Below, piece after piece: positions 1 to 64,000 of a stretch of 64,000 bases of DNA. The stretch is from Cruoricaptor ignavus. GTDB lineage: Bacteria > Bacteroidota > Bacteroidia > Flavobacteriales > Weeksellaceae. The stretch covers positions 248,001 to 312,000 of the forward strand of contig NZ_FQYI01000002.1 in the NCBI RefSeq assembly GCF_900141665.1. Reading direction: 5' to 3'. The notes under the pieces were generated by a model. That model saw only the letters and a program-made list of their open reading frames with translations, did not search any database and was not told where the DNA came from. A program made the translations under genes and the position numbers. Position 1 is the stretch's first letter. Every line of letters begins with the position of its first letter.

Positions 1-614
1 CTACCTCTGTGGAGGATCTTGAAAAACTTTTTGATGCCGCCGAAGAGAAATACGGCAAGCTGGATTTCATTCTTCATTCCATCGGGATGTCCGTAAATGT
101 GCGGAAGGGCCGGCACTATACGGACATGAATTACGACTGGACTGCGAAGGGCTGGGATATTTCTGCCGGGAGCTTCCACAAAATCCTACAGACCGTATGG
201 AAAAAAGATCTTATGAATGAGTGGGCATCCATTCTTGCGCTGAGCTATATCGCTGCGCAGCGCAACTTCCCGGATTATAACGATATGGCGGACAACAAGG
301 CCTATCTGGAGAGCATCGCGAGATCCTTCGGCGTGTATTTTGGTGAAAGAAAAGTGCGTGTGAATACCATCTCTCAGTCGCCTACGCCTACGACGGCCGG
401 GACGGGTGTGAAAGGATTCGGCGGTTTTATCAGCTTTGCGGAGGATATGTCGCCGCTCGGCAATGCCACTGCGGATGAGTGCGCAGATTTCTGCGTTGCG
501 ATGTTCAGTGATCTTACAAGGAAAATCACTATGCAAAACCTCTATCACGACGGAGGTTTCAGCGCAATGGGTGTCTCGCAAAAAGTTATCGACCGATACA
601 CGGGGGAAAATTAA
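1..614 (+). CDS. fabI: Enoyl-[acyl-carrier-protein] reductase FabI (partial, C-terminal part)
   Basis: This enzyme performs the last reduction of each fatty-acid elongation cycle, turning trans-2-enoyl-ACP into acyl-ACP with NAD(P)H in the cytoplasm. The reading frame is open at the left window edge, so roughly the first 70 residues, including most of the Rossmann nucleotide-binding start, lie outside. Visible are the HSIG segment, the two conserved tyrosines ten residues apart (in LALSY and PDYNDM), and the active-site lysine seven residues after the second (DNKAYLES). This is the FabI spacing. The frame continues through the substrate-loop region (SQSPTPTTAGTG) and ends with HDGGFSAMG, as in full-length homologues. 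The stop codon overlaps a -7 box that probably serves the next gene. Identification is very secure. Confidence 0.96.
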   Translation, partial: TSVEDLEKLFDAAEEKYGKLDFILHSIGMSVNVRKGRHYTDMNYDWTAKGWDISAGSFHKILQTVWKKDLMNEWASILALSYIAAQRNFPDYNDMADNKAYLESIARSFGVYFGERKVRVNTISQSPTPTTAGTGVKGFGGFISFAEDMSPLGNATADECADFCVAMFSDLTRKITMQNLYHDGGFSAMGVSQKVIDRYTGEN

Positions 615-619
615 TTTTG
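612..619 (+). promoter_or_regulatory. -7 promoter box (TAATTTTG) for the DUF2141 gene
   Basis: This matches the Bacteroidota -7 consensus TAnnTTTG. It overlaps the fabI stop codon and lies about 40 bases before the ATG at 661, so the DUF2141 gene may be transcribed separately from fabI. No clear -33 TTTG was found. Confidence 0.4.
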
Positions 620-660
620 GCGTGAATATTGAAATTCATTGGGGAAAAATTTTAGATCCG

Positions 661-1092
661 ATGAATATTTTTAAGAAGTTAATTTTTTCAGCTCCGATAT
701 TGATAGCAGGTACCGCGGCTGCTCAACATTCTCTCACTGTAAATATTTCCAACCTGAAAGCAGGCAAAGGCAAGGTGGAAATTGGTATTTATAATAAGGC
801 GGAAGGATTCCTGAAGCCGGATAAAGTCTATATCGGGGAAAAGGTAAAAGTAGGGAGCGCCTCCACGCTTTCCTATACATTCCGCGACCTGCCGGCGGGA
901 AACTATGCAGTTGCCGTTTACCAGGACGAAAACAGCAATGGCAAGGCGGATACAAATATGATAGGAATCCCGAAAGAGGGCTTCGGTTTTTCGAATAATG
1001 TGAAACCTAAATTGAGCCCGCCAACATTCACTCAAACAAAATTTACGCTTATCCAAGATAAGAGCATTAATATTACTCTGCTAAATTATTGA
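661..1092 (+). CDS. DUF2141 domain secreted protein
   Basis: This 143-residue protein starts with a signal peptide (MNIFKKLIFSAPILIAGTAAAQ). The rest is a single beta-rich domain with the features of DUF2141: alternating strands, GKVEIGIYNKAEGFL near the start, DLPAGNYAVAVYQDENSNGKAD in the middle, and a GIPKEGFGFSNN segment. The family is exported to the periplasm or outer membrane and has no established biochemical role. The frame is open upstream to 436, inside fabI, but the ATG at 661 is the only start that gives a signal peptide at the N-terminus. A -7-like box sits at 612-619. No terminator is obvious between it and fabI. Confidence 0.8.
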   Translation: MNIFKKLIFSAPILIAGTAAAQHSLTVNISNLKAGKGKVEIGIYNKAEGFLKPDKVYIGEKVKVGSASTLSYTFRDLPAGNYAVAVYQDENSNGKADTNMIGIPKEGFGFSNNVKPKLSPPTFTQTKFTLIQDKSINITLLNY

Positions 1093-1182
1093 CATTCAGA
1101 AAATTAAAAAAAATTAAAGCAGGTTAATTTCTGCTCCATTATTTTTAATTAATTTAAATTAGCATTTTTCATGGAAATGCCG

Positions 1183-1190
1183 TAAATTTG
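1183..1190 (+). promoter_or_regulatory. -7 promoter box (TAAATTTG) for the peroxiredoxin operon
   Basis: Exact TAnnTTTG match, 27 bases before the ATG of the peroxiredoxin, in an A+T-rich intergenic stretch. No convincing -33 TTTG at the usual spacing. It probably drives the peroxiredoxin-thioredoxin-DUF6952 operon. Confidence 0.6.
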
Positions 1191-1217
1191 TAGAGGAAAA
1201 TTTTTAAACAATATATT

Positions 1218-1850
1218 ATGTCATTAGTTGGAAGACAGTTTCCCAATGTAACTGTGGACGCAATGTCCGAAATGGGTGATGATCTGAGAATCAACATTTT
1301 TGAAGAGGCTACGAAGAACAAGCAAAAGGTGCTTCTGTTCTGGTATCCGAAGGATTTTACTTTCGTTTGCCCTACTGAGCTTCACGCTTTCCAGGAAGCC
1401 TTGGGCGAATTTGAGAAGAGAAATACCAAGGTAATCGGCGCATCCTGCGATACGAACGAAGTGCACTTTGCGTGGCTAAACACGCCTAAAGACAACGGCG
1501 GAATTGAGGGCGTAACCTACCCTATCCTTGCTGATACGCACCGCCAACTTGCCGGAATCCTGGGCATTCTAGATCAGGATTTTGAGTATGATGATGACGG
1601 CAACGAAATTTTTACCGGTGGAAATGTAGCCTACAGAGCAACTTACCTTGTGGATGAGGATGGAAAAATTTTCCACGAATCTGTAAACGATATGCCGCTT
1701 GGAAGAAATGTTCAGGAATATCTACGCCTCGTCGACGCTTACACTCATGTACAAAAGCACGGCGAAGTTTGCCCGGCAAACTGGGAAGAAGGCAAGGATG
1801 CAATGAGCGCTAACAGAAATTCAACGGCGGAATACCTTTCAAAACACTAA
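1218..1850 (+). CDS. Typical 2-Cys peroxiredoxin (AhpC/TSA family)
   Basis: This enzyme reduces hydrogen peroxide, organic hydroperoxides and peroxynitrite in the cytoplasm. It has 210 residues. The peroxidatic cysteine is C51 in DFTFVCPTEL and the resolving cysteine is C185 in GEVCPANW, which makes it a typical 2-Cys enzyme whose two subunits join by a disulfide. The length fits the family. The gene begins at ATG 1218 after a strong -7 box and is followed four bases later by a small thioredoxin and then by a DUF6952 protein. The order suggests that the thioredoxin helps to recycle this peroxiredoxin, which is an inference. A shared terminator follows the third gene. No OxyR-type operator was recognised. 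Confidence 0.95.
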   Translation: MSLVGRQFPNVTVDAMSEMGDDLRINIFEEATKNKQKVLLFWYPKDFTFVCPTELHAFQEALGEFEKRNTKVIGASCDTNEVHFAWLNTPKDNGGIEGVTYPILADTHRQLAGILGILDQDFEYDDDGNEIFTGGNVAYRATYLVDEDGKIFHESVNDMPLGRNVQEYLRLVDAYTHVQKHGEVCPANWEEGKDAMSANRNSTAEYLSKH

Positions 1851-1854
1851 GATT

Positions 1855-2163
1855 ATGTTTACCGAATTAAGCGAAGATAATCTGCAAGAGCTTGTAAATC
1901 AGCACGAAAAGGTGATGGTTCAGTACGGCGCTTCGTGGTGCGGCAACTGCAGAATTATGAAACCGAAGTTCAAAAAACTGGCGAGCGAAAACGAAGGCGT
2001 GGCTTTCTACTATGTGGATGCCGAGAAAATGCCGGAAAGCCGCAAGCTTGCAACCGTGGATAACCTGCCTACTTTTGCTGCCTTTACGAACGGGCAGCTT
2101 GTGGATCAGGTTCAGACGAACCAGCAGGCAAGCTTAAATGAACTTTTTGAAAAAATAAAGTAA
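1855..2163 (+). CDS. Thioredoxin family protein, CGNC active site
   Basis: A 102-residue single-domain thioredoxin without a signal peptide, so cytoplasmic. The redox motif is C29-G-N-C32 in SWCGNCRIMKP, unlike the CGPC of classical thioredoxins, which should change its redox potential. The cis-proline region is present (TVDNLPTFAAF). The gene lies four bases after the peroxiredoxin and two bases before the DUF6952 gene, so the three are almost certainly one mRNA. The likely role is electron transfer to the peroxiredoxin or repair of oxidised thiols. It could also serve another partner, because generic thioredoxin reductase substrates usually carry CGPC. Confidence 0.9.
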   Translation: MFTELSEDNLQELVNQHEKVMVQYGASWCGNCRIMKPKFKKLASENEGVAFYYVDAEKMPESRKLATVDNLPTFAAFTNGQLVDQVQTNQQASLNELFEKIK

Positions 2164-2164
2164 G

Positions 2165-2416
2165 ATGAAGCTACCGCAAATACGACAGTTTTACCAAAAT
2201 CATTCTGCGGAAGATTTGGAAAAAACGCTGGAAGTTTTGGAATCTTTTTGCGAATTTCGCGGAACGAGCGACGAAGATTTGACAGTAGTTGGCGAGATGA
2301 TTACCAACATCTGTGGTGCGCTGGAAGTGCACGGCAGCGTTGCCAACGGCGTTGCCGAAAAGGATGCGCTGAACGGCTTTGCCCAAAAAGTGATGGGAAG
2401 CATCGATAAGCAGTAA
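2165..2416 (+). CDS. Small conserved protein, DUF6952-like
   Basis: An 83-residue acidic, mostly helical cytoplasmic protein of unknown function. It has no signal peptide, cysteine pair or metal-binding motif; its two cysteines (SFCEFRG and TNICGAL) are isolated. It resembles the small flavobacterial family DUF6952, which I recall next to thioredoxin and peroxiredoxin genes; the family name is from memory. The ATG at 2165 is one base after the thioredoxin stop, which implies translational coupling. A strong terminator follows. The conserved neighbourhood suggests a peroxide or thiol stress role, but no activity can be inferred from the sequence. Confidence 0.7.
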   Translation: MKLPQIRQFYQNHSAEDLEKTLEVLESFCEFRGTSDEDLTVVGEMITNICGALEVHGSVANGVAEKDALNGFAQKVMGSIDKQ

Positions 2417-2434
2417 TCTGATAATTGAAAATGA

Positions 2435-2464
2435 AAAGTCCGCAAAAAATTGCGGACTTTTTTT
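2435..2464 (+). terminator. Rho-independent terminator, probably bidirectional
   Basis: A near-perfect stem (AAAGTCCGCAA paired with TTGCGGACTTT) closes a four-base A loop and is followed by a T-run. It ends the peroxiredoxin operon. The stem also carries an A-run on its other side, so it can stop the convergent nuclease transcript, whose stop codon at 2463 lies in the T-run. Confidence 0.9.
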
Positions 2465-5138
2465 ATTCTGTTTCCATTTCTTCTTTTACCGTTTCGCCAA
2501 AAAATACTTCAGGATTCAGAATTTCCTCAATTACCGCAGCAATCAGCCTCATCGCTTCTGAATTTGAAACGGAAAGGCACAGTGGCTGCATTCCGCGCTT
2601 TATCTGCGCAAAACTCCAGATACCTGCCTGCACATCTTTCCCTGCGAATTCTGGCGATTGTTCAGCGAAATAGAGGTAAATAGAAAGCTGAATTGCCTGC
2701 CGGTGTTTGTATTTTTGGAGAGAATTATCTTTTACATTTATTGTCAATTCGGATGCAGGCGCAGTTTTATAGTCAATGATTCTCAATTGCCCGTCCAGCC
2801 GGTCGATGCGATCGATGAAACCTTTAAATTTCACATCTGTACCACCGGGCAGTACATACGGAAGATTACTGAAAGCCTTTTCTACATCTAAGATTTCCAG
2901 CGAGTGACCATTTTCAACCAGCGATTTATCATAATGCAGTATCGACAGAACTACCTCCCGCGCGATCTGCATATGAATGTAGTTGATGCCTGTTTCATAA
3001 TATTCCTGCTGATGCTTCAGCCTTTTCATAGCATGGTCCAATGCTTCTGGAACTGCTGCTAGGGCGGCTTCAAAATCTGCAGCACTCAGCACTTTGTTCA
3101 ACATTACTTTGTAAAGAAACTCGAGCGAATAATGTACGAGATTACCGTAATTTTTTTGTGAAACTTCTTCCTCGATTTCCTCCGGCTCCTTCGCGCCAAG
3201 AATTTGTTCCAAATAAAACTGGACAGGGTCGTAGAGGTATTGGCTGATGTGTGATGACGAGATTCTCTCTTTCCAAAGATCAAGCTGCGCGAGAACTGCC
3301 GGGGTTTTATGAATTGAAATAACTTCATCCGCAGACGGCTCTGTAGGGTTGTCGATCACAATATGCTCAATTTTATGTGGGCTTTCCAGCTCTAGTTGAG
3401 TTATAAATCGGCTTTTCTCGCCTGTATTCAAACCGGAAGAAAGCCCGTTGTAAAGCAGGAAAACGCGCTCAGAATCCTGCAACAATCTGTAAAAATGATA
3501 AGCATAGATGCTGTCGTTTTCCAGGAAAGTGTGCAAATTGAAGCTCTTCCGGACATCAAACGGTAGATAGGTATTCTGCGTATTCCCTAGAGGGAGCTTG
3601 CCTTCGTTCACCGAAAGCAGGATGATATTCTTGAAGTTCAAAAGTCGCGTCTCCAGCAGCCCCATTATCTGAAGGCCATCCAGCGGCTCCCCCTCAAAGT
3701 CGATAGTTTCCGTGTTAATTATCTGATTTACAACAACTTCTAATGTGCTGATATCCAGAGAAATACCAAAAACTTTCAGCTGATTGCCTATGGTGCGGAA
3801 AGCTTTCTCGAAGTGCGAAATATTTTCATAAATCACATCATCTGCAACACTTTCTTTTGCCACAGTACAGAAGTTCAGAAGCTCTTCCAGATAATTTGCG
3901 ACACTCTCCGGAGGGAGGAATAATTGGTAATATGACAGCCCGGAAAGCATCCCCGACATTTTTGATGGCGAGAGATAGACTATGTTTTTTTCCTTGATTT
4001 CTGCCTGAAACTTTGAGATAATCTGCTGATCTTCAATAGATTTAGGCATAATTTCAAGCACCGAAAGCACATCGGAATAATAATAATTCCCTTTCCCTTT
4101 TGCCAGCTGCTTCTGGATGTAGAATAATTTTTTAATCCCTATGCTGAATGCTAGATTTTTCACCGGGAACCCCATCGTTATGTTTACTGCTGGCTGTGCG
4201 CTCAGGGCGTCCAGGCACGCAGGCAGAAGGTTTTCGTCCAGCAGTACCACCGCAGTCTGAGAATGCTCATCCGCTGGAATTTCTTTGAAAATATCCGGAA
4301 GGATTTTCGTTTGCGGAACACTTCCGGAAACTTCAAAAGTTTTAATGCTTTTTTCCCTCCGGAAATCATCCTCAGCCCACCTGAAGGGGCGGTGGGTATT
4401 AAACTCGCTCCACCCGCGGTACTCCCGCAGAAAGGCACCCGCCTCCTGCCGCTCATCATCCAGATAGTAGCGGTCGCCCTGGAAGAAACATTTTCCGCGG
4501 TCTCGCTGCAGCACTCCCCTGATCAGTTTTTCCTCAAATGGCGTAAGCGCATTAAAACCGCAGAATATAAATTTTTTTTCAGAATTTTCAAGAAATTCCG
4601 GAATGTTTTCTTTTGCCGCCACACTCTGCATACCCGCCGTGGCGAGACTATCGAGGAGAAGCCGTTTTTTTAGTTCTGGGAGAAACAAAGACATCCGTTT
4701 CCAGAAATCCAGATTGCGCCGCCGCGGGGAGTTTTCATCGCCCAGATTCTCTCCCCAGTTTTTTATGCGTTCCTCATCCAGCATCCGCGCGAGAACCGCC
4801 TCATCATTACCGTAAAATTTCATCATATCGTCCCAATCCTTCTGCAGCGTGGGAAACCATTTGATAAAATCCCCGAATTCTTCATCAGAAAAAAGGGAGC
4901 TGTACACACGGTAAGCGTAAAGCCAAAGCGGCGCCCCGCTGATTTCCTGCAATCCGGACATCTGCAGCACCAGTTCAGAAATGGTGTAAAAATCTGGAAG
5001 AATACCGGAATATTCCTTCTCTGCCAGGATTTTTTTTATGAAAATCACCGGTCTTTTCCCTGGCAGGACGATGCTGAGGCTAGATAGATCAGTAGCTTCA
5101 GCGAGAAGTGTATCTATAATTTTATTCAGAAATTTCAT
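2463..5138 (-). CDS. PD-(D/E)XK nuclease family protein, AddB-like
   Basis: An 891-residue protein with an AddB/RexB-like layout: an N-terminal helicase-like half, where a degenerate P-loop region reads VLPGKRPVIFIKK, and a C-terminal PD-(D/E)XK nuclease. The nuclease motif is clear: KFKGFIDRIDRLDGQLRI, then IDYKT about ten residues on. Classical AddB proteins hold an iron-sulfur cluster through cysteines around this domain; here the first position reads SQYLYDPVQFYLEQIL and no cysteine set is visible. It probably takes part in recombinational repair with an AddA-type helicase, but no addA lies in this window. It is the last gene of a minus-strand group with rsmG 39 bases upstream. Confidence 0.85.
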   Translation of the reverse strand: MKFLNKIIDTLLAEATDLSSLSIVLPGKRPVIFIKKILAEKEYSGILPDFYTISELVLQMSGLQEISGAPLWLYAYRVYSSLFSDEEFGDFIKWFPTLQKDWDDMMKFYGNDEAVLARMLDEERIKNWGENLGDENSPRRRNLDFWKRMSLFLPELKKRLLLDSLATAGMQSVAAKENIPEFLENSEKKFIFCGFNALTPFEEKLIRGVLQRDRGKCFFQGDRYYLDDERQEAGAFLREYRGWSEFNTHRPFRWAEDDFRREKSIKTFEVSGSVPQTKILPDIFKEIPADEHSQTAVVLLDENLLPACLDALSAQPAVNITMGFPVKNLAFSIGIKKLFYIQKQLAKGKGNYYYSDVLSVLEIMPKSIEDQQIISKFQAEIKEKNIVYLSPSKMSGMLSGLSYYQLFLPPESVANYLEELLNFCTVAKESVADDVIYENISHFEKAFRTIGNQLKVFGISLDISTLEVVVNQIINTETIDFEGEPLDGLQIMGLLETRLLNFKNIILLSVNEGKLPLGNTQNTYLPFDVRKSFNLHTFLENDSIYAYHFYRLLQDSERVFLLYNGLSSGLNTGEKSRFITQLELESPHKIEHIVIDNPTEPSADEVISIHKTPAVLAQLDLWKERISSSHISQYLYDPVQFYLEQILGAKEPEEIEEEVSQKNYGNLVHYSLEFLYKVMLNKVLSAADFEAALAAVPEALDHAMKRLKHQQEYYETGINYIHMQIAREVVLSILHYDKSLVENGHSLEILDVEKAFSNLPYVLPGGTDVKFKGFIDRIDRLDGQLRIIDYKTAPASELTINVKDNSLQKYKHRQAIQLSIYLYFAEQSPEFAGKDVQAGIWSFAQIKRGMQPLCLSVSNSEAMRLIAAVIEEILNPEVFFGETVKEEMETE

Positions 5139-5177
5139 TTGAGATAAGGGGCTGTCGGGCTAAAAAAGCCGGAAATA

Positions 5178-5813
5178 TTAAGATTTAAAATTGTCTTTCG
5201 AGAGGTAAACTACTTTTTTCGTTTCAAAAAAATCTTCCTCAAAAAAGCTTTTCAAGCTGTAGATCTCGCAGCGGAGACCGGCAAGCTCCTCCGCCAGATC
5301 GCCACCCTTCAGGTACAGCACGCCGTTTTGCTTCGCATTAAAGTGTTCCTTTTCAAACTTCCCCCGAAGCCACCGTAGAAACTCCGGCATCTGGGTGACC
5401 GCTCGGCTCACTACGAAATGAAATTTTCCCTGCAACTTTTCTGCACGGCCGTGTATTGCCGTTACATTCTGAAGACCAATAGCTTCCGCTACAGCATTTA
5501 CTACTGAAATTTTTTTTCCGATAGAATCAATGAGCGTAAAGTGTGATTCAGGAAATAAAATCGCGAGGGGAATGCCCGGGAAACCGCCGCCCGTACCCAC
5601 ATCCAGCACACGGGTGCCCGGCGCAAACTGCAGCACTTTTGCGATACCGAGCGAGTGCAGAATGTGTTTTTCGTAAAGCGAATCGGTGTCCTTCCGCGAG
5701 ATTACATTAATTTTTTCATTCCATTCAAGGTAAAGAGGCTGTAGCTGCTCGTATTGCAGCTTCTGCTGCGGAGTAAGTTCGGGGAAGTATTTTTCAATTA
5801 GCGCAGCGGACAT
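5178..5813 (-). CDS. rsmG: 16S rRNA (guanine(527)-N(7))-methyltransferase RsmG
   Basis: Methylates N7 of G527 in 16S rRNA using S-adenosylmethionine. The protein has 211 residues, the usual length. The SAM-binding loop is DVGTGGGFPGIP at residues 71-82, followed by the acidic end of beta-2 (TLIDSIGKK) and the later SRAV motif (HFVVSRAVTQMPEFL), all typical of RsmG/GidB. The start ATG at 5813 lies two bases downstream of the M1 peptidase stop, so the two are probably co-transcribed. Loss of this enzyme is known to give low-level streptomycin resistance in other bacteria. Confidence 0.95.
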   Translation of the reverse strand: MSAALIEKYFPELTPQQKLQYEQLQPLYLEWNEKINVISRKDTDSLYEKHILHSLGIAKVLQFAPGTRVLDVGTGGGFPGIPLAILFPESHFTLIDSIGKKISVVNAVAEAIGLQNVTAIHGRAEKLQGKFHFVVSRAVTQMPEFLRWLRGKFEKEHFNAKQNGVLYLKGGDLAEELAGLRCEIYSLKSFFEEDFFETKKVVYLSKDNFKS

Positions 5814-5815
5814 TT

Positions 5816-7708
5816 CTATTTTTTTATAAATTTAAAATTCTGCCCGTTTACATTTAAAAAGTAAAGTCCAGGAGAAAGTTCCGTAACGCTAATCGGCTGA
5901 TCAGTAGATACTTTGCCGCTTTTTAAAACCTTCCCTTCTGTATTTAAAATCTGATAAAATTCCCAACCGGAAATTCCGCTCACAGATATTTTAGAAACTG
6001 CAGGATTTGGGTAAATTTTCAGTTGAGGGATCCGTGTCGCATCTGCCTGTAGCTGCGCATCCTTCTTCACTACAGAATTTTTTTCAAGTATTTGATAATC
6101 ATAATTAAATGTAACTGACTGTATAGGAAAATCAATGTCGCGGATGAAGGTTTCATCGTTCATTTTATTGTCCAACACCAAATCTACCAGCTCACCATTT
6201 GCTCCGGCAACGCGCACGGGCAGCGGCATTTCGAAGAAAGAAACCGACGGATGGCTCTGTGCCTGCTTCACATTCAAGAAAAATTTACTCTGCACCTGAT
6301 TCCAGCTAATGTTGTACATCGGGTAGCCTTCGCCGTAGATCCAGTCATTGAAAAACTCGGTAAAATCCTGCCCGGTAGATTTTTTCAGGGAAGCTGCAAG
6401 ATCGGAGGTTTTCGCGTAGCTGTAAGCAAGATCGGGATCCTCCAGATAATTTTTTATTGCTCTGTAAAATTCATCCTCACCCAACACCCACTTCAGCATC
6501 CTTACTACAAAGCCGCCTTTTGCATAGCTCAGCCGCCCGCTGAATATCGCGCCCTCATTGTTAAGATTCTCATCTGCAACATACACGCTGCCCCCCGGGT
6601 ACGCCGTAATGTAGCTGATCCGGTTCTTCAGGTAAGCCTTAAAATCAGCAGGCGACATTAGGAGCTTTTCATTCACCAGGTGTTCGCCAAAGGTTGCGAA
6701 GCCCTCGTTCAGCCAGATGTCATTCCAGCTGGCACAAGTAATTTTGTCGCCAAACCACTGGTGGGCAAGCTCGTGGGCTATGGTGGTCAGCTCCCAGCTG
6801 CTCATGGAGGACATCGTCTGGTGCTCCATACAGGTGCCCCGCTCGCTGAACTGCATATGGCCGTATTTTTCCTTTCGGAAGGGGTACAGCCCGAAGTGAT
6901 TTTCAAATAAGACCATAGCAGGTTTCGTCCAGGCTATGGAAGCAAGTACGCTGGAGTTCTGCGCCGTATGCGGATAGAGGTAATTTACAAATGGAAATGC
7001 CGGCTGGAGCCCGATGCTGTCATAAAATTTCTCATAATTGCTGATGCCGAGGGCTATGAGGTAAGCCGCAGTAGGATATTCCGTGCGCCAGAATGTCAGT
7101 TTTTTCCCATCAGGCAGGATATTTTCCGAAACCAGCCTGCCGTTGGAGGCTACGCTGTATTTTGCATCGGTGATTATTTTTATATCAAACCTGTCTATCT
7201 TGTCATTCATACTTTGCTTGGTGGGGAACCATTCCCTCGCTCCGTACGGCTCCGAAAGGGTGTAAAGCACGGGGGCTCCGGCGGGCGTTCTGGTAGTTAC
7301 AAAAGCGCGGCTGCGGCTATCCGGCGCGCCGGAATATTCCACCGAAAGAGAGTCCTGCACCCCAGCTTTCAGAGTTTGCGGAAGGGTGATTTTGAGTTCC
7401 TTGCTGCTTAGCTGGGCAAACTCCAAGGCCTGCCCGTGATAGCTCACCCGGGAAACCTTGAGCTTATCAGCAAGGTCGAAATAAAGCGAAGTCGTTTCCT
7501 GATTTGGCACAAAATGCATGGTAACCTTCCCTGCCACCTTTTGAATTTCAGGATCTAGCTCGAGCTCCAGCCGCTGGTAGGTCAGGTCGTAGTTTTCGGT
7601 ATTAGGGTTAATGTTATTCAGCGCTGAGCGCACCTGATAAGAGTTTTGAGACAGTAGAAATGCAGAGTGCAATAGGGCGAGAAGCGCAAATGATTTATTT
7701 TTCATCAT
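5816..7708 (-). CDS. Secreted M1 family metallopeptidase with type IX secretion sorting domain
   Basis: A zinc aminopeptidase of the M1 family, exported to the periplasm and then across the outer membrane by the type IX system. It has a signal peptide ending near SAFLLSQ, an N-terminal beta-sandwich, the zinc site HELAH followed 18 residues later by the third ligand in WLNEGFA, and an exopeptidase motif that deviates from GAMEN (GTCMEHQT). The last ~75 residues, from KIYPNPAVSKISVSG to LYFLNVNGQNFKFIKK, form a type A C-terminal sorting domain. The frame runs to 7723, but a -7 box at 7725-7732 abuts that codon, so translation more likely starts at 7708 or 7705. A PorQ gene elsewhere in the window supports type IX export. 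Confidence 0.92.
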   Translation of the reverse strand: MMKNKSFALLALLHSAFLLSQNSYQVRSALNNINPNTENYDLTYQRLELELDPEIQKVAGKVTMHFVPNQETTSLYFDLADKLKVSRVSYHGQALEFAQLSSKELKITLPQTLKAGVQDSLSVEYSGAPDSRSRAFVTTRTPAGAPVLYTLSEPYGAREWFPTKQSMNDKIDRFDIKIITDAKYSVASNGRLVSENILPDGKKLTFWRTEYPTAAYLIALGISNYEKFYDSIGLQPAFPFVNYLYPHTAQNSSVLASIAWTKPAMVLFENHFGLYPFRKEKYGHMQFSERGTCMEHQTMSSMSSWELTTIAHELAHQWFGDKITCASWNDIWLNEGFATFGEHLVNEKLLMSPADFKAYLKNRISYITAYPGGSVYVADENLNNEGAIFSGRLSYAKGGFVVRMLKWVLGEDEFYRAIKNYLEDPDLAYSYAKTSDLAASLKKSTGQDFTEFFNDWIYGEGYPMYNISWNQVQSKFFLNVKQAQSHPSVSFFEMPLPVRVAGANGELVDLVLDNKMNDETFIRDIDFPIQSVTFNYDYQILEKNSVVKKDAQLQADATRIPQLKIYPNPAVSKISVSGISGWEFYQILNTEGKVLKSGKVSTDQPISVTELSPGLYFLNVNGQNFKFIKK

Positions 7709-7724
7709 CTTTAAAATATTCATC

Positions 7725-7732
7725 CAAAAATA
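7725..7732 (-). promoter_or_regulatory. -7 promoter box (TATTTTTG) for the M1 peptidase
   Basis: Exact TAnnTTTG match on the minus strand, made from the T-run of the dacB terminator. It sits one base from the upstream in-frame start at 7723 and 16 bases from 7708. Transcription would therefore begin inside the longer reading frame, which favours the start at 7708 or 7705. Confidence 0.6.
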
Positions 7733-7760
7733 AAAAACCTTTCCGGAAAATCCGAAAAGG
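7726..7760 (-). terminator. Terminator of dacB
   Basis: On the minus strand a ten-pair stem (7751-7760 with 7738-7747, one mismatch) closes a three-base loop and is followed by TTTTTTATTTTT. It lies 24 bases after the dacB stop. Its T-run overlaps the next promoter's -7 box. Confidence 0.75.
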
Positions 7761-7784
7761 CTTTGAAATTTATGACGATAGTTT

Positions 7785-9233
7785 TTATAATTCTGTGGCT
7801 GGCTCCAGCAGCTGCTGCATCCTGATTTTCAGTTGGTCCACCGATCCTGAATAATTATTTATCAGCATAGAAAATACTAAAGTCTCGTTCTGGTATGTCT
7901 GAATGTAGCCTGCCAGTGCTTTTACCCTGTTCAGCGTGCCGGTTTTGGCGAAAATCCTTCCATTGTTGTAGTCCTTAAACCAGCTTTTTAAAGTACCTGT
8001 CTGCCCGCCAATGGGTAGTGAGGCGTAGAAATCTTGGTAATATGGCTTCTCCATAATTTCGGTGAGGAATTTCACCTGCGCCATCGGCGTTACATAATTG
8101 CTGCGGGAAAGCCCGCTGCCGTCAGCATAATTGAAGCCGTTTTTATCAAAATTTACTTCCTGCAGGTGCTTGTCCACTGCCGCTCTGCCGCTTTCCGAGG
8201 TATGGTCACCATATTTCTGGAAGCCCACCATCCGCATCAGGGCCTCGGCGAGGGCATTGTCGCTACGCTGATTGGTGTCGTATACGATATCTGCAAGAAG
8301 CGGCGACCGGTATGCCGTGATAATTTTCCGAGGCTCCGGCGATGCGTCAATTATTTTAACGCTTACCGCCCCAGAGACAGGGATGCCGCTCTTCACAAGG
8401 GAGGCCTTCAGCGAATTGCCAAGGTAAGCAGGCGGCTGCGCTATATTGGTAGAAAGGCTACCCCCCGAATATTCATCCGTAAATGCCATCTTGCCGGTGT
8501 ACGGCGAAACATAAAAATAGCGCTGCTTACTTTGCCCCAGAGCCTTTGTAGCTACCAAGCGCTCGCTTTGTGGATTTACATCTTTCGTGCTTCCGGCAGG
8601 AAGGTAATATTTCGGCAGCTCTCTCCACACGATGTTTTCCGGGAGTGTGGAAAGTTTGCTGTCCTTATATACCGCCGTTTGCAAAATGATATCGCCATTC
8701 ACCCGCCGTATGCCGCGTTCCTGGATGGCATATTTAAAATCCGTAGCCACGGAGCCATATGTGGATGCCCCCGCCTTGCCGGTGCCCAGCGAAGGATCCC
8801 CGCTGCCCACGATGTAGAGATTTCCGTTCAGGACTCCTTGCTCGTCTATCTCCCCGGAATACTCCAGCTGGGTGGTCCAGGAAAATTTTGGCCCCAGGAG
8901 CGCCATTGCCGCATCCGTGGTAAGGAGTTTAGTAGTAGATGCAGGGATGAAGGCAGCATTTTCATTGAAGGAAGATATTATTTTTTTAGTCTTCGGATTA
9001 TAAACCACATAGCCCCAGTCTGCATTGCGAAGTACGGGATCGGTCATCATCCTGTCGATCACCTGGTCCAGCCTTTGCTTTGCGGAAAAATCAGAAGATA
9101 TTTTCTCAGAAGTTGTGACTGACTGGTTCGCGTACATTTGCGGGTAAAAAACCGCGGTAGGCGCAGAGGTTTGCGCAATGGCAAAATTGCAGAATGCCAC
9201 CGCCGCGCCGAGTAATTTATTTTTAAAATTCAT
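7785..9233 (-). CDS. dacB: D-alanyl-D-alanine carboxypeptidase / endopeptidase, PBP4 type (peptidase S13)
   Basis: A low-molecular-weight penicillin-binding protein that trims or cuts peptidoglycan cross-links in the periplasm. It has 482 residues with a signal peptide ending near FAIAQ. The three penicillin-binding motifs are in order: S99-T-T-K102, S324-D-N326 and K430-T-G432. The large insert between the first two motifs is what separates the S13/PBP4 class from other carboxypeptidases. A -7 box lies 38 bases upstream and a terminator follows, so it is probably a single transcription unit. Confidence 0.95.
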   Translation of the reverse strand: MNFKNKLLGAAVAFCNFAIAQTSAPTAVFYPQMYANQSVTTSEKISSDFSAKQRLDQVIDRMMTDPVLRNADWGYVVYNPKTKKIISSFNENAAFIPASTTKLLTTDAAMALLGPKFSWTTQLEYSGEIDEQGVLNGNLYIVGSGDPSLGTGKAGASTYGSVATDFKYAIQERGIRRVNGDIILQTAVYKDSKLSTLPENIVWRELPKYYLPAGSTKDVNPQSERLVATKALGQSKQRYFYVSPYTGKMAFTDEYSGGSLSTNIAQPPAYLGNSLKASLVKSGIPVSGAVSVKIIDASPEPRKIITAYRSPLLADIVYDTNQRSDNALAEALMRMVGFQKYGDHTSESGRAAVDKHLQEVNFDKNGFNYADGSGLSRSNYVTPMAQVKFLTEIMEKPYYQDFYASLPIGGQTGTLKSWFKDYNNGRIFAKTGTLNRVKALAGYIQTYQNETLVFSMLINNYSGSVDQLKIRMQQLLEPATEL

Positions 9234-9271
9234 TTTATTTAAAGTAACCGCATCTGCGACTTTTTACGAAG

Positions 9272-9279
9272 CAAAATTA
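9272..9279 (-). promoter_or_regulatory. -7 promoter box (TAATTTTG) for dacB
   Basis: Exact TAnnTTTG match on the minus strand in the 111-base gap between priA and dacB, 38 bases before the dacB ATG. No clear -33 TTTG. Confidence 0.5.
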
Positions 9280-9344
9280 TAAACAAATGTTTAAAACATC
9301 TTTCAAGGATATGGTAAGATTTTTTAAAAATGCGTTAAATTTTG

Positions 9345-11789
9345 TTAATAATCCACAGTAAGTGAAAGCTTTATACTCTGATAGGCAGTAACTTCCCGAA
9401 ATTCTGCCAAAGCCCGCCGCAGCATTTTTCTGTACATATGAAACCTTCTCCCGCGCGGCAGCTTCAGCAAGATTTGATTATGGTAAAGCGTATTGATTTT
9501 TGGAATCGGTGCCTTCTCCGGGCCGAGAACGCTTTCATCTGGCAGATAATTCCTTAGCACTGAGCCAAGAAATTTAGCAGCACGGTCATTTTTTTCTTCC
9601 TTTCTGTGTTTCAGTTCTATCATTATCATTTTCGTAAAAGGAGGATAATGATAATTCTTCCGTTCGGTCAGGAAATAATTATAAATCTCTGAATAATTAT
9701 TCTCCATAATCAGCCGGAAAACCGAATGCTGGGGGTTGTAGGTCTGTATCAAAACCTCCCCCTTTCCGGACTTTCTACCTGCCCTGCCCGCCGCCTGAGT
9801 TATGAGCTGGTAGGCGCGCTCCTCCGCCCGGAAGTTCTGCACATACAGCAGGTGATCTGCCCTGGGAATGCCCACCAGGTCGATATTGGCGAAATCCAGT
9901 CCCTTGGTTATCATCTGTGTGCCTACGATAATATCCGCCTCGCCCGTACTGATTTTCTCGTAAAGTTTTTCGTAGGCAAATTTCTTTCGCATACTGTCCA
10001 CATCCATTCGCTCCACGCTTGCTTCGGGAAATATTTTTATGAGTTTCTCCTGAATCTGCTCCACGCCTACTCCACGCGCCAAAAGCTGTTCAGAAAGGCA
10101 TTTCGGGCACTGCACCGGCTTCGCCGCCCGCTGTCCGCAGTAGTGGCATTTCATTTCGTTCGCCTCTTTGTGGTACGCCATCACCACATCGCAATTGCTG
10201 CAATACGCCACATAGCCGCATTGCGCACACTCCACCACAGTGGCGAAGCCGCGGCGGTTGTGCAGTACGATGCTTTGCTTCTTCTCGGAAATTTTCTCCG
10301 CTAATGCGCCCAGCAATTTTTCTGAAAAATCCCCCCTTACGGCCTTGGTATCCAGCGCTTGTTTAAAATCAATAAGCTGAACCTTCGGCTCCGCAGTACC
10401 TCCAAATCTTTGTCCGAGAAAAATATATTCCAGCTTTCCCATCTGCGCTGCATAGTAGCTTTCCACAGAAGGTGTAGCACTTCCGAGAATTGCCCTAGCG
10501 CGATACAAATCTGCCAATACAAGCGCGGCATCCCGCGCGTGAAAGTTTGGAGAAACATCCCTGGGCCGGTAGCTTGCGTCGTGTTCTTCATCTACAATAA
10601 TAAGCCCTAAATTTTGAAAAGGAAGAAATAATGATTGCCTAGTTCCGATTAACAATTTCACATCATTATGCCTTATTTTTTTCCAAATTTCAATTTTCTC
10701 AAAATCGGAGAGTTTCGAGTGATAGTACGCTAGGGCGCTCCCGAATTTCTTCTCTAGGCGAGACGATATTTGCTTGGTAAGACTGATTTCCGGAACCAGG
10801 AGTAATGCTGTTTTGCCGCTATGGATGCAATCTTCAATTTTTTTTAGGTATAAATGTGTTTTCCCTGAAGAAGTCACCCCGTGAAGCAATACATTTTTAC
10901 CCAAAGAAAATGATTCATCAATTTTCATCAAAACTTCCTGCTGGGCGGCACTCAGCATTTCCGCTGCCTCCAGCTCGCCGGTATATGAATTTATTCTGTC
11001 TTGCACCAGGTAAAACTCCTCAGCCAAGCCTTTGTCTATCAAGCCCTTAAGATGGGCATTGCCAAAATTTCCTTCTGCAAAAATTTCTGATTTCCTTGCT
11101 GGCGCGTTGGTAGCAGTCTGGAATTCAAGGATTTTTAAAAATAAATCCTGCTGCCTGGGCGAACGCTTCAGGCTGAGCAGGATCTCGGGGATTTGGGATT
11201 TTATTTCGTGTAAATTTTTAATACCGATATAAGCCACTTCCTTCGGCTGGTAACGCTCAGCGATTTTCTCATCCACCTCGATATATTCCAGGTCAATAAG
11301 GGAATTGATGGTTTTAATGATTTCTTTCTTCGGGATAAAAGCCTCAATATCAGAAAGATTCACCATTTGCCTTACTTCCAGTGCCTGGAGGAGATAGATT
11401 TCATTGCTATCTAGAAGTGCATAATCAATTTCAGCACCCGGCTTCAGTTTCAGGTAAGTTTCGCTTTCCAGCTTTAGAGAGGCAGGAAATGCAAACCGAT
11501 AGATTTCCCCCAGATTGCTCAGGTAATAATCTGCCAGCCACTCCCAAAATTTAAGTTGCTCCGGCGGCAGGATCGGTGCGGAATCCAGAACGCTGATGAT
11601 TTCCTTCGGTTTGAAATTTTCGGGAGGATTTCCGTGCACGCTGAAAACCACCCCCGTGTACACCTTTCTGCCTCGAAATGGCACCAGCACGCGCATTCCC
11701 GGCAAAACCGCAGCCTTTAGCGCAGATGGAATTTCGTAGGTAAATGTGCCCTCGAGATTCAGCGGCAGGATGATTTCAGCAAAATTCAA
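9345..11789 (-). CDS. priA: Primosomal protein N' (replication restart helicase PriA)
   Basis: A 3'-5' DNA helicase that recognises stalled forks and reloads the replisome. It has 814 residues. An N-terminal DNA-binding domain comes first. The helicase core has a Walker A motif (GVTSSGKT, about residues 304-311), a DEEH Walker B box, and the GSATPS and QAAGRAGR motifs. A zinc-binding region of eight cysteines lies between them (CAQCGYVAYCSNC, then CHYC and CPKC). All key elements are intact. The gene follows proline dehydrogenase on the same strand with a 21-base gap. Confidence 0.96.
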   Translation of the reverse strand: MNFAEIILPLNLEGTFTYEIPSALKAAVLPGMRVLVPFRGRKVYTGVVFSVHGNPPENFKPKEIISVLDSAPILPPEQLKFWEWLADYYLSNLGEIYRFAFPASLKLESETYLKLKPGAEIDYALLDSNEIYLLQALEVRQMVNLSDIEAFIPKKEIIKTINSLIDLEYIEVDEKIAERYQPKEVAYIGIKNLHEIKSQIPEILLSLKRSPRQQDLFLKILEFQTATNAPARKSEIFAEGNFGNAHLKGLIDKGLAEEFYLVQDRINSYTGELEAAEMLSAAQQEVLMKIDESFSLGKNVLLHGVTSSGKTHLYLKKIEDCIHSGKTALLLVPEISLTKQISSRLEKKFGSALAYYHSKLSDFEKIEIWKKIRHNDVKLLIGTRQSLFLPFQNLGLIIVDEEHDASYRPRDVSPNFHARDAALVLADLYRARAILGSATPSVESYYAAQMGKLEYIFLGQRFGGTAEPKVQLIDFKQALDTKAVRGDFSEKLLGALAEKISEKKQSIVLHNRRGFATVVECAQCGYVAYCSNCDVVMAYHKEANEMKCHYCGQRAAKPVQCPKCLSEQLLARGVGVEQIQEKLIKIFPEASVERMDVDSMRKKFAYEKLYEKISTGEADIIVGTQMITKGLDFANIDLVGIPRADHLLYVQNFRAEERAYQLITQAAGRAGRKSGKGEVLIQTYNPQHSVFRLIMENNYSEIYNYFLTERKNYHYPPFTKMIMIELKHRKEEKNDRAAKFLGSVLRNYLPDESVLGPEKAPIPKINTLYHNQILLKLPRGRRFHMYRKMLRRALAEFREVTAYQSIKLSLTVDY

Positions 11790-11810
11790 TTTTTATCAGA
11801 TTCCAGATGG

Positions 11811-13064
11811 TCAGGAATTCTTTTTCCGGTCGCTTACCAGCAGCGAGAGAGCTGCGATCCCGGCAATACCGAGGGCTATCCTTTTGCGGTAGTCTCCTGC
11901 GCCGCGGCGTTTCAGCTCCTTGCGGATCAGGCTCAGCTCTCGCCCCGTCTGCCCTGCTACGGAAGTGTTTTCCATGGCGCGGCGCACCAGATACGGTACC
12001 ACTTCCTTTACGCTGCCATAAGGTAGATATTTTGCCGCATTGTAATTTTTAGCTCCGAGGAAATATGTGATATTATCGCTCATCCCGTAAAGCTGCCCGA
12101 AATGCATCCGCTCGTCATCATTGGCTAGGCCTGCCTCTGTCATTTTCCGCATAACCAGCTCCATAGAATACTCATTATGGGAGCCGAAGAAGGCCGATAC
12201 CCTGTTTAAATTTTTCAGCACAAAATCAACTGCTGAGTTATAATTCGCATCCGTGGCAGCCTTATCCGGCTGTATCGGATCCGGATAACCCAGCGCGGCA
12301 GCCCTCGCGCGCTCCTTTTCCATGTAGGCGCCGCGGACAAATTTATAGCCGAGGAAATAATTTTTCTCCTTCGCTCTTTGCAGATCTTCCTCCAGATATT
12401 CCTGCCTCCCGGTGCGGTACATCTGCACGGTATTCCATACGATAGCTTTTTCACGGTTGTATTTCGCCATCATCTCATTGGTAAGGTCGTCGGCAGCATC
12501 CTGAAGCCAGGTTTCTTCCGCATCCACCATTATGCGCACATCGCGCTGCTGAGCCTCCGCGCAGGCTTTATCGAAGCGGTGCACTACGCGCTCCCACTCT
12601 GCTTTCTCTTCCGCGGAAAGTTTTTCAGGGCTGTGGGCAGTTTTATCAAAAATTTCTATCCTGCCGAAGCCGCTCGGCTTAAAAACCACAAAGGGTACCG
12701 CAGGATTCCCCTCCGCAAATTTTATATTTTGGATAATTTCTGCAAGGGTTTCATCAAAATCCTCCTCCTTTTCTATGCCTTCTTTGGAATAATCGAAAAT
12801 ACTTCCGATATGGTTGCGGAAGAGTTCCTTCACCACCTCGCGGCTTTCCTCCCTATCTACACCGCCCACAAACTGGGCAAAAAGTGTATTTTTAACAATT
12901 TCTTCGGCAAAAGGCAGATTTTTTTCTACTGCAAAATTCAGAAATCGGGAACCTGCATAGGCGAGAAACGGCGACTTCAGCGAGCCAAATAGCAGCTGCG
13001 ATTTCCTTAGTTCCGCGGTAGATTTATTTTTGAATGCAATCTCAGTATCAGTAAAAACGGACAT
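11811..13064 (-). CDS. Proline dehydrogenase (monofunctional PRODH) with a hydrophobic C-terminal tail
   Basis: An FAD-dependent enzyme that oxidises L-proline to pyrroline-5-carboxylate and passes electrons to the quinone pool. It has 417 residues and no aldehyde dehydrogenase domain. Family landmarks are IMVDAEETWLQ, YKFVRGAYMEKER, GSHNEYS and the C-terminal YLVRRAMEN, the substrate-binding arginine pair. The last 30 residues hold a short hydrophobic helix (IALGIAGIAALSLLV) between positive clusters, which could anchor the enzyme in the membrane. The partner enzyme PruA is encoded at 59458. It is divergent from aroB and has its own -7 box. Confidence 0.93.
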   Translation of the reverse strand: MSVFTDTEIAFKNKSTAELRKSQLLFGSLKSPFLAYAGSRFLNFAVEKNLPFAEEIVKNTLFAQFVGGVDREESREVVKELFRNHIGSIFDYSKEGIEKEEDFDETLAEIIQNIKFAEGNPAVPFVVFKPSGFGRIEIFDKTAHSPEKLSAEEKAEWERVVHRFDKACAEAQQRDVRIMVDAEETWLQDAADDLTNEMMAKYNREKAIVWNTVQMYRTGRQEYLEEDLQRAKEKNYFLGYKFVRGAYMEKERARAAALGYPDPIQPDKAATDANYNSAVDFVLKNLNRVSAFFGSHNEYSMELVMRKMTEAGLANDDERMHFGQLYGMSDNITYFLGAKNYNAAKYLPYGSVKEVVPYLVRRAMENTSVAGQTGRELSLIRKELKRRGAGDYRKRIALGIAGIAALSLLVSDRKKNS

Positions 13065-13083
13065 AATTTTAAAAAATAATTCA

Positions 13084-13091
13084 CAAATTTA
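13084..13091 (-). promoter_or_regulatory. -7 promoter box (TAAATTTG) for proline dehydrogenase
   Basis: Exact TAnnTTTG match on the minus strand, 19 bases before the PRODH ATG. It predicts a very short leader. It lies back to back with the aroB promoter in an 82-base divergent intergenic region. Confidence 0.6.
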
Positions 13092-13126
13092 CGCAACTGG
13101 GCGGGATATTAAAAGGCTTTTTGGTT

Positions 13127-13134
13127 TAATTTTG
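13127..13134 (+). promoter_or_regulatory. -7 promoter box (TAATTTTG) for aroB
   Basis: Exact TAnnTTTG match 12 bases before the ATG at 13147. It predicts a leader of only a few bases and supports that ATG over the longer open frame starting at 13030. Confidence 0.6.
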
Positions 13135-13146
13135 CACAAAAAAGCG

Positions 13147-14184
13147 ATGCTGCAGAAGCTGGACAAAGATTTCCGTGCCCTGAATGAATTTCTTTCAGAA
13201 AAAAATTTTACAAAACTTTTTTTCCTCACGGACGAAAACACGCACCAGCACTGCCTGCCGCTGCTTCTTGCCAGTCTGGAGACCGACACGCCGTACGAGA
13301 TTATAGAAATTGAAAGCGGAGAGGGATCAAAAAACATAGGCACCGCCATACAGCTCTGGGAAATTCTTACGGAATTTCGGGCGGATAGGCACTCGCTACT
13401 CGTCAATCTCGGGGGCGGGGTGATTACGGATCTGGGAGGCTTCGCGGCATCGGTGTACAAGCGCGGCATCCCGTTTATCCACATACCTACCACCCTGCTT
13501 GCGATGTGCGATGCGGCACTGGGCGGCAAAACGGGCATCGATCATTGGTCGGTAAAAAACCTGGTTGGCACATTCGCACTCCCGAAAGCCGTTTTTTTAT
13601 ATCCTGAATTTCTTAAAACTCTGGAATTTCGCGAGCTGCGCAGCGGTTTTGCAGAAATGCTGAAGCACGGGTTGATCGCCGACCGATGCCACTGGCAGGA
13701 GCTCATTGAAATAGAAACCATAAATTCTGAAACGCTTTCGCCACTGATCAGGCGATCGATGGAGATAAAAAACTCTATCGCAGCGCAGGATTTTCAGGAA
13801 AAAAACATCCGGAAAATTCTGAACTTTGGGCACACCATCGGGCACGCGGTGGAGAGCGTTTTCCTGGCAGCCGGCACGCCGCTGGCGCACGGCGAGGCGG
13901 TGGCGGCAGGGATGATGGCAGAGGCAAAAATGGCGGAAAACTTAGGACTGATAAACACTCCGGAGATGGATGAAGTTTCTGAAAATATCCTTAAATTTTT
14001 CCCGGTTCCGGATCTGTCCCTTTGTGAAAACTCCGACCTCATCCGCCTGATGCAGAATGACAAAAAGAACAGGGACAGACGAATCAGTTTCTCCCTGATT
14101 GACGGCATAGGCAGCTGCAGATACGATGTAACGGCAGACGATGCTCAGGTAGAAAAAGCGCTGAATTTCCTCAGGGTGATTTAA
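13147..14184 (+). CDS. aroB: 3-dehydroquinate synthase
   Basis: Second enzyme of the shikimate pathway. It converts DAHP to 3-dehydroquinate with NAD+ and a divalent metal. The protein has 345 residues from the ATG at 13147. The nucleotide-binding segment reads GGGVITDLGGF, followed by KRGIPFIHIPTTLLAMCDA and GGKTGID. The metal ligands are in FAEMLKHG, GHTIGHAVES and AHGEAVAAGM. The frame stays open to 13030, overlapping the divergent PRODH gene, but the promoter box at 13127 and homologue length favour 13147. The stop lies two bases from that of the convergent pcm gene. Confidence 0.95.
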   Translation: MLQKLDKDFRALNEFLSEKNFTKLFFLTDENTHQHCLPLLLASLETDTPYEIIEIESGEGSKNIGTAIQLWEILTEFRADRHSLLVNLGGGVITDLGGFAASVYKRGIPFIHIPTTLLAMCDAALGGKTGIDHWSVKNLVGTFALPKAVFLYPEFLKTLEFRELRSGFAEMLKHGLIADRCHWQELIEIETINSETLSPLIRRSMEIKNSIAAQDFQEKNIRKILNFGHTIGHAVESVFLAAGTPLAHGEAVAAGMMAEAKMAENLGLINTPEMDEVSENILKFFPVPDLSLCENSDLIRLMQNDKKNRDRRISFSLIDGIGSCRYDVTADDAQVEKALNFLRVI

Positions 14185-14186
14185 TT

Positions 14187-14837
14187 TTACTGGTTGGTAT
14201 CACTGAGCATCGGCACGAATTTGTAGGCGCCAAACTCCTCCCGCACCAGCTCTTTCTCGGAGATTTTGCTGAATCTGCACAGGATCTGCTCCTCTGCTTT
14301 CCCGATGGGGATTACCATTTTCCCACCAATTTTCAGCTGTTTGATGAGTTCTGTGGGCAGGACTTCCGCACCGCAGGTCACGAGAATTTTGTCAAAAGGT
14401 GCAAATGTGGGAAGGCCTGCAAATCCATCTCCGAACGCCTGGAATTTTGGCCTTAAATTTATTTCTCTCAGCTTGAGGTGGGAGAAATCGAAGAGTGCCT
14501 TCTGCCTTTCTACCGTGAATACATTGGCATTCATAGCCACCAGCACAGCCGTCTGGTACCCGCTGCCTGTGCCGATTTCCAGCACCTTCTCCTGCGGGGA
14601 CACCTCCAGCAGCTCCGTTTGCTCCGCCACTGTGGACGGGTGCGAAATTGTCTGATGAGCCGCGATGGGGAAAGCGCGGTCTTCATAGGCAAAATCCTCG
14701 AAAATGCTTTCCATAAAGAGATGGCGGGGCACTGCATTAATAGCGGAAAGTACGCCCTCATCGGTAATCCCCACCTTATCCCTCAGGTATTCTGTGAGGA
14801 TCTTCCGCTTCCCTTTATGCACAAACGAATCTCGCAT
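14187..14837 (-). CDS. pcm: Protein-L-isoaspartate O-methyltransferase
   Basis: Repairs isoaspartyl residues in aged proteins by SAM-dependent methylation. It has 216 residues. The SAM motif is VLEIGTGSGYQTAVL. The preceding region MESIFEDFAYEDRAFPIAAHQTISHPSTVA is the substrate-loop signature of PCMT, and the later ILVTCGAEVLPTEL and GGKMVIPIG segments fit. A -7 box four bases upstream of the ATG at 14837 predicts a leaderless transcript. The gene is convergent with aroB, with only two bases between the stops. Confidence 0.94.
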   Translation of the reverse strand: MRDSFVHKGKRKILTEYLRDKVGITDEGVLSAINAVPRHLFMESIFEDFAYEDRAFPIAAHQTISHPSTVAEQTELLEVSPQEKVLEIGTGSGYQTAVLVAMNANVFTVERQKALFDFSHLKLREINLRPKFQAFGDGFAGLPTFAPFDKILVTCGAEVLPTELIKQLKIGGKMVIPIGKAEEQILCRFSKISEKELVREEFGAYKFVPMLSDTNQ

Positions 14838-14841
14838 TTTA

Positions 14842-14849
14842 CAAAATTA
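14842..14849 (-). promoter_or_regulatory. -7 promoter box (TAATTTTG) for pcm, four bases from the start codon
   Basis: Exact TAnnTTTG match on the minus strand whose 3' end lies four bases before the ATG. Bacteroidota promoters usually start transcription a few bases after this box, so the mRNA would begin at or next to the A of ATG. Confidence 0.6.
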
Positions 14850-14926
14850 TCGGATTTTTGCAAGAAAACCAAGCGGGGCATATTATTTGTTAAACAATGA
14901 TTTAAAATATGGAAAAACTACCTGAA

Positions 14927-15574
14927 ATGAGATTAGCTTTTACAAAGAATCTTTTAGTGCTGAGTGTAGTTGCTTTCCCAATGGTGGCACAGGCTCAGAA
15001 GGCAGACAGCAAGTCGAAATCACTGCTGGAATCCGTTGCCAGAAACTACGACAGCAGTAAAAATTCTTACTTCAGATTTGTTTATGGCAGCGGCGAGGGC
15101 AAAAAAGTGACGCGTAGCCAGGAGGGGACATTTATTTCGGCTCCAAATAAGTACCGGCTAAAAATTGCCGGCGTGGAGCAGATATATGACGGGAGCAAGA
15201 TCTACAACATCAGCGCGGAGGATAAAGAAATAACGATAGCAAAGGCCGATGGGAAGGAGCAAACACTGAACCCTACCAAATACTTGAAATCTTATAAAAA
15301 GGATTACAATACCAAATATTTGGGCAGCCTGCCAGTAAACGGACAATATACGGAACTCATCCGCCTGACACCCGTAAAGAATAACGGGATAAGCTATGTG
15401 GATCTCTTCGTAAACCCCCGCACCAACCTGCTTATTAAAATTGAACAATTTTCTTCTGATAATCAGGTGCATACGCTGGCGGTGAAGGAGTATAAGGCGA
15501 ATTTTACAGCGCCTGCCGGCACCTTTAGTTTTGACAAGAGTAAGTATAAAAATTATATCATTACTGAGCTTTAA
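14927..15574 (+). CDS. LolA-like outer membrane lipoprotein carrier protein
   Basis: A 215-residue exported protein with a signal peptide (from MRLAFTKN to AQAQ). The mature part has the LolA/LolB-like pattern: strands that could form a half-barrel, with EGTFISAPNKYRLKIAGVEQIYDGSKIYNIS, then a KYLKSYKKDYNTKYLG stretch, and a late conserved VKEYKANFTAPAGTFSFD. LolA carries lipoproteins across the periplasm. An LptF/G-type permease follows, an arrangement I recall from flavobacteria. The frame also allows an ATG at 14909, six codons earlier, which would put a charged stretch before the signal peptide; 14927 is preferred. A terminator follows. Confidence 0.82.
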   Translation: MRLAFTKNLLVLSVVAFPMVAQAQKADSKSKSLLESVARNYDSSKNSYFRFVYGSGEGKKVTRSQEGTFISAPNKYRLKIAGVEQIYDGSKIYNISAEDKEITIAKADGKEQTLNPTKYLKSYKKDYNTKYLGSLPVNGQYTELIRLTPVKNNGISYVDLFVNPRTNLLIKIEQFSSDNQVHTLAVKEYKANFTAPAGTFSFDKSKYKNYIITEL

Positions 15575-15599
15575 ATATTAAAAAAATATTACTACCCAC

Positions 15600-15625
15600 T
15601 GCCGCAGCGTTTTGCGGCATTTTTT
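15600..15625 (+). terminator. Terminator of the LolA-like gene
   Basis: Seven-pair stem TGCCGCA/TGCGGCA with a six-base loop and a T-run. The promoter box of the next gene begins only four bases after the T-run. Confidence 0.85.
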
Positions 15626-15628
15626 GAT

Positions 15629-15636
15629 TATTTTTG
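15629..15636 (+). promoter_or_regulatory. -7 promoter box (TATTTTTG) for the LptF/G permease, five bases from the start
   Basis: Exact TAnnTTTG match ending five bases before the ATG at 15642. It predicts a leaderless mRNA and supports 15642 over the longer open frame from 15612. Confidence 0.6.
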
Positions 15637-15641
15637 CCTTT

Positions 15642-17093
15642 ATGAAAATTCTGGACCGCTACATCATCAAGACCTTTTTCGGGCCGTTTCTTTTTATTTT
15701 CAGCGTCCTTTTTTTCATCTTCATCGTCAATATTATCTGGACGCAGATGGCTGCGCTTACAGGCAAGGGGCTCACGACCTGGGAGCTTGTCCGCCTATTC
15801 TATTACCTCAGCGCCAGCGTAGTATCCATGGTTTTGCCGCTTACCATCTTGCTGGCATCCATTATGGCATTCGGAGATTTCGGTGAGCGCTACGAACTTG
15901 CGGCAATGAAGGCGGCTGGGGTTTCACTCGCAAGGGTGATGGCACCGCTTTTTTTTGTATCAATAATGCTTGCGGGGTTGCTGTTTTATTTCCAAAATAA
16001 TGTAACCCCGGATTTTCAGCGCAAGGCGAGGAATATGCTCTACAACATTGCAGCTACCAAACCGGCACTGAATTTTTCGCCGGGGCAGTTCATCGGCCAG
16101 ATTCCCGGCTCTATGATCAGATTTGATAAAATCTCCGGGGAAAACGGAGAGAACATTGACGGGATTTTTCTTCACAAGAGCGCGCCAAGCTACGAGGATC
16201 AGCAGACCATCATTGCCAGGAACGGAAAGTTTGTGCCCGCAGAAAATCCTAACTTTCTAAAATTATTTCTCTTCAGCGGCTATGTTTACGAAGATCAGCA
16301 AAAAAATCTGAATTTCAGCCAGCGGACCCGCCAGCCCAACCAGGCAGTGAAATTTGATACGCTGATTTATTATTTTGATGTAAGCGCACTGCTGGACAAG
16401 GCTTTGGAAAAGGAACAAATCACCAATGATTACCGTTTCCAGACCTATCGCGAAATTTCCGGAACTGTGGCGGAAAAAAATAAAGAAAACCAGCAGGTTT
16501 TTAATTCCCTCAACAATAATCTGGCGTCCTACACCGGCATCTACACTGTGCCTGCCGACTCAGCCAATGAAGGAAAACTTGCAAAAGCTCAGTTTGATCT
16601 CCAAAAAATAACGGGGCAGCAAAGGCTGGACGCGCTCCTCTCCGCGTACCGGAAAATAGAAAACCTGAAAAAAGAGCATAAAGCCCAGAGCCAGCAGATT
16701 TATGATCTTACAAAAAGCCGCAACAGGATCATTATTTATCAGCAGAGGATCATTGCCTATTCCCTCACCTGTATTATTTTTTTCATCATCGGTTCCAGCC
16801 TTGGCAGCATCATCCGCAAGGGCGGAATGGGGCTTCCCGTAGTCATCGCCATCATTATCTTCATCATTTTTTATGTGATGAATTTAACGATTGAAAACCT
16901 CTCCTGGAAGGGCAGGATGGATCCGTATCTGGCGGCGTGGCTGCCGAACCTCGTGCTTTTCCCATTTGCCGTGTGGCTGATGCGGAATGCTCTTGCAGAT
17001 TCCCCACTGTTCGATGCAGAAAAATACAAAGATGTTTTCAAGCCATTGGTGAGCAGATTCCGGAAGAAGCCCGAGCACGAAAGATATCAGTAA
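15642..17093 (+). CDS. LptF/LptG family permease (lipopolysaccharide export)
   Basis: Inner-membrane permease of the LptB2FG transporter that extracts lipopolysaccharide for transport to the outer membrane. The 483-residue protein has the YjgP/YjgQ layout: three N-terminal membrane helices (the first in KTFFGPFLFIFSVLFFIFIVNII), the conserved GERYELAAMKAAGVSLARVM coupling region, a large periplasmic domain (about residues 110-365), and three C-terminal helices (IIAYSLTCIIFFIIGSSLGSIIRKGG onward). The periplasmic part has a charged, coiled-coil-like insert near residues 270-370. LptF and LptG cannot be told apart with confidence here. Confidence 0.92.
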   Translation: MKILDRYIIKTFFGPFLFIFSVLFFIFIVNIIWTQMAALTGKGLTTWELVRLFYYLSASVVSMVLPLTILLASIMAFGDFGERYELAAMKAAGVSLARVMAPLFFVSIMLAGLLFYFQNNVTPDFQRKARNMLYNIAATKPALNFSPGQFIGQIPGSMIRFDKISGENGENIDGIFLHKSAPSYEDQQTIIARNGKFVPAENPNFLKLFLFSGYVYEDQQKNLNFSQRTRQPNQAVKFDTLIYYFDVSALLDKALEKEQITNDYRFQTYREISGTVAEKNKENQQVFNSLNNNLASYTGIYTVPADSANEGKLAKAQFDLQKITGQQRLDALLSAYRKIENLKKEHKAQSQQIYDLTKSRNRIIIYQQRIIAYSLTCIIFFIIGSSLGSIIRKGGMGLPVVIAIIIFIIFYVMNLTIENLSWKGRMDPYLAAWLPNLVLFPFAVWLMRNALADSPLFDAEKYKDVFKPLVSRFRKKPEHERYQ

Positions 17094-17094
17094 A

Positions 17095-17121
17095 ATAAAA
17101 AATCCCGGCAGCCCCGGGATT
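17095..17121 (-). terminator. Terminator between the permease gene and frr
   Basis: Eight-pair stem AATCCCGG/CCGGGATT with a five-base loop. On the minus strand it is followed by a T-rich run, which suits the end of frr. It may also stop the convergent permease transcript. Confidence 0.8.
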
Positions 17122-17142
17122 GAAAATTGTTTTTGTCCTAAA

Positions 17143-17697
17143 TCAGACTTTCATAATTTCTGCCTCCTTTACCTTATACTGATCGTCGGCAAGTTTCACA
17201 TATTTATCCGTAAGCTCCTGAATTTCAGCCTCTACATCCTTTATTGTGTCTTCGGACACGCCATCCAGCTTTTTCAGTTCCTTCATACCTTCCTGGCGGG
17301 CGTTGCGTACCGTCACCTTCGTTTGCTCCGTTTCTGCTTTTGCCTGTTTAGCCAGCTCCCGCCTGCGTTCTTCCGTCAAAGGCGGCACATTCAGGATAAT
17401 GGTATCGCCGTTGTTGCTCGGTGCAAATCCTAGATTCGAAATGATAATCGCCTTCTCGATCGCGTTGATCGCCGATCTGTCCCACGGCTGTATGGATAGC
17501 GTCATCGCATCCGGTACGGATACATTCGCAACCTGGTTCAGCGGGGTCGGCGCGCCGTAGTATTCCACCATCACATCCTGCACCATTGCGGAGGAAGCCC
17601 TGCCTGCGCGTATCTTCTGGAATGCGTGTTCCAAGTGCTTCATCGCTGCTTCCATCTCCTGCTTCACGCTGTCCGTTATAAGTTCTAAATCTTCCAT
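17143..17697 (-). CDS. frr: Ribosome recycling factor
   Basis: Splits the post-termination ribosome together with EF-G. At 184 residues it has the standard length. Family landmarks are present: HLEHAFQKIRAGRASSAMVQDVMVEYYGAPTPLNQVANVSVPDA, IQPWDRSAINAIEKAI, and the C-terminal helix LTDKYVKLADDQYKVKEAEIMKV. It lies downstream of pyrH on the same strand, a widely conserved order, but the 100-base gap contains its own -7 box and a tandem repeat, so separate transcription is possible. Confidence 0.97.
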   Translation of the reverse strand: MEDLELITDSVKQEMEAAMKHLEHAFQKIRAGRASSAMVQDVMVEYYGAPTPLNQVANVSVPDAMTLSIQPWDRSAINAIEKAIIISNLGFAPSNNGDTIILNVPPLTEERRRELAKQAKAETEQTKVTVRNARQEGMKELKKLDGVSEDTIKDVEAEIQELTDKYVKLADDQYKVKEAEIMKV

Positions 17698-17706
17698 TGC
17701 TATAAT

Positions 17707-17734
17707 TGATAAATGATTACTGATAAATGATTTC
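17707..17734. repeat. Tandem repeat of a 14-base unit (TGATAAATGATTAC)
   Basis: Two adjacent copies, TGATAAATGATTAC and TGATAAATGATTTC, lie in the frr leader, and a related word (TTGATAAAAATCGATGATT) follows at about 17762. Similar TGATAA/TGATT words occur before the alanine dehydrogenase gene. Function unknown. Confidence 0.6.
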
Positions 17735-17746
17735 GGCTAAAAAGAC

Positions 17747-17754
17747 CAAAAGTA
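17747..17754 (-). promoter_or_regulatory. -7 promoter box (TACTTTTG) for frr
   Basis: TAnnTTTG match on the minus strand, 49 bases before the frr ATG, in the gap between pyrH and frr. Confidence 0.4.
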
Positions 17755-17797
17755 CTGACAATTGATAAAAATCGATGATTCCCGATCAAAAATCACC

Positions 17798-18505
17798 TCA
17801 TCCGTTAACCAAAGTTCCCACATCCTCGCCCTGCACCACACGGAGAAGATTGCCTTTTTTGTTCATATCGAAAACGATGATCGGCAGGTTATTTTCGTGG
17901 CTAAGCGTAAAGGCCGTCATATCCATTACTTTCAGATTCTTTTCAAAAACCTCGCTGAACTTCAGTAGCTGGTAGCGTATCGCGGAGGCATTCTTCTCCG
18001 GATCGCTGTCGTAGATGCCGTCCACACGCGTACCCTTCAGGATCACATCCGCACCTATCTCTATGGCGCGGAGCGTAGCCGCGGTATCAGTGGTAAAATA
18101 GGGATTCCCGGTGCCTGCGCCGAAGATCACCACCCTGCCCTTCTCCAGGTGGCGCACGGCCCTTCTTTTGATGAAGGGTTCTGCCACCTTATCCATCTCT
18201 ATGGCGGACTGCAGCCTGGTTTTTACGCCTAAATCTTCCAGCGCACCCTGCAGCGCCATACTGTTTATTACCGTTGCCAGCATCCCCATATAGTCGCCCT
18301 GCACCCTGTCCATACCTCTGGCAGCAGCTGCAAGCCCGCGGAAAATATTCCCTCCGCCGATGACGATTGCCACCTCGCATCCCTCATCCACCACCGCCTT
18401 TATTTCCTGGGCATACTCGTTCAGCCTGGCATCATCGATGCCGTACTGCTGCTCGCCCATTAGGGCCTCACCACTAAGTTTCAGAAGGATCCGTTTGTAT
18501 TTCAT
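17798..18505 (-). CDS. pyrH: Uridylate kinase (UMP kinase)
   Basis: Phosphorylates UMP to UDP in pyrimidine synthesis. The 235-residue protein belongs to the amino-acid kinase superfamily: [12 protein letters not shown] at the N-terminus, [13 protein letters not shown], the [16 protein letters not shown] helix, and [39 protein letters not shown]. The end matches the family. A -7 box lies 17 bases upstream, predicting a short leader. It precedes frr, as in many bacteria. Confidence 0.97.
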
Positions 18506-18522
18506 CGTTCCAGATTTTCGTG

Positions 18523-18530
18523 CAAATATA
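18523..18530 (-). promoter_or_regulatory. -7 promoter box (TATATTTG) for pyrH
   Basis: TAnnTTTG match on the minus strand, 17 bases before the pyrH ATG, in the divergent region shared with porQ. Confidence 0.5.
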
Positions 18531-18587
18531 ATGATTTAAGGTAAAAAATCTAAGCAATTCCGTGCTGCTGTTTAAGTTTAAAAAAAT

Positions 18588-18595
18588 TAATTTTG
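18588..18595 (+). promoter_or_regulatory. -7 promoter box (TAATTTTG) for porQ-cmk
   Basis: Exact TAnnTTTG match 19 bases before the porQ ATG. Confidence 0.5.
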
Positions 18596-18614
18596 TAGCC
18601 CTGGAATATTTAAA

Positions 18615-19610
18615 ATGATCAGAAACGCGTTTCTGCTTTTTTCAGTCTTAATGCCTGCCCTGCTGCTTGCTCAGTCCGGCGAGCGCGTATTCCCCTTCCT
18701 TGGCATCGCGGTTTCTCCGAGGCAGGCTGCGCTGGGCGGGGACGCGGTCTCGGTGAGGGATTACGATGTGAATTTTGCAGCAGTAAATCCCTCGCTGATG
18801 AACCTGGAAATGCATGGCAGAGTCTCGATGAACTACGGCTCCTACCTCGCCGGTTCCAGCTATGGTACGGCAGCCTTCGTGCGAGATCTGGAGCAGGGCC
18901 ACCTGATCTCTGCTCAGGTGCGCTATCTGGACTACGGCCGGATGGCGCGCACGGACGAATTTGGCAATACCCTGGGAGAATTTTCCGCCAGTGATGCCCT
19001 GGCTGGTATCGGCTACGCTTATCAGTTTGAGGAGGATTGGACGATTGGCGGAAGCGTAAATTTTATAACTTCAAAAATCGACAACTACACATCTATGGCG
19101 GTGGCGGGCACCGGCGCCATCACCTACAGCGTGAAGGAATGGCAATCCTCCATATCCCTTGTAGCGAGGAATTTTGGCTATCAGTTTAAAACTTATGACG
19201 GGAAGCGGGAGCGCCTCCCCCTGCGTGTGGATCTTGGGTATACGCAAATTCTCCCGGAGTTTCCTGCGGCAATCACCGTTACCGCGCACGATTTACAGAA
19301 ATTCGATACCTCCTCGGAGTACGATGTAAACGGGAAAAAAGTAGGTTTCGGCAGAAAGCTGGCAGATCATTTCTCCATTGGAGCAGAACTCTTCCCGAAA
19401 TCAGGCTTCAATATGCGCTTCGGATATAATCCTAAGCGCGGAAATGAACTTGCGGTGGAGGACCAGCGCTCATTTGCGGGCATCTCTGCGGGGTTCGGGG
19501 TGCGTATCGCCGGCTTCAGGTTCGACTATGCCCATGTCCGCTACCACAACGCTGCGAATATGAACTTTTTTGGTTTAATGCTGGATGTCTCCGGCAGCAG
19601 ACATTATTAA
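18615..19610 (+). CDS. porQ: Type IX secretion system protein PorQ
   Basis: A 331-residue outer-membrane beta-barrel with a signal peptide (from MIRNAFLLF to LLAQ). PorQ belongs to the type IX attachment complex with PorU, PorV and PorZ, which anchors exported proteins to the cell surface. The fold is recognisable from the early FPFLGIAVSPRQAALGGDAVSVRDYDVNFAAVNPSLMN (shared by the PorV/PorQ superfamily), the glycine- and aromatic-rich barrel strands, and a late FRFDYAHVRYHNAANMNFFGL. The gene precedes cmk by two bases, a pairing I recall from flavobacteria. It matches the presence of a sorting-domain protein at 5816. Confidence 0.88.
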   Translation: MIRNAFLLFSVLMPALLLAQSGERVFPFLGIAVSPRQAALGGDAVSVRDYDVNFAAVNPSLMNLEMHGRVSMNYGSYLAGSSYGTAAFVRDLEQGHLISAQVRYLDYGRMARTDEFGNTLGEFSASDALAGIGYAYQFEEDWTIGGSVNFITSKIDNYTSMAVAGTGAITYSVKEWQSSISLVARNFGYQFKTYDGKRERLPLRVDLGYTQILPEFPAAITVTAHDLQKFDTSSEYDVNGKKVGFGRKLADHFSIGAELFPKSGFNMRFGYNPKRGNELAVEDQRSFAGISAGFGVRIAGFRFDYAHVRYHNAANMNFFGLMLDVSGSRHY

Positions 19611-19612
19611 CA

Positions 19613-20281
19613 ATGAAAAAGAAACCTGTCATCGCCATAGACGGCTACTCCTCCACCGGGAAAAGCTCCATTTCAAAAATTGTAGCCCAGCGGCTCGGGC
19701 TGCTCCACCTAGATACCGGCGCGCTCTACCGCGGCATTACGCTGTATGGATTGCAGCAGCACCTTGCTAATGGCGAGCTGGATATTTTGGCATTAACGGA
19801 AAATTTAGCTCAAATACATTTAAAACTTACAAAAATTGGGGATGGTCTGCATCTATACCTCAACGGGCGGGATGTAAGCAGAGAGATCCGGGAGCCGCGA
19901 ATATCAGCTTGGGTAAGCCTTGTGGCCAAAGAACCCGCGATCCGCAGTTTCCTTTTGGGTCTTCAGCGCGAAATCGCTGAAGGTGGCGGCGTGATACTGG
20001 ACGGCAGAGACATCGGAACCGTGGTGCTACCAGATGCAGACTACAAATTTTTTATGACGGCAAGCATCCCCGAGCGTACCAGGAGGCGCTATCTGGAGCT
20101 GCAGGCGGGCGGCGCCGATGTAACCCTAGAGGAAGTACAGCAAAATCTCCTCCTTCGTGATAAGCTGGACAGCGAGCGTAATACAGCGCCATTGATAAAA
20201 GCCCCGGATGCCATCGAAATAGATAATACCGGACTGACGCGCGAGGAGACGGCAGAGCTTATCATTTCACATTTGGTTTAA
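19613..20281 (+). CDS. cmk: (d)CMP kinase (cytidylate kinase)
   Basis: Phosphorylates CMP and dCMP to the diphosphates. It has 222 residues. The P-loop is GYSSTGKSSISK, followed by DTGALYRGITLYGL (substrate site) and the later LDGRDIGTVVLPDADYKFFMTASIPERTRRR, which is diagnostic of cytidylate kinases. Translation starts two bases after the porQ stop, so the two are one operon. Confidence 0.96.
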   Translation: MKKKPVIAIDGYSSTGKSSISKIVAQRLGLLHLDTGALYRGITLYGLQQHLANGELDILALTENLAQIHLKLTKIGDGLHLYLNGRDVSREIREPRISAWVSLVAKEPAIRSFLLGLQREIAEGGGVILDGRDIGTVVLPDADYKFFMTASIPERTRRRYLELQAGGADVTLEEVQQNLLLRDKLDSERNTAPLIKAPDAIEIDNTGLTREETAELIISHLV

Positions 20282-20373
20282 AAGAATTTTTAAAGTAAAT
20301 TTAACACAATATCAATTAAAATGGCATCATCATTGCAATTGATTCATCAATAACAACCTAAAATTATAGAACA

Positions 20374-20853
20374 ATGAGACATCAAAAAAACAACAAGGCG
20401 GGAGGATTTCTTGCGGGACTTCTTACAGGTGCTGCAGCAGGTGTAATTCTTGGAATTCTTTATGCTCCGGAAGAAGGTTCTGAAACAAGAAGAAAAATCG
20501 CCGACAAGGCTGAGGATCTTGCAGACCAAGCGGCTGATAAGTACAACGATTTTGCTGGAAATGTAAAAGATAGCTACGAAAACGCTAAAGATAAGGTGGA
20601 AGACGCCGCGGACGACCTGAAAGACAGAGCTGAGAACGCTTACGGAGAGGCTAAGGATAAAGCTGAGGGCCTTGCAGACAGAGCGAAAGACGCATACGGC
20701 AATGTAAAAGAGGATGTAAAAAATGCGGCTGAGGATGTGAAAGATAAAGCTGAAGACAAATTTGCAGACGCAAAACGCGAAGCACAGGAGGCTGGCAACG
20801 CACTTGCGGATGCTGCTAAGGATGCGAAAGATGATGTGAAAAACAACTTCTAA
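20374..20853 (+). CDS. YtxH domain protein with LEA-like 11-residue repeats
   Basis: A 159-residue protein. Residues 1-43 are the YtxH type: a basic start, a glycine- and alanine-rich membrane segment (about 10-30), then the LYAPEEGSETRRKI motif. Residues 44-153 divide without gaps into ten 11-residue units rich in A, D, E and K (for example DSYENAKDKVE and NAYGEAKDKAE), the period of group 3 LEA proteins. These would form long amphipathic helices that protect membranes or proteins during drying, freezing or osmotic stress; this is inferred from the repeat. A terminator separates it from the next gene, so abundance may differ within the cluster. Confidence 0.85.
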   Translation: MRHQKNNKAGGFLAGLLTGAAAGVILGILYAPEEGSETRRKIADKAEDLADQAADKYNDFAGNVKDSYENAKDKVEDAADDLKDRAENAYGEAKDKAEGLADRAKDAYGNVKEDVKNAAEDVKDKAEDKFADAKREAQEAGNALADAAKDAKDDVKNNF

Positions 20854-20874
20854 AATTTTTCTTCCAAATATTTT

Positions 20875-20907
20875 AAAGGAACTTAGTTCATAAGTTCCTT
20901 TTTTTTT
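20875..20907 (+). terminator. Terminator of the YtxH/LEA-like gene
   Basis: Ten-pair stem AAGGAACTTA/TAAGTTCCTT with a five-base loop, then a run of T. The T-run merges into TAACTTTA, a near -7 box for the next gene. Confidence 0.9.
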
Positions 20908-20929
20908 AACTTTACAAAAATTTGAAACT

Positions 20930-21235
20930 ATGCTGGATTTATTGAAGCAGTACGGTTCCAAAAGGCTTGAACTTTTGAAAATGGAAGGCATCGACAAAGG
21001 GTCTTCCGTGGCCGGCTGGGCACTCATTTTGGCTACGGCTGCGTTTTTCGGGTTGTTTTTTATCATTATCCTGAACATAGGCCTCGGCTTTGCGCTAGGC
21101 TATTGGGTAGGCAATTTTGCATATGGTTTTCTAATACTTGCCGGAATTTATCTGCTCATCATTCTTCTGCTATTCGCACTGAATAAAGCCATCCGAAATG
21201 CGGTTGCGAATAAAATCATTAAAGCTATAAATTAA
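20930..21235 (+). CDS. Phage-holin-family (DUF1469-like) membrane protein
   Basis: A 101-residue inner-membrane protein with a short charged N-terminus (MLDLLKQYGSKRLELLKMEGIDKG) and two long hydrophobic helices (ALILATAAFFGLFFIIILNIGLGFALGYWVG and FAYGFLILAGIYLLIILLLFAL), then a basic tail. This is the layout of the Phage_holin_3_6/DUF1469 family. Despite the name it is a chromosomal protein of general bacteria and no phage genes are near. It lies between a YtxH protein and a coiled-coil membrane protein, a cluster linked to envelope stress, and probably acts in the membrane. Its exact function is unknown. Confidence 0.8.
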   Translation: MLDLLKQYGSKRLELLKMEGIDKGSSVAGWALILATAAFFGLFFIIILNIGLGFALGYWVGNFAYGFLILAGIYLLIILLLFALNKAIRNAVANKIIKAIN

Positions 21236-21240
21236 ACGCT

Positions 21241-21732
21241 ATGGCAGTGAAATATAATAACATAAAGGAACTACGCCAGAAAAAAGCCCTCCTGAAAAAG
21301 GAAATTGACGATCTTCAGGATCTTATAACTTTTAAAGACACCAAGCAGAGCCTCAGCGTGATGACGAGAGGTGCTTCTGATCAGTACCTTACGAAGGAGA
21401 TGACGCCGGAAGGTGAAAAACTGACTGTACAGACCAAGCCGCTTATGCAGCATATCGGGGATACGGTGACAGGCAAGGCGCAGACCAATTCGATAATAAA
21501 ATTTGATAACACAGGTACTAAAGAAGTGACAAAACAGAATCTACTAAAACTTGGGGCGCTGGCAATCGCGGGTTTTGCCACGAAGAAAATCATTAAAAGC
21601 AGAGGCTTTAAAAACCGGATAATGGGCATCATACTGGTATACTTCGGCCCGAAAATCGCCAAGGTGCTTCTGGACAAACTAGAAGAGTATCAGAAGAATA
21701 AAAGTGTGAACAGCGTGGAAAAACTTATCTAA
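21241..21732 (+). CDS. Hypothetical protein with N-terminal coiled coil, downstream of the holin-like gene
   Basis: A 163-residue protein that I do not recognise. Residues about 8-30 (KELRQKKALLKKEIDDLQDLI) form a short coiled coil. The middle is hydrophilic with no known motif. A moderately hydrophobic stretch follows (LLKLGALAIAGFATKK), then a membrane-like segment (IMGIILVYFGPKIAKVLL). It begins five bases after the holin-like gene, so it is in the same operon, and it probably sits on the inner membrane. Its end overlaps the convergent ApbE gene by eight bases. Confidence 0.75.
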   Translation: MAVKYNNIKELRQKKALLKKEIDDLQDLITFKDTKQSLSVMTRGASDQYLTKEMTPEGEKLTVQTKPLMQHIGDTVTGKAQTNSIIKFDNTGTKEVTKQNLLKLGALAIAGFATKKIIKSRGFKNRIMGIILVYFGPKIAKVLLDKLEEYQKNKSVNSVEKLI

Positions 21733-22741
21733 GTTTTTCCTTTTCTTTCCTATTTACGCTGGAAATTCTGCCTTTTTCGTCAATCAAAATTGCGGAATAT
21801 TCCGGATACTTTCGGATCAAACTGCTACCGGCCTTCTTACCCAGCACCATCGCTGAAGTGGAAAGGCCGTTAGCAAATTCCGTACTGGGGCCTACAACCG
21901 TAACGCTCACCATACCCTTCGCCGGCCAGCCTGTCTTTGGGTTGATGATATGAGAATACCTTACCCCGGAAAACTCTACGAATTTTTCATAATCTCCGGA
22001 AGTAGCGATGGACAGATCATTCGCTCTGAAAACCCTGATGACCTTTCGGTTCTTTGCAGGATTCTGGAGCCCTATGCTCCACGGAGAACCATTCGGCTGG
22101 GAGCCCCACGCCGCTATATCGCCAGAGGCATTTATAATTCCTCCAGGTACGCCCATCCGCTTCAGTAGATTTCGGGCACGGTCTGCAGCGTAAGATTTTC
22201 CGGTAGCGCCGAAACCGATTTTCATCCCAATTTTTTTTAAGAAAATGGTAGAATTAGCACTATCCAGAATGATATTTCTATAATCCACATTCTTTACGGA
22301 ATTTTTAATCATGCGCTCGTCGGGGAGTTTCTCCATACTCCCGTCAAATTTCCAAACCTTATCCATTGCAGCAGTGCTGATATCAAAGGCTCCATTCGAA
22401 ATTTTTGAGAAAAAAACCGCCCTTTTTGTCAGTTCAAAAACCTCCTGCGAAACCCGCACCGGAGCGATGCCTGCCATACGGTTGACCTCAGAGATTTCCG
22501 TGCCCTGCCGCCATTCAGAAATCTGGTTTTCGATGCGGGCGATCTCTGCAATGGCAGCGGCTATTGCCAAGTTGGCCGCCGAAGTATCTTTTTCTACCAC
22601 CGTAATTTCAAAATGGCTGCCCATAAGCTGCAATGTTTCTTTGGAAACAACCTGAGCGAAAGCAAACTGGACTTTTATCATAAGTCCGAGGAGAAAAATC
22701 AGCTTAAATTTAATAGCAGTCGGAAACAATTTGGCCAGCAT
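21725..22741 (-). CDS. apbE: FAD:protein FMN transferase (ApbE)
   Basis: Transfers FMN from FAD to a threonine or serine of a target protein in the periplasm, giving a covalent phosphoester flavin. About 338 residues from the ATG at 22741, with a signal sequence (KFKLIFLLGLMIKVQFAFAQ). Family motifs are MGSHFEITV near the start, FDISTAAMDKVWKF, KIGFGATGKSYAADRA, GIINASGDIAAWG, ATSGDYEKF and SHIINPKTG. It overlaps the end of the PepSY flavoreductase gene by 32 bases, so the two are translationally linked. The likely substrate is the DUF2271 protein of the same operon, which carries a TGAS motif. An in-frame TTG at 22756 is a less likely start. Confidence 0.93.
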   Translation of the reverse strand: MLAKLFPTAIKFKLIFLLGLMIKVQFAFAQVVSKETLQLMGSHFEITVVEKDTSAANLAIAAAIAEIARIENQISEWRQGTEISEVNRMAGIAPVRVSQEVFELTKRAVFFSKISNGAFDISTAAMDKVWKFDGSMEKLPDERMIKNSVKNVDYRNIILDSANSTIFLKKIGMKIGFGATGKSYAADRARNLLKRMGVPGGIINASGDIAAWGSQPNGSPWSIGLQNPAKNRKVIRVFRANDLSIATSGDYEKFVEFSGVRYSHIINPKTGWPAKGMVSVTVVGPSTEFANGLSTSAMVLGKKAGSSLIRKYPEYSAILIDEKGRISSVNRKEKEKLR

Positions 22742-24875
22742 TTTTATAAAATTCAAAATCTTTTCCCGTACTTTCCAATATTCCTTTCATTACTTCCACG
22801 GAATCGCGGTACATAGCAAGGCTGCCACAAAGCATTACGACGCCGCCAGATTCAAGAACCCGCCTAAGCATCAAAGAATTTTGATTCATCAGGTCGGTAA
22901 CGCGGCGCGGATTGCCGCCCCGAGATATTGCCACTTCGGACATTTTGACATTTGAAAATCTACGCGGCAGGCTTTTCATTAATTCGGAAAGCTCGCTTTC
23001 AAAACGAAAACCGCATAGGATGCTTATTTCTTGATGGGGGCTAGATTCATTCAGCATACCAAGGAAAGGGGCTGCTCCCGTGCCGTTGGCAATCATCACC
23101 ACTTCCGGTACGGCGGGATCGAGGCGGAAATTCTTGTTTTCCAGAATTTTCCCTGAAAAATAATCACCGGCACGGAGGCCGCAAAGTAAGCCGGAACCTA
23201 TACCATCCTTGTAATGTTTTACCAAAATCTGCGCATCCCCGGATTGGCTGCTTCCTAAGGAGTAGAACCGCTCTTTGCCCTGAGGGTAAATGCCTAGCAA
23301 ATCTCCAGAGCGGAATGCTGCAGTAGGCTTGAAGCGTATGCAATGTGTAGAATTCTTTTCGTCAATAAGAATATTTTCTGTAATCATAAAGCTCTCAACT
23401 TTCTGATTTTCAAATCGATAATACTCTGCGGCATGGGCAAGCGGAATACCGGACTGCTCAGCCCAATATTGCGCCCATTTTGAAAATTCCGTATAGTTTT
23501 TCTCATTAATTTTATACAACGGAAGCAGCTGGGCCCAATGTGCGCCTTTAATCCAACCAAAAACGCTCTCAGCATATCCGCAAAATTTTGGGTAAGATGC
23601 AGAGCCGAAGCCTACCACGGAAACTAAAATTTTATGGTTTTGGTTGATTTGCTCCAGCCGGTCTTTAAACTTTAGCGCATTCTGTGGAGCCTCGCCGTCG
23701 CCGGAAGTGGCTGTGAAAATAAGTAAATGTTTCGCAGCTGTGAACTCTGCGTAATCATCCAGATTTAAAACTGTTGATTTAATTTTTTTAGAGGCAAACT
23801 GCTGATGTATTTTTTGGGCAAACTGAAATGTTGTCCCGTTTTCAGATCCCACTAAAATGATAATTTCCGCCACGGACGGCTCAAACTCGTTTTTAATTTT
23901 CTTCCAGCTGCGCCGGTACCAAATTGCAAAACCGGACCAAATGAAAATTGGAATTCCAAGCGATGCCAAGCCTAAAACAACAGACCAGGCTGCGCTGCTA
24001 TTGCCGGTATGCAGTATCTTTAGAAAAACCTCAACATTTTTTCGGAAGGGTTCCCTGTGCTCTTCAAGGACGGTGCCCGTGCGCGGGCTGAGCAGCAACA
24101 TCTTCTCTGGGAGTATGATTTTAAAATGCTCCTCGGGATCCTCCGCGTCCAGCGGGAACTGGATTTTCTGCACCTCCCCTAGTTTTATTTTTCTCAAAAC
24201 TGGAAATTCGGCTACGGAAACAGGTGAGCCAGCTTCAGGGTTTTTTGATACCCGCACCTCCGATTCGGGAATCAGGTTAAAGCGGAATAGGCAGAGAACA
24301 GTGCCGGAAACTGCGGAAATAAGCAGTGGGATACTAAAAATACGGGAAGCAAGAATGTGTAAAAACTGCGCAGGGAATTCTGTCCTTATTTTGGAAATAG
24401 GTTTCAGCCAGCCGCCATTGCGCTTCGCCAAAAGTACACTGCCAGAGATGATTATAAGCACCAGCAAGAACGCAAAAATACCGGCGATGGCTCTGCCGGT
24501 TTCGTGGAGGAAGAAGGATCGGTGCAGCGTTTTTACTTGGCTAATGAAGTGCGTCTCTCCTCCGGATTCTGATATTTTTTCTCCTGTTTTCGGGTTTATA
24601 TTAAAGCGCTCTTCATTTCCCTCCTCATCGAAAATCTGCAGCTCAGTATATCCAGCATCACTTCTTTTCAGCTCCAAAATGTCGGGATATTTTTCCTGAA
24701 GCCGTGCTATTACTTCTGAAAGCGGCTCCTCTGTAGAACTTTCCGCGCCGCTTCTAATCCGCTGCCAAGCTGAATCTGCAGCAAGTATTGCCCCGGTCAC
24801 GGAAATCACGAGCAAAAAAGCTGACGAAAATACCGCCAGCAGTAGATGCGAGATGCGCCAGATTTTCTTCGTCAC
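22710..24875 (-). CDS. PepSY-domain transmembrane flavoreductase (flavodoxin, FAD and NAD(P) domains)
   Basis: A 721-residue inner-membrane protein. The N-terminal half is PepSY_TM-like: helices near 10-35, 125-150, 170-200 and 305-330 around two periplasmic loops, with histidines by the helices (ISHLLL, LHRSFFLHETGRA, FLHILASR, LKILHTGN) that could hold heme. Then come a flavodoxin domain (about 345-480, IIILVGSENGTTFQFA, TATSGDGEAP), an FAD domain (RFYSLGSS) and an NAD(P) domain (VVMIANGTGAAPFLGML, VVMLCGSLAMYRDSV). It should move electrons from NAD(P)H through FAD and FMN across the membrane. Its start abuts the DUF2271 stop and it overlaps apbE, so it belongs to a flavinylation operon. 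Confidence 0.88.
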   Translation of the reverse strand: MTKKIWRISHLLLAVFSSAFLLVISVTGAILAADSAWQRIRSGAESSTEEPLSEVIARLQEKYPDILELKRSDAGYTELQIFDEEGNEERFNINPKTGEKISESGGETHFISQVKTLHRSFFLHETGRAIAGIFAFLLVLIIISGSVLLAKRNGGWLKPISKIRTEFPAQFLHILASRIFSIPLLISAVSGTVLCLFRFNLIPESEVRVSKNPEAGSPVSVAEFPVLRKIKLGEVQKIQFPLDAEDPEEHFKIILPEKMLLLSPRTGTVLEEHREPFRKNVEVFLKILHTGNSSAAWSVVLGLASLGIPIFIWSGFAIWYRRSWKKIKNEFEPSVAEIIILVGSENGTTFQFAQKIHQQFASKKIKSTVLNLDDYAEFTAAKHLLIFTATSGDGEAPQNALKFKDRLEQINQNHKILVSVVGFGSASYPKFCGYAESVFGWIKGAHWAQLLPLYKINEKNYTEFSKWAQYWAEQSGIPLAHAAEYYRFENQKVESFMITENILIDEKNSTHCIRFKPTAAFRSGDLLGIYPQGKERFYSLGSSQSGDAQILVKHYKDGIGSGLLCGLRAGDYFSGKILENKNFRLDPAVPEVVMIANGTGAAPFLGMLNESSPHQEISILCGFRFESELSELMKSLPRRFSNVKMSEVAISRGGNPRRVTDLMNQNSLMLRRVLESGGVVMLCGSLAMYRDSVEVMKGILESTGKDFEFYKNAGQIVSDCY

Positions 24876-25349
24876 CTACTGAATTCGGGAAAGTTTCACA
24901 TAACGGATGTAGCCCTTGCCCTCCGTTTTCGTACTTATGGCCTCGGTAGCCAGCGGGATTTCAGCATCTATGGCGTGGTATTCCCGGTCTTCCACAGCGG
25001 TTTCAAAACGCAGCCTGTAGCCCTTGTTCAGCCAGGAATCCGGGATGTCAAAAGTTTTCACCGCGCGGTCCCCGCCTGATACCGATGCGCCTGTGATCGC
25101 GCTCAGCTGCTCAGGTTTCACCTTCTGCGCCTTATTCCACTCTTTCAGGTTTTTATACCATTTTTTTTCAGGTCCCAGCACGGCGAGTGTTTTGCGGTAA
25201 TTGCCTTTAGCATCCACTACAGATGCCACAATATACGCGCCTTCGCCGCTGTAGTTCGTCATCTGGATGAGGCAGCGATATTTTTGGGCGGATACCGAGA
25301 TACCCGAAATTAACAAAAAAAGGAAGCTAATTCTTGCAAAATGTTTCAT
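24876..25349 (-). CDS. DUF2271 domain protein with a predicted covalent-FMN site
   Basis: A 157-residue exported protein with a signal peptide (from MKHFARISFLF to SVSAQ). DUF2271 is linked in the literature to ApbE flavinylation systems. Residues 83-89 read S-A-I-T-G-A-S, the form of the ApbE target (S/T-G-A-T/S), so S89 is the probable FMN attachment residue. The gene lies between the ankyrin and PepSY flavoreductase genes with no gaps, and apbE follows. The protein is therefore the likely periplasmic one- or two-electron carrier fed by the flavoreductase. The terminal acceptor is unknown. Confidence 0.85.
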   Translation of the reverse strand: MKHFARISFLFLLISGISVSAQKYRCLIQMTNYSGEGAYIVASVVDAKGNYRKTLAVLGPEKKWYKNLKEWNKAQKVKPEQLSAITGASVSGGDRAVKTFDIPDSWLNKGYRLRFETAVEDREYHAIDAEIPLATEAISTKTEGKGYIRYVKLSRIQ

Positions 25350-26813
25350 TTATTTTAAAAAATTCAGATTAACATTGTTTTTTTTAAGAGATTCGTTCTC
25401 GGCAGCGAGTTCGTAAGGAGTTTCTCCGAATTCTGTCTGGGCGGACTTATCGGCGCCCATTGTCAGGAGAGATTTCATCAGTGTATCATCCGCGGAAAGC
25501 ATTGCAGCACGGTGTAGCGGCGTATAACCTTCCTTATTTTTTTGGTTAATATCCGCCTCGAAAGTGCTGACTTTTCCCAAAAGTGCAGGGTCATTCTTCG
25601 CGATGGCGATGTGGTACGCATTACTTCCATCTCCTTGTACCGCGGCCAAGTTAAGTCCCGCTTTTTGAAGTATTTTTAATTTCTTGTCAAAATCGCCGGC
25701 AGTCTTGCTGCTGTAAGAATTGATAAGATAATAGAGCGCGTTTTTCCCCTGGTTGTCGGCTGCCTTTACATCGGCACCTTTACTGAGGGCAAGCTCAAGA
25801 ACTTCGGGAGAAGCTTTGGCTGCGGCATTCAGCAGCACCGTTGTGCCATTTTTACTCTGGTTATTGATGTTTTGGGCATTTTCAAAAAAATACCCGGCGA
25901 CGGATGCATCGGTTGCACGGCCTGCCAATATCACGGGCGTATCTCCGGCGGTATTTGGCAAATCAAGGCTTAGACCTTTGGAAACGAGGAACTTCACAGC
26001 ATCCAGAGATCCTTTTTTTGAAGCAATCAAATGGAGAGCGGTATTACCATCGCTATCGGCCATTTTCGGATTAAGTTTCAGATCATTAATCAAAAACTTA
26101 AAAACTTCTTCAGACACAGGCGCAGCCCTTGTCCCTGCGGCTGCATAAAGTATGGCGTGTTCTGTTGGCTTTGCTCCCTTCTTCAGCAATTTTTTTAAAA
26201 ATTCTACATCACCGCTCCGCGCTGCATAATCAAACACCGTGGCTCCGCTATGGTCTTTATCATTGAGGCTCAAGCCTTTTGAAAGCAGGTAATCGGTTTT
26301 CTTAAAATTTTTATCATTGGCCACCGCCAGCATCAGTAGTGTGGCTCCGTTTTCCTCCCTTTCCGCAGGCTTGTATCCAGCCTTGAAGAAGGCTTCGGCA
26401 ATGGCTTCCTCTGCCCTGCCCGTAAGCCCAAAGCCAAGCGGCGTAAGCCCGTGCGAATCTACAAGGCGGATATCCGCACCCTTACGGATTGCTTCTTCCA
26501 CCGCAGGCGTGTTTCCGGAGAATGCGAGCCAATGCAGGTAGTTTGCATTATGATGCAGGATCTTATCCACAGAGTTGCCGGGCTGGCTCATCAGAAAAAT
26601 CACAACCTCCGGTGCTGCGCCATTCATCGCGGAAACCGCTACCGGATCGAAGCCGTTATCTGATAACTCCGAGGGCGAATTGCCTTCATTAATAACTGCT
26701 TTCACTGAAGCTAAATCTGGATTAGACTTCCAGAAATTTTGGTCTAAAAGCTTATTCTGAGCCCCTACTGATGAAGCAAACATCAAGAAAGCTGCCCGAA
26801 ACCATAGTTTCAT
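25350..26813 (-). CDS. Secreted ankyrin-repeat protein of the flavinylation operon
   Basis: A 487-residue exported protein with a signal peptide (MKLWFRAAFLMFASSVGAQ), followed almost entirely by ankyrin repeats of about 33 residues. Clear units contain NGATLLMLAVANDK, DSDGNTALHLIASKKG, TAGDTPVILAGR, KNGTTVLLNAAAK and KEGYTPLHRAAMLS. Ankyrin repeats bind proteins, so it may scaffold periplasmic redox partners; this is an inference. It is the first gene of the operon and its stop adjoins the DUF2271 start. The open frame extends to 26852, but the ATG at 26813 gives the signal peptide and lies after the -7 box. Confidence 0.88.
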   Translation of the reverse strand: MKLWFRAAFLMFASSVGAQNKLLDQNFWKSNPDLASVKAVINEGNSPSELSDNGFDPVAVSAMNGAAPEVVIFLMSQPGNSVDKILHHNANYLHWLAFSGNTPAVEEAIRKGADIRLVDSHGLTPLGFGLTGRAEEAIAEAFFKAGYKPAEREENGATLLMLAVANDKNFKKTDYLLSKGLSLNDKDHSGATVFDYAARSGDVEFLKKLLKKGAKPTEHAILYAAAGTRAAPVSEEVFKFLINDLKLNPKMADSDGNTALHLIASKKGSLDAVKFLVSKGLSLDLPNTAGDTPVILAGRATDASVAGYFFENAQNINNQSKNGTTVLLNAAAKASPEVLELALSKGADVKAADNQGKNALYYLINSYSSKTAGDFDKKLKILQKAGLNLAAVQGDGSNAYHIAIAKNDPALLGKVSTFEADINQKNKEGYTPLHRAAMLSADDTLMKSLLTMGADKSAQTEFGETPYELAAENESLKKNNVNLNFLK

Positions 26814-26824
26814 TTTATTTAGAT

Positions 26825-26836
26825 TAATTATAATTA
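26825..26836. promoter_or_regulatory. Perfect 12-base palindrome in the leader of the flavinylation operon
   Basis: TAATTATAATTA is exactly self-complementary and sits between the -7 box and the ankyrin ATG, where a bound repressor would block transcription. It is short and all A/T, so it may be chance. Similarity to a Fur box is weak. Confidence 0.25.
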
Positions 26837-26839
26837 GTG

Positions 26840-26847
26840 CAAAGCTA
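26840..26847 (-). promoter_or_regulatory. -7 promoter box (TAGCTTTG) for the flavinylation operon
   Basis: TAnnTTTG match on the minus strand, 26 bases before the ankyrin ATG. Confidence 0.5.
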
Positions 26848-26940
26848 CACAATTATATTTTTTTCCAAACAAAAAAGAGCATTTATTTATAATTAAAAAT
26901 TGTTGAGTAAAAATTGACAGCAAAATAAAGTTCAATTCAT

Positions 26941-26948
26941 TAAATTTG
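26941..26948 (+). promoter_or_regulatory. -7 promoter box (TAAATTTG) for alaS
   Basis: Exact TAnnTTTG match 17 bases before the alaS ATG. A TTGACA-like word lies about 24 bases upstream. It probably also drives the DUF5686 and ftsK genes. Confidence 0.55.
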
Positions 26949-26965
26949 CGGATTAGCATACCATA

Positions 26966-29623
26966 ATGACTTCAAACGAAATACGCCGAAAGTTTTTAGA
27001 ATTCTTCGAAAGCAAGCAGCACCAAATAGTACCTTCCGCTCCCATTGTGCTGAAGGACGACCCAACTTTGATGTTTTCAAATTCAGGGATGACGCAGTTT
27101 AAGGATTACTTCCTTGGCTACCGTGAACCCAAATCTCCAAGGATTGCCGATACACAGAAATGCCTTCGCGTTTCCGGAAAGCATAACGACCTGGATGATG
27201 TGGGCAGGGATACCTACCACCACACAATGTTTGAAATGCTGGGCAACTGGTCCTTCGGCGATTATTTTAAGGAAGAGGCTATCGCTTTTGCGTGGGAACT
27301 TCTCACGGAAGTTTACGGCTTAAAGCCTGAAAATCTGTTCGTTACAATTTTTGAAGGCGATGCCTCGGAAAATTTGGAAAGAGATAATGATGCGTATAAT
27401 TTCTGGAAAAAGCACATATCGGAAGACCGGATTTTGAACGGAAATAAGAAGGATAATTTCTGGGAAATGGGTGAAAGCGGACCTTGCGGACCTTGCTCCG
27501 AAATTCACATCGACCTTCGTTCTGATGCGGAGAAAGCGCAAATTCCCGGCAAAGATTTGGTGAACCAGGATCATCCACAGGTTGTGGAAATCTGGAACCT
27601 GGTTTTTATGGAATTCAACCGGAAGGCTGATGGCTCGCTGGAAAAACTGCCGAAGCAGAATGTGGATACAGGGATGGGCTTTGAGCGGCTCTGTATGGCG
27701 CTTCAGCAGAAATCCTCCAATTACGATACCGATGTCTTCACACCGCTAATTGCCAAAGTGGAAGAAATTTCCGGCAGGAAATATGAAGGCAAAATGGATG
27801 ATGAGAGGGACATTGCAATCCGTGTGGTGGTGGATCACATCAGGGCGGTTTCCTTTGCAATTGCCGATGGACAGCTGCCTTCCAACAGCGGTGCAGGCTA
27901 TGTAATCCGCAGGATTCTTCGCCGCGCCATTTCCTATGCCTACCGTTTTCTCGGGATGAAGGAAGCCTTTCTGCATCAATTAGTTAGCGTTCTTAAAAAT
28001 CAGATGGGAGAATTTTTCCCAGAAATTTTCAAGCAGGAAAATTTGGTAACAGAAGTTATCAGGGAAGAAGAAAATGCGTTCCTTCGCACCATTGAACACG
28101 GGCTTTCCCGATTGGATGCTATTGTAAATGACACGATTTCCCGAAACGAAAAAACATTGGCAGGTGCAGAAGTTTTCGAGCTTTACGACACCTATGGTTT
28201 CCCAGCGGATTTGTCGAGAATCATCGCTGAAGAAAAAAATCTAAGCGTGGATGAGGCTGGTTTTGAAGAGGAAATGCAGAAGCAGAAAGATCGCTCGAAG
28301 AAATCTTCCGCGCAGAAAATTTACGATTGGGTGGTTCTGGAAGAAAAGCCAGAAAGCTTTGTAGGTTACGATAAGACGGCGACGCCAACCTACATCACCA
28401 GATACCGGAAAATTGAAAATAAGGACGGTGAGTTTTTCCAAATCGTGCTGAGCGAAACGCCCTTCTATGCTGAAGGCGGCGGCCAAATCGGCGATAAAGG
28501 CGTGCTGATCCCAAGCTATGCCAAAGGTTTTGACATTTCCAACCCGGAAATTTTCAATTGGGAAAAATCCGACGAAGTGCTGGAAATCCTGGATACAAAA
28601 AAGGAAAACAACCTGATATATTCCCTGATAAATGAGCTGCCGAAAGATGCCGGCGCAGTTTTCTACGCCAAGGTAAATGCCGATGAACGGCGCAATACGC
28701 AGGGCAACCATTCCGTGACGCACCTTCTGCACGAAGCTTTGCGCGAAGTTTTGGGCACCCATGTGGAACAGAAAGGCTCATTCGTTGGACCGGATTATCT
28801 TCGATTCGATTTCTCGCATTTCGCGAAAATGACGGATGAAGAACTTGCCTTGGTGGAGCAGAAAGTGAACGAGAAAATCCGGCAGAATATTCCGCTGGAA
28901 GAGTTCAGAAATATACCGATTCAGGAAGCGCTGGACAAAGGTGCGATGGCACTTTTCGGCGAGAAGTATGGCGATAATGTCAGGATGATTCAATTCGGCA
29001 CTTCGCGCGAACTTTGCGGCGGTACGCACGCCAAAAGCACCGGTGAAATCGGGCATTTCAGGATTTCTTCGGAATCTTCTGCGGCGGCAGGAATCCGCAG
29101 GATTGAAGCAATTTCCGGCGATAAATCTCTGGAATATTTTAAAAATCTGGAAAATCAGTTTGCCGGGCTTTCGCAACTTTTGAAAACGAAGGATTTGGCA
29201 AGATCTGTCGAAAAATTAATCAACGAAAATGCAGCGTTGAAAGCTGAGATAGAAACGCTGAAAAAGGCTTCGGCAAAAGGTGAAACCGAAAACTGGAAGA
29301 ATGAATTTACCGAAAAAAATTCGCACCAACTTCTCGTGAAAAAAACTTCACTGGATGCAGCAAGCGTGAAGGACATCGTTTTTCAGCTGAAAAAAGAAAT
29401 TCCGAAATCTGTAATCGTGATAATTTCTGATGCCAATGATAAGCCGATGATAACGGTGGGTGTTTCGCAAGACATTGAAAATCAATTCAATGCAGGCAGC
29501 ATCGTAAAAGATTTGGCAAAGGAAATTAATGGTGGTGGCGGTGGAAATCCCGGTTTTGCAACTGCTGGCGGAAAAAATCTGCAGGGCATAGATGCGGCGG
29601 TTAAAAAGGCGCAGAACATTTAA
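26966..29623 (+). CDS. alaS: Alanine--tRNA ligase
   Basis: Charges tRNA-Ala. The 885-residue protein has the class II catalytic core (KFLEFFESKQHQIVPSAPIV, FSNSGMTQFKDYFLG, KCLRVSGKHNDLDDVGRDTYHHTMFEMLGNWSFGDYF), the GGGQIGDKG segment, and an editing domain with HSVTHLLHEAL plus the second zinc-ligand set CGGTH. The C-terminal C-Ala domain has a glycine run (GGGGGNPGFATAGG). The gene heads a run with a DUF5686 protein (20-base gap) and ftsK. Confidence 0.98.
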   Translation: MTSNEIRRKFLEFFESKQHQIVPSAPIVLKDDPTLMFSNSGMTQFKDYFLGYREPKSPRIADTQKCLRVSGKHNDLDDVGRDTYHHTMFEMLGNWSFGDYFKEEAIAFAWELLTEVYGLKPENLFVTIFEGDASENLERDNDAYNFWKKHISEDRILNGNKKDNFWEMGESGPCGPCSEIHIDLRSDAEKAQIPGKDLVNQDHPQVVEIWNLVFMEFNRKADGSLEKLPKQNVDTGMGFERLCMALQQKSSNYDTDVFTPLIAKVEEISGRKYEGKMDDERDIAIRVVVDHIRAVSFAIADGQLPSNSGAGYVIRRILRRAISYAYRFLGMKEAFLHQLVSVLKNQMGEFFPEIFKQENLVTEVIREEENAFLRTIEHGLSRLDAIVNDTISRNEKTLAGAEVFELYDTYGFPADLSRIIAEEKNLSVDEAGFEEEMQKQKDRSKKSSAQKIYDWVVLEEKPESFVGYDKTATPTYITRYRKIENKDGEFFQIVLSETPFYAEGGGQIGDKGVLIPSYAKGFDISNPEIFNWEKSDEVLEILDTKKENNLIYSLINELPKDAGAVFYAKVNADERRNTQGNHSVTHLLHEALREVLGTHVEQKGSFVGPDYLRFDFSHFAKMTDEELALVEQKVNEKIRQNIPLEEFRNIPIQEALDKGAMALFGEKYGDNVRMIQFGTSRELCGGTHAKSTGEIGHFRISSESSAAAGIRRIEAISGDKSLEYFKNLENQFAGLSQLLKTKDLARSVEKLINENAALKAEIETLKKASAKGETENWKNEFTEKNSHQLLVKKTSLDAASVKDIVFQLKKEIPKSVIVIISDANDKPMITVGVSQDIENQFNAGSIVKDLAKEINGGGGGNPGFATAGGKNLQGIDAAVKKAQNI

Positions 29624-29643
29624 CAAAAGAACTTTCGACAAAT

Positions 29644-32061
29644 ATGAAAAAAATAAGCATCCTCCTATTCCTTCTGATTTTTGCGGCAATTTCTGCGCAA
29701 TCCAAAATCGTGGTGAGGGAAACCGGCACGGCAAAGCCGATAGCTGGCGCACAGATAAAATGTGGCAGAACGCTGCTGGCAACCACTGACGAAAACGGCG
29801 TGGCGAACTTCCGCACGAAGTGCAAAAAGGTGGATATCTCTGCGAAAGGCTACGATGAGGACGAAGCCCTGACGGACAAGATGATGGAAATTGCGCTGGC
29901 AAGAACGAGCGAAGGAACCAAGGGCATCAAGGGCATCGTGCTGCAGGATAAAAGCGACCCGAGAGCTTTGGCAATCCTGAAAAAAGTGAACGAAAACTAT
30001 GCGCAGAATTCGCCGAACAGCCTGGATTCTTACACCTTTAAATCTTACGAAAAACTCAGCTTTGATTATGATGAGGACAGCATCAAGGCTTACCAAAAAC
30101 AGGTGGACATCAAGCTGGATTCGCTGAAAGATTTGCCGAAAAAACCTGAGCCGAAAAAAGCGAACCGCTTTGATTCTGTGCAGATTATGAAGATGTCGGC
30201 AGAAAGCCAGCTCTTCATTTGGGAAAGGGCGAAGGAATATCTTTACTCGCAAAAGCGCGGCGAAAAAATTAATATTATTGATAACAAAGTTTCGGGCTTC
30301 CAGGAGCCGATTTACGAACTGATAATGGCGCGAAGCAATAGAACAGAGCAGCCCAAGGAAATTCGCGAAGAAAACCGCAGCCTTTACAGATTTTTCCTGA
30401 CGGATTCGATTGAAATAGACGGCAGGAAAAATTTCGTGATAAGATTCCGCCACACAGATTATAAGGAAGCGAGAGAAAGCCGCCGGTTTAACGGCTACAT
30501 TTATGTGGATGCGGAAACCTTTGCGCTGAAAAAAATCGAGACCAATTCCAAAGTAAAAAGCGAAGGAACGATGGTGAGCATCTGGAAACCAATTAACGGG
30601 AAATGGTTTCTAGAACAGGAATACGCTAAAATGCGTGCATTTGGCATTGACCTGAACGATGAAAAAAAATACAATAATCCGAACAAGAAATTCGGCGTTT
30701 ACGCTTACCTCACGGTGAAGAATTACGACTTTGAAACGCCAATTCCTGCGGAAAGGGAAAACGAATTCAAAGGCTACACGGTGGAAGTTAAAAACTCCGA
30801 CGGCACACTGCTGGAGCAATACAGAACGGAGCCTTTAACTGAAAGAGAATCAATGGCTTACGATGCTGCAGAAACACTGAGCAAGCAATATAAAATAGAA
30901 TCGAGAAGCCGGATTCTTACGGATTTGCTTCGCGGAAGATACAGGCTTGGCATCGTGGATTTTGATTTGGCGAAACTTGCCGGCTACAATCTTTATGAAG
31001 GCTTCAGGCTTGGCATTGGCGCTAAACTCAACGAGAAATTCCACCGCTACATTTCGCCGGATGCGTACATAGCCTACGGCTTCAAAGACCGCGGCTTTAA
31101 ATATGGTGTGGGAGCAGATTTCCGTACTACGCTGGAAAAAAACTCGATTTTCCGCGCGGAAATTTATGACGATGTTTCTACGGCGGGAAAATTCAGCGAG
31201 GAATTCTGGAATTTCCGGATGCAGCTTTTAAATGGCGGAATTTCCTTTAACAACGACCGATTTTACAACTACCGCGGTTTCAAGATTTCGTACGAAAACG
31301 ATTTGCTGAACAGCCTTTCGGCGAGAATTGCGGTGCGCCACGATAAAGAGCGCGCGGAATTTCCGTATGAATTCAACAATCTTGGAAATAAATTTGATAA
31401 CACCGCGCTGAAATTCACGCTGAAATACGCGCCAAACTCCAAGAACATCATGACGCCTTCCGGAAAATACACCTATTCATCGGACAATCCGGAATATTAT
31501 TTCAACATTGAAATCGGGCAGAAAATCTTGGGCGGCGATTTGAGCTATACAAGAATCGACCTGATGACCAACCATAGTTTCAAGACTAAGATCGGGACTA
31601 CGGGCATAAGACTTTTTGGCGGGATGTCTACCGGCGATGTGCCGATTTGGCATAATTTCCAAATGAATGGCCTGGGTTCCGGAAAGCCAGACAAATTTAA
31701 GTTCAACCTCACTTCCTACCTTGGTTTTGCGACGATGGAATCTGGGAAATATTACAACGATAAGCTTGCCGGCTACTATTTTCAGCACGAGATTCCGTGG
31801 TATTTCAAAAGCTTCGGCAGAAATACTTCCAATTTCAACCTGATCTACCGCGGGACAATCGGCGATATGAAGCACCCGGAATATCACGATTTTGAATTTG
31901 AAAAAATGAATAAGCTATACCAGGAAGTTGGCTTGGAATGGGTGGGCTTCCTCAGCACACGGTTTAATCTGGGCTTTTTCTACAGGCTTGGTCATTATCA
32001 AACGGATAAATTTTCCGAGAACTTTGCCGTGCAGTTCAAATTGAAATTTTTAGGTTATTAG
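29644..32061 (+). CDS. DUF5686 / carboxypeptidase-like regulatory domain outer-membrane protein
   Basis: An 805-residue exported protein with a signal peptide (from MKKISILLFLL to ISAQ). Residues about 20-90 are a carboxypeptidase-regulatory-like (CarboxypepD_reg) beta-sandwich. The rest is DUF5686: a periplasmic region with a charged linker (LKDLPKKPEPKK), then a C-terminal beta-barrel with alternating aromatic strands ending in KFLGY, an outer-membrane insertion-type ending. The family is widespread in Bacteroidota; no activity has been established that I can name. It sits between alaS and ftsK on the same strand. Confidence 0.82.
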   Translation: MKKISILLFLLIFAAISAQSKIVVRETGTAKPIAGAQIKCGRTLLATTDENGVANFRTKCKKVDISAKGYDEDEALTDKMMEIALARTSEGTKGIKGIVLQDKSDPRALAILKKVNENYAQNSPNSLDSYTFKSYEKLSFDYDEDSIKAYQKQVDIKLDSLKDLPKKPEPKKANRFDSVQIMKMSAESQLFIWERAKEYLYSQKRGEKINIIDNKVSGFQEPIYELIMARSNRTEQPKEIREENRSLYRFFLTDSIEIDGRKNFVIRFRHTDYKEARESRRFNGYIYVDAETFALKKIETNSKVKSEGTMVSIWKPINGKWFLEQEYAKMRAFGIDLNDEKKYNNPNKKFGVYAYLTVKNYDFETPIPAERENEFKGYTVEVKNSDGTLLEQYRTEPLTERESMAYDAAETLSKQYKIESRSRILTDLLRGRYRLGIVDFDLAKLAGYNLYEGFRLGIGAKLNEKFHRYISPDAYIAYGFKDRGFKYGVGADFRTTLEKNSIFRAEIYDDVSTAGKFSEEFWNFRMQLLNGGISFNNDRFYNYRGFKISYENDLLNSLSARIAVRHDKERAEFPYEFNNLGNKFDNTALKFTLKYAPNSKNIMTPSGKYTYSSDNPEYYFNIEIGQKILGGDLSYTRIDLMTNHSFKTKIGTTGIRLFGGMSTGDVPIWHNFQMNGLGSGKPDKFKFNLTSYLGFATMESGKYYNDKLAGYYFQHEIPWYFKSFGRNTSNFNLIYRGTIGDMKHPEYHDFEFEKMNKLYQEVGLEWVGFLSTRFNLGFFYRLGHYQTDKFSENFAVQFKLKFLGY

Positions 32062-32098
32062 AGGCGTTGGCATTACTGCGCTAAAGCATTTTGTGAGA

Positions 32099-34648
32099 AT
32101 GACAAACACTGAACAACAGATAAAAAACCCGAAAACCACCAAATCTCTTAGCAAATGGCGTATCAGCCTTGGCCTTTTCCTGCTCTTCCTCTCGGCGGTG
32201 CTGGTGATTGCCTTCACTTCCTACCTTTTGTCCTGGCGTGCTGACCAAAGCCAGGCAGGAAGAATCTTGGATAAAAGCGTAAAATCCAGCAACCTTTTCG
32301 GGAAAGTTGGCGATTGGCTTGGCAATGTTTTTATCTTCGAAAGCCTGGGCATCGCAGCGTACATCATCCCTTTCCTCTTTATTATGGTGGGAACCATCGT
32401 GCTGAAAAAGCGGTATTTCAAGCCGTGGAAAACCATAGGCCATTCGCTGTTTTTCATTTGCTGGCTGCCGATTTTTATGGGTGCCATCACCAAAGGCGAA
32501 GGCGTTCTCAGCGGCGTGTACGGTTTTCAGATTATGGATTTCCTGCGCTCTGCAATTGGCTGGTTTGGTTTGTGGATGGTACTTTTGGCAAGCATCGCGC
32601 TGTATTTTATTTTGGAATTCAATATGAGACCATCTGCGATTAAAGCTAGGTGGCAGGGCATTTCGCAAAAACTTCAGAGCCAAAAACCTGATTCCGAAGA
32701 AGATTTCATTTCGGATGAAGAGATGAAGGATATGCTTCACGATGGCAACGAAATTCAACACTTGGAAAAAACTGAAAATCAAGAAGTTAAGAAAGAAAAT
32801 CCAACTTTTGAGCAAATTGAAATTAGCCTAAATTCTAAGCAGGAAATTTCCAACGATGAAAAACCGCAAGGTTTTGAGACGATACAAACACCGAACAGAA
32901 CTTCCTTTGCCACAGGAAATTCTTCCGATGATTTCCCTTCGGAACTTTCTGAAAATGAAGGCGATAGCTCAGCTATTACGCTGAACCTGAACGGTTTTGG
33001 CGGTGAGATAAAGCCTGCGGTTTCTTCCAGAAATTCTTCACCGAAAAACAATCTGGACGACATTGAAATCAATGTAGAAGTGGCGGAAACCAAGGATGAT
33101 GCCGATGAAATCGACATAAAATCGAAAGAGCTTGTGGAAAAGCACGGGCTTTACGACCATACTTTGGAACTCGGAAATTTCCAAATGCCGCCGATTGATT
33201 TGCTGAAAGATTACGGCAACGAAGAAATCCACATCAATAAGGACGAACTTGAAGAAAATAAGGAGCGGATTATCAGCCTGCTGAAGAATTTCAATGTGGG
33301 CATCGCACAAATCAAGGCAACCATCGGGCCTACAGTTACGCTTTACGAAATCGTTCCAGAGGCAGGAATCCGTGTTTCGGCCATCAAGAAATTGCAGGAT
33401 GATATTGCGCTGAACCTTTCGGCATTAGGCATCAGAATCATCGCACCGATGCCAGGAAAAGGAACCATCGGGATTGAAGTGCCGCGCCAAAATCCTACGA
33501 TGGTTTCGATGCGCTCTGTGATTTCTTCACAAAAATTCCAAAATACCGAAATGGATTTGCCGGTAGTTTTCGGGAAAACGATTTCCAACGACATCTTTAT
33601 GGCAGACCTTGCCAAGATGCCGCACCTTCTGATGGCTGGTACTACAGGTATGGGTAAATCCGTAGGAATCAATGCGATACTCACTTCCCTGCTGTACAAA
33701 AAACATCCGAGCGAACTGAAATTCGTAATGATTGATCCGAAAAAAGTGGAACTTACGCTTTATTCAAAAATCGAGCGGCACTATCTTGCGAAACTTCCTG
33801 ATGCTGAAGATGCGATAATCACTGATAATCAGAAAGTTATAAACACGCTGAATTCACTTTGTGTGGAAATGGACCAGCGCTACGAACTGCTGAAAAACGC
33901 CTTCTGCCGAAACCTGAAGGAATATAACCGGAAATTTACCGAGCGCAAACTCAATCCGGAAAACGGCCACCGCTACTTGCCTTACATCGTTTTGGTGGTG
34001 GATGAATTTGCCGATTTGATAATGACGGCGGGCAAGGAAGTAGAGCACCCGATTGCTCGCTTGGCACAATTGGCAAGGGCTGTAGGAATTCACTTAATCG
34101 TGGCAACGCAGCGGCCTTCTGTGAATGTGATTACCGGGATGATTAAGGCTAACTTTCCTGCCAGAGCAGCTTTCCGAGTAATTTCCAGCGTGGATTCTAG
34201 AACGATTATCGATTCACCGGGTGCAGATCAGCTCATCGGAAAAGGCGATATGCTGTATTTCAACGGCAACGAAATTACGAGGCTGCAGTGCGCTTTCGTG
34301 GATACGCCTGAAGTGGAACGCATCGTGGATTTCATCGGTGCGCAGAAAGGCTATCCTTCGGCGTTCATTCTGCCGGAGGTTCCAGGAGAAGAAACTACGG
34401 CAGGAAGTTTTGACCCGAACGAAAGGGATGCGCTTTTTGAGGAAGCAGCGCGAATTATCGTGGGTACGCAGCAAGGTTCCACATCTATGCTGCAGCGCCA
34501 GCTGAAATTGGGTTACAACCGCGCAGGCCGCATCATCGATCAGCTGGAAGCCAGCGGAATTGTAGGAAGTTTCAACGGCGCAAAAGCCCGTGAGGTTTTA
34601 ATCACGGACCTTAACGCGCTTGAAAATTATCTCGAAACTTTGAAGTAA
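32099..34648 (+). CDS. ftsK: DNA translocase FtsK
   Basis: Septum-located motor that pumps DNA and activates XerCD dimer resolution at division. It has 849 residues from the ATG at 32099; a GTG two codons earlier is possible. Four membrane helices lie in the first ~185 residues. A long acidic linker follows (to about residue 370). The motor has Walker A (GTTGMGKS, about residue 514) and Walker B (IVLVVDEFADL), and a C-terminal winged-helix gamma domain (STSMLQRQLKLGYNRAGRIIDQLEASGIVG) that reads KOPS-type sequences. The stop is directly adjacent to the S9 gene's stop on the other strand. Confidence 0.96.
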   Translation: MTNTEQQIKNPKTTKSLSKWRISLGLFLLFLSAVLVIAFTSYLLSWRADQSQAGRILDKSVKSSNLFGKVGDWLGNVFIFESLGIAAYIIPFLFIMVGTIVLKKRYFKPWKTIGHSLFFICWLPIFMGAITKGEGVLSGVYGFQIMDFLRSAIGWFGLWMVLLASIALYFILEFNMRPSAIKARWQGISQKLQSQKPDSEEDFISDEEMKDMLHDGNEIQHLEKTENQEVKKENPTFEQIEISLNSKQEISNDEKPQGFETIQTPNRTSFATGNSSDDFPSELSENEGDSSAITLNLNGFGGEIKPAVSSRNSSPKNNLDDIEINVEVAETKDDADEIDIKSKELVEKHGLYDHTLELGNFQMPPIDLLKDYGNEEIHINKDELEENKERIISLLKNFNVGIAQIKATIGPTVTLYEIVPEAGIRVSAIKKLQDDIALNLSALGIRIIAPMPGKGTIGIEVPRQNPTMVSMRSVISSQKFQNTEMDLPVVFGKTISNDIFMADLAKMPHLLMAGTTGMGKSVGINAILTSLLYKKHPSELKFVMIDPKKVELTLYSKIERHYLAKLPDAEDAIITDNQKVINTLNSLCVEMDQRYELLKNAFCRNLKEYNRKFTERKLNPENGHRYLPYIVLVVDEFADLIMTAGKEVEHPIARLAQLARAVGIHLIVATQRPSVNVITGMIKANFPARAAFRVISSVDSRTIIDSPGADQLIGKGDMLYFNGNEITRLQCAFVDTPEVERIVDFIGAQKGYPSAFILPEVPGEETTAGSFDPNERDALFEEAARIIVGTQQGSTSMLQRQLKLGYNRAGRIIDQLEASGIVGSFNGAKAREVLITDLNALENYLETLK

Positions 34649-36628
34649 TTATTTCTTCTTCAGGCATTTATCCAAAAACTGCTCCTGCTCCCAAAGTGTG
34701 TGCAGGATGCTTTCCTTTGCCTGATAACCGTGGGATTCCTTCGGCAGAAGAACCATTCTGACCGGAGCACCCAAATTTTTCAGCGCCTGAAAGTAGCGTT
34801 CCGTCTGCATCGTGAAAGTTCCCGAATTATTATCCGCATCGCCGTGAATCAGCAGCATTGGCTTCTTCATTTTTTCGGCGTTCATAAACGGCGACATCGT
34901 ATTGTAAACCTGCGGAACATCCCAGTAATTGCGCTGCTCACTTTGGAATCCGAACGGCGTTAGCGTTCTGTTGTAGGCGCCGCTTCTTGCGATTCCGCAG
35001 GCATAATCATCGGAGTGCGTAAGAAGATTAGCCGTCATAAAAGCACCGTACGAATGCCCACCTACTGCCACGCGATTTCTGTCAATATAGCCTAATTTGT
35101 CCACCGCATCTATCGCCGCTCTTCCATTGGCAATCAGCTGTGGAAGGAAGGTATCGTTCGGCTCAGCATTGCCTTCACCGATGATGGGGAAAGACGCATC
35201 ATCCAGCACAGCGTAGCCCTTGGAAACCCAGTAAATAAAGGAACCGTAGGACGGGAATGTAAAATCGTTCGCGTTCTTGCGGCTTTGTCCCGCTGTATTT
35301 TTATCCTTAAATTCCGTAGGGTACGCCCAGATTAATAGCGGAAGTTTTTCGCGCTTATTTTTTCTATCGTAGTTTGCCGGCAGATAAAGCGTTCCCGAAA
35401 GCTCTACACCATCGTTCCGCTTATATTTTATCACTTCCTTATGCACTTTGTTCAGGCTTTCGAACGGATTGGCAAAATTGGTAACCGCCGCCGCTTTTCC
35501 GGTTTTGATATTTTTCCTAAAAGTGTTCGGGTATTGCGTTGCGGATTGCTGCGAAACCAGAATTTCGCCCTTCTGAATATCCAGTATGTCAATAATTGAC
35601 TCTTTCACATTCTGATTTTTGAAGGTGTAAAGCCGCTTTTTCTGCAAGCTTGCCACATCTACTTCATCGATGAAAGGTTCCTGCCCGTCTTTTTTATAGC
35701 CCTGCCCTATCAAATGCGCTTTGCCGTTTTTAATGTCAATCACATTTCTACCAAAATGATTTTTGATCTCGTTAAATCTTCCCGGATCGCTGTAAATGTC
35801 CTGATAATTGCGGTCTTGGATGATTCGTGAAGTACCGTTTTTCAGGTTTACCAGAAATGATTTCGTGTTCCTCGTATCGTACCAGCTTTCGGAAACCACG
35901 GCATATTCAGCGTTTGACCAATCTACGCCGCTAAATCTCTGCCTCGTTTTGAAGAAAGATTTCGGCGCAGCGCTGAACGGTGCTTCCCACAGGAAAATTT
36001 CATCTCGAAATTCTGCAGGCTTATTCTGATCGCCGCCATCCAAAGCTTCCGCGAAAACTAAATTAGCCGGCATATCATCACGCCAGGAAAAACTGCGCTT
36101 CCCGGTTCGCACGGAAGAAAAACCTTTCGGCATCGTTTCGTTCAGCGGCACTTCATTCACCACCTTTACTAAATTGCCCTTTGAATCGTACACCGTGCTT
36201 GTCATCGGATATCTTGAATAAGGCACGATGTAAGAAAACGGCCGCTGTAAAGTGGTGAGCATCAGGTAATTACCATCCGGTGAAAAACTTGTGCCGAGAT
36301 ACAGATCGGCATTTTTCAGCAGTGTAGAATTACCATTCAAATCTACTTTATGAATTTCAGATTTTGCTAAATTTTCAAAATTCGCTTCATCTTGCGGATT
36401 TTTCAGCAGGTCTGCATAAGTTCTGTTCTGCGAAACTTTCCCGTCCGAAACCGAAACTATCGGGCCTTTGGGCAATTCTTTGTCCTGATTAATCAATGGC
36501 GCACGGTTAGCCGGAATTTTCTTCACGAGCAGGCTTTGAGAATCGCGGTACCAAATGAACTTTACCAGCCGGATTTTTTTCTGCCTGAAATAAGCTGATC
36601 TATGGAAAATCTTCCGGGACCAAGACAC
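34649..36628 (-). pseudogene. S9 family (prolyl oligopeptidase-like) peptidase, 5'-truncated
   Basis: The open frame encodes the C-terminal two thirds of a secreted S9 serine peptidase. The catalytic residues are present: GHSYG with the nucleophilic serine, then HGDADNNSG with the aspartate, and KESHGY with the histidine. Homologues as I recall them have about 800 residues with a signal peptide and a full beta-propeller. Here family-like sequence begins only near FIWYRDSQSLLVKKIP, so about 150-170 N-terminal residues including the signal peptide are missing. The upstream part of the frame is the doxX 3' end in another frame, and the only start is a GTG inside doxX. A deletion joining doxX to the middle of this gene explains it. 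It may be non-functional, or a cytoplasmic remnant. Confidence 0.65.
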
Positions 36629-36990
36629 AGCAGCACGGCGTAAATTGCGAGATAAAGCAGGGCTTTTTCCTTGATGTCAAACGAATCGGCGCTATGAATG
36701 GCAAACGCTGCCACAGCCATTGTGAAAAACAGTATCAAGGCGGAAGGCCGCGAAAACAGGCCTAAAATCAGGAAAAGTGAGCAGCCTACTTCCGCAAGAA
36801 TGGCGAGAATCATGCTAACCTGAATGCTCAAACCGAAAATTGAAGGGAAATTGGCGGTATTTCCTGCCATCAGTTGCTCGAGTTTTGGCAAACCGTGCGT
36901 CATCATTGCAACGCCGATGAATAGGCGCATCAAAAGCAGCACCGTATCAACAGCCGTGGCATTGCGATTCGTGGAAAATAAAAAATTCAT
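36562..36990 (-). CDS. DoxX family membrane protein
   Basis: A 142-residue inner-membrane protein with four hydrophobic helices (TVLLLMRLFIGVAMMTHG, VSMILAILAEVGCSLFLILGL, ALILFFTMAVAAFAIH, ALLYLAIYAVLLCLGPG), the DoxX layout. The conserved MTHGLPKLEQL and HSADSFDIKEKALLYL segments fit. DoxX proteins are linked to quinone or thiol redox at the membrane, but most have no known substrate. The last residues (GRKKSGW) may come from the junction with the truncated S9 gene. ATG 36990 is preferred over the GTG at 36996. Confidence 0.88.
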   Translation of the reverse strand: MNFLFSTNRNATAVDTVLLLMRLFIGVAMMTHGLPKLEQLMAGNTANFPSIFGLSIQVSMILAILAEVGCSLFLILGLFSRPSALILFFTMAVAAFAIHSADSFDIKEKALLYLAIYAVLLCLGPGRFSIDQLISGRKKSGW

Positions 36991-37007
36991 ACCCACAGAT
37001 TTTCATC

Positions 37008-37015
37008 CAAAAATA
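37008..37015 (-). promoter_or_regulatory. -7 promoter box (TATTTTTG) for doxX
   Basis: Exact TAnnTTTG match on the minus strand, 17 bases before the ATG at 36990. Confidence 0.5.
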
Positions 37016-37066
37016 ATGAAATTTACAAAGTGAGTGAAAGTTTGAAACAACTGTGATGGAACTTTT

Positions 37067-37561
37067 TCACAGCCCTAAAATTTCTTTTTTCGTTTTGCAG
37101 CGCTCGATGGCAGCCTTAGCTTTTTCGATTTCGGCGTTGTTGTAAAGCGTCAGTGCGTACTCTTTGTACTTCGCAATCGCATTGTCAAAATCCTGAGTTT
37201 CTTCATAAAAATACGCCCACTCTCTCGCCAAACTGCTGCGGTTCACACCCGGTATATTTTCAGCGCGTTGCAGCAAATCGCGCAATTCCTGAGTGCGCTT
37301 TTGTCCGCTAAGCAAAATTGCATAATTGATGTAGCCCGCACCATAGTCCGGCGCCGTTTCAATCGCAATTTTGTAATGCATTTCCGCTTTTTGCGGATTA
37401 TTTTCCTTTCGCTCGAAAATCCAGCCCAGGTGATTATGCGCCTTGCCAAAATTCGGGTCTTCCGCCAAAATATTTATCAGCACAGACTTCGCTTCCTCAA
37501 TCAAATCCTGCGCTATCAGTTGATCTGCCCTAAGAAATTCGGATTCTAAAAACTCGTTCAT
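37067..37561 (-). CDS. Tetratricopeptide repeat protein
   Basis: A 164-residue, soluble all-helical protein without a signal peptide. It contains about three to four TPR units: residues 6-36 (DQLIAQDLIEEAKSVLINILAEDPNFGKAH), then NHLGWIFERKENNPQKAEMHYKIAIETAPDYGAGY, and REWAYFYEETQDFDNAIAKYKEYA. TPRs bind peptide segments of partner proteins. No enzymatic domain is present and the partner is unknown. It lies between era and doxX on the same strand; the 52-base gap to era holds a T-rich tract. Confidence 0.88.
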   Translation of the reverse strand: MNEFLESEFLRADQLIAQDLIEEAKSVLINILAEDPNFGKAHNHLGWIFERKENNPQKAEMHYKIAIETAPDYGAGYINYAILLSGQKRTQELRDLLQRAENIPGVNRSSLAREWAYFYEETQDFDNAIAKYKEYALTLYNNAEIEKAKAAIERCKTKKEILGL

Positions 37562-37613
37562 ATTTTGTGATTTGTGGTCAGCCTAACTTTTTACTTTTGC
37601 CTCTTTACTTCTT

Positions 37614-38495
37614 TTATCTGTACCCAAAATTCTTCAGATCGCGTTCGTTCTTGCGCCAGTCTTTTTTCACTTTTACAAAAAGATTCAGGTGAATTTTCTT
37701 GGCGAAAAATTTCTCCAAATCTTCACGCGCTTCCGTTCCCACTTTTTTTATGGCTTCGCCTTTATGCCCGATTAAAATTCCCTTCTGAGATTCCCGCTCT
37801 ACATAAATGATTGATTCTATGACGATTACATTCTCGTGCTCTTTGAATTGTTCCGTCACCACTTCCACAGAATATGGGATTTCCTTTTCGTAATTCAGCA
37901 AGATTTTTTCCCGGATTGTTTCATTTACGAAAAATCTTTCTGGCTTGTCTGTAAATTGATCTTTGTCATAATACGGCGGATTTTCCGGCATTAAGGAAAT
38001 AAGTTTCGGCAAAATAACATCCGTGTTGAAACCTTCTGTGGCAGAAATCGGCAGGATTTCAGCTTTCGGGATTTGTGCGTGCCAGAATTCCATCGCCTTT
38101 TCCAGATTTTCCTGATTGGAAAGGTCGATTTTGTTGATTAAAATCAAGACCGGCACCGGTATTTTGTTGAGTTTTTCGATGAGAAACTGCGAGGGTTCCG
38201 CTTTGTCCGAAATATCCACGATGAACAGGAAAACATCGGCATCCTGCAGAGAATCCTTCACGAAATCCATCATCCTTTCCTGCAGCTCATATTTCGGGTT
38301 CAGAACGCCAGGCGTATCCGAAAACACAATCTGCACATCATCTTCGTTGTAGATTCCGAAAATTCTGTGCCTGGTTGTCTGCGCCTTCTGCGTTACAATG
38401 GCCAGCTTTTCGCCCATCAGTCTGTTCAGCAGCGTCGATTTTCCGGCATTCGGTTTCCCTACGATGTTTACAAATCCAGCTTTATGCATCGGCAT
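37614..38495 (-). CDS. era: GTPase Era
   Basis: Essential GTPase that helps 16S rRNA processing and 30S assembly. It has 293 residues. The GTPase motifs are G1 (GKPNAGKS, residues 13-20), G3 (DTPG), G4 (NKID) and SAT(E) for G5. The C-terminal KH RNA-binding domain shows GILIGHKGEAIKKVGTEAREDLEKFF and ends KVKKDWRKNERDLKNFGY. MPMHKAG gives two possible starts (38495 or 38489). The gene has its own -7 box overlapping the end of the upstream methyltransferase gene. Confidence 0.96.
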   Translation of the reverse strand: MPMHKAGFVNIVGKPNAGKSTLLNRLMGEKLAIVTQKAQTTRHRIFGIYNEDDVQIVFSDTPGVLNPKYELQERMMDFVKDSLQDADVFLFIVDISDKAEPSQFLIEKLNKIPVPVLILINKIDLSNQENLEKAMEFWHAQIPKAEILPISATEGFNTDVILPKLISLMPENPPYYDKDQFTDKPERFFVNETIREKILLNYEKEIPYSVEVVTEQFKEHENVIVIESIIYVERESQKGILIGHKGEAIKKVGTEAREDLEKFFAKKIHLNLFVKVKKDWRKNERDLKNFGYR

Positions 38496-38508
38496 TTTTT
38501 CAGTTCTG

Positions 38509-38516
38509 CAAAGATA
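38509..38516 (-). promoter_or_regulatory. -7 promoter box (TATCTTTG) for era
   Basis: TAnnTTTG match on the minus strand, 13 bases before the era start and next to the methyltransferase stop codon. It allows era to be transcribed without its upstream neighbour. Confidence 0.5.
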
Positions 38517-39293
38517 TTACAAACTTTCCACAGGCTTTTTCACCACGGGCAAAATTTCATTTTTCATCAGCCCGAACCTTCGGATGTCTTCATCAGAAAA
38601 TTTTTGTGAATAATAAACGGCATCCGCTTCAAAGCCTGCATTTCTCAGCCTTTCGAAATAATCCATCCCGTACCACCGCACATGATCGTACTGCCCGAAA
38701 TGCTTCTGCCGCTCTTTCGGCTCGGTGATTGTGAAATCTTCGTAAGTTTTTTCCAGTGAATTTTTCATCGGCACCTGAAAAATTCCCCAGCCACCGGGCT
38801 TCATCACGCGGAAAAGTTCCTGCATAGCCTTCGCATCATCTTCAATATGTTCCAGCACATGGTTGCAGAAAATCACATCAAAGGTGTTGTTTGCGAAGGG
38901 TAAATTCAGGATATCTGCCTTCACATCCACAATCGGTGAGAGAAGGTCTGCCGAGATGTAATCCAGGTTTTTCATTTTCCGGAACCGCCGAAGAAATTCC
39001 TGCTCCGGTGCGATGTGCAGCACTTTGTAATTTTGGGTAAAAAAATCGGTTTCACGCTGCAGATACAGCCACATTTGCCGGTGCCTTTCCAGCGACAAAG
39101 TTCCGGGCGAAAGCGCATTTTGGCGCTGCTTTCCGTAGCCATAAGGAAGAAACTTGCGGTAACTTCTGCCGTCAATAGGGTCAAAAAATTTATCGCCTTT
39201 GAAAAACTGATAAACCAATGGCCGCAGCCACACACTGATCCGTATGAGCCACGGTCTCGGAATTTTGTTTAGCAGAAATTTGGTGAAATTCAT
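38517..39293 (-). CDS. Class I SAM-dependent methyltransferase
   Basis: A 258-residue protein. The N-terminal ~90 residues are basic and aromatic (IPRPWLIRISVWLRPLVYQFFKG...). A Methyltransf_11-type core follows, with VLHIAPEQEFLRRFRKM replacing the usual glycine-rich motif I, DYISADLLSPIVDVKADILNLPFANNTFDVIFCNHVLEHIEDDAKAMQELFRVMKPGGW, and a late YGMDYFERLRNAGF. The strong HVLEH signature makes the class clear, but motif I is unusual (HIAPEQ) and the substrate is unknown. Its start region can fold as a hairpin (CCTGCAA/TTGCAGG at 39294-39317). It is upstream of era. Confidence 0.82.
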   Translation of the reverse strand: MNFTKFLLNKIPRPWLIRISVWLRPLVYQFFKGDKFFDPIDGRSYRKFLPYGYGKQRQNALSPGTLSLERHRQMWLYLQRETDFFTQNYKVLHIAPEQEFLRRFRKMKNLDYISADLLSPIVDVKADILNLPFANNTFDVIFCNHVLEHIEDDAKAMQELFRVMKPGGWGIFQVPMKNSLEKTYEDFTITEPKERQKHFGQYDHVRWYGMDYFERLRNAGFEADAVYYSQKFSDEDIRRFGLMKNEILPVVKKPVESL

Positions 39294-39335
39294 CCTGCAA
39301 AAATCGGAAATTGCAGGGATTTTGTTTAAATAAAA

Positions 39336-39483
39336 AGCGCGAAGCGCTGAAATATTTGTAGAGTAGAATGGACAAGCCCTGAAAGAAAAAGGTGCGAAGC
39401 ACTGGTATAGTTTAAAATGTCGCGCTTTCAGCGCTCACTAAAAATTCCGCACAATTTCTACATATATTTCGAGCCTTCGGCTC
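39336..39483. repeat. REP-like hairpin pair in opposite orientation beside an IS200-like transposase
   Basis: Four short hairpins. Unit 1 (39336-39362) is AGCGC-GAA-GCGCT followed by the tail GAAATATTTGTAGA. Unit 4 (39457-39483), read on the minus strand, is GAGCC-GAA-GGCTC followed by GAAATATATGTAGA. The stems differ but stay paired, the GAA loop is kept, and the 14-base tail differs at one base. Between them lie GTGC-GAA-GCAC (39392-39402) and a GCGC hairpin (39422-39434) without a clear tail. The arrangement is like a BIME built of two inverted REPs. The last hairpin ends five bases from the transposase stop codon. Stem-plus-tail elements of this kind are substrates of solitary IS200-like transposases. 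Confidence 0.75.
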
Positions 39484-39487
39484 TGCG

Positions 39488-39964
39488 TCAAACTAACTCA
39501 TTAAACAAAAACCTCTCATCGAATTCCACTTGAAATTTTTCTAAAAATTCCACATACTCTGCACGAAATGATTTCTTCTTGTGGTGCGCTTCCTGATTTT
39601 GAATGTAATGAACAACTTGATTCAATTGCGAACGGCTGTAAGAAAATACGCCATACCCTCTCTGCCATTCAAATCTTACCGGCAAAAACCTCTTCTCATT
39701 GATGAATTTTGACGAATTTGATTTGATTTTATTCACTAAATCTGCAACCGATTGATTAGGTTTCATCCCAACTAAAATATGTATATGATCAGGCATTCCA
39801 CCTACAGAAATCAGTTTGTGACCGTTGTTCTGAACAATTCCAGCAATATACCTGTAAACTTCATCCTGAAAAGTTTTCAACAATAAACCGTCACGGAATT
39901 TTACCGCAAAAATAAAATGCAGATAAACCTGAGAAAATGTCCCTACAGAATTGGAAGCTTCCAT
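39488..39964 (-). CDS. IS200-like / REP-associated tyrosine transposase (single-domain Y1 HUH enzyme)
   Basis: A 158-residue single-strand transposase. The HUH motif is H60-I-H62 in GGMPDHIHILVGMKPN, and the likely catalytic tyrosine is Y120 in VVHYIQNQEAHHKKKSF. These are the features of the IS200/TnpA_REP superfamily. No TnpB/IscB partner or transposon ends are next to it. REP-like hairpins lie at its 3' side. The start ATG overlaps the TGA of map (ATGA), so it appears domesticated within a housekeeping unit, as RAYT genes often are. The ORF could be extended by a TTG, but ATG 39964 is preferred. Confidence 0.88.
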   Translation of the reverse strand: MEASNSVGTFSQVYLHFIFAVKFRDGLLLKTFQDEVYRYIAGIVQNNGHKLISVGGMPDHIHILVGMKPNQSVADLVNKIKSNSSKFINEKRFLPVRFEWQRGYGVFSYSRSQLNQVVHYIQNQEAHHKKKSFRAEYVEFLEKFQVEFDERFLFNELV

Positions 39965-40773
39965 CAAAACTCCATCGTGTACGGTGCCTCTTCATCGCTT
40001 TCGATGCCCAGCGCTTCGTGCACATATTTGAAGGTGGACAGCAAAACCGGCCTGCCCTGAATGATGCACACATTGTGCTCAAAATGCGCCGAAGGACTAT
40101 TGTCCGCAGAAGTCACCGTCCATCCGTCCTTATGCCATTTCACGCGGTGTGTGCCCAGGTTTATCATCGGCTCTATCGCCAGCGCAACTCCATCTTTCAG
40201 CACCTTTCCGCTGCCCCTCCTCCCATAGTTTGGAACCTGCGGATCTTCGTGCATCTTCTTTCCGAGACCGTGGCCTACCAGTTCCCGCACAACGCCGTAA
40301 CCGTGCGCTTCGCAGTAAGTCTGGATGGCGTTGGAAATATCCCCCACCCTTTTTCCGCGCACGCATTGCTCAATGCCTTTGTACAGGGATTCTTTCGTGA
40401 TTTTCAGCAGCTGCTTTACTTCCGGTTTTACTTCGCCTACTTCAAAGGAATACGCGTGGTCGCCATAATAGCCGTTCATCAGAACGCCGCAATCTACCGA
40501 AAGTATATCGCCTTCTTCCAGCGGTTTATCATTCGGGATGCCGTGCACCACTTCTGCATTTGGCGAGATGCAAAGGTTTTTCGGGAAGCCGTATAGCCCG
40601 AGAAATCCCGGGACGCCGCCATTATCGTAAATAAATTCCGCACCTATTTTATCGAGATGATTGGTGGTAACGCCAGGCTTTATTTCCTTGGCAATCACCC
40701 CTAAAGTTTTGGAAACCAGCTGTGCAGATTCCCGCATTAAACGAAGTTCGTCAAGGGTTTTTAATATAATCAT
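39964..40773 (-). CDS. map: Methionine aminopeptidase, type I
   Basis: Removes the initiator methionine from new proteins. It has 269 residues with the type I pita-bread fold. Metal ligands sit in GDILSVDCGVLMNGYYGDHAYSF (two aspartates), in LVGHGLGKKMHEDPQVPN (histidine), in LAIEPMINLGT (glutamate), and in FEHNVCI near the end. The N-terminal LRLMRESAQLVSKTL is typical. The end of the gene overlaps the start of the transposase gene by four bases. Confidence 0.96.
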   Translation of the reverse strand: MIILKTLDELRLMRESAQLVSKTLGVIAKEIKPGVTTNHLDKIGAEFIYDNGGVPGFLGLYGFPKNLCISPNAEVVHGIPNDKPLEEGDILSVDCGVLMNGYYGDHAYSFEVGEVKPEVKQLLKITKESLYKGIEQCVRGKRVGDISNAIQTYCEAHGYGVVRELVGHGLGKKMHEDPQVPNYGRRGSGKVLKDGVALAIEPMINLGTHRVKWHKDGWTVTSADNSPSAHFEHNVCIIQGRPVLLSTFKYVHEALGIESDEEAPYTMEF

Positions 40774-40839
40774 TCGGCTGTAATATAAAAATTTCAGACT
40801 CGATTTCCGAGCCTGAACTGAAAGATTTTAGATGAAAAT

Positions 40840-41271
40840 TTACCAGAAAAGTCCGCGCTTTTTTTCCTTCTTCATTTTGGAATAGGGCAGCACTTCGCGG
40901 CCTTCAACCCTAAATTCGATGCGCTCATTAATGATGTTGTAAACTTCGCCCCAGCCAGGAAAACCGCCCAGGTTTCTATCGTCTATGAAAAGGTCTGCAT
41001 CAATTTTCCGGCTCTGGCAGCTGTGGTCGAAAATCTCACCTTCAAAACTTGAATTCACGGCGTAGAATTCCACGCCATTTTTCCGGCAGAATTCCACGGC
41101 TTCCTCCAAAGTTTTGCCTTCACGGAAAGTCCAGAGAATAAGCCTATAGCCTTCGCTCTGCAGCTTTTTCAGGGTTTCGAAAGCGAAGGTTTTCACCTTG
41201 CCAATTCCTGGATAGGCATCTTCCACAATCGTTCCGTCAAAATCAATCGCCAGCTTTTTATTGCTTCTCAT
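40840..41271 (-). CDS. HAD-type hydrolase, BT0820 family
   Basis: A small 143-residue HAD phosphatase without a cap domain, like BT0820 of Bacteroides. Motif I is AIDFDGTIVED with the nucleophilic and general-acid aspartates. Motif II is LILWTFREG, a lysine (motif III region) follows in EAVEFCRKNG, and motif IV is IDADLFIDDRNLGGF. The C-terminus is short and basic (MKKEKKRGLFW). The physiological substrate is unknown. It is transcribed away from gpmI with its own -7 box. Confidence 0.85.
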   Translation of the reverse strand: MRSNKKLAIDFDGTIVEDAYPGIGKVKTFAFETLKKLQSEGYRLILWTFREGKTLEEAVEFCRKNGVEFYAVNSSFEGEIFDHSCQSRKIDADLFIDDRNLGGFPGWGEVYNIINERIEFRVEGREVLPYSKMKKEKKRGLFW

Positions 41272-41287
41272 TTCTGAAAATTATCTG

Positions 41288-41295
41288 CAAAGATA
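41288..41295 (-). promoter_or_regulatory. -7 promoter box (TATCTTTG) for the HAD phosphatase
   Basis: TAnnTTTG match on the minus strand, 16 bases before the ATG. Confidence 0.5.
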
Positions 41296-41310
41296 AGCAA
41301 ACGGTTAAAA

Positions 41311-41397
41311 TTCAAGGTTTAAGGTTTAAAGTTTAAACAACTTAAACAAATCAAACAACCTGAGCAATCTGAACAGTATTGAACCTTAAACCTTGAA
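41311..41397. repeat. Imperfect inverted repeat with 19-base arms
   Basis: The left arm (41311-41329, TTCAAGGTTTAAGGTTTAA) and the right arm (41379-41397, TTGAACCTTAAACCTTGAA) are complementary with one mismatch. The loop of about 49 bases is rich in TTTAAAC and CAAAC words. It lies between the gpmI stop and the HAD promoter and may act as a transcription end or a spacer hairpin. Confidence 0.6.
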
Positions 41398-41407
41398 CTA
41401 TTTAAAC

Positions 41408-42934
41408 TCAACTTATCAGCACATCGCCCGTCATTATTTCCGGAATTTCGATGCCCATAGCAGTAAGGATGGTTGGCGCCATATCGCCCAGTTTTCCGTC
41501 CTGCACTTTCCAGGTGCGGTCTTTATCCATCACAATCAGCGGCACCAGGTTTGTGGAGTGCTGCGTATTGGGCGTGCCATCGGGATTTATCATCACATCA
41601 GAATTGCCGTGGTCTGCCAGGATGAACACCGCATAGCCGTGATTGTAGGCAGCCGTTGCCACTTTTTCGATGCAGCTATCCACGGTTTCCGCCGCTTTTA
41701 CCGCCGCTTCAAAAACGCCGGTATGCCCTACCATATCGGTATTTGCAAAATTCAGACAGATGAAATCCGCGGTTTCATTTTCAATTTCCGGAATAATTTT
41801 TTCGGTGATATCGTATGCCGACATTTCCGGTTTGAAATCGTAGGTTGGCACATCTTTAGGGCTTGGGCAAAGGATTCTTTTCTCGCCTGAAAACTCATTT
41901 TCTCTTCCGCCGGAAAAGAAGAATGTAACATGTGGATACTTCTCCGTCTCAGCCACACGGATTTGCGTTCTGCCAGCACCTTCCAGCACTTCGCCCAGAG
42001 TTTCTGGCAGAATTTCATCATCAAAAACCACCTGCACACCGTGGAAATCCTTGTCATAATTGGTTAGCGTCACATAATGTAGCTGCAATGTATGCATCCC
42101 AAATTCAGGAAAATCCCGCTGCGTAAGGGCTTCCGTAATTTCCCTGCCACGGTCTGTACGGAAATTAAAGCAAATCACCACATCGCCGTTTTCAATTTTT
42201 GCAACCGGAAGATTATTTTCCGTTAAAACTATCGGCCTGATGAATTCATCCGTAACTTCCTGATCGTAAGAGTTTTGCACCGCCTGCAAAGCATTATCTG
42301 AAAATTCGCCCACCGCATTTACCATGGCATCGTACGCCAGCTTCACGCGCTCCCACCTTCTGTCCCGGTCCATCGCATAATACCTTCCCACAATGCTCGC
42401 AATTTTCCCTGTGGTTGCCACACAATGATTTTGCAAATCTTCGATGAAAGCCTTTCCAGAAAGCGGATCGCAATCTCTGCCGTCCGTAAAGGCGTGCACG
42501 AAAACATTGTCCTTCAGCCCAAATTCTGCGGCGGCGGAAAGCAGGCCTTTTAAATGATTGATGTGGGAATGCACACCGCCATCAGAAACCAAGCCGATGA
42601 AATGCAGCTTTACGCCTTCATTCTTCACCGTTTCATAAGCGTTGCGGATTACCGGCTCGTTGCCCAGCGTTCCATCCTGAACGGCCATATTCAGCTTGAC
42701 AAGATTTTGGTAAACTACCCTTCCTGCACCAAGGTTCATATGCCCAACTTCAGAATTTCCCATCTGTCCTTCCGGCAAGCCTACGGCTATTCCGCTTGCC
42801 TGCAGTTTGGAGTTCGGGAATTTTTCCAGGCAGGAATCGATGAAGGGTGTTTTGGCCTGAGCGATTGCAGAAACTTCCGGAACCGTGCCAAGGCCCCAGC
42901 CATCCAGAATGGCCAGCAGTGCTTTTTTTGACAT
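41408..42934 (-). CDS. gpmI: 2,3-bisphosphoglycerate-independent phosphoglycerate mutase
   Basis: Interconverts 3- and 2-phosphoglycerate in glycolysis with manganese. It has 508 residues, the usual length. The alkaline-phosphatase-like core is clear: LLAILDGWGLG, MGNSEVGHMNLGAGRVVYQNL with the phosphoserine serine, FVHAFTDGRDC, DRDRRWERVKLAYDAM, FNFRTDRGREIT, and the metal sites LNFANTDMVGHTGVFEAAVKAAE and ADHGNSD. The start at 42934 follows a -7 box by 15 bases. The gene is divergent from the SUI1 factor. Confidence 0.97.
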   Translation of the reverse strand: MSKKALLAILDGWGLGTVPEVSAIAQAKTPFIDSCLEKFPNSKLQASGIAVGLPEGQMGNSEVGHMNLGAGRVVYQNLVKLNMAVQDGTLGNEPVIRNAYETVKNEGVKLHFIGLVSDGGVHSHINHLKGLLSAAAEFGLKDNVFVHAFTDGRDCDPLSGKAFIEDLQNHCVATTGKIASIVGRYYAMDRDRRWERVKLAYDAMVNAVGEFSDNALQAVQNSYDQEVTDEFIRPIVLTENNLPVAKIENGDVVICFNFRTDRGREITEALTQRDFPEFGMHTLQLHYVTLTNYDKDFHGVQVVFDDEILPETLGEVLEGAGRTQIRVAETEKYPHVTFFFSGGRENEFSGEKRILCPSPKDVPTYDFKPEMSAYDITEKIIPEIENETADFICLNFANTDMVGHTGVFEAAVKAAETVDSCIEKVATAAYNHGYAVFILADHGNSDVMINPDGTPNTQHSTNLVPLIVMDKDRTWKVQDGKLGDMAPTILTAMGIEIPEIMTGDVLIS

Positions 42935-42949
42935 AAGATTAGTTTTCTA

Positions 42950-42957
42950 CAAATTTA
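42950..42957 (-). promoter_or_regulatory. -7 promoter box (TAAATTTG) for gpmI
   Basis: Exact TAnnTTTG match on the minus strand, 15 bases before the gpmI ATG. Confidence 0.55.
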
Positions 42958-43031
42958 CGCCGTTCTGCTGAAATTTTCAAAAATTCAGCAATAAAATGAA
43001 AGTTGCTAAATTTACAGTTTTTAACCGAAAA

Positions 43032-43355
43032 ATGGATTTACGGGACCAACTGAAGAACCTTTTCCCTGACCACATTGAGCAGGATTTCGAAATGCCGGAA
43101 GAAAAATTTGTGCAGAATGAACCGCTGGTTTGCCGTTACGAAAAAAAGGGCAGAAACGGAAAACCGGTGACCATCATCGAAGGATTTGAAGGGCCGGATG
43201 ATGAAATTAAGAAAATTTCGAAAAGCATTAAAACCAAGCTGGGAATCGGCGGCTCTGAAAAGGATGGCAGCATCATCATCCAGGGTGATAACCGCGATAA
43301 AATTAGGGCGATCCTCCAGGAAATGGGCTATAAAACGAAAAGAGTGGGCGGATGA
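43032..43355 (+). CDS. SUI1/YciH family translation initiation factor
   Basis: A 107-residue bacterial SUI1/eIF1-like protein. The SUI1 core runs from KKGRNGKPVTIIEGFEGPDDEIKKISKSIKTKLGIGGSEKDGSIIIQGDNRDKIRAILQEMGY, with the conserved GKPVT, IGGS and IQGD features. YciH-type proteins of E. coli influence start-codon fidelity and initiator selection. The frame is open from 42996, but homologues begin at MDLRDQL, that is the ATG at 43032. A near-consensus TAAATTTA box lies upstream. Confidence 0.85.
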   Translation: MDLRDQLKNLFPDHIEQDFEMPEEKFVQNEPLVCRYEKKGRNGKPVTIIEGFEGPDDEIKKISKSIKTKLGIGGSEKDGSIIIQGDNRDKIRAILQEMGYKTKRVGG

Positions 43356-43414
43356 ACATATTTAGGCTCGAAATTTGTATTCAAAATAATATAAAACCAA
43401 TTAAATAAATTATT

Positions 43415-43750
43415 ATGGACAACACGAATCTTAACAATGAATTGGAAAGGGGAGTAAACAACGCAGAGAATGCAGTGAGAAATACTGCAAATGATGTAAA
43501 ATGGACCGCTGAAGAGTACTCTGAAAGAGCTAAAGATTATATCCGCGAAAAAAGAGCCAGAAACGAGGAACCGAATCAGGAAGATTGGTTTGAGCGTGCA
43601 AAGAAAGCAATAGGCGATGCGTGGGAGGATACTAAGGATGCGGTTTCCGACGCTTGGGAAAAAACCAAAGATTGGGCAGAAGATGCAAAAGCTGATACGA
43701 AGAAAGCGGCTATTGATGCAGAGGCTGAGATCAACAAAGCTACGAACTAA
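43415..43750 (+). CDS. Small LEA-like alpha-helical protein with 11-residue repeats
   Basis: A 111-residue, highly charged protein without a signal peptide or membrane segment. Residues 69-101 divide into three adjacent 11-residue units (the first is AWEDTKDAVSD) plus a partial fourth, and the N-terminal part follows a looser period of the same length. This is the hallmark of group 3 LEA and amphipathic stress-protecting proteins. It resembles the C-terminal part of the YtxH protein at 20374. It ends at a strong terminator, followed by a second tiny YtxH-like gene. A desiccation or osmotic stress role is inferred from the repeat alone. Confidence 0.75.
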   Translation: MDNTNLNNELERGVNNAENAVRNTANDVKWTAEEYSERAKDYIREKRARNEEPNQEDWFERAKKAIGDAWEDTKDAVSDAWEKTKDWAEDAKADTKKAAIDAEAEINKATN

Positions 43751-43763
43751 TATTTTAATATTG

Positions 43764-43789
43764 AAAGCCAGGTAAGCCTGGCTTTTTTT
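43764..43789 (+). terminator. Terminator of the LEA-like gene
   Basis: Seven-pair stem AGCCAGG/CCTGGCT with a four-base loop and a T-run. Confidence 0.9.
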
Positions 43790-43871
43790 AACATATTTTT
43801 AGAATTGCAGAATAGATTTTTGGCATAGATTTTTCTATCAGAAAACTACAATTAACTTAAATTTAAAAATT

Positions 43872-44054
43872 ATGGGCAACAAAAGAAATGGACTTCTCGC
43901 GCTAATTGGTATGGGTGCATTGGCTTACTATCAGTACAAAAAATCTTCCCCAGAGAAGAAGAAACAAGTCAACGATACCCTAAATACGGCAAAAGATAAT
44001 ATAACCAAGCTAGGTACGGATATCAAAGGCAAGGCTGAAGGTATGCTTGGCTAA
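43872..44054 (+). CDS. Small YtxH-like protein
   Basis: A 60-residue protein. A basic start (MGNKRNG) leads into a hydrophobic stretch LLALIGMGALAYYQYKK, then a charged amphipathic tail (SSPEKKKQVNDTLNTAKDNITKLGTDIKGKAEGMLG). It looks like a one-helix inner-membrane protein of the YtxH/stress type and fits the preceding LEA-like gene. The upstream region carries a direct repeat of ATAGATTTTT (about 43811 and 43825), which could be a regulatory site. A hairpin terminator follows. No enzymatic function is expected. Confidence 0.7.
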   Translation: MGNKRNGLLALIGMGALAYYQYKKSSPEKKKQVNDTLNTAKDNITKLGTDIKGKAEGMLG

Positions 44055-44076
44055 GCCGTTCTCATTAACAGTTTTT

Positions 44077-44103
44077 AATCCCGAAAATTTCGGGATTTTT
44101 TAT
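44077..44103 (+). terminator. Terminator after the YtxH-like gene
   Basis: Stem AATCCCGAA/TTTCGGGATT with a very short loop, followed by a T-run on the plus strand. It lies between this gene and the convergent helicase gene. Confidence 0.8.
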
Positions 44104-45437
44104 TTGCCTTTTCTTCTGGATTTTGCTTTCTGCTGGGCACGGTTGGATCCGTTATATTTTGGCTTTCTTTTCGATGGCCCACCTAAATTCACCTTCAGGT
44201 TTTTCGCCTTTTTTTCGTGGAAGGCACCGCTGTTTTCCTGAAGCTCCACACGGTTCGGAATTTTCATCCGCACTTCATCCTTCTCGCTTTCGATTTTTTT
44301 CGGGTCAATTTTCACCCCAGCAGGAAATGCCGATTTCTCAATTTCCCTGTTCATCAGCATTTCAATTTCCAGCAGCGGTAGCTCTTCTTTCTTGGTGAAG
44401 AAGGTCAGCGCCCTGCCATCCTTATCGGCACGGCCCGTTCTTCCGATACGATGGATGTACTGCTCAGGGATTTCTGGCACTTCAAAATTGACGACATCCG
44501 AAATTTCCGAAATATCCAATCCTCGGGCCATCACATCCGTCGTGATTAAAACCCTAACCTCCTGATTCTGAAACTTTTGCAATGCACGAAGCCTATAGTT
44601 TTGAGATTTATTGGAATGAATTACATCGCACTGCTCAGGCTGCCATTCATCAATTTTTGTAAAAAGCAAATCGGCGTGCTTCTTATTATTCGCAAAAATC
44701 AGCACCTTTTTCATCTCAGGATTTTCATCCAGAAGAAATTTCAGCAGATTAATTTTCGTGTTAAAATTTTCAGCAAGAATTGCCTTTTGCTCGATTTTTT
44801 CCAGCGGCGTTCCGGATTTTGCCAGGGAAATTTCAACCGGCGATGCGAAATACTCGCCCAGCATTTCATCCACTGCTTCCGTCATCGTCGCTGAAAACAG
44901 GATGTTTTGCCGCCGCGTTTTCATCATCTCAAAAATATGCGTAAGCTGAGGCCTGAAGCCAAGGTTCAGCATTTCGTCAAATTCATCAATGATGAGTTTC
45001 TGCACTTCCTTCAGCGAAACGGCATTGTCAATCGCCAAATCCATCACCCTGCCCGGTGTTCCGATCAGAATATCGCAGCCTTCGTCGAAAAGTAATTTTT
45101 GCGTGTTGATATTTTTCCCACCGTAAACCGCTGTAATCCTGGCAGTTAGGTTCACCGCCAAAGATTTCAGCACATCTTCAATCTGCACCGCCAATTCACG
45201 AGTTGGTACAAGAATTAAAACCGTAGGATTTCCGCTTTTGCTGAATTTCCACTGCTTTAAAACCGGCAGAAGATACGCCAAAGTTTTACCGGTACCGGTT
45301 TGCGCGATGCCCATCACATCCCTTCCGGAAAGGATGGGCTTGAAACTTTTCTGCTGAATTGGCGTAGGCTCGAAAAGTTCCAAATCGGCGAGAGCATCGA
45401 GGATTTTTACTGGCAAATCAAAATCAGCGAAAGTCAC
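44100..45437 (-). CDS. DEAD-box RNA helicase (DEFD variant)
   Basis: A 445-residue ATP-dependent RNA helicase, RhlE-like. The motifs are Q-motif FEPTPIQQKSF, motif I AQTGTGKT, PTRELAVQ, TPGR, motif II DEFD (instead of DEAD), SAT for motif III, and HRIGRTGR for motif VI. The C-terminal ~70 residues are basic and rich in K, R and N (ending KARQQ/KSRRKGK-like), which would hold RNA. It starts at GTG 45437 because no in-frame ATG lies near. The threonine dehydrogenase gene is 20 bases upstream on the same strand. Confidence 0.93.
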   Translation of the reverse strand: MTFADFDLPVKILDALADLELFEPTPIQQKSFKPILSGRDVMGIAQTGTGKTLAYLLPVLKQWKFSKSGNPTVLILVPTRELAVQIEDVLKSLAVNLTARITAVYGGKNINTQKLLFDEGCDILIGTPGRVMDLAIDNAVSLKEVQKLIIDEFDEMLNLGFRPQLTHIFEMMKTRRQNILFSATMTEAVDEMLGEYFASPVEISLAKSGTPLEKIEQKAILAENFNTKINLLKFLLDENPEMKKVLIFANNKKHADLLFTKIDEWQPEQCDVIHSNKSQNYRLRALQKFQNQEVRVLITTDVMARGLDISEISDVVNFEVPEIPEQYIHRIGRTGRADKDGRALTFFTKKEELPLLEIEMLMNREIEKSAFPAGVKIDPKKIESEKDEVRMKIPNRVELQENSGAFHEKKAKNLKVNLGGPSKRKPKYNGSNRAQQKAKSRRKGK

Positions 45438-45457
45438 AAAACGAATTTTATCAAAAA

Positions 45458-46417
45458 TTAATTTTTGCCTAATTTTATCCGAAGATTTTTCAGCATATCT
45501 TTCGTCATTGAAGAAATATCGTAATCATACGATAAGTTCCAGTCTTTTTTCGCAACGGAATCATCAATGGATGCAGGCCAGGATTCCGCAATCTGCTGAC
45601 GAAAATCCGGCTCGTAATTAATCTGAAAATCAGGGATTTCCCTTCGAATTTCTTCTGCAAGTTGTTTCGGCGTAAAAGATAGGCCGCCCAAGTTGTAGGA
45701 AGTGCGCACGCTCAGGCTTTCCTTCGGTGCTTGCATCAGCTTCACGGTGGCATTTATTGCGTCGTCCATATACAGCATCGGCATTGCGGTATCTTCTGCG
45801 ATGAAGCTTGTGTAGCGGCCGTTTTTTACGGCTTCGTAAAAAATTTCCACGGCATAATCTGTAGTTCCGCCGCCTGCTGGCGCTTTCCAAGAAATCAAGC
45901 CGGGATAGCGGATGGAACGCACATCCACACCGAATTTCTCAAAATAATATTCGCACCATTTTTCGCCAGCAAGCTTAGAAATTCCGTAAACTGTGGACGG
46001 ATTTAAAACCACATCCTGCCCTACATTTTCCTTCGGCAAACCTTTGCCAAAAACTGCGATGGAAGATGGCCAGAAGATTTTCTGCAAATGCCCATCCTTA
46101 GCCAATTCGCAAAGATGAAGCAGGGGCTCCAAATTCAACTTCCACGCAAAAAGGGGCCGCATTTCCGATGTGCCAGAAAGCAGCGATGCCAAATGATAAA
46201 CCGTGGTAATTGCATTATCTTTAATAAATTGCTCTAAAAATTGAAAATCCGTTACATCCAGTTTTTGATAAAATCCGGCGGAAGAAATGTTTTCTGCAGG
46301 CTCTGCCAAATCTGAAGCAATCACATTCTCCCGGCCGTAAATCTCAACGAGTTTTTCCGTGAGTTCCGTTCCAATCTGTCCTAATGCACCTGTGATGAGA
46401 ATTTTTTCTTCTGACAT
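45458..46417 (-). CDS. L-threonine 3-dehydrogenase, short-chain type (NAD-dependent epimerase/dehydratase family)
   Basis: Oxidises L-threonine to 2-amino-3-oxobutyrate with NAD+. The 319-residue protein has the extended-SDR form of this enzyme, which differs from the zinc alcohol-dehydrogenase type. The NAD motif is GALGQIG (about residues 10-16), the catalytic core is PSTVYGISKLAGEKW with the YxxxK pair, and the substrate segments RYPGLISWKAPAGGGTTDYAVEIF and EDTAMPMLYMDDAI match flavobacterial threonine dehydrogenase as I know it. The end SWPASIDDSVAKKDWNL is also typical. A -7 box lies 27 bases upstream. Confidence 0.9.
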   Translation of the reverse strand: MSEEKILITGALGQIGTELTEKLVEIYGRENVIASDLAEPAENISSAGFYQKLDVTDFQFLEQFIKDNAITTVYHLASLLSGTSEMRPLFAWKLNLEPLLHLCELAKDGHLQKIFWPSSIAVFGKGLPKENVGQDVVLNPSTVYGISKLAGEKWCEYYFEKFGVDVRSIRYPGLISWKAPAGGGTTDYAVEIFYEAVKNGRYTSFIAEDTAMPMLYMDDAINATVKLMQAPKESLSVRTSYNLGGLSFTPKQLAEEIRREIPDFQINYEPDFRQQIAESWPASIDDSVAKKDWNLSYDYDISSMTKDMLKNLRIKLGKN

Positions 46418-46444
46418 TTACTTCCTGAAATAATGAATTTTTAA

Positions 46445-46452
46445 CAAAAATA
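46445..46452 (-). promoter_or_regulatory. -7 promoter box (TATTTTTG) for threonine dehydrogenase
   Basis: Exact TAnnTTTG match on the minus strand, 27 bases before the ATG. Confidence 0.45.
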
Positions 46453-46465
46453 AGCAAAATGGAAA

Positions 46466-47665
46466 TTATTTCTTTACCGCTTCGTCATCTATAAACTTAC
46501 CGCTGGCAGCTTTAAAGCCAAAAAAAGCGATAAGGCCAATGGTGAAAAGGAGGAAAAGATAGGAATAGAGCCAGCTCTGCCCGTTGCGGAATGCTGCAAA
46601 AAGCGGCGGCCCGGCGGAGGCTACCAGGTACCCCAGCGATTGTGCCATCCCGGACATACGGATGGTAGCCGCCATACTGCGGCTCTTCAGCGAAAACAAT
46701 AGAATGGCGAGGCTGAAGGATGTGCCAGTGCTTAGCCCGATGAACGCAGCCGCCAGAAAGATAAAGCGCCCCTGAAATAGCAGCAGCAATAAGACGCCCG
46801 CAGCCATAAAAATACTTACGAAGAATATCATCGGTTTAAGACTCCTTGCTTTCCCCGCCAGAATCGGTGCATAAAAAGTGAAGGGCAAAGAAATCACCTG
46901 CATAACCGCTACAAGATAACCCGAATGTTCCGGAGGTATACCGTAGCCTATGGAAATCTTCGGGAGGTAGGCAACCGCGCAGTAGTAAACCAAAGACTGC
47001 AAACCCATAAACACGCTGATGTACCACGCGGTGGGGGATTGGTAAACATTAATTTTTTGAGAAATGAAGCCTGGCTTTCCCAAATCTGCCGTTTTTTTAT
47101 TGACTATAAAGTCGATGATGACAACGGCTGCGGCAAAAACAGAAATCACCGCCCAAAAACCTAGCGCGCCTCGCCAGCCGTAGCCCGTCTTCTCCCCTAT
47201 CGCCCTACTGAAGCCCGCCCCGGCAGCTGCGAATATTGCCATAGAGACAGAGAATACTCCCGTGAGCAGCCCTACTTTATTCTGAAAATTATTCCGGATA
47301 TAGGGCGGCAGCAGTACATTGCCCACGCATATGCCGAACCCCACCAGCACGGACCCCGCAAAAAGAGCGGCTGTGGTCCCCTGCACCCTTAGCAGCAGAC
47401 CGAAAATCATCAGCAATACGGAGAAAAGAAGCATCAGCCGTAGCGCGCTACCCGCAGAAACCCGGCTCACAGGGATGGAAAATGCCGCAAACATTAGCAG
47501 CGGGATGGAGGTAAGCAGGCTCCCCTGAAAAGCGGAAAGCCCTAGCGAGGTACTGATATCGTCCAACACCGGACCTACGCAGGTAATGGGCGCGCGAAGG
47601 TTTGCCGAGATGAGTATCACCACGAGTAAACTTACAAACGGGAGTATCTTTTTCTCTTTCGACAT
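46466..47665 (-). CDS. MFS transporter, CynX/NimT family
   Basis: A 399-residue inner-membrane transporter with about twelve hydrophobic helices. The early LRAPITCVGPVLDDISTSLGLS is the CynX/NimT (cyanate/nitroimidazole permease) signature. The helices are separated by short loops, with two six-helix halves around a cytoplasmic loop near KKTADLGKPGFISQK. The substrate cannot be read from the sequence; members move anions or drugs. A -7 box precedes it and it is divergent from ggt. Confidence 0.88.
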   Translation of the reverse strand: MSKEKKILPFVSLLVVILISANLRAPITCVGPVLDDISTSLGLSAFQGSLLTSIPLLMFAAFSIPVSRVSAGSALRLMLLFSVLLMIFGLLLRVQGTTAALFAGSVLVGFGICVGNVLLPPYIRNNFQNKVGLLTGVFSVSMAIFAAAGAGFSRAIGEKTGYGWRGALGFWAVISVFAAAVVIIDFIVNKKTADLGKPGFISQKINVYQSPTAWYISVFMGLQSLVYYCAVAYLPKISIGYGIPPEHSGYLVAVMQVISLPFTFYAPILAGKARSLKPMIFFVSIFMAAGVLLLLLFQGRFIFLAAAFIGLSTGTSFSLAILLFSLKSRSMAATIRMSGMAQSLGYLVASAGPPLFAAFRNGQSWLYSYLFLLFTIGLIAFFGFKAASGKFIDDEAVKK

Positions 47666-47681
47666 TTAATATAAATGATTG

Positions 47682-47689
47682 CAAATTTA
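47682..47689 (-). promoter_or_regulatory. -7 promoter box (TAAATTTG) for the MFS transporter
   Basis: Exact TAnnTTTG match on the minus strand, 16 bases before the ATG. Confidence 0.5.
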
Positions 47690-47751
47690 AGCCTTATCAA
47701 GGTATTTAGCCGCGGTTGGATAGGTTTTATTATTTTTACCAAAAGAATTTT

Positions 47752-49443
47752 ATGAAAAGGCTATATTTCGCCGCCGTCCTCGCGGCAGTTTCTATAAAGG
47801 CACAGTTTACAGATTATTCCTTCCAGAAGGAAATTCGCGTACAGAACAAAGGCGTGGTAGTTTCTGCGCATCCTTTGGCAAGCGAAGCCGGTGCAAAAAT
47901 TTTGGCAATGGGTGGAAACGCTTTTGATGCGGCGGTTGCCACGCAATATGCTTTGGCGGTGGTTTACCCTCAGGCTGGAAATATCGGTGGCGGCGGTTTT
48001 TTAGTTGGCGTGAAAAACAACGGTGAAAAATTCGCCCTCGATTTCCGGGAAACAGCGCCGGCCAAAGCATCTCGCGATATGTACCTCGACAGGAAGGGAA
48101 ATGCCAACACGGAAAAATCTCAGAACGGACATCTGGCTGTGGGGGTTCCAGGTTCTGTGGCTGGTTTTTTCGCTACGATGAAGCACTGCAAACTTCCGAT
48201 GGAAACGCTGATTCAGCCGGCGATTGATTTGGCAGAACAGGGATTTGCCATCACAAAACAGGAGGCAGGATTGCTGAACGCGCTGAAACCGGAATTTCAA
48301 AAATATAACAAGGAAAAGCCGATGGCCTTCCTGAAGGAAGAAGATTGGAAGGCTGGCGATTTATTAATTCAGAAAGAATTGGCGGAAACACTGAAGAGAA
48401 TCCAGCGCGACGGGGAGAAAGGCTTCTATGAGGGTGAAACCGCCAAGCTCATCGCTCTGGAGATGCAGCGTGGCAAAGGCATCCTCACGATGAAAGATTT
48501 GCGGAATTACAAAGTGGAAGAGCGTAAACCTTTGGAATTCAGTTATAAAGGTCATCAGGTAGTATCGATGCCGCTCCCATCCAGCGGGGGGCCGCTGCTG
48601 GCGCAGATGCTCGGTATGGCTTCGTTTGAAAATTTAGAAAATTATCAGGCTAATTCCCCCGAGGCGGTTCAGATCATGGTGGAGGCGGAGCGGCGTGCCT
48701 ATGCCGACCGTGCGGAATATATGGGGGACCCGAAATTCATCACCGATAGAACGGACTACCTGATTTCGGAAGAATACCTGAGAAACCGTTGGAAAAGTTT
48801 TGATGCCAGCCACGCGACGGCCAGCGCCGCCGTGGGAAAAATCATTCAGCCGGTAAAGGAATCCAAAGAAACTACGCATATTTCCATTCTTGATAAGGAA
48901 GGTAATGCGGCATCCATCACCACCACGCTAAACGGGCTCTATGGGAGTAAAGTAGTGGTGCGCGGGGCAGGATTTTTCCTGAACAATGAGATGGATGATT
49001 TCTCGATAAAGCCGGGCGTGCCGAATATGTTCGGTGCGGTGGGCGGGGAGGCGAACAAAATAGCGCCAGGGAAACGGATGCTCTCTTCGATGGCGCCTAC
49101 CGTAATCCTGAAAAATGAAAAACCGTATATGGTGGTAGGCACGCCGGGCGGTACTACGATACCGACCTCAGTTTTCCAGACTATTGTGAATGTGATTGAT
49201 TTTAAACTGTCTCCAAATCAGGCGGTGAATCAGCCTAAATTTCACCATCAGTGGCTTCCGGAAGAGGTCTCCGTGGAAAAGAATTTCCCCAAGATCGTTG
49301 CCGATTCACTGAAAGCAAAAGGCTACATATTTCAGACAAGGGAAAATATTGGAAGAGTGGAGCTGATTTTGCTGGATGAAGGGGGCAGCATTACTGCAGT
49401 AGCTGATGGGCGAGGCGACGACTCGGTGGCGGTGGAACCTTAA
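47752..49443 (+). CDS. ggt: Gamma-glutamyltransferase
   Basis: Periplasmic enzyme that hydrolyses glutathione or transfers its gamma-glutamyl group. It has 563 residues with a signal peptide (MKRLYFAAVLAAVSIKAQ). It is an Ntn hydrolase made as a precursor that cuts itself before a threonine: T374 in KETTHISILDKEGNAASITTTLNG, which becomes the N-terminus of the small subunit. The large subunit carries GNAFDAAVA and GGFLVG. The small subunit has RMLSSMAPT and GTPGGTTIPTSV. The start at 47752 gives the signal peptide; the open frame from 47716 is longer. Confidence 0.95.
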   Translation: MKRLYFAAVLAAVSIKAQFTDYSFQKEIRVQNKGVVVSAHPLASEAGAKILAMGGNAFDAAVATQYALAVVYPQAGNIGGGGFLVGVKNNGEKFALDFRETAPAKASRDMYLDRKGNANTEKSQNGHLAVGVPGSVAGFFATMKHCKLPMETLIQPAIDLAEQGFAITKQEAGLLNALKPEFQKYNKEKPMAFLKEEDWKAGDLLIQKELAETLKRIQRDGEKGFYEGETAKLIALEMQRGKGILTMKDLRNYKVEERKPLEFSYKGHQVVSMPLPSSGGPLLAQMLGMASFENLENYQANSPEAVQIMVEAERRAYADRAEYMGDPKFITDRTDYLISEEYLRNRWKSFDASHATASAAVGKIIQPVKESKETTHISILDKEGNAASITTTLNGLYGSKVVVRGAGFFLNNEMDDFSIKPGVPNMFGAVGGEANKIAPGKRMLSSMAPTVILKNEKPYMVVGTPGGTTIPTSVFQTIVNVIDFKLSPNQAVNQPKFHHQWLPEEVSVEKNFPKIVADSLKAKGYIFQTRENIGRVELILLDEGGSITAVADGRGDDSVAVEP

Positions 49444-49483
49444 TTTATTCTATTTCTAATTTTTTAGAATTTCGCCTTGAAAA

Positions 49484-49514
49484 TTTGAACTGAGACATTT
49501 AATCCGTAACTTTG
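49484..49514 (+). promoter_or_regulatory. Promoter of the cupin gene (-33 TTTG and -7 TAACTTTG)
   Basis: A -33 TTTG (49484-49487) and a -7 TAACTTTG (49507-49514) are spaced by 19 bases, the usual Bacteroidota arrangement. The ATG at 49537 is 22 bases downstream. Confidence 0.65.
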
Positions 49515-49536
49515 TACTCGTAAAAAATTGAACGAC

Positions 49537-49935
49537 ATGAAAGGATTTCACGGAAACATCGAGCAGCAAACGCTTGATAATGAGAATTTTAGAAAAGTAA
49601 TCTACACTGCGAAGCATTCTCAGCTTGTGCTGATGACGCTGAAAAAGGGCGAGGAAATCGGGATGGAAACGCACCCTGAGAATGACCAGTTTTTCCGCTT
49701 TGAAGCTGGTACTGGTAAATGCATTATCGACGGTAATGAGTACGAGGTGAAGGACGGCTCGGCGATTATCATTCCTGCTGGTTCTCAGCACAATGTGATT
49801 AACACCGGCGATGATGAGCTCAAAATGTACACGATTTATTCGCCGCCGCACCATAAGGATAAGGTGGTGCACGCTACGAAGGCCGATGCAGAGCGCGACG
49901 AAGACGACGATTTCGAAGGCGATACCACTGAATAA
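49537..49935 (+). CDS. Cupin domain protein
   Basis: A 132-residue cytoplasmic protein with a single beta-barrel cupin. The first metal-binding motif is GMETHPENDQFFRFEAGTGKCIIDG, and the second is GSAIIIPAGSQHNVINTGDDELKMYTIYSPPHHKDKVVH. A histidine-rich end is present, and the acidic tail is rich in D and E. Such cupins can be isomerases or sugar-binding proteins. The substrate is unknown. A TTG at 49528 is in frame but the ATG at 49537 is preferred. A terminator follows. Confidence 0.85.
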   Translation: MKGFHGNIEQQTLDNENFRKVIYTAKHSQLVLMTLKKGEEIGMETHPENDQFFRFEAGTGKCIIDGNEYEVKDGSAIIIPAGSQHNVINTGDDELKMYTIYSPPHHKDKVVHATKADAERDEDDDFEGDTTE

Positions 49936-49941
49936 AAATAG

Positions 49942-49969
49942 AATGCCGCATAGTTGCGGCATTTTTTTT
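49942..49969 (+). terminator. Terminator of the cupin gene
   Basis: Nine-pair stem AATGCCGCA/TGCGGCATT with a four-base loop and a T-run. It may also end the convergent lipoprotein gene, whose stop is at 49968. Confidence 0.9.
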
Positions 49970-50717
49970 AATCAATCCCAAGACGCCGTTTAAACTGCGG
50001 TTTAAGTTTATCAGAAATCTCTGAAAATGGTACTGAAATTTCTATGATTCCTGAAGAATATGGCGCGATTTCATACTGATTATATACGAAAATGATCCTA
50101 TCTTTGTCAAAATAAAAATTCTCACTTGGCTTCAAATCCTCTGGATCAAAAAGCTCCGATGCTCTGCCATCCAGCATTATAAGAAGAATTTTATTCCAGT
50201 TTTCATCGTTTTCGTCCACAGCATCGTGCAGCTTCAGAATGGAATTTTTCTGTGAATCTATAACTTTATATTCTATAAATGACATCCCGTGGGCACCTCC
50301 TTCATAAGTATAAGATTTCTGCCTGATAATCAAGTAGTTATTAATTTCGTTCACTAAATCCATTTCTTTGATGCTAGAGAGGGTTTGCCCGGCAGGACTT
50401 TCATAATTTTCCATTTCCTGCACGAATCTACGCTGCATTCCCGCCAGCTTTTTCTCAAGCTCTTCCTTGGTATATCCTTCCGAGGTCCCGTATATTTCTT
50501 CCAAAACACTTTCATCTAAATCTTTGAAAACCAAAAGCTTATGATTGAATTCCGTTTTGATGTCGCCAACATTTTCATTTTTCTGAAAACGCACGGAATC
50601 GTAAATAATATCAGCAACATCTTTAGTGAGCTTTTCATTATGAATCTTTGAGCTGCCTTTATTTTCACAAGAAATTAGCATTACCAAAATAGCGCTCCAC
50701 AAATACATTTTTTTCAT
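49968..50717 (-). CDS. Lipoprotein with DUF3298-like domain
   Basis: A 249-residue exported lipoprotein. The start MKKMYLWSAILVMLISCEN gives a lipobox (LISC) and lipid attachment to the cysteine. The mature protein has a DUF4163/DUF3298-like layout (RsiV/PdaC-like): a YTYEGGAHGMSFIEYKVID motif in the middle and a C-terminal FVYNQYEIAPYSSGIIEISVPFSEI segment. Members are found in anti-sigma factors and envelope proteins that bind lysozyme or carbohydrate. The function in this organism is unknown. A second possible ATG is at 50708. The gene follows the DUF5684 gene after a terminator. Confidence 0.82.
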   Translation of the reverse strand: MKKMYLWSAILVMLISCENKGSSKIHNEKLTKDVADIIYDSVRFQKNENVGDIKTEFNHKLLVFKDLDESVLEEIYGTSEGYTKEELEKKLAGMQRRFVQEMENYESPAGQTLSSIKEMDLVNEINNYLIIRQKSYTYEGGAHGMSFIEYKVIDSQKNSILKLHDAVDENDENWNKILLIMLDGRASELFDPEDLKPSENFYFDKDRIIFVYNQYEIAPYSSGIIEISVPFSEISDKLKPQFKRRLGID

Positions 50718-50743
50718 TCTGTTGCAATTTTTTTTCTTAAAAC

Positions 50744-50768
50744 AAAAAACCGTCCATTTCAGGACGGT
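50744..50768 (-). terminator. Terminator of the DUF5684 gene
   Basis: Seven-pair stem ACCGTCC/GGACGGT with a six-base loop and a T-run on the minus strand. Confidence 0.85.
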
Positions 50769-50791
50769 CAAATTATTTTTTCAAAAAAATT

Positions 50792-51217
50792 TTAGAATGA
50801 ACTTCCGGTTTCATCCGGAACAGCGGCAGGATTGTAAACCGGGTTTCCGAAGGCCAGCATCGGCAAAAAGATGAAAGGCAGCAAAATAATGCCGATAGCG
50901 TAGGCCGAAGATTTGCCGAAAGCCTGAGACAAGCGCATATACAGGATTACTGTGATTACAATATTCACAAGCGGTATCAGCGTTAGCAAAATCCACCACA
51001 ATGGTTTTTTCGCAATTTTAATAAGCGGGATGAACATTAGAATCGGGATAAATGCAAACCAGGCATTTTCTTCGCCAGCCTGCTTGTACAGCTTGTACAG
51101 CGAGTAAGCGCACAGCAGATAGCTCAGAATTCCGAAAAGCATACCGCCAACGCCAAACATTGCGCCCGGACCATCCCCATAGTAATTGGGCGATGAGTAC
51201 TGAAGTAGTGTCAACAT
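50792..51217 (-). CDS. DUF5684 membrane protein
   Basis: A 141-residue inner-membrane protein with four hydrophobic helices: MLFGILSYLLCAYSLYKLY, AWFAFIPILMFIPLIKIA, WWILLTLIPLVNIVITVILYMRL and AYAIGIILLPFIFLPMLAF. The spaced proline and aromatic motifs and the LYKQAGEENAWFAFIPI segment fit DUF5684. No function is known. It has its own -7 box, which overlaps the gyrB terminator. Confidence 0.78.
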   Translation of the reverse strand: MLTLLQYSSPNYYGDGPGAMFGVGGMLFGILSYLLCAYSLYKLYKQAGEENAWFAFIPILMFIPLIKIAKKPLWWILLTLIPLVNIVITVILYMRLSQAFGKSSAYAIGIILLPFIFLPMLAFGNPVYNPAAVPDETGSSF

Positions 51218-51243
51218 AATTTTGTAATTAATTGATTAGTGTT

Positions 51244-51251
51244 CAAAATTA
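51244..51251 (-). promoter_or_regulatory. -7 promoter box (TAATTTTG) for the DUF5684 gene
   Basis: Exact TAnnTTTG match on the minus strand, built into the T-run of the gyrB terminator and 26 bases before the ATG at 51217. Confidence 0.5.
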
Positions 51252-51282
51252 AAAAAAGCCGCCAATTGAGAACGGCAGCTTT
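51244..51282 (-). terminator. Terminator of gyrB
   Basis: Nine-pair stem (AAAGCTGCC/GGCGGCTTT with one U-G pair) and a T-run on the minus strand, about 20 bases after the gyrB stop. Confidence 0.8.
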
Positions 51283-51303
51283 TGTTAAATTTATTTTAAA
51301 TCC

Positions 51304-53238
51304 TCATACATCAATGTTGGCATACACAGCATTACGCTCAATGAATTCCCGTCTTGGCGGCACTTCATCGCCCATCAGCATTGAGAAGATATTGTCTGCT
51401 TCCGCCAGGCTTTCAATCGTCACCTGTTTTAGAATTCTGTTCTCCGGGTTCAGCGTAGTTTCCCAAAGCTGCTCAGGGTTCATCTCACCAAGACCCTTGT
51501 ACCTCTGCACTTCCACGCCTTTCCCATCATCCGCCATTTCCAGCGTTTTTTCCTCGCGCTCTTTTTCGTTGTAGGCATATACTTTTTTGTTGCCCTTCTT
51601 CAGAAGGTAAAGCGGCGGCTGAGCGATGTAAACATAGCCCTGCTCGATGAGTTCCTTCATATAGCGGAAGAAAAAGGTGAGAATCAGGGTGGAAATATGC
51701 GAGCCATCGATATCAGCATCCGTCATAATCACGATTTTATGATAGCGTAACTTACTCAGGTTCAATGCTTTAGAATCTTCTTCCGTACCAACCGAAACGC
51801 CGAGTGCTGTGTAGATATTTTTTATCTCGTCGTTTTCGTAAACCTTATGTAACATAGATTTTTCCACATTCAGAATTTTTCCGCGAAGTGGAAGTATCGC
51901 CTGAAAATGCCGGTCTCTGCCCTGCTTTGCAGTTCCACCTGCAGAATCACCTTCCACAAGGAATATTTCCGAAATTTCAGGATCCTTGGAAGAGCAGTCC
52001 GAAAGTTTTCCCGGCAAGCCTGCACCACCCATCGGCGATTTTCTCTGCACCAGCTCCCTTGCTTTTTTCGCGGCCTGCCGTGCTTTGGCTGCCAGCACCA
52101 CTTTCTGCACGATTTGGTTGGCTTCGCCAGGATTTTCTTCCAGGAAGTTGCTCAGCATTTCGCCTACGATTTTATCTACAGCGCCGGAAACTTCCGAGTT
52201 GCCCAGCTTTGTTTTCGTTTGGCCTTCAAACTGCGGCTCCATCACCTTCACGGAAATCACCGCCGTTAATCCTTCGCGGAAATCGTCACCCGTAATCTCA
52301 ACTTTTTCTTTCTGCGGGATGCCCTTTTCATCGGCATACCTTTTCAGCGTTCTCGTCAAAGCCCTGCGGAAGCCTGCCAGATGCGTTCCGCCTTCGTGCG
52401 TATTGATGTTATTGACATAAGAGTGCAGGTTTTCGTTGAAAGAGGTGTTGTAGCGCATCGCCACTTCCACAGGGATGTTATCGCGCTCGCCTTCCATAAA
52501 GATGACATTCTGCATAATGCTTTCGCGGTTGCCATCGATATATTCCACGAATTCCTTCAGGCCGCCTTCCGAATAGAATTCATCGTGGCGGAAGCTGCCG
52601 TCCTCATTTTTCGTGCGTTCATCCGTCAGCAAGATTTTGATGCCTTTGTTCAGGTACGAAAGTTCGCGGAGCCTGTTTGCCAAGGTATCATAGTTGTATT
52701 CCAGCTCGGTAAAGATTTTCTCATCCGGCTGAAAAAACTGCCTTGTGCCGCGCTTTTCGCTCTGCCCTATTTCCTGCACATCGGTTTTAGCCTTGCCTTC
52801 GGAATAGCTTTGCTGGTAAATTTTCCCGTCTCGGTAAACGGTGGTAACCATCTCGGTAGATAGCGCATTCACGCAGGAGACGCCCACACCGTGCAAGCCT
52901 CCGGAAACTTTGTAAGAGTCCTTGTCGAATTTTCCGCCGGCACCAATCTTCGTCATCACCACTTCCAGCGCAGATTTCTGCTCCTTCTCGTGATAATCCA
53001 CCGGAATTCCGCGGCCATTATCCGTCACCTCTATACCATTGCCCTCCTTTATCGTCACCGTAATTTCATCGCAGTAGCCAGCCAAGGCCTCGTCAATCGA
53101 GTTGTCCACCACTTCGTAAACCAGGTGGTGCAAACCGCGGGCACCCACATCACCAATGTACATCGAAGGGCGCATCCTCACATGCTCCATCCCTTCCAGC
53201 GATTGTATGCTGCTCGCCGTATATTTCTTTTCGCTCAT
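51304..53238 (-). CDS. gyrB: DNA gyrase subunit B
   Basis: ATPase subunit that, with GyrA, supercoils DNA. It has 644 residues, the length of the Bacteroidota form without the E. coli insert. The GHKL ATPase motifs are [33 protein letters not shown], and [15 protein letters not shown]. The Toprim region has [26 protein letters not shown] and DADIDGSHI. The C-terminal end is [25 protein letters not shown]. It is transcribed away from the lipoprotein at 53378 and ends at a terminator. Confidence 0.97.
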   Translation of the reverse strand: [644 protein letters not shown]

Positions 53239-53377
53239 ATCAAATTTTATTTGGGCGAATTTTCATTTTTTTTCGCCAAAAAGATTAGCAAATATCGTAA
53301 AAATCTTTGGATTTTGTATGATGATTTCCGAAAAACCGAGTCATCGAAATTGAATAACTTTAGCCAAAATTTTAATT

Positions 53378-54031
53378 ATGAAAAAACTTCTGAGCCTGCT
53401 GATGATACTGGTACTTTTGGCTTGCCAAAACGAGAAACCGAACCTAAATCAGACAGATAATACCGATGAAACTGCGGCGCAAACTGATGCGGAAACAAGC
53501 AAGGTAGAAAAAATTGCGAAAGAGCAAATCCCGGCAGAGATAAAATTTGAAGGGGATCTAGTGGAAGCAAGAGCCTGGCTATCTTCGGACGGTGAGCACT
53601 TCGTGATTTTTTCCTCACAATATACGGAAGAAAGCGGCGATATTTTTGCTTATGAATTCTTGAAGAATGGCGATAAAGTGCAACAATTGTGGAGCGTTCA
53701 GGATGAAGTTACGAATTGCTCACTGGCAAAAGCGCTTGAATTTCTGCCGGAATCTTTTCAGTTTTCCGATTTTGATAAAAACAACGAAACGGAAGTTTGG
53801 CTTGCCTACAAAAACGGTTGCCGTGGCGGTATGGATCCGGTGGATTTAAAAATACTGATGTTTGAAAACGGCGTGAAATACGAGCTTTCCGGCAAAACTG
53901 CACTCAGCGAAGACGAGCGCCATGAAGGTTTTAAAATGAATGCTGCGCTGCAAAATGCGCCAGCACACTTCAAATCTTACTTCGAGCAGATGTGGCACGA
54001 ATTTCAGGTGGAAAACCTGCAAGCTGATTAG
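53378..54031 (+). CDS. Hypothetical lipoprotein
   Basis: A 217-residue lipoprotein. [17 protein letters not shown] has a lipobox (LLAC) for lipid attachment. The first ~25 mature residues form an acidic, Thr/Asn-rich linker. The folded part (from about residue 50) has alternating strands: [50 protein letters not shown], and [35 protein letters not shown], with two cysteines that could pair. It resembles flavobacterial proteins annotated M949_RS01915 (surface polysaccharide), from memory and with low confidence. It precedes prfB by 85 bases. Confidence 0.75.
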
Positions 54032-54055
54032 GCTGTTGATTTTCCTTTTAGAGTT

Positions 54056-54095
54056 TATTTTCTACTTGGCTCTTTTACTTTTACCTGGCTCTTCC
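54056..54095. repeat. Direct repeat of TACTTGGCTCTTTT-type words before prfB
   Basis: CTACTTGGCTCTTTTAC is followed by TTTTACCTGGCTCTTCC. The T-rich strand and the GGCTCTT core are repeated. A related tract with TTTTTACTTTTGCC lies between the TPR and era genes (about 37580). Such words are common in intergenic regions of this group; function unknown. Confidence 0.45.
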
Positions 54096-54104
54096 GCAAA
54101 TTCT

Positions 54105-54112
54105 TATTTTTG
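54105..54112 (+). promoter_or_regulatory. -7 promoter box (TATTTTTG) for prfB, four bases from the start
   Basis: Exact TAnnTTTG match ending four bases before the ATG at 54117. It predicts a leaderless mRNA and fixes the prfB start in a longer open frame. Confidence 0.65.
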
Positions 54113-54116
54113 CCGA

Positions 54117-55229
54117 ATGATTACGGCGGAGCAACTGAAGGATGCGAAAACGCGCATCGAAGATTTACATAAATTTTTGCAGATTGAGCGCAAGACAATT
54201 GAGATTGCGAACGATGACGAAAAAACGGCAGCGCCCGGTTTTTGGGACAATGCCAAGGAAGCGGAGGTGTTTCTGAAACAGCTGCGTTCCAAAAAGAAAT
54301 GGGTGGAAGATTACAGCGAAATCCACACGATGTTTGAAGATTTGCAGGTCCTTGCGGAATTTGCAAAAGAAGATGAAGATTCTGCGGCAGAACTGGAGGC
54401 CCAGTTTCCGGACCTTATCGAAAAAATCGAAAATCTGGAGTTTAAAAATATGCTTTCCAACGAAGGCGATGAGCTTTCTGCGGTGCTGCAGATCACTGCT
54501 GGTGCCGGCGGAACGGAAAGCTGCGACTGGGCAGGAATGCTGATGCGGATGTACACCATGTGGGCCGATAAACAGGGCTACAAAGTGCGCGAGCTGAACT
54601 TTCAAGAAGGCGATGTGGCAGGCGTGAAAACCGTAACGCTGGAGATTGAGGGTGAATATGCCTTCGGCTACCTGAAAGGTGAAAACGGCGTGCACAGGCT
54701 GGTGCGCATTTCGCCCTTCGATTCAAATGCGAAGCGCCACACAAGTTTCGTTTCCGTTTATGTTTATCCTTTGGTGGACGACACGATTGAAATCACCATC
54801 AATCCTGCGGATATTTCCTTCGAAACGATGCGCTCTTCAGGAGCCGGCGGGCAGAATGTGAACAAGGTGGAAACTGCGGTAAGGCTACGCCACGCACCTA
54901 CTGGCATCATCATCGAAAATTCGGAATCGCGTTCGCAGCTTCAGAACAAGGAAAAAGCATTGCAACTTTTGAAATCGCGACTTTACGAAATGGAGCTGGA
55001 AGAGCGGATGAAGGCGCGCAACGAAATAGAGGCGAATAAGATGAAAATAGAATGGGGCAGCCAAATCCGAAACTATGTGATGCACCCATACAAGTTGGTG
55101 AAAGATGTGCGCAGCGGCCACGAAACAAGCGATGTGGATGCGGTGATGAACGGGAACATTACGCCCTTCCTGAAAGCATTTCTAATGGCAGATGGTACTG
55201 CGGTGAGTGAGGAGGACCTCGATTTATAA
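54117..55229 (+). CDS. prfB: Peptide chain release factor 2, uninterrupted frame
   Basis: Ends translation at UGA and UAA. It has 370 residues. The tripeptide anticodon is S199-P-F201 and the catalytic GGQ is G244-G-Q246 in [13 protein letters not shown]. In many bacteria prfB needs a +1 frameshift at an early in-frame UGA; here the region ([12 protein letters not shown]) is one continuous frame with no UGA, so that autoregulatory signal is absent. The open frame begins at 53940 but the -7 box four bases before 54117 and homologue length identify the start. Confidence 0.96.
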
Positions 55230-55296
55230 TTAAAAGTGAAAAGTTGAAAACTGGAAATAATTTTATATTTTGACTTTCACTTTTTAACTATTTACT

Positions 55297-55304
55297 TATT
55301 TTTG
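55297..55304 (+). promoter_or_regulatory. -7 promoter box (TATTTTTG) for the DedA gene
   Basis: TAnnTTTG match 16 bases before the ATG at 55321. A TTTG at 55269 is 24 bases upstream. Confidence 0.5.
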
Positions 55305-55320
55305 TCGGAATTTGAATTTT

Positions 55321-55998
55321 ATGGAGCATTTTGAGAGTTGGAAAGACCTGCTGAATCCGGAATTTTACATAAAGCTGGGCGGCTTTTGGATGGTGCTTTT
55401 CATCGTTTTTGCCGAAACCGGCTTGCTGGTAGGCTTTTTCCTCCCCGGAGATTCACTACTGTTTGTAGCGGGAATCTATGCGCACGAAATGATTGACGCA
55501 ACCTTCGGGAGCACCGGCAACGACCTCCTCGATACTTCGATCTTTGCCAGCTGTGTAGCATTTGCAGCCTTTGTAGGCAACGAACTGGGCTATTGGTTCG
55601 GCCGCAAAACAGGACCGGCGCTTTTCAAAAAGGAAGACACCTTCCTTTTCAAAAAAAAGCACCTCTACCAAGCACAAGATTTCTTTGATAAAAACGGAGC
55701 GCTTGCAGTAATTGCCGCCCGCTTCCTCCCCATCATCCGGACTTTCGTGCCAGTGGTAGCCGGGATTGTCCAGATGGATAAAAACAAATTCCTCCGTGAT
55801 AACCTGATAGGTGCCATTCTGTGGTCATTCACAATGGTTTTTGCAGGGCACTACCTTGATAAACTTTTCCTAACTCAATTCGGGATCGACCTGAAGTCTC
55901 ACCTGGAGATGATCATCATCATCATCGTAGCCATTACTACCCTACCCGTGATTGTCAAATTTTTCTTTGGTAAAAAGGATGAGCCGAATGGAGTTTAA
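55321..55998 (+). CDS. DedA family protein
   Basis: A 225-residue inner-membrane protein of the DedA/VTT family, whose members scramble or flip phospholipids such as undecaprenyl phosphate. Hydrophobic helices are FWMVLFIVFAETGLLVGFFLPGDSLLF, IFASCVAFAAFVGNELGYWFG, and the C-terminal WSFTMVFAGHYLDKLF and LEMIIIIIVAITTLPVIVKFFFG. The conserved FLPGDS, the GYWFGRKTGPALF segment and the reentrant RFLPIIRTFVPVVAG, with catalytic acidic and arginine residues, are present. It overlaps the tsaE start by 11 bases. Confidence 0.92.
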   Translation: MEHFESWKDLLNPEFYIKLGGFWMVLFIVFAETGLLVGFFLPGDSLLFVAGIYAHEMIDATFGSTGNDLLDTSIFASCVAFAAFVGNELGYWFGRKTGPALFKKEDTFLFKKKHLYQAQDFFDKNGALAVIAARFLPIIRTFVPVVAGIVQMDKNKFLRDNLIGAILWSFTMVFAGHYLDKLFLTQFGIDLKSHLEMIIIIIVAITTLPVIVKFFFGKKDEPNGV

Positions 55999-56395
55999 GA
56001 CACAGCACCAGGCCGATTGGGAGAAGATCTCCCGAGAAGTAGCGGCAAAAATAAAGCATCCACTGCTGCTTCTGAAAGGAAACCTGGGTGCCGGCAAAAC
56101 CACCTTCACGCAAAATCTGCTGAAAGCGCTGGGCAGCACGGATGAAGTAACATCGTCCACCTACTCTATCGTGAACGAATACGAAACGCCACAGGGCAAG
56201 GTTTTTCATTTCGACCTTTACCGCCTGAAAAACGCGGCCGAAGTTTTCGACATTGGCATTGAAGAATACTTGGAAAGCGGCGCGCTCTGCATCATTGAAT
56301 GGCCAGAAGTTTTCGAGGGCGAACTCGAAAATTATCCCCGCCACGAAATGACGATCGATAATGATGGAAGCCTTAGGAAAATCACTTTTAAATAA
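55988..56395 (+). CDS. tsaE: tRNA threonylcarbamoyladenosine biosynthesis protein TsaE
   Basis: ATPase of the complex (with TsaB and TsaD) that makes t6A at position 37 of ANN-decoding tRNAs. The 135-residue protein has the P-loop GNLGAGKTTFTQ, followed by TSSTYSIVNEYET with the switch region, FDLYRLKNAAEVFDIGIEEYLE, and CIIEWPE near the end. The ATG at 55988 lies inside the end of dedA; an alternative is 55979. The alanine dehydrogenase gene follows after 102 bases. Confidence 0.93.
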   Translation: MEFKTQHQADWEKISREVAAKIKHPLLLLKGNLGAGKTTFTQNLLKALGSTDEVTSSTYSIVNEYETPQGKVFHFDLYRLKNAAEVFDIGIEEYLESGALCIIEWPEVFEGELENYPRHEMTIDNDGSLRKITFK

Positions 56396-56431
56396 TTGAT
56401 AAAACATAACCGAGCATTGATCGAATAACAC

Positions 56432-56439
56432 TAATTTTG
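56432..56439 (+). promoter_or_regulatory. -7 promoter box (TAATTTTG) for alanine dehydrogenase
   Basis: TAnnTTTG match 58 bases before the ATG. The leader contains ATCACTTATCAATCATCAAC, an inverted relative of the TGATAAATGATT words before frr. Confidence 0.4.
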
Positions 56440-56497
56440 CTGCTTAAATTTTATTGGGAAAAATCTCTTATCACTTATCAATCATCAACAATAAAAA

Positions 56498-57688
56498 ATG
56501 TCTCAAACGATATTCACGCCATTTTCCGAGCAGGATTTGCTTCCGAAGGAAGAAGTTCTGGAAGTAGTGCGGAAATCGAAAAAATTCAGCATCGGCATCC
56601 CTAAGGAAACCTGCCTGAACGAGCGCAGAACCTGTATCACGCCGGATGCCGTGCAGGTACTGACGGATGCAGGCCACGATATCATCATAGAAAGTGGCGC
56701 AGGAAAAGGCTCGTTTTTCACAGATTTGCAGTATGCAGAAGCCGGCGCAAAAATCACGAAAGACGCCGCAGAAGCCTTCGCTCAGGATTTGGTTTTAAAA
56801 ATAAATCCACCAACTGAAGACGAGATTGATTTGCTGAAGGCACACAGCTACCTGATTTCTGCTTTGCAAATCAACCTTCGGGACAAGGCCTATTTCGAAA
56901 AACTCGCGGAGAAAAAGGTAAATGCCATTGCCTTTGAATTCATTTTAGATGAGTACGGCCAGCGCTCGCTCGTGAGGCTCATCGGCGAAATTGCGGGAAC
57001 TGCCTCCGTGCTATATGCTGCGGAGCTCCTGGCACTCTCCAACGGGCTGATGCTCAGCGGAATCACGGGCGTTCGTCCGACTGAGGTTGTGATCATAGGG
57101 GCTGGAATTGTGGGGGAATTTGCCACAAAAGCAGCTATCGGCCTTGGGGCAAGCGTGAGGATTTTTGATAATTCACTCTCCAAACTTCGCCGGCTGCACA
57201 CGCTTGTAGACAGCAGGGTGCCGACATCCATCATCGACCCGAAAGAACTTCAGAAAAGCCTGCGCCGCGCTGATGTAGTGATTGGCTGCCTGCCGAGATT
57301 CTGCGCTGCCCCTTTGGTAACCGAGGATATGGTGCTTAAGATGAAAAAGGGCAGCGTAATCATTGACCTTACGATTGACAACGGAAAGGTAATTGAAACC
57401 TCCGAACTCACAACGCTGGAGGATCCGTATGTTGTAAAACACGGCATAATCCACTGCGCGGTGCCGAACCTCACTTCGAGAATCCCGAGAACCACCACGA
57501 AGGCTATTTCAAACTTTTTCCTTTCCTACATTCTCAATTACGACGAGGAAGGCGGTTTCGAAAACTATTTGCTGAAAAGCAATGAGATGAAGCAGAGCCT
57601 ATATATGTACAAGGGCAGGCATGTAAAGAAGATGATTTGCGATAAATTCGGGCTGCCCTACCACGATATCCACCTGCTACTGTTTTAA
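56498..57688 (+). CDS. ald: Alanine dehydrogenase
   Basis: Reversibly deaminates L-alanine to pyruvate with NAD. It has 396 residues of the AlaDH/PNT family. The N-terminal substrate domain starts at IGIPKETCLNERRTCITPDAVQVL after a ~30-residue extension, and KINPPTEDEIDLLKAHSYLISALQ follows. The NAD motif is VVIIGAGIVGEFATKAAIGLGA. The later GSVIIDLTIDNGK and HCAVPNLTSRIPRTTTKAISN fit. The bacterial extension is usual for Bacteroidota. It is the gene after tsaE. Confidence 0.9.
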   Translation: MSQTIFTPFSEQDLLPKEEVLEVVRKSKKFSIGIPKETCLNERRTCITPDAVQVLTDAGHDIIIESGAGKGSFFTDLQYAEAGAKITKDAAEAFAQDLVLKINPPTEDEIDLLKAHSYLISALQINLRDKAYFEKLAEKKVNAIAFEFILDEYGQRSLVRLIGEIAGTASVLYAAELLALSNGLMLSGITGVRPTEVVIIGAGIVGEFATKAAIGLGASVRIFDNSLSKLRRLHTLVDSRVPTSIIDPKELQKSLRRADVVIGCLPRFCAAPLVTEDMVLKMKKGSVIIDLTIDNGKVIETSELTTLEDPYVVKHGIIHCAVPNLTSRIPRTTTKAISNFFLSYILNYDEEGGFENYLLKSNEMKQSLYMYKGRHVKKMICDKFGLPYHDIHLLLF

Positions 57689-57690
57689 TT

Positions 57691-58065
57691 GTGAGAAAGT
57701 TAAGATTTTTTTTAATGGGCTTCATCCCCGGCCTTATCATCGTATTTTTCATTTTGAATCAGAAGGGGGCAAAATGCTCTGGATACCTGCCGGAAAGCCG
57801 CGTGATTGCGGAAACTTTGAGCAAAAAAAACTTTCACTACTCAGATGAGGCAAAAAACGCAATGCAGAAGATGCAAATTGATGAGAAATTCCTGAAGGAC
57901 AGCATCATAACGAAAGGTTCTGTGGATTTCGGTAAAAGCCACGCCCAGGAGGAGCCGTGCCCGGATTACTTCCTTACTTATCCAAAAAAAAATCCACGCC
58001 TGCAGATAACTTTCGAAAAATGTAAGGAAAGCGTGAAAGTGCTGAGCTTGCGGAAAGTGAATTAA
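57691..58065 (+). CDS. DUF4258-like small membrane-anchored protein
   Basis: A 124-residue protein. Residues 1-25 are a basic start and a hydrophobic helix (FFLMGFIPGLIIVFFIL), so it is an inner-membrane-anchored protein facing the periplasm. The rest resembles DUF4258: FHYSDEAKNAMQKMQIDEKFLKDSIITKGSVDF, followed by DYFLTYPKKNPRLQITFEKCKESVKVLSL. Two cysteines lie after the helix. The start is GTG 57691, three bases after the ald stop; an ATG at 57715 would lose the positive N-terminus. It overlaps xth by four bases at the convergent end. Confidence 0.7.
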   Translation: MRKLRFFLMGFIPGLIIVFFILNQKGAKCSGYLPESRVIAETLSKKNFHYSDEAKNAMQKMQIDEKFLKDSIITKGSVDFGKSHAQEEPCPDYFLTYPKKNPRLQITFEKCKESVKVLSLRKVN

Positions 58066-58838
58066 TCCTCCAACTCAATCCAAACCGGTGCGTGATCGCT
58101 GGTTTTCTCCCACCCTCTCACGAATTTATCCACCTGAACCTCCTTTAGTTTCGGCACCAGATCTTCACTGAGCAAAAAATGGTCGATGCGTAAACCTGCA
58201 TTCCGTTGAAAGGCCTGCCGGAAATAATCCCAAAAAGTGTAGATGGTTTCGTCCGGATAAAGGTGCCGCAAAGCATCCGTCCAACCCTGATTAACTAAAT
58301 CAAAAAAAGCGGCGCGAACTTCCGGGCGAAACAGCGCATCATCCACCCATTTTTCCGGCTTGTAAACATCTTTTTCCGTAGGCATCACATTGAAATCGCC
58401 GACGAGCATTGCAGGCTTCCCTGATGTGATGAGCATTTCGGAATGTGCGGCAAGCCGCTCGAACCATCGCATTTTATAATCGAACTTTGGTCCGGGTGCA
58501 GGGTTTCCGTTCGGAAGATATATGCAGCCGATGACTGTTTCCCGCACCATCACTTCGAGGTACCGGCTTTGCAAATCATCGTCATCGCCGTCCAAGCCGC
58601 GCCTTCGCTCTTCCATCCCAATGCCTTGCTTCGCCAAAACTGCCACGCCGTTCCAGGATTTTTGTCCGTGCCAAATGGCATCGTACCCCGCTTCATTTAT
58701 CGCCGATAGCGGAAATTTTTCCTGCGGCGCTTTCAGTTCCTGCAGGCACACCACATCTGGCTGCGTTTCGGCGAGCCATTTCAGCAAAACGGGCAATCTT
58801 CCATTGACTCCGTTTACATTATAAGTCGCGATTTTCAT
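58062..58838 (-). CDS. xth: Exodeoxyribonuclease III
   Basis: AP endonuclease and 3'-5' exonuclease of base-excision repair. It has 258 residues. The catalytic pieces are MKIATYNVNGVNGR, DVVCLQELKAPQEKFP with the metal glutamate, CIYLPNGNPAPGPKFDYKMRW, LVGDFNVMPTEKDV, FDLVNQGWTDALRH, and SDHAPVWIELE at the end. A -7 box four bases before the ATG predicts a leaderless message. Its stop overlaps the end of the DUF4258 gene. Confidence 0.95.
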   Translation of the reverse strand: MKIATYNVNGVNGRLPVLLKWLAETQPDVVCLQELKAPQEKFPLSAINEAGYDAIWHGQKSWNGVAVLAKQGIGMEERRRGLDGDDDDLQSRYLEVMVRETVIGCIYLPNGNPAPGPKFDYKMRWFERLAAHSEMLITSGKPAMLVGDFNVMPTEKDVYKPEKWVDDALFRPEVRAAFFDLVNQGWTDALRHLYPDETIYTFWDYFRQAFQRNAGLRIDHFLLSEDLVPKLKEVQVDKFVRGWEKTSDHAPVWIELED

Positions 58839-58842
58839 CAGC

Positions 58843-58850
58843 CAAAAATA
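58843..58850 (-). promoter_or_regulatory. -7 promoter box (TATTTTTG) for xth, four bases from the start
   Basis: Exact TAnnTTTG match on the minus strand whose 3' end is four bases from the ATG; predicts a leaderless mRNA. Confidence 0.6.
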
Positions 58851-58905
58851 ATGACAATATTTTTTTCGAAAGAAAAATCTGCCGGACTTTTGTTAAATTT
58901 AGCGG

Positions 58906-59385
58906 ATGAAAAATTTCATACTGAAATCTGCACTTTTCGCTTTGCTGATTTTCGCCACGCTGAATTGCAGGGGCGGAATTCCGGACGAGCAAAGCGAGAC
59001 CGATAAGGAAACGCTGATAATTTTGGGCTTCCCTGCCAATGCAGACGGAACGCCATCCGTACTGATGAAATACCGGCTGGATAAGGCGCTGAAAATTTAC
59101 AACCCGGAAAAAACCGTGGCCATCATCACCACTGGTGGCGCTGTGCAGAATAAGTTCGAAGAAGCGGTGGTGATGAAGAATTACCTCGTGCAGAAAGGCA
59201 TTCCCGCTGAAAAAATATTTGCGGAAACCAGCGCAAAAAGCACTTTTGGCAATGCGCATTATTCATCGAAAATCATCAAGAAGAAAAACCTGCCGAACCC
59301 TGTAATCGTAACTTCTGAGGAGCATAGGGAAAGAGCGGCGTGGACTTTTTCGCTTTTCCTGGAAAATTTTCGTATGGCAAATTGA
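58906..59385 (+). CDS. YdcF-family (DUF218) lipoprotein
   Basis: A 159-residue exported lipoprotein. MKNFILKSALFALLIFATLNCRG has a lipobox (TLNC). The DUF218 domain follows: ETLIILGFPANADGTPSVLMKYRLDKALKIYNPEKTVAIITTGGAVQNKFEEAVVMKNYLVQKGIPAEKIFAETSAKSTFGNAHYSSKII, with the conserved GGAV, and a later VIVTSEEHRERA. E. coli YdcF and SanA are linked to envelope barrier functions, but the activity is unknown. The domain ends a little early (ENFRMAN). A near-consensus -7 box (TAAATTTA) precedes it. Confidence 0.85.
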   Translation: MKNFILKSALFALLIFATLNCRGGIPDEQSETDKETLIILGFPANADGTPSVLMKYRLDKALKIYNPEKTVAIITTGGAVQNKFEEAVVMKNYLVQKGIPAEKIFAETSAKSTFGNAHYSSKIIKKKNLPNPVIVTSEEHRERAAWTFSLFLENFRMAN

Positions 59386-59416
59386 AGGCGTGGTTTGAAA
59401 GTTGGTGGCAAATCAT

Positions 59417-59424
59417 TAAATTTG
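59417..59424 (+). promoter_or_regulatory. -7 promoter box (TAAATTTG) for pruA
   Basis: Exact TAnnTTTG match 33 bases before the ATG. Confidence 0.5.
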
Positions 59425-59457
59425 TGAAAATCATTTAGCAATAAAAATTTTCAAGAT

Positions 59458-61083
59458 ATGACGAAAGCGATTTCGCAGGTTCCTTACGCTTACAATGAGC
59501 CTGTCCGTTCGTATGAGCCTGGCTCTGCAGAGGTAGAAAGCCTCCTGGCTACCTACCGCCAAATGTGGAACGAGAAGCCGGAAATTCCGATGGTAATAGG
59601 CGGAAAAGATGTAACCACGGCAAACAAGGTGCGCCTGCAATCTCCGCAGGATCACCAACACGATTTCGGTTCCTATTTCAAAGGCGATATGAGCGATGTG
59701 GATGCAGCGATAGAAGCAGCACTTGCCGCAAAACCGAAGTGGAACGCGCTGCCTTGGGAGCAGAGAGCCTCCATCTTCCTGAAGGCGGCAGAATTGGCGG
59801 CAGGCCCTTACAGAGACAGGCTGAACGCTGCCACGATGATTGGCCAATCCAAAAATGTGCATCAGGCGGAGATTGATTCGGCTTGTGAATTTATCGACTT
59901 CCTGCGCTACAATGTGGAATTTATGACGGAAATGTACAGCGAGCAGCCCGTATCAGACCACGGCATCTGGAACCGTGTAGAATACCGGCCTTTGGAAGGT
60001 TTCTGCTTCGCCGTAACGCCGTTCAACTTTACCGCGATTTCCGGAAACCTGCCTAGCTGTATGGCTATGATGGGAAATGTGGTGGTGTGGAAGCCGAGCG
60101 AGAAGCAGATTTACTCCGCACACATCATTATGCAGCTCTTCCGTGAAGCCGGCTTGCCGGACGGCGTTATCAATATGATTTTCACCGACGGGAAAGAAAC
60201 TTCCGAGAAAATCCTTGCCCATCCGGATTTTGCAGGGCTGCACTTCACCGGCTCTACAAGCGTTTTCCAAGGGATGTGGAAGCTGATTGGTGATAATATT
60301 CACAACTACAAAACTTACCCGAGAATTGTGGGTGAAACCGGCGGAAAAGATTTCGTAGTGGCGCACAAAACTGCAATTCCTGAAGCTGTGGCAGCCAACT
60401 TGGTGCGTGGCGCTTTTGAATATCAGGGCCAGAAATGTTCCGCGGCTTCCCGGGCTTACATCTCGAAATCGATTTGGGATGAAGTGAAGGCTTCGATGGA
60501 GGCCCAGCTGAAAACCGTGAAGATGGGTTCGCCGGAAGACCCGAGCAATTTTGTGAATGCGGTAATCGACAAAAATTCTTTCGAAAAGTGCAAAGGCTAC
60601 ATCGAAAGGGCGAAGGAAAGCAGCGATGCGGAAATTCTTTTCGGCGGAAGATGCGATGATTCTAAGGGTTGGTTTGTGGAGCCTACCGTGATTCTCACCG
60701 AAAATCCGAAGTACGAATCCTTCTGCGAAGAAATCTTTGGCCCTATCCTATCCATCTACATTTTCGACGATGAAAAGTGGGAGGAAACGCTGAAACTTGT
60801 GGACGAAACTTCGCCGTATTCTTTGACTGGCTCGATTTTCGCGCAAGACAGATACATCATCGATGAAGCGTACAAGGCCTTGGAAAATGCGGCGGGCAAC
60901 TTCTACATCAACGATAAGCCGACTGGTGCAGTGGTTGGGCAGCAGCCTTTCGGCGGCGCAAGAGCATCTGGAACGAACGACAAGGCTGGTTCTAAAATGA
61001 ACCTAATACGCTGGGTTTCAGTGCGTTCCATAAAAGAAACCTTCGTTCCTGCGAGAAATTATAAATATCCATATTTAGGCTAA
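59458..61083 (+). CDS. pruA: L-glutamate gamma-semialdehyde dehydrogenase
   Basis: Second step of proline breakdown, from pyrroline-5-carboxylate/glutamate semialdehyde to glutamate with NAD+. It has 541 residues of the aldehyde dehydrogenase superfamily. The catalytic cysteine is C327 in YQGQKCSAASRAY. The general-base region is RIVGETGGKDFVVAHK, and the NAD site contains FTGSTSVFQGMWKLIG. The end GQQPFGGARASGTNDKAGSKMNLIRWVSVRSIKETF is typical of the monofunctional enzyme. It completes the route started by the proline dehydrogenase at 11811. Confidence 0.96.
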   Translation: MTKAISQVPYAYNEPVRSYEPGSAEVESLLATYRQMWNEKPEIPMVIGGKDVTTANKVRLQSPQDHQHDFGSYFKGDMSDVDAAIEAALAAKPKWNALPWEQRASIFLKAAELAAGPYRDRLNAATMIGQSKNVHQAEIDSACEFIDFLRYNVEFMTEMYSEQPVSDHGIWNRVEYRPLEGFCFAVTPFNFTAISGNLPSCMAMMGNVVVWKPSEKQIYSAHIIMQLFREAGLPDGVINMIFTDGKETSEKILAHPDFAGLHFTGSTSVFQGMWKLIGDNIHNYKTYPRIVGETGGKDFVVAHKTAIPEAVAANLVRGAFEYQGQKCSAASRAYISKSIWDEVKASMEAQLKTVKMGSPEDPSNFVNAVIDKNSFEKCKGYIERAKESSDAEILFGGRCDDSKGWFVEPTVILTENPKYESFCEEIFGPILSIYIFDDEKWEETLKLVDETSPYSLTGSIFAQDRYIIDEAYKALENAAGNFYINDKPTGAVVGQQPFGGARASGTNDKAGSKMNLIRWVSVRSIKETFVPARNYKYPYLG

Positions 61084-61098
61084 ATTAAAATTAAAACG

Positions 61099-61305
61099 AT
61101 GAAAAAACTGATTTTTGCAATGGCCGTGCTGACGCTCTCTGCAGTGAGCTGCACCGGCACGAAGGAAGAACGCAACGAGGAAAAACGCGATCTCAGCGCC
61201 GATCATATGCGGAATACCCCGCTGGATGATGCTGCTGTATCCGGCGGTACTACGGCGCCTGCCGCTAGCGACAGCGCTACTGTGCACGAGGCTGCCCAGC
61301 AGTAA
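61099..61305 (+). CDS. Small lipoprotein, unknown function
   Basis: A 68-residue lipoprotein. MKKLIFAMAVLTLSAVSCTG has a lipobox (AVSC). The mature ~50 residues are hydrophilic and probably unfolded, rich in D, E, A, T and S (TKEERNEEKRDLSADHMRN..., ending HEAAQQ), with no domain. It lies 15 bases after pruA and before a terminator, so it is likely to be co-transcribed with pruA. Function unknown. Confidence 0.7.
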   Translation: MKKLIFAMAVLTLSAVSCTGTKEERNEEKRDLSADHMRNTPLDDAAVSGGTTAPAASDSATVHEAAQQ

Positions 61306-61324
61306 TATTTTAGAAATGTAAATT

Positions 61325-61351
61325 TGCCTGCCACTGGAGCAGGCATTTTTT
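61325..61351 (+). terminator. Terminator after the pruA unit
   Basis: Seven-pair stem TGCCTGC/GCAGGCA with a seven-base loop and a T-run. Confidence 0.85.
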
Positions 61352-61367
61352 ATGCCTCATCATTTTT

Positions 61368-61375
61368 TATTTTTG
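61368..61375 (+). promoter_or_regulatory. -7 promoter box (TATTTTTG) for the CorA gene
   Basis: Exact TAnnTTTG match 18 bases before the ATG at 61394; supports that ATG over the longer frame from 61352. Confidence 0.5.
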
Positions 61376-61393
61376 AGAATTTTTGAGAAAAAA

Positions 61394-62290
61394 ATGGCGA
61401 TACAAAAAATTTTTGAAGGCGATAATTTTCACTGGTTTGATGTGGAAGCACCGCTGCAGGAAGATTTGGACCATCTTTCTAAAACTTTCGGGATTGATGA
61501 GCTGCTTCTGGAGGATACCACCGACCCTACGCACCTCCCGAAATTCGAGGAGTCCGGCAGAGTGAAATTTTTCCTTACCAGAGAAAACACCACAGAAGAG
61601 CGCAACTCCCTGAACACCATTGGGGATGTAAGCACAAAGCTGGGGATTTTCCTTTTGGAAGATACGATGATCACCATCCATCGGCTGCACACGCCCACCA
61701 TTCCAAAGGTTAAAAAATTAATAAAAAAAGAGGGCCTGAAATCCGCTGACGAAGTTGCTCTGGCGCTGGCGCTCGAAATTCTGGATACTTTTGACCAAGA
61801 ATCCAAAAGACTGACTGCACAGCTGGATAAAATGGAAAATGAGATTTTCACAAAAAATCCTGATTCTTCTAAACAAATTCGTAAACTTTACAAGGCTAAG
61901 CGGCGCGCTTCCCTTAATGCCCGGGTGCTGAACGCCTCCTCCGAATGGATGGTGAACTTTAGAAAACTAAATATTACAAAAGGCCAGTACACAGACCTGA
62001 GGGACAAGTACAAAGATGTGGTAACAGATTTTGACCATCTCAATGCGCAGGTAACGAACCTTATTTCGATGTTCCTCGCCCTTACAGACCAGAAGGCGAA
62101 CCAGGTGATGAAGGTACTGGCGATATACTCCGCATACTTCCTTCCGCTTACTTTCATCGCTGGCGTCTATGGGATGAATTTTGATTTTATGCCAGAGCTT
62201 CACCTCAAATACGGATATTTTTACGCTCTCGGCCTTATGCTGCTTATCGTAATCGTTACCAATATTTACCTGCGCCGAAAGAAGTTTTGA
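61394..62290 (+). CDS. corA: CorA family magnesium transporter
   Basis: Pentameric inner-membrane channel for Mg2+ and other divalent ions. It has 298 residues. A large cytoplasmic alpha/beta domain is followed by a long helical stalk (residues about 130-230), then two membrane helices. The selectivity motif is G260-M-N262 in YGMNFDFMPEL, after VLAIYSAYFLPLTFIAGV. The last helix (YFYALGLMLLIVIVTNIYL) ends with a basic tail (RRKKF). The start is ATG 61394. Confidence 0.95.
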   Translation: MAIQKIFEGDNFHWFDVEAPLQEDLDHLSKTFGIDELLLEDTTDPTHLPKFEESGRVKFFLTRENTTEERNSLNTIGDVSTKLGIFLLEDTMITIHRLHTPTIPKVKKLIKKEGLKSADEVALALALEILDTFDQESKRLTAQLDKMENEIFTKNPDSSKQIRKLYKAKRRASLNARVLNASSEWMVNFRKLNITKGQYTDLRDKYKDVVTDFDHLNAQVTNLISMFLALTDQKANQVMKVLAIYSAYFLPLTFIAGVYGMNFDFMPELHLKYGYFYALGLMLLIVIVTNIYLRRKKF

Positions 62291-62293
62291 AAT

Positions 62294-62322
62294 AAAAAAC
62301 CTCTGCAGATACAAAGGTTTTT
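62294..62322 (+). terminator. Terminator between CorA and the thioredoxin-like gene
   Basis: Eight-pair stem AAAAACCT/AGGTTTTT with a 12-base loop. A- and T-runs flank it on both sides, so it can work on both strands for the convergent genes. Confidence 0.65.
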
Positions 62323-62336
62323 GAAGTGATGTTACC

Positions 62337-62912
62337 TCAATCCCGAGGTTTCCATACCTCTAAAAATTCTTTGACTTTCGCCACGCTGTAGCCGTCTCCC
62401 TCCTCGAAGGCTTCGCTGCTTTGGGTGTGAATTTGCTTTCCGTTTTTGTCCAAAACCACAAATACAGGGTAGCCGAATTTCTTCCCGGGGTCGCCATATT
62501 TTTCAAAAATTTTCTCGTTTTTATTTTCCGGAGAATAGTTGAGGTGATAATACAGGTAATTTTCATCCACAATCTGTTTGAGATCCGGGGTGGTTTGCAA
62601 AAAATTATTAAAACGAAGGCACCAGATGCACCAGTTGCCTCCGGCCTGAATCATAATATTTTTGTTTTCCTTTTTCGCCTGCGCTATAAGCTCGGCGATG
62701 CGCTGTTCAGCATTTTCATCAGGGTTATAAGGCTTGGGCAGCGCCGCTTTCTCTTCCTGGAGTTTCCTTTTCCGCTCAGCCTTTATTGCAGCAGAATCCT
62801 CCACCTGTGGACTTTTTGCTTCGTTTTCCTTGGCTCCGTTTGTCTGGCTGCACGCAAGTGATGTGAAGCTTAGCGCCCCAAAAACAGCAAGATTCAAAAT
62901 TGTCTTTTTCAT
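62337..62912 (-). CDS. Thioredoxin-like lipoprotein, CIWC active site
   Basis: A 191-residue lipoprotein (MKKTILNLAVFGALSFTSLACS with lipobox LAC, lipid on C21). A charged linker rich in E and K follows. The thioredoxin fold begins about residue 65 and has the redox motif C95-I-W-C98 in GGNWCIWCLRFNNFL. The cis-proline is in FGYPVFVVLDKNG. It probably acts in the periplasm on envelope thiols; the partner is unknown. It is convergent with corA and divergent from the acyltransferase gene. Confidence 0.85.
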   Translation of the reverse strand: MKKTILNLAVFGALSFTSLACSQTNGAKENEAKSPQVEDSAAIKAERKRKLQEEKAALPKPYNPDENAEQRIAELIAQAKKENKNIMIQAGGNWCIWCLRFNNFLQTTPDLKQIVDENYLYYHLNYSPENKNEKIFEKYGDPGKKFGYPVFVVLDKNGKQIHTQSSEAFEEGDGYSVAKVKEFLEVWKPRD

Positions 62913-62951
62913 ATATTTTAAAAAAAATAATTTAGGGCAAAAACCGTGCAG

Positions 62952-62968
62952 TAATTTTGGTAATTTTG
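62952..62968 (+). promoter_or_regulatory. Two tandem -7 boxes (TAATTTTG) for the LpxL-type gene
   Basis: Two copies of TAATTTTG, at 62952-62959 and 62961-62968. The second ends six bases before the ATG at 62975, so its transcript would be leaderless. The upstream copy would give a leader of a few bases. Confidence 0.5.
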
Positions 62969-62974
62969 TTTTTT

Positions 62975-63850
62975 ATGAAAATTTTGCTCGCACTGCTTTA
63001 CCAGCTTTCGAAATTGCCGATGATGATTCTCTACCGTTTTTCGGATATCATCTATTGGCTAATGTATCGCGTGGTCGGCTACCGCAAAAAGGTTGTTTAT
63101 GAAAATTTAAGAAATTCATTCCCCAATAAATCAGATGAGGAGATAAGCGCTATTGCCAAAGCATTTTACAAAAATTTTGCTGATTATATTGTGGAAACCG
63201 CAAAGGCATTAACTGTAAGCGACCATGAGCTTCGGGTAAGGGTTCAGCATCTCAACCGGGATCTTTTCCACGAAGCGAAAACTGAGGGCAAAAATGTAGT
63301 GCTGCTCTGCGGCCACCTTTTCAATTGGGAGTGGCTGAACGCGCTGGCGACCATCATCCCTCAGGAAAACTGCCACCCTGTATACCGCAAAATGCAAAGC
63401 GATTTTTGGGAAGATGAAATAAAGAAAATCCGTAACAGATTCAATAACAAGGCCTTGGAGGCTAAAGAGGTTATCAGGCAGATGCTCTCCGCCCCGAATG
63501 ACGGCAACAGCGCCTATATGTTCGTGGCGGATCAGTCGCCCTATGTGGACGATGTAAGGTACGGACTGAAATTTCTCAATCAAAAAACGCCGGTTTTCAC
63601 GGGTTATGATAAACTGGCGACGAGGCGGGATCTTGCCTTCATTTATTGTGATGTAAAAAAAGTAAAACGCGGCTACTATCAGGTAAATTATTACAGAATA
63701 TACCCTGAAAATGAGCAGTTTATGCCAATGGAAGTCGTACGGAAATTCCATAAGCTTCTGGAAAATACCATCCGAAAAAGGCCGGAAAATTACCTTTGGT
63801 CCCACAGAAAATGGAAATATGCAGACGCGATAAAAATCTACGAAGAATGA
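62975..63850 (+). CDS. Lipid A biosynthesis (LpxL/HtrB-type) lysophospholipid acyltransferase
   Basis: Transfers a fatty acyl chain to a lipid A precursor or a related lipid at the inner membrane. It has 291 residues. The acyltransferase motif HxxxxE is H114-L-F-N-W-E119 in LLCGHLFNWEWLNAL. The N-terminus carries a membrane helix (LLALLYQLSKLPMMILYRFSDIIYWLMYRVVGYRK), typical for the family. Later segments VYRKMQSDFWEDEIKKIRNRF, FVADQSP and YLWSHRKWKY are conserved. The start is ATG 62975. The next gene overlaps by four bases. Confidence 0.92.
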   Translation: MKILLALLYQLSKLPMMILYRFSDIIYWLMYRVVGYRKKVVYENLRNSFPNKSDEEISAIAKAFYKNFADYIVETAKALTVSDHELRVRVQHLNRDLFHEAKTEGKNVVLLCGHLFNWEWLNALATIIPQENCHPVYRKMQSDFWEDEIKKIRNRFNNKALEAKEVIRQMLSAPNDGNSAYMFVADQSPYVDDVRYGLKFLNQKTPVFTGYDKLATRRDLAFIYCDVKKVKRGYYQVNYYRIYPENEQFMPMEVVRKFHKLLENTIRKRPENYLWSHRKWKYADAIKIYEE

Positions 63851-64000
63851 AACTAGCCATCGCAATTCTCAGTTGGAAAGGAAAACATTATCTCGAAAAA
63901 TTTCTGCCAGGTGTGATTGAACACTCATCCGGAGCGGAAGTCTGTGTGATCGACAATGCCTCGGACGATGGCACTGCCAAGTTTTTAGAAAAAAATTTTC
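63847..64000 (+). CDS. Glycosyltransferase family 2 (partial, N-terminal)
   Basis: Only the first 51 residues are in the window; the frame is open at the right edge. The GT-A start is clear: MKLAIAILSWKGKHYLEKFLPGVIEHSSGAEVCVIDNASDDGT, with the VIDNASDDG nucleotide-sugar motif of family 2 glycosyltransferases. It begins at the ATG that overlaps the acyltransferase stop (ATGA), so both are translated together and may act on the same cell-surface glycolipid. The sugar and acceptor are unknown. Confidence 0.85.
   Translation, partial: MKLAIAILSWKGKHYLEKFLPGVIEHSSGAEVCVIDNASDDGTAKFLEKNF

Follow-up and report, generated by a model that had tools for sequence, protein, structure and literature searches.

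We found that a four-gene operon of Cruoricaptor ignavus pairs a secreted ankyrin-repeat protein (ANK) with an already published flavinylation system, PepSY-DUF2271-ApbE. The operon is probably one for iron starvation, encoding a periplasmic reductase of ferric siderophores that draws on NAD(P)H and has a covalent FMN and an ankyrin scaffold. In the cytoplasm, NAD(P)H would reduce the flavins bound by the FNR and flavodoxin domains of the PepSY protein, and electrons would then cross the inner membrane via two bis-histidine haems to an FMN that ApbE has linked to Ser89 of DUF2271 in the periplasm. This FMN would reduce ferric chelates, and we infer that the acceptor is most likely a ferric siderophore imported by TonB receptors; the ferrous iron thus formed would pass to uptake. 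The secreted ANK would serve as a scaffold that brings DUF2271 together with either the PepSY protein or the substrate as it arrives. The proposal builds on the gene linkage, the invariant ligands and sites and the Fur-type box seen in the present analysis and, by analogy, on two points demonstrated elsewhere: that a DUF2271 protein can receive FMN and that PepSY reductases can bear haem. ANK is the part new to the system, and the literature searched yielded no description of it as a component of flavinylation. This assigns a hitherto uncharacterized secreted ankyrin protein to a named, testable position.

An ankyrin gene heads a compact predicted flavinylation operon

The operon lies on the minus strand of the window, the whole 64,000-nucleotide stretch of DNA that was analysed. 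Its first gene encodes ANK (26813-25350, with ATG at 26813; 487 aa; Pfam Ank_2, 6.5e-41) and is followed by genes for the DUF2271 protein, the predicted ApbE substrate (25349-24876; 157 aa; PF10029, 2e-35), and for a PepSY_TM/flavodoxin/FNR fusion identified with Pfam and predicted to be a transmembrane electron conduit (24875-22710; 721 aa). The last gene encodes the ApbE flavin transferase (PF02424, 3.2e-80) and runs from a TTG at 22756 or an ATG at 22741 to 21725. DUF2271 starts on the base immediately after the ANK stop, the GTG start of the PepSY gene directly follows the DUF2271 stop, so that both junctions measure 0 bases, and the apbE start overlaps the 3' end of the PepSY gene. Gene calls and Pfam matches for all four proteins confirm the four-gene minus-strand operon given in a preliminary description, and the coordinates agree with its account of three abutting genes followed by an overlapping apbE. 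The operon is flanked by alaS and by three genes at 20374-21732. Between apbE and the convergent plus-strand gene at 21241-21732, the terminator scan placed a terminator-like stem at 21717-21740 (plus strand), a weak call because the region holds 10 such sites where shuffled sequences average 7.4.

How tightly is ANK linked to its neighbours? Full-length ANK orthologues were found among the Bacteroidota genomes searched, and ANK, DUF2271 and PepSY stand in this order on one strand at each of the 53 ANK loci read, that of the window among them, which argues that the arrangement exceeds chance. The preliminary description had suggested examining co-occurrence of the four genes across Bacteroidota. 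At the level of the order, ANK and a strong standalone DUF2271 occur in the identical 37 of 346 genomes, and in the phylum survey they occur together in 28 of 395. One genome of the phylum set (G673) has a standalone DUF2271 above the cut-off without ANK; this protein (L092) comes from a 196-aa stop-to-stop frame, carries T-G-A-T and is missed by our profile at 1e-6. A further 19 phylum genomes have DUF2271 matches below the cut-off, and none of them has ANK at 1e-40 apart from those already listed. The counts leave out L092, an unrelated ankyrin (L013, E 5e-16), two weak DUF2271 matches (L076 and L077) and four ApbE-DUF2271 fusions (L084, L085, L088 and L091). A lone DUF2271 (L070) and a contig-edge locus whose genome has its ANK on another contig (L086) were counted for the flavinylation motif but stand outside the 53 ANK loci.

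The association of DUF2271 with ApbE had been described as known in general terms; it is indeed known, but in more detail, as the PepSY-like/DUF2271/ApbE clusters of Meheust et al. 2021 (PMC8238504). Those clusters share with ours the same three protein classes, the [S/T]GA[S/T] site, NAD-binding PepSY variants and a proposed role in iron reduction. The window operon has two features of PepSY-like flavinylation systems: a PepSY protein (PF03929 or PF16357) whose gene accompanies that of ApbE and/or a flavinylation substrate, and a DUF2271 protein with [S/T]GA[S/T]. The published clusters are paired with DUF4198, and the word ankyrin does not appear in the accessible text, whereas here ANK precedes DUF2271 in 53 of 53 loci. 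DUF4198, frequent but non-defining in those clusters, had no match in the four operon proteins or the three genes at 20374-21732. The ApbE-DUF2271 fusions also combine DUF2271 with ApbE, and a PepSY_TM_like_2 partner adjoins the fusion in the three checked (L084, L085 and L091), but they differ in joining ApbE to its own substrate, in their short PepSY protein and in having no ankyrin.

A predicted electron line to a covalent periplasmic flavin

The domains of the PepSY protein imply a path from NAD(P)H through FAD/FMN and two haems to a covalent FMN on DUF2271, and this line, put forward in the preliminary description, is supported by four invariant histidines. The protein matches PepSY_TM (1.8e-28; residues 10-322, 24848-23910), Flavodoxin_1 (2.6e-18; residues 340-463, 23858-23487) and NAD_binding_1 (1.1e-5; residues 594-691, 23096-22803), all encoded on the minus strand. 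The protein's proposed FAD domain has no Pfam match in the window and is suggested by homology, since one homologue (L010) carries FAD_binding_6 and the family profile matches NADPH-P450 reductases across the FNR part. H10, H118, H173 and H289 of the PepSY_TM part are invariant in 54 of 54 homologues and, as expected for such histidines (PMC11334425), would ligate two bis-His haems in the membrane core. A C-terminal D-C-Y is present in 52 of the 54, and its Tyr is conserved. The siderophore reductases FoxB and HiuB (PMC12424826, PMC11334425) likewise have a PepSY_TM core with histidines for two haems; unlike the window protein, they are not described in the text available with a fused flavodoxin-FNR module or a flavinylated partner.

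The flavin would sit on the DUF2271 protein. We confirmed the SAITGAS sequence reported at its residues 83-89, of which T86-G87-A88-S89 (25094-25083, minus strand) is the predicted flavinylation site with FMN on S89. Cognate ApbE has been shown to transfer FMN to the DUF2271 site in Amantichitinum ursilacus (PMC8238504), and we infer the same modification of S89 in C. ignavus. [S/T]GAS is found in 15 of 15 aligned DUF2271 sequences, with GAS invariant. A locus that keeps apbE but lacks TGAS would speak against this assignment, and none was found: the motif is kept in all 34 loci with apbE nearby. It is lost in 5 of 21 loci without apbE nearby, representing two lineages (L054 is an example of a DUF2271 lacking the site) and a lone second copy, and because ANK and PepSY are retained in four of these five, a covalent FMN does not appear indispensable everywhere. 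Nineteen of the 53 ANK loci, with L015 of Flavobacterium caeni as one example, have no apbE within the stretch read, which extended 4.3-5.8 kb downstream of PepSY (only 1.2 kb in L047). The window genome has one apbE and one DUF2271, and FMN_bind, searched in five genomes of the group with apbE nearby, had no match in it; a single ApbE appears to have a single substrate in this organism. DUF2271 had no usable relative among PDB sequences, the best being a PTS protein at E 0.01.

Expression and promoter evidence points to iron

The preliminary description had left the terminal acceptor open; a candidate Fur-type box and the iron-limited induction of an apparently orthologous Riemerella operon allow it to be narrowed to iron. 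Upstream of ANK on the minus strand, TTTG (26869-26866) and TAGCTTTG (26847-26840), 18 bases apart, form promoter-like elements (26869-26840) that presumably correspond to the Bacteroidota -33/-7 consensus. The Fur-box-like palindrome ATTATAATTAATCTAAA (26834-26818, minus strand) has 3 mismatches to TTTAGAATNATTCTAAA, with p about 0.015 in 200 shuffles, and a better match with 2 mismatches lies inside alaS at 26995. Sites within 3 mismatches occur in 30 of 53 ANK promoters versus 1.6% of shuffles; the other 23 have none. The motif was found de novo after the E. coli-type 19-base Fur box (quoted in PMC7976709) had given no signal upstream of ANK, and since 354 half-sites and four gaps were tried on the same promoters, its counts carry selection. 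Independent support comes from its agreement with the published Riemerella Fur box (PMC5609570). In the C. ignavus genome, four of the 12 best palindrome sites are found upstream of genes for TonB receptors confirmed with Pfam, and an HmuY gene shares one of these four sites; a fifth site was excluded, as its putative TonB receptor (L095) had no Pfam match.

Two published RNA-seq studies of Riemerella tie the flavinylation system of this genus and its relatives to iron starvation, with operon orthology apparent from gene names and order. Under iron limitation, R. anatipestifer CH-1 gave log2 changes of 3.31 for B739_0173 (TonB receptor), 3.64 for 0174, 2.41 for 0175 ('Ankyrin'), 3.06 for 0176 ('periplasmic protein') and 1.05 for 0177 ('nitric oxide synthase'). 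In strain YM, RAYM_04481 (TonB receptor), 04491, 04496, 04501 ('nitric oxide synthase') and 04506 (ApbE) were listed as up. In YM, a fur mutant still showed the induction; in CH-1, by contrast, a fur mutant derepressed the receptor gene and Fur bound the promoter of that gene, so that the evidence on Fur dependence of the whole operon conflicts. A nitric oxide synthase is also the best PDB match of our PepSY protein, and this would account for the annotation; we suggest that the gene so named in both studies encodes the PepSY membrane reductase.

The flanking genes, annotated for receptors and lipoproteins, include a TonB receptor near 23 of the 53 ANK loci. Thirteen of these lie beside a lipoprotein, and two of the lipoproteins, in L016 and L059, are the only ones to match Pfam DUF4374 (XusB family) directly. 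These two loci recall XusABC of Bacteroides (PMC13142918), which comprises a TonB receptor, a DUF4374 lipoprotein and an inner-membrane PepSY reductase; the available text on XusABC names no DUF2271, ApbE or ankyrin, and neither a TonB receptor nor a DUF4374-type lipoprotein adjoins the window operon. A profile of 11 neighbouring lipoproteins (A3) matched neither XusB nor any other propeller when PDB sequences were searched, and it aligned in hhalign with the single L016 DUF4374 protein at 94-95% probability over 114-132 columns, so the tie of A3 to XusB is weak.

Could the same line serve another acceptor? One candidate is a metal other than iron, Cu(II) in particular, with the line supporting haem-copper oxidases, as proposed for the PepSY_TM protein CrpH and its TonB-dependent copper transporter; a link to copper is indeed reported for PepSY_TM proteins whose genes accompany TonB-dependent transporters (PMC13038864). 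We nevertheless consider copper very improbable, given the iron-limited induction in Riemerella, the Fur-type box upstream of ANK and the DUF4374 neighbours in L016 and L059. Alternatively, the line could supply a periplasmic redox partner (for repair or to reduce peroxide or quinones) or feed extracellular electron transfer, with iron control reflecting oxidative stress; some periplasmic ankyrin proteins, Cj1386 and AnkB, are encoded beside catalases, which would suit a redox partner. Flavinylated proteins are also described as serving many acceptors (PMC8238504). The TonB receptors near 23 of the 53 ANK loci argue against this second alternative, which we judge improbable.

The ankyrin protein as a candidate docking subunit

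What might ANK contribute to ferric-siderophore reduction? Its N-terminus resembles a signal peptide by eye, and its structure model is a solenoid (mean pLDDT 91.3). Conservation is marked at residues 67-99 and 430-487, where contacts with its partners would be expected if ANK docks them. Sequence and fold searches returned ankyrin-repeat proteins in general, with no partner indicated, and no residue of ANK points to one. NCBIfam models for T4SS effectors scored far below their cut-offs, reflecting the repeats only. That ANK is a dedicated scaffold docking DUF2271 to PepSY or to incoming substrate is the least certain step of the mechanism, and we advance it tentatively, as slightly less than an even chance. 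ANK could instead stand outside the electron line and inhibit one of the partners, assist its folding as a chaperone or load it with haem or flavin, in keeping with the finding that no Cys, and no Met beyond the start, is conserved in at least 80% of the 53 sequences. We regard this as rather less likely than not: ANK is kept with DUF2271 and PepSY where apbE is absent from the stretch read and at the four ANK loci where the flavin site is lost, which makes a role in flavin loading alone unlikely.

A broader version of the docking proposal, which we hold to be possible but doubtful, makes ANK an obligate extra subunit of the flavin-based ferric reductases of Bacteroidota. As a docking solenoid in the periplasm, it would pass either electrons or substrate between the flavin protein and the PepSY cytochrome, and it would be central enough to persist where the operon has no apbE and even, in two lineages, where the site for covalent flavin is lost. 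If so, some natural versions of the electron line must work with a loosely bound flavin or with none.

Operon layout and relation to the known flavinylation system

The ankyrin gene of the C. ignavus operon occupies 26813-25350 on the minus strand, with an ATG at 26813 and, by eye, a signal-peptide-like start; a TTG at 26852 was set aside as its start because of its position within the promoter region. On the same strand, the DUF2271 gene begins at 25349, the base directly after the ankyrin gene, and the PepSY/flavodoxin/FNR gene begins with a GTG at 24875, the base directly after the DUF2271 stop, and is overlapped at its end by apbE. The DUF2271 protein carries SAITGAS at residues 83-89. The genes, 0-base junctions, apbE overlap and flavin site of the preliminary description are all present, and its reading as an electron line that leads to a covalently attached flavin in the periplasm is upheld. 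That line is of an established kind, since sections of PMC8238504 describe 3220 PepSY-like flavinylation clusters, name DUF2271 in 2833 clusters, count 1077 PepSY genes that include an NAD-binding domain, and report that a cognate ApbE flavinylates a DUF2271 protein, which is no longer flavinylated once the predicted Thr is replaced. What is added to this known core is a closely linked ankyrin protein, an iron box with an expression link, an apbE with an apparently single substrate, and losses of the flavin site.

The PepSY-like structure described in part of PMC11334425 has two haem sites, and each site has a pair of histidines. H10, H118, H173 and H289 are invariant in 54/54 PepSY proteins of the family that we read, and a C-terminal D-C-Y is present in 52 of the 54. 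At two loci (L014:8970-10454 and L016:9064-10518) the protein has PepSY_TM and flavodoxin domains and stops before the FNR part, so a separate reductase must feed it.

On the promoter side, alaS (26966, plus strand) lies opposite and faces the ankyrin operon; at its other end the operon meets a convergent gene, with a terminator-like stem at 21717-21740. The plus-strand genes at 20374-21732, convergent with apbE, encode in a row a YtxH protein, a holin-like membrane protein and a small protein without assignment, perhaps an envelope-stress cluster.

The ankyrin protein is linked to DUF2271

Among 346 genomes of the order, DUF2271 exceeded the cut-off in 37, and full-length ankyrin protein (E 1e-40 or better) was found in the identical 37; the 38th DUF2271 match scored below the cut-off. 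In the phylum set of 395 genomes, which overlaps in part with the order set, 33 had DUF2271 over the cut-off: 28 with the ankyrin protein and five without. Outside those 28, the ankyrin protein was absent from the set. These five comprise four ApbE-DUF2271 fusions and a standalone DUF2271. Within 59 relatives, 16 had some ankyrin match at 1e-5 and 12 the full-length protein; DUF2271 was found in those 12 and, as one weak match, in a thirteenth. These counts are given without a probability because the genomes are not phylogenetically independent. The order ankyrin, DUF2271, PepSY on one strand held at all 53 ankyrin loci read.

The fusions (L084, L085, L088, L091) form a second Bacteroidota architecture, without ankyrin, and a short PepSY_TM_like_2 protein follows the fusion in the three checked (L084, L085, L091). 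The standalone protein (G673, locus L092, frame 7904-8494) has T-G-A-T and, by eye, a lipoprotein-like start, and belongs to a genome that lacks the ankyrin family. One genome (G592, contig C129, 89-3021) carries a tandem pair of ankyrin genes of this family.

What might the ankyrin protein do? It was modelled (4 sequences) with confidence as a solenoid of repeats (mean pLDDT 91.3), and conservation by 33-residue stretches is highest at 67-99, 430-462 and 463-487. Past the start, no Cys or Met is conserved in at least 80% of the 53 sequences. Four His are conserved at 80% (H87, H261, H401, H434), of which H261, H401 and H434 coincide, on visual inspection, with the L-H position typical of ankyrin repeats. 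From these sequence features, a role as metal or electron carrier would be less likely than one as docking scaffold. The word "ankyrin" is absent from the main texts of PMC8238504 and PMC11334425. In the library searched, we found no literature joining ankyrin with DUF2271, and the papers it has on ankyrin and flavinylation appear, from titles and abstracts, to concern other matters.

Flavin site and apbE

If apbE serves this DUF2271 family, homologous operons should not keep apbE without TGAS. Of 55 DUF2271 proteins, 34 have apbE within the stretch read (in 31 it lies downstream in the same orientation, and in three, L081, L083 and L087, it is convergent), and TGAS is present in 34/34, with no exception. 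The 21 without nearby apbE have [S/T]GA[S/T] in 16 and G-E-T in place of G-A-[ST] in five (L048, L054, L055, L070, L073), four of which retain the ankyrin and PepSY genes. In the PepSY tree, L054, L055 and L073 form a single clade (support 0.97) and L048 is placed elsewhere, so the flavin site was lost at least twice. Every one of the 27 genomes tested has an apbE somewhere, so ApbE from another locus can serve, in trans, the sites that lack a local apbE.

No FMN_bind match turned up in the five genomes with nearby apbE that were tested (from 34 such loci), and all 18 tested genomes without nearby apbE had matches; none were found in 3/4 genomes with ApbE-DUF2271 fusions or in 2/2 relatives without the operon. 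In one genome (G230), one apbE lies ~3.3 kb from an FMN_bind gene. It seems that apbE resides in the operon where the genome has no FMN_bind substrate. In the C. ignavus genome, apbE and DUF2271 each occur once and FMN_bind has no match; judged by sequence matches to DUF2271 and FMN_bind, two substrate classes alongside NqrB/RnfD, its ApbE appears to have a single substrate.

Probable iron control

We propose an iron-starvation operon in which electrons would pass from NAD(P)H through haems and covalent FMN to ferric iron. The top palindrome in the 150 bases upstream of the 53 ankyrin genes was TTTAGAANNNTTCTAAA (34 observed vs 5 in shuffles), and TTTAGAATNATTCTAAA occurred at ≤3 mismatches in 30/53 ankyrin promoters vs 1.6% of shuffles. 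Results section 18 of PMC5609570 gives the R. anatipestifer Fur box as ATTTAGAATTATTCTAAAT, with band-shift support for several promoters; the abstract of that paper prints an E. coli-like box, as is also quoted in a passage of PMC7976709. The C. ignavus site (26834-26818, minus strand) lies directly behind a TAGCTTTG element and has 3 mismatches. Genome-wide, ≤3 mismatches yielded 62 sites vs 43 when the pattern was reversed, and chance therefore accounts for most weak sites. Four of the 12 best sites (≤2 mismatches) are upstream of genes that encode a Pfam TonB plug domain; one of the four (L104) lies between a TonB receptor and a Pfam HmuY gene and is common to both. Several of the remainder fall within coding frames.

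In R. ANATIPESTIFER strain CH-1, dipyridyl induces five consecutive genes, B739_0173-0177 (PMC5429918): a TonB receptor (log2 3.31), a hypothetical gene (3.64), Ankyrin (2.41), a periplasmic protein (3.06) and nitric oxide synthase (1.05). In strain YM, iron restriction raises RAYM_04481 (TonB receptor), 04491 and 04496 (hypothetical), 04501 (nitric oxide synthase) and 04506 (ApbE) in both wild type and fur mutant; section 16 of PMC5609570 leaves RAYM_04486 unmentioned in this series. Loss of fur in CH-1 derepresses the receptor gene, whose promoter is bound by Fur (PMC7976709). Iron control therefore has published support; on control by Fur, PMC5609570 and PMC7976709 differ. Nitric oxide synthase is a fitting label for the C. 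ignavus PepSY protein, because its best PDB match carries that name; B739_0177 and RAYM_04501 are apparently the PepSY/flavodoxin reductase. From names, order and the PDB-match name, we infer that the Riemerella genes are orthologous to the operon.

Neighboring receptors and lipoproteins

At 23/53 ankyrin loci the stretch read includes a TonB receptor, between 12 bases and 6.6 kb away, and 15 of these receptors score >150 bits against a profile built from five receptors of this kind. At 13 loci the receptor has a lipoprotein next to it, from one family at 11 and DUF4374 at L016 and L059. At L059 (10567-15401), a further PepSY gene, the DUF4374 gene and a TonB receptor stand in a row adjoining the ankyrin operon. 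This arrangement resembles an Xus-like set beside the flavinylation set: XusB belongs to the DUF4374 family, and part of PMC13142918 describes it as a binder of ferric siderophores whose gene accompanies those of a receptor and a PepSY reductase. No TonB receptor or lipoprotein of these kinds adjoins the operon in the window. The C. ignavus genome has 23 TonB plug matches and two other PepSY_TM genes, each near TonB receptors. Two of its short contigs (C27, locus L078; C23, locus L079) carry TonB receptor and PepSY_TM genes with 2-mismatch Fur-type boxes.
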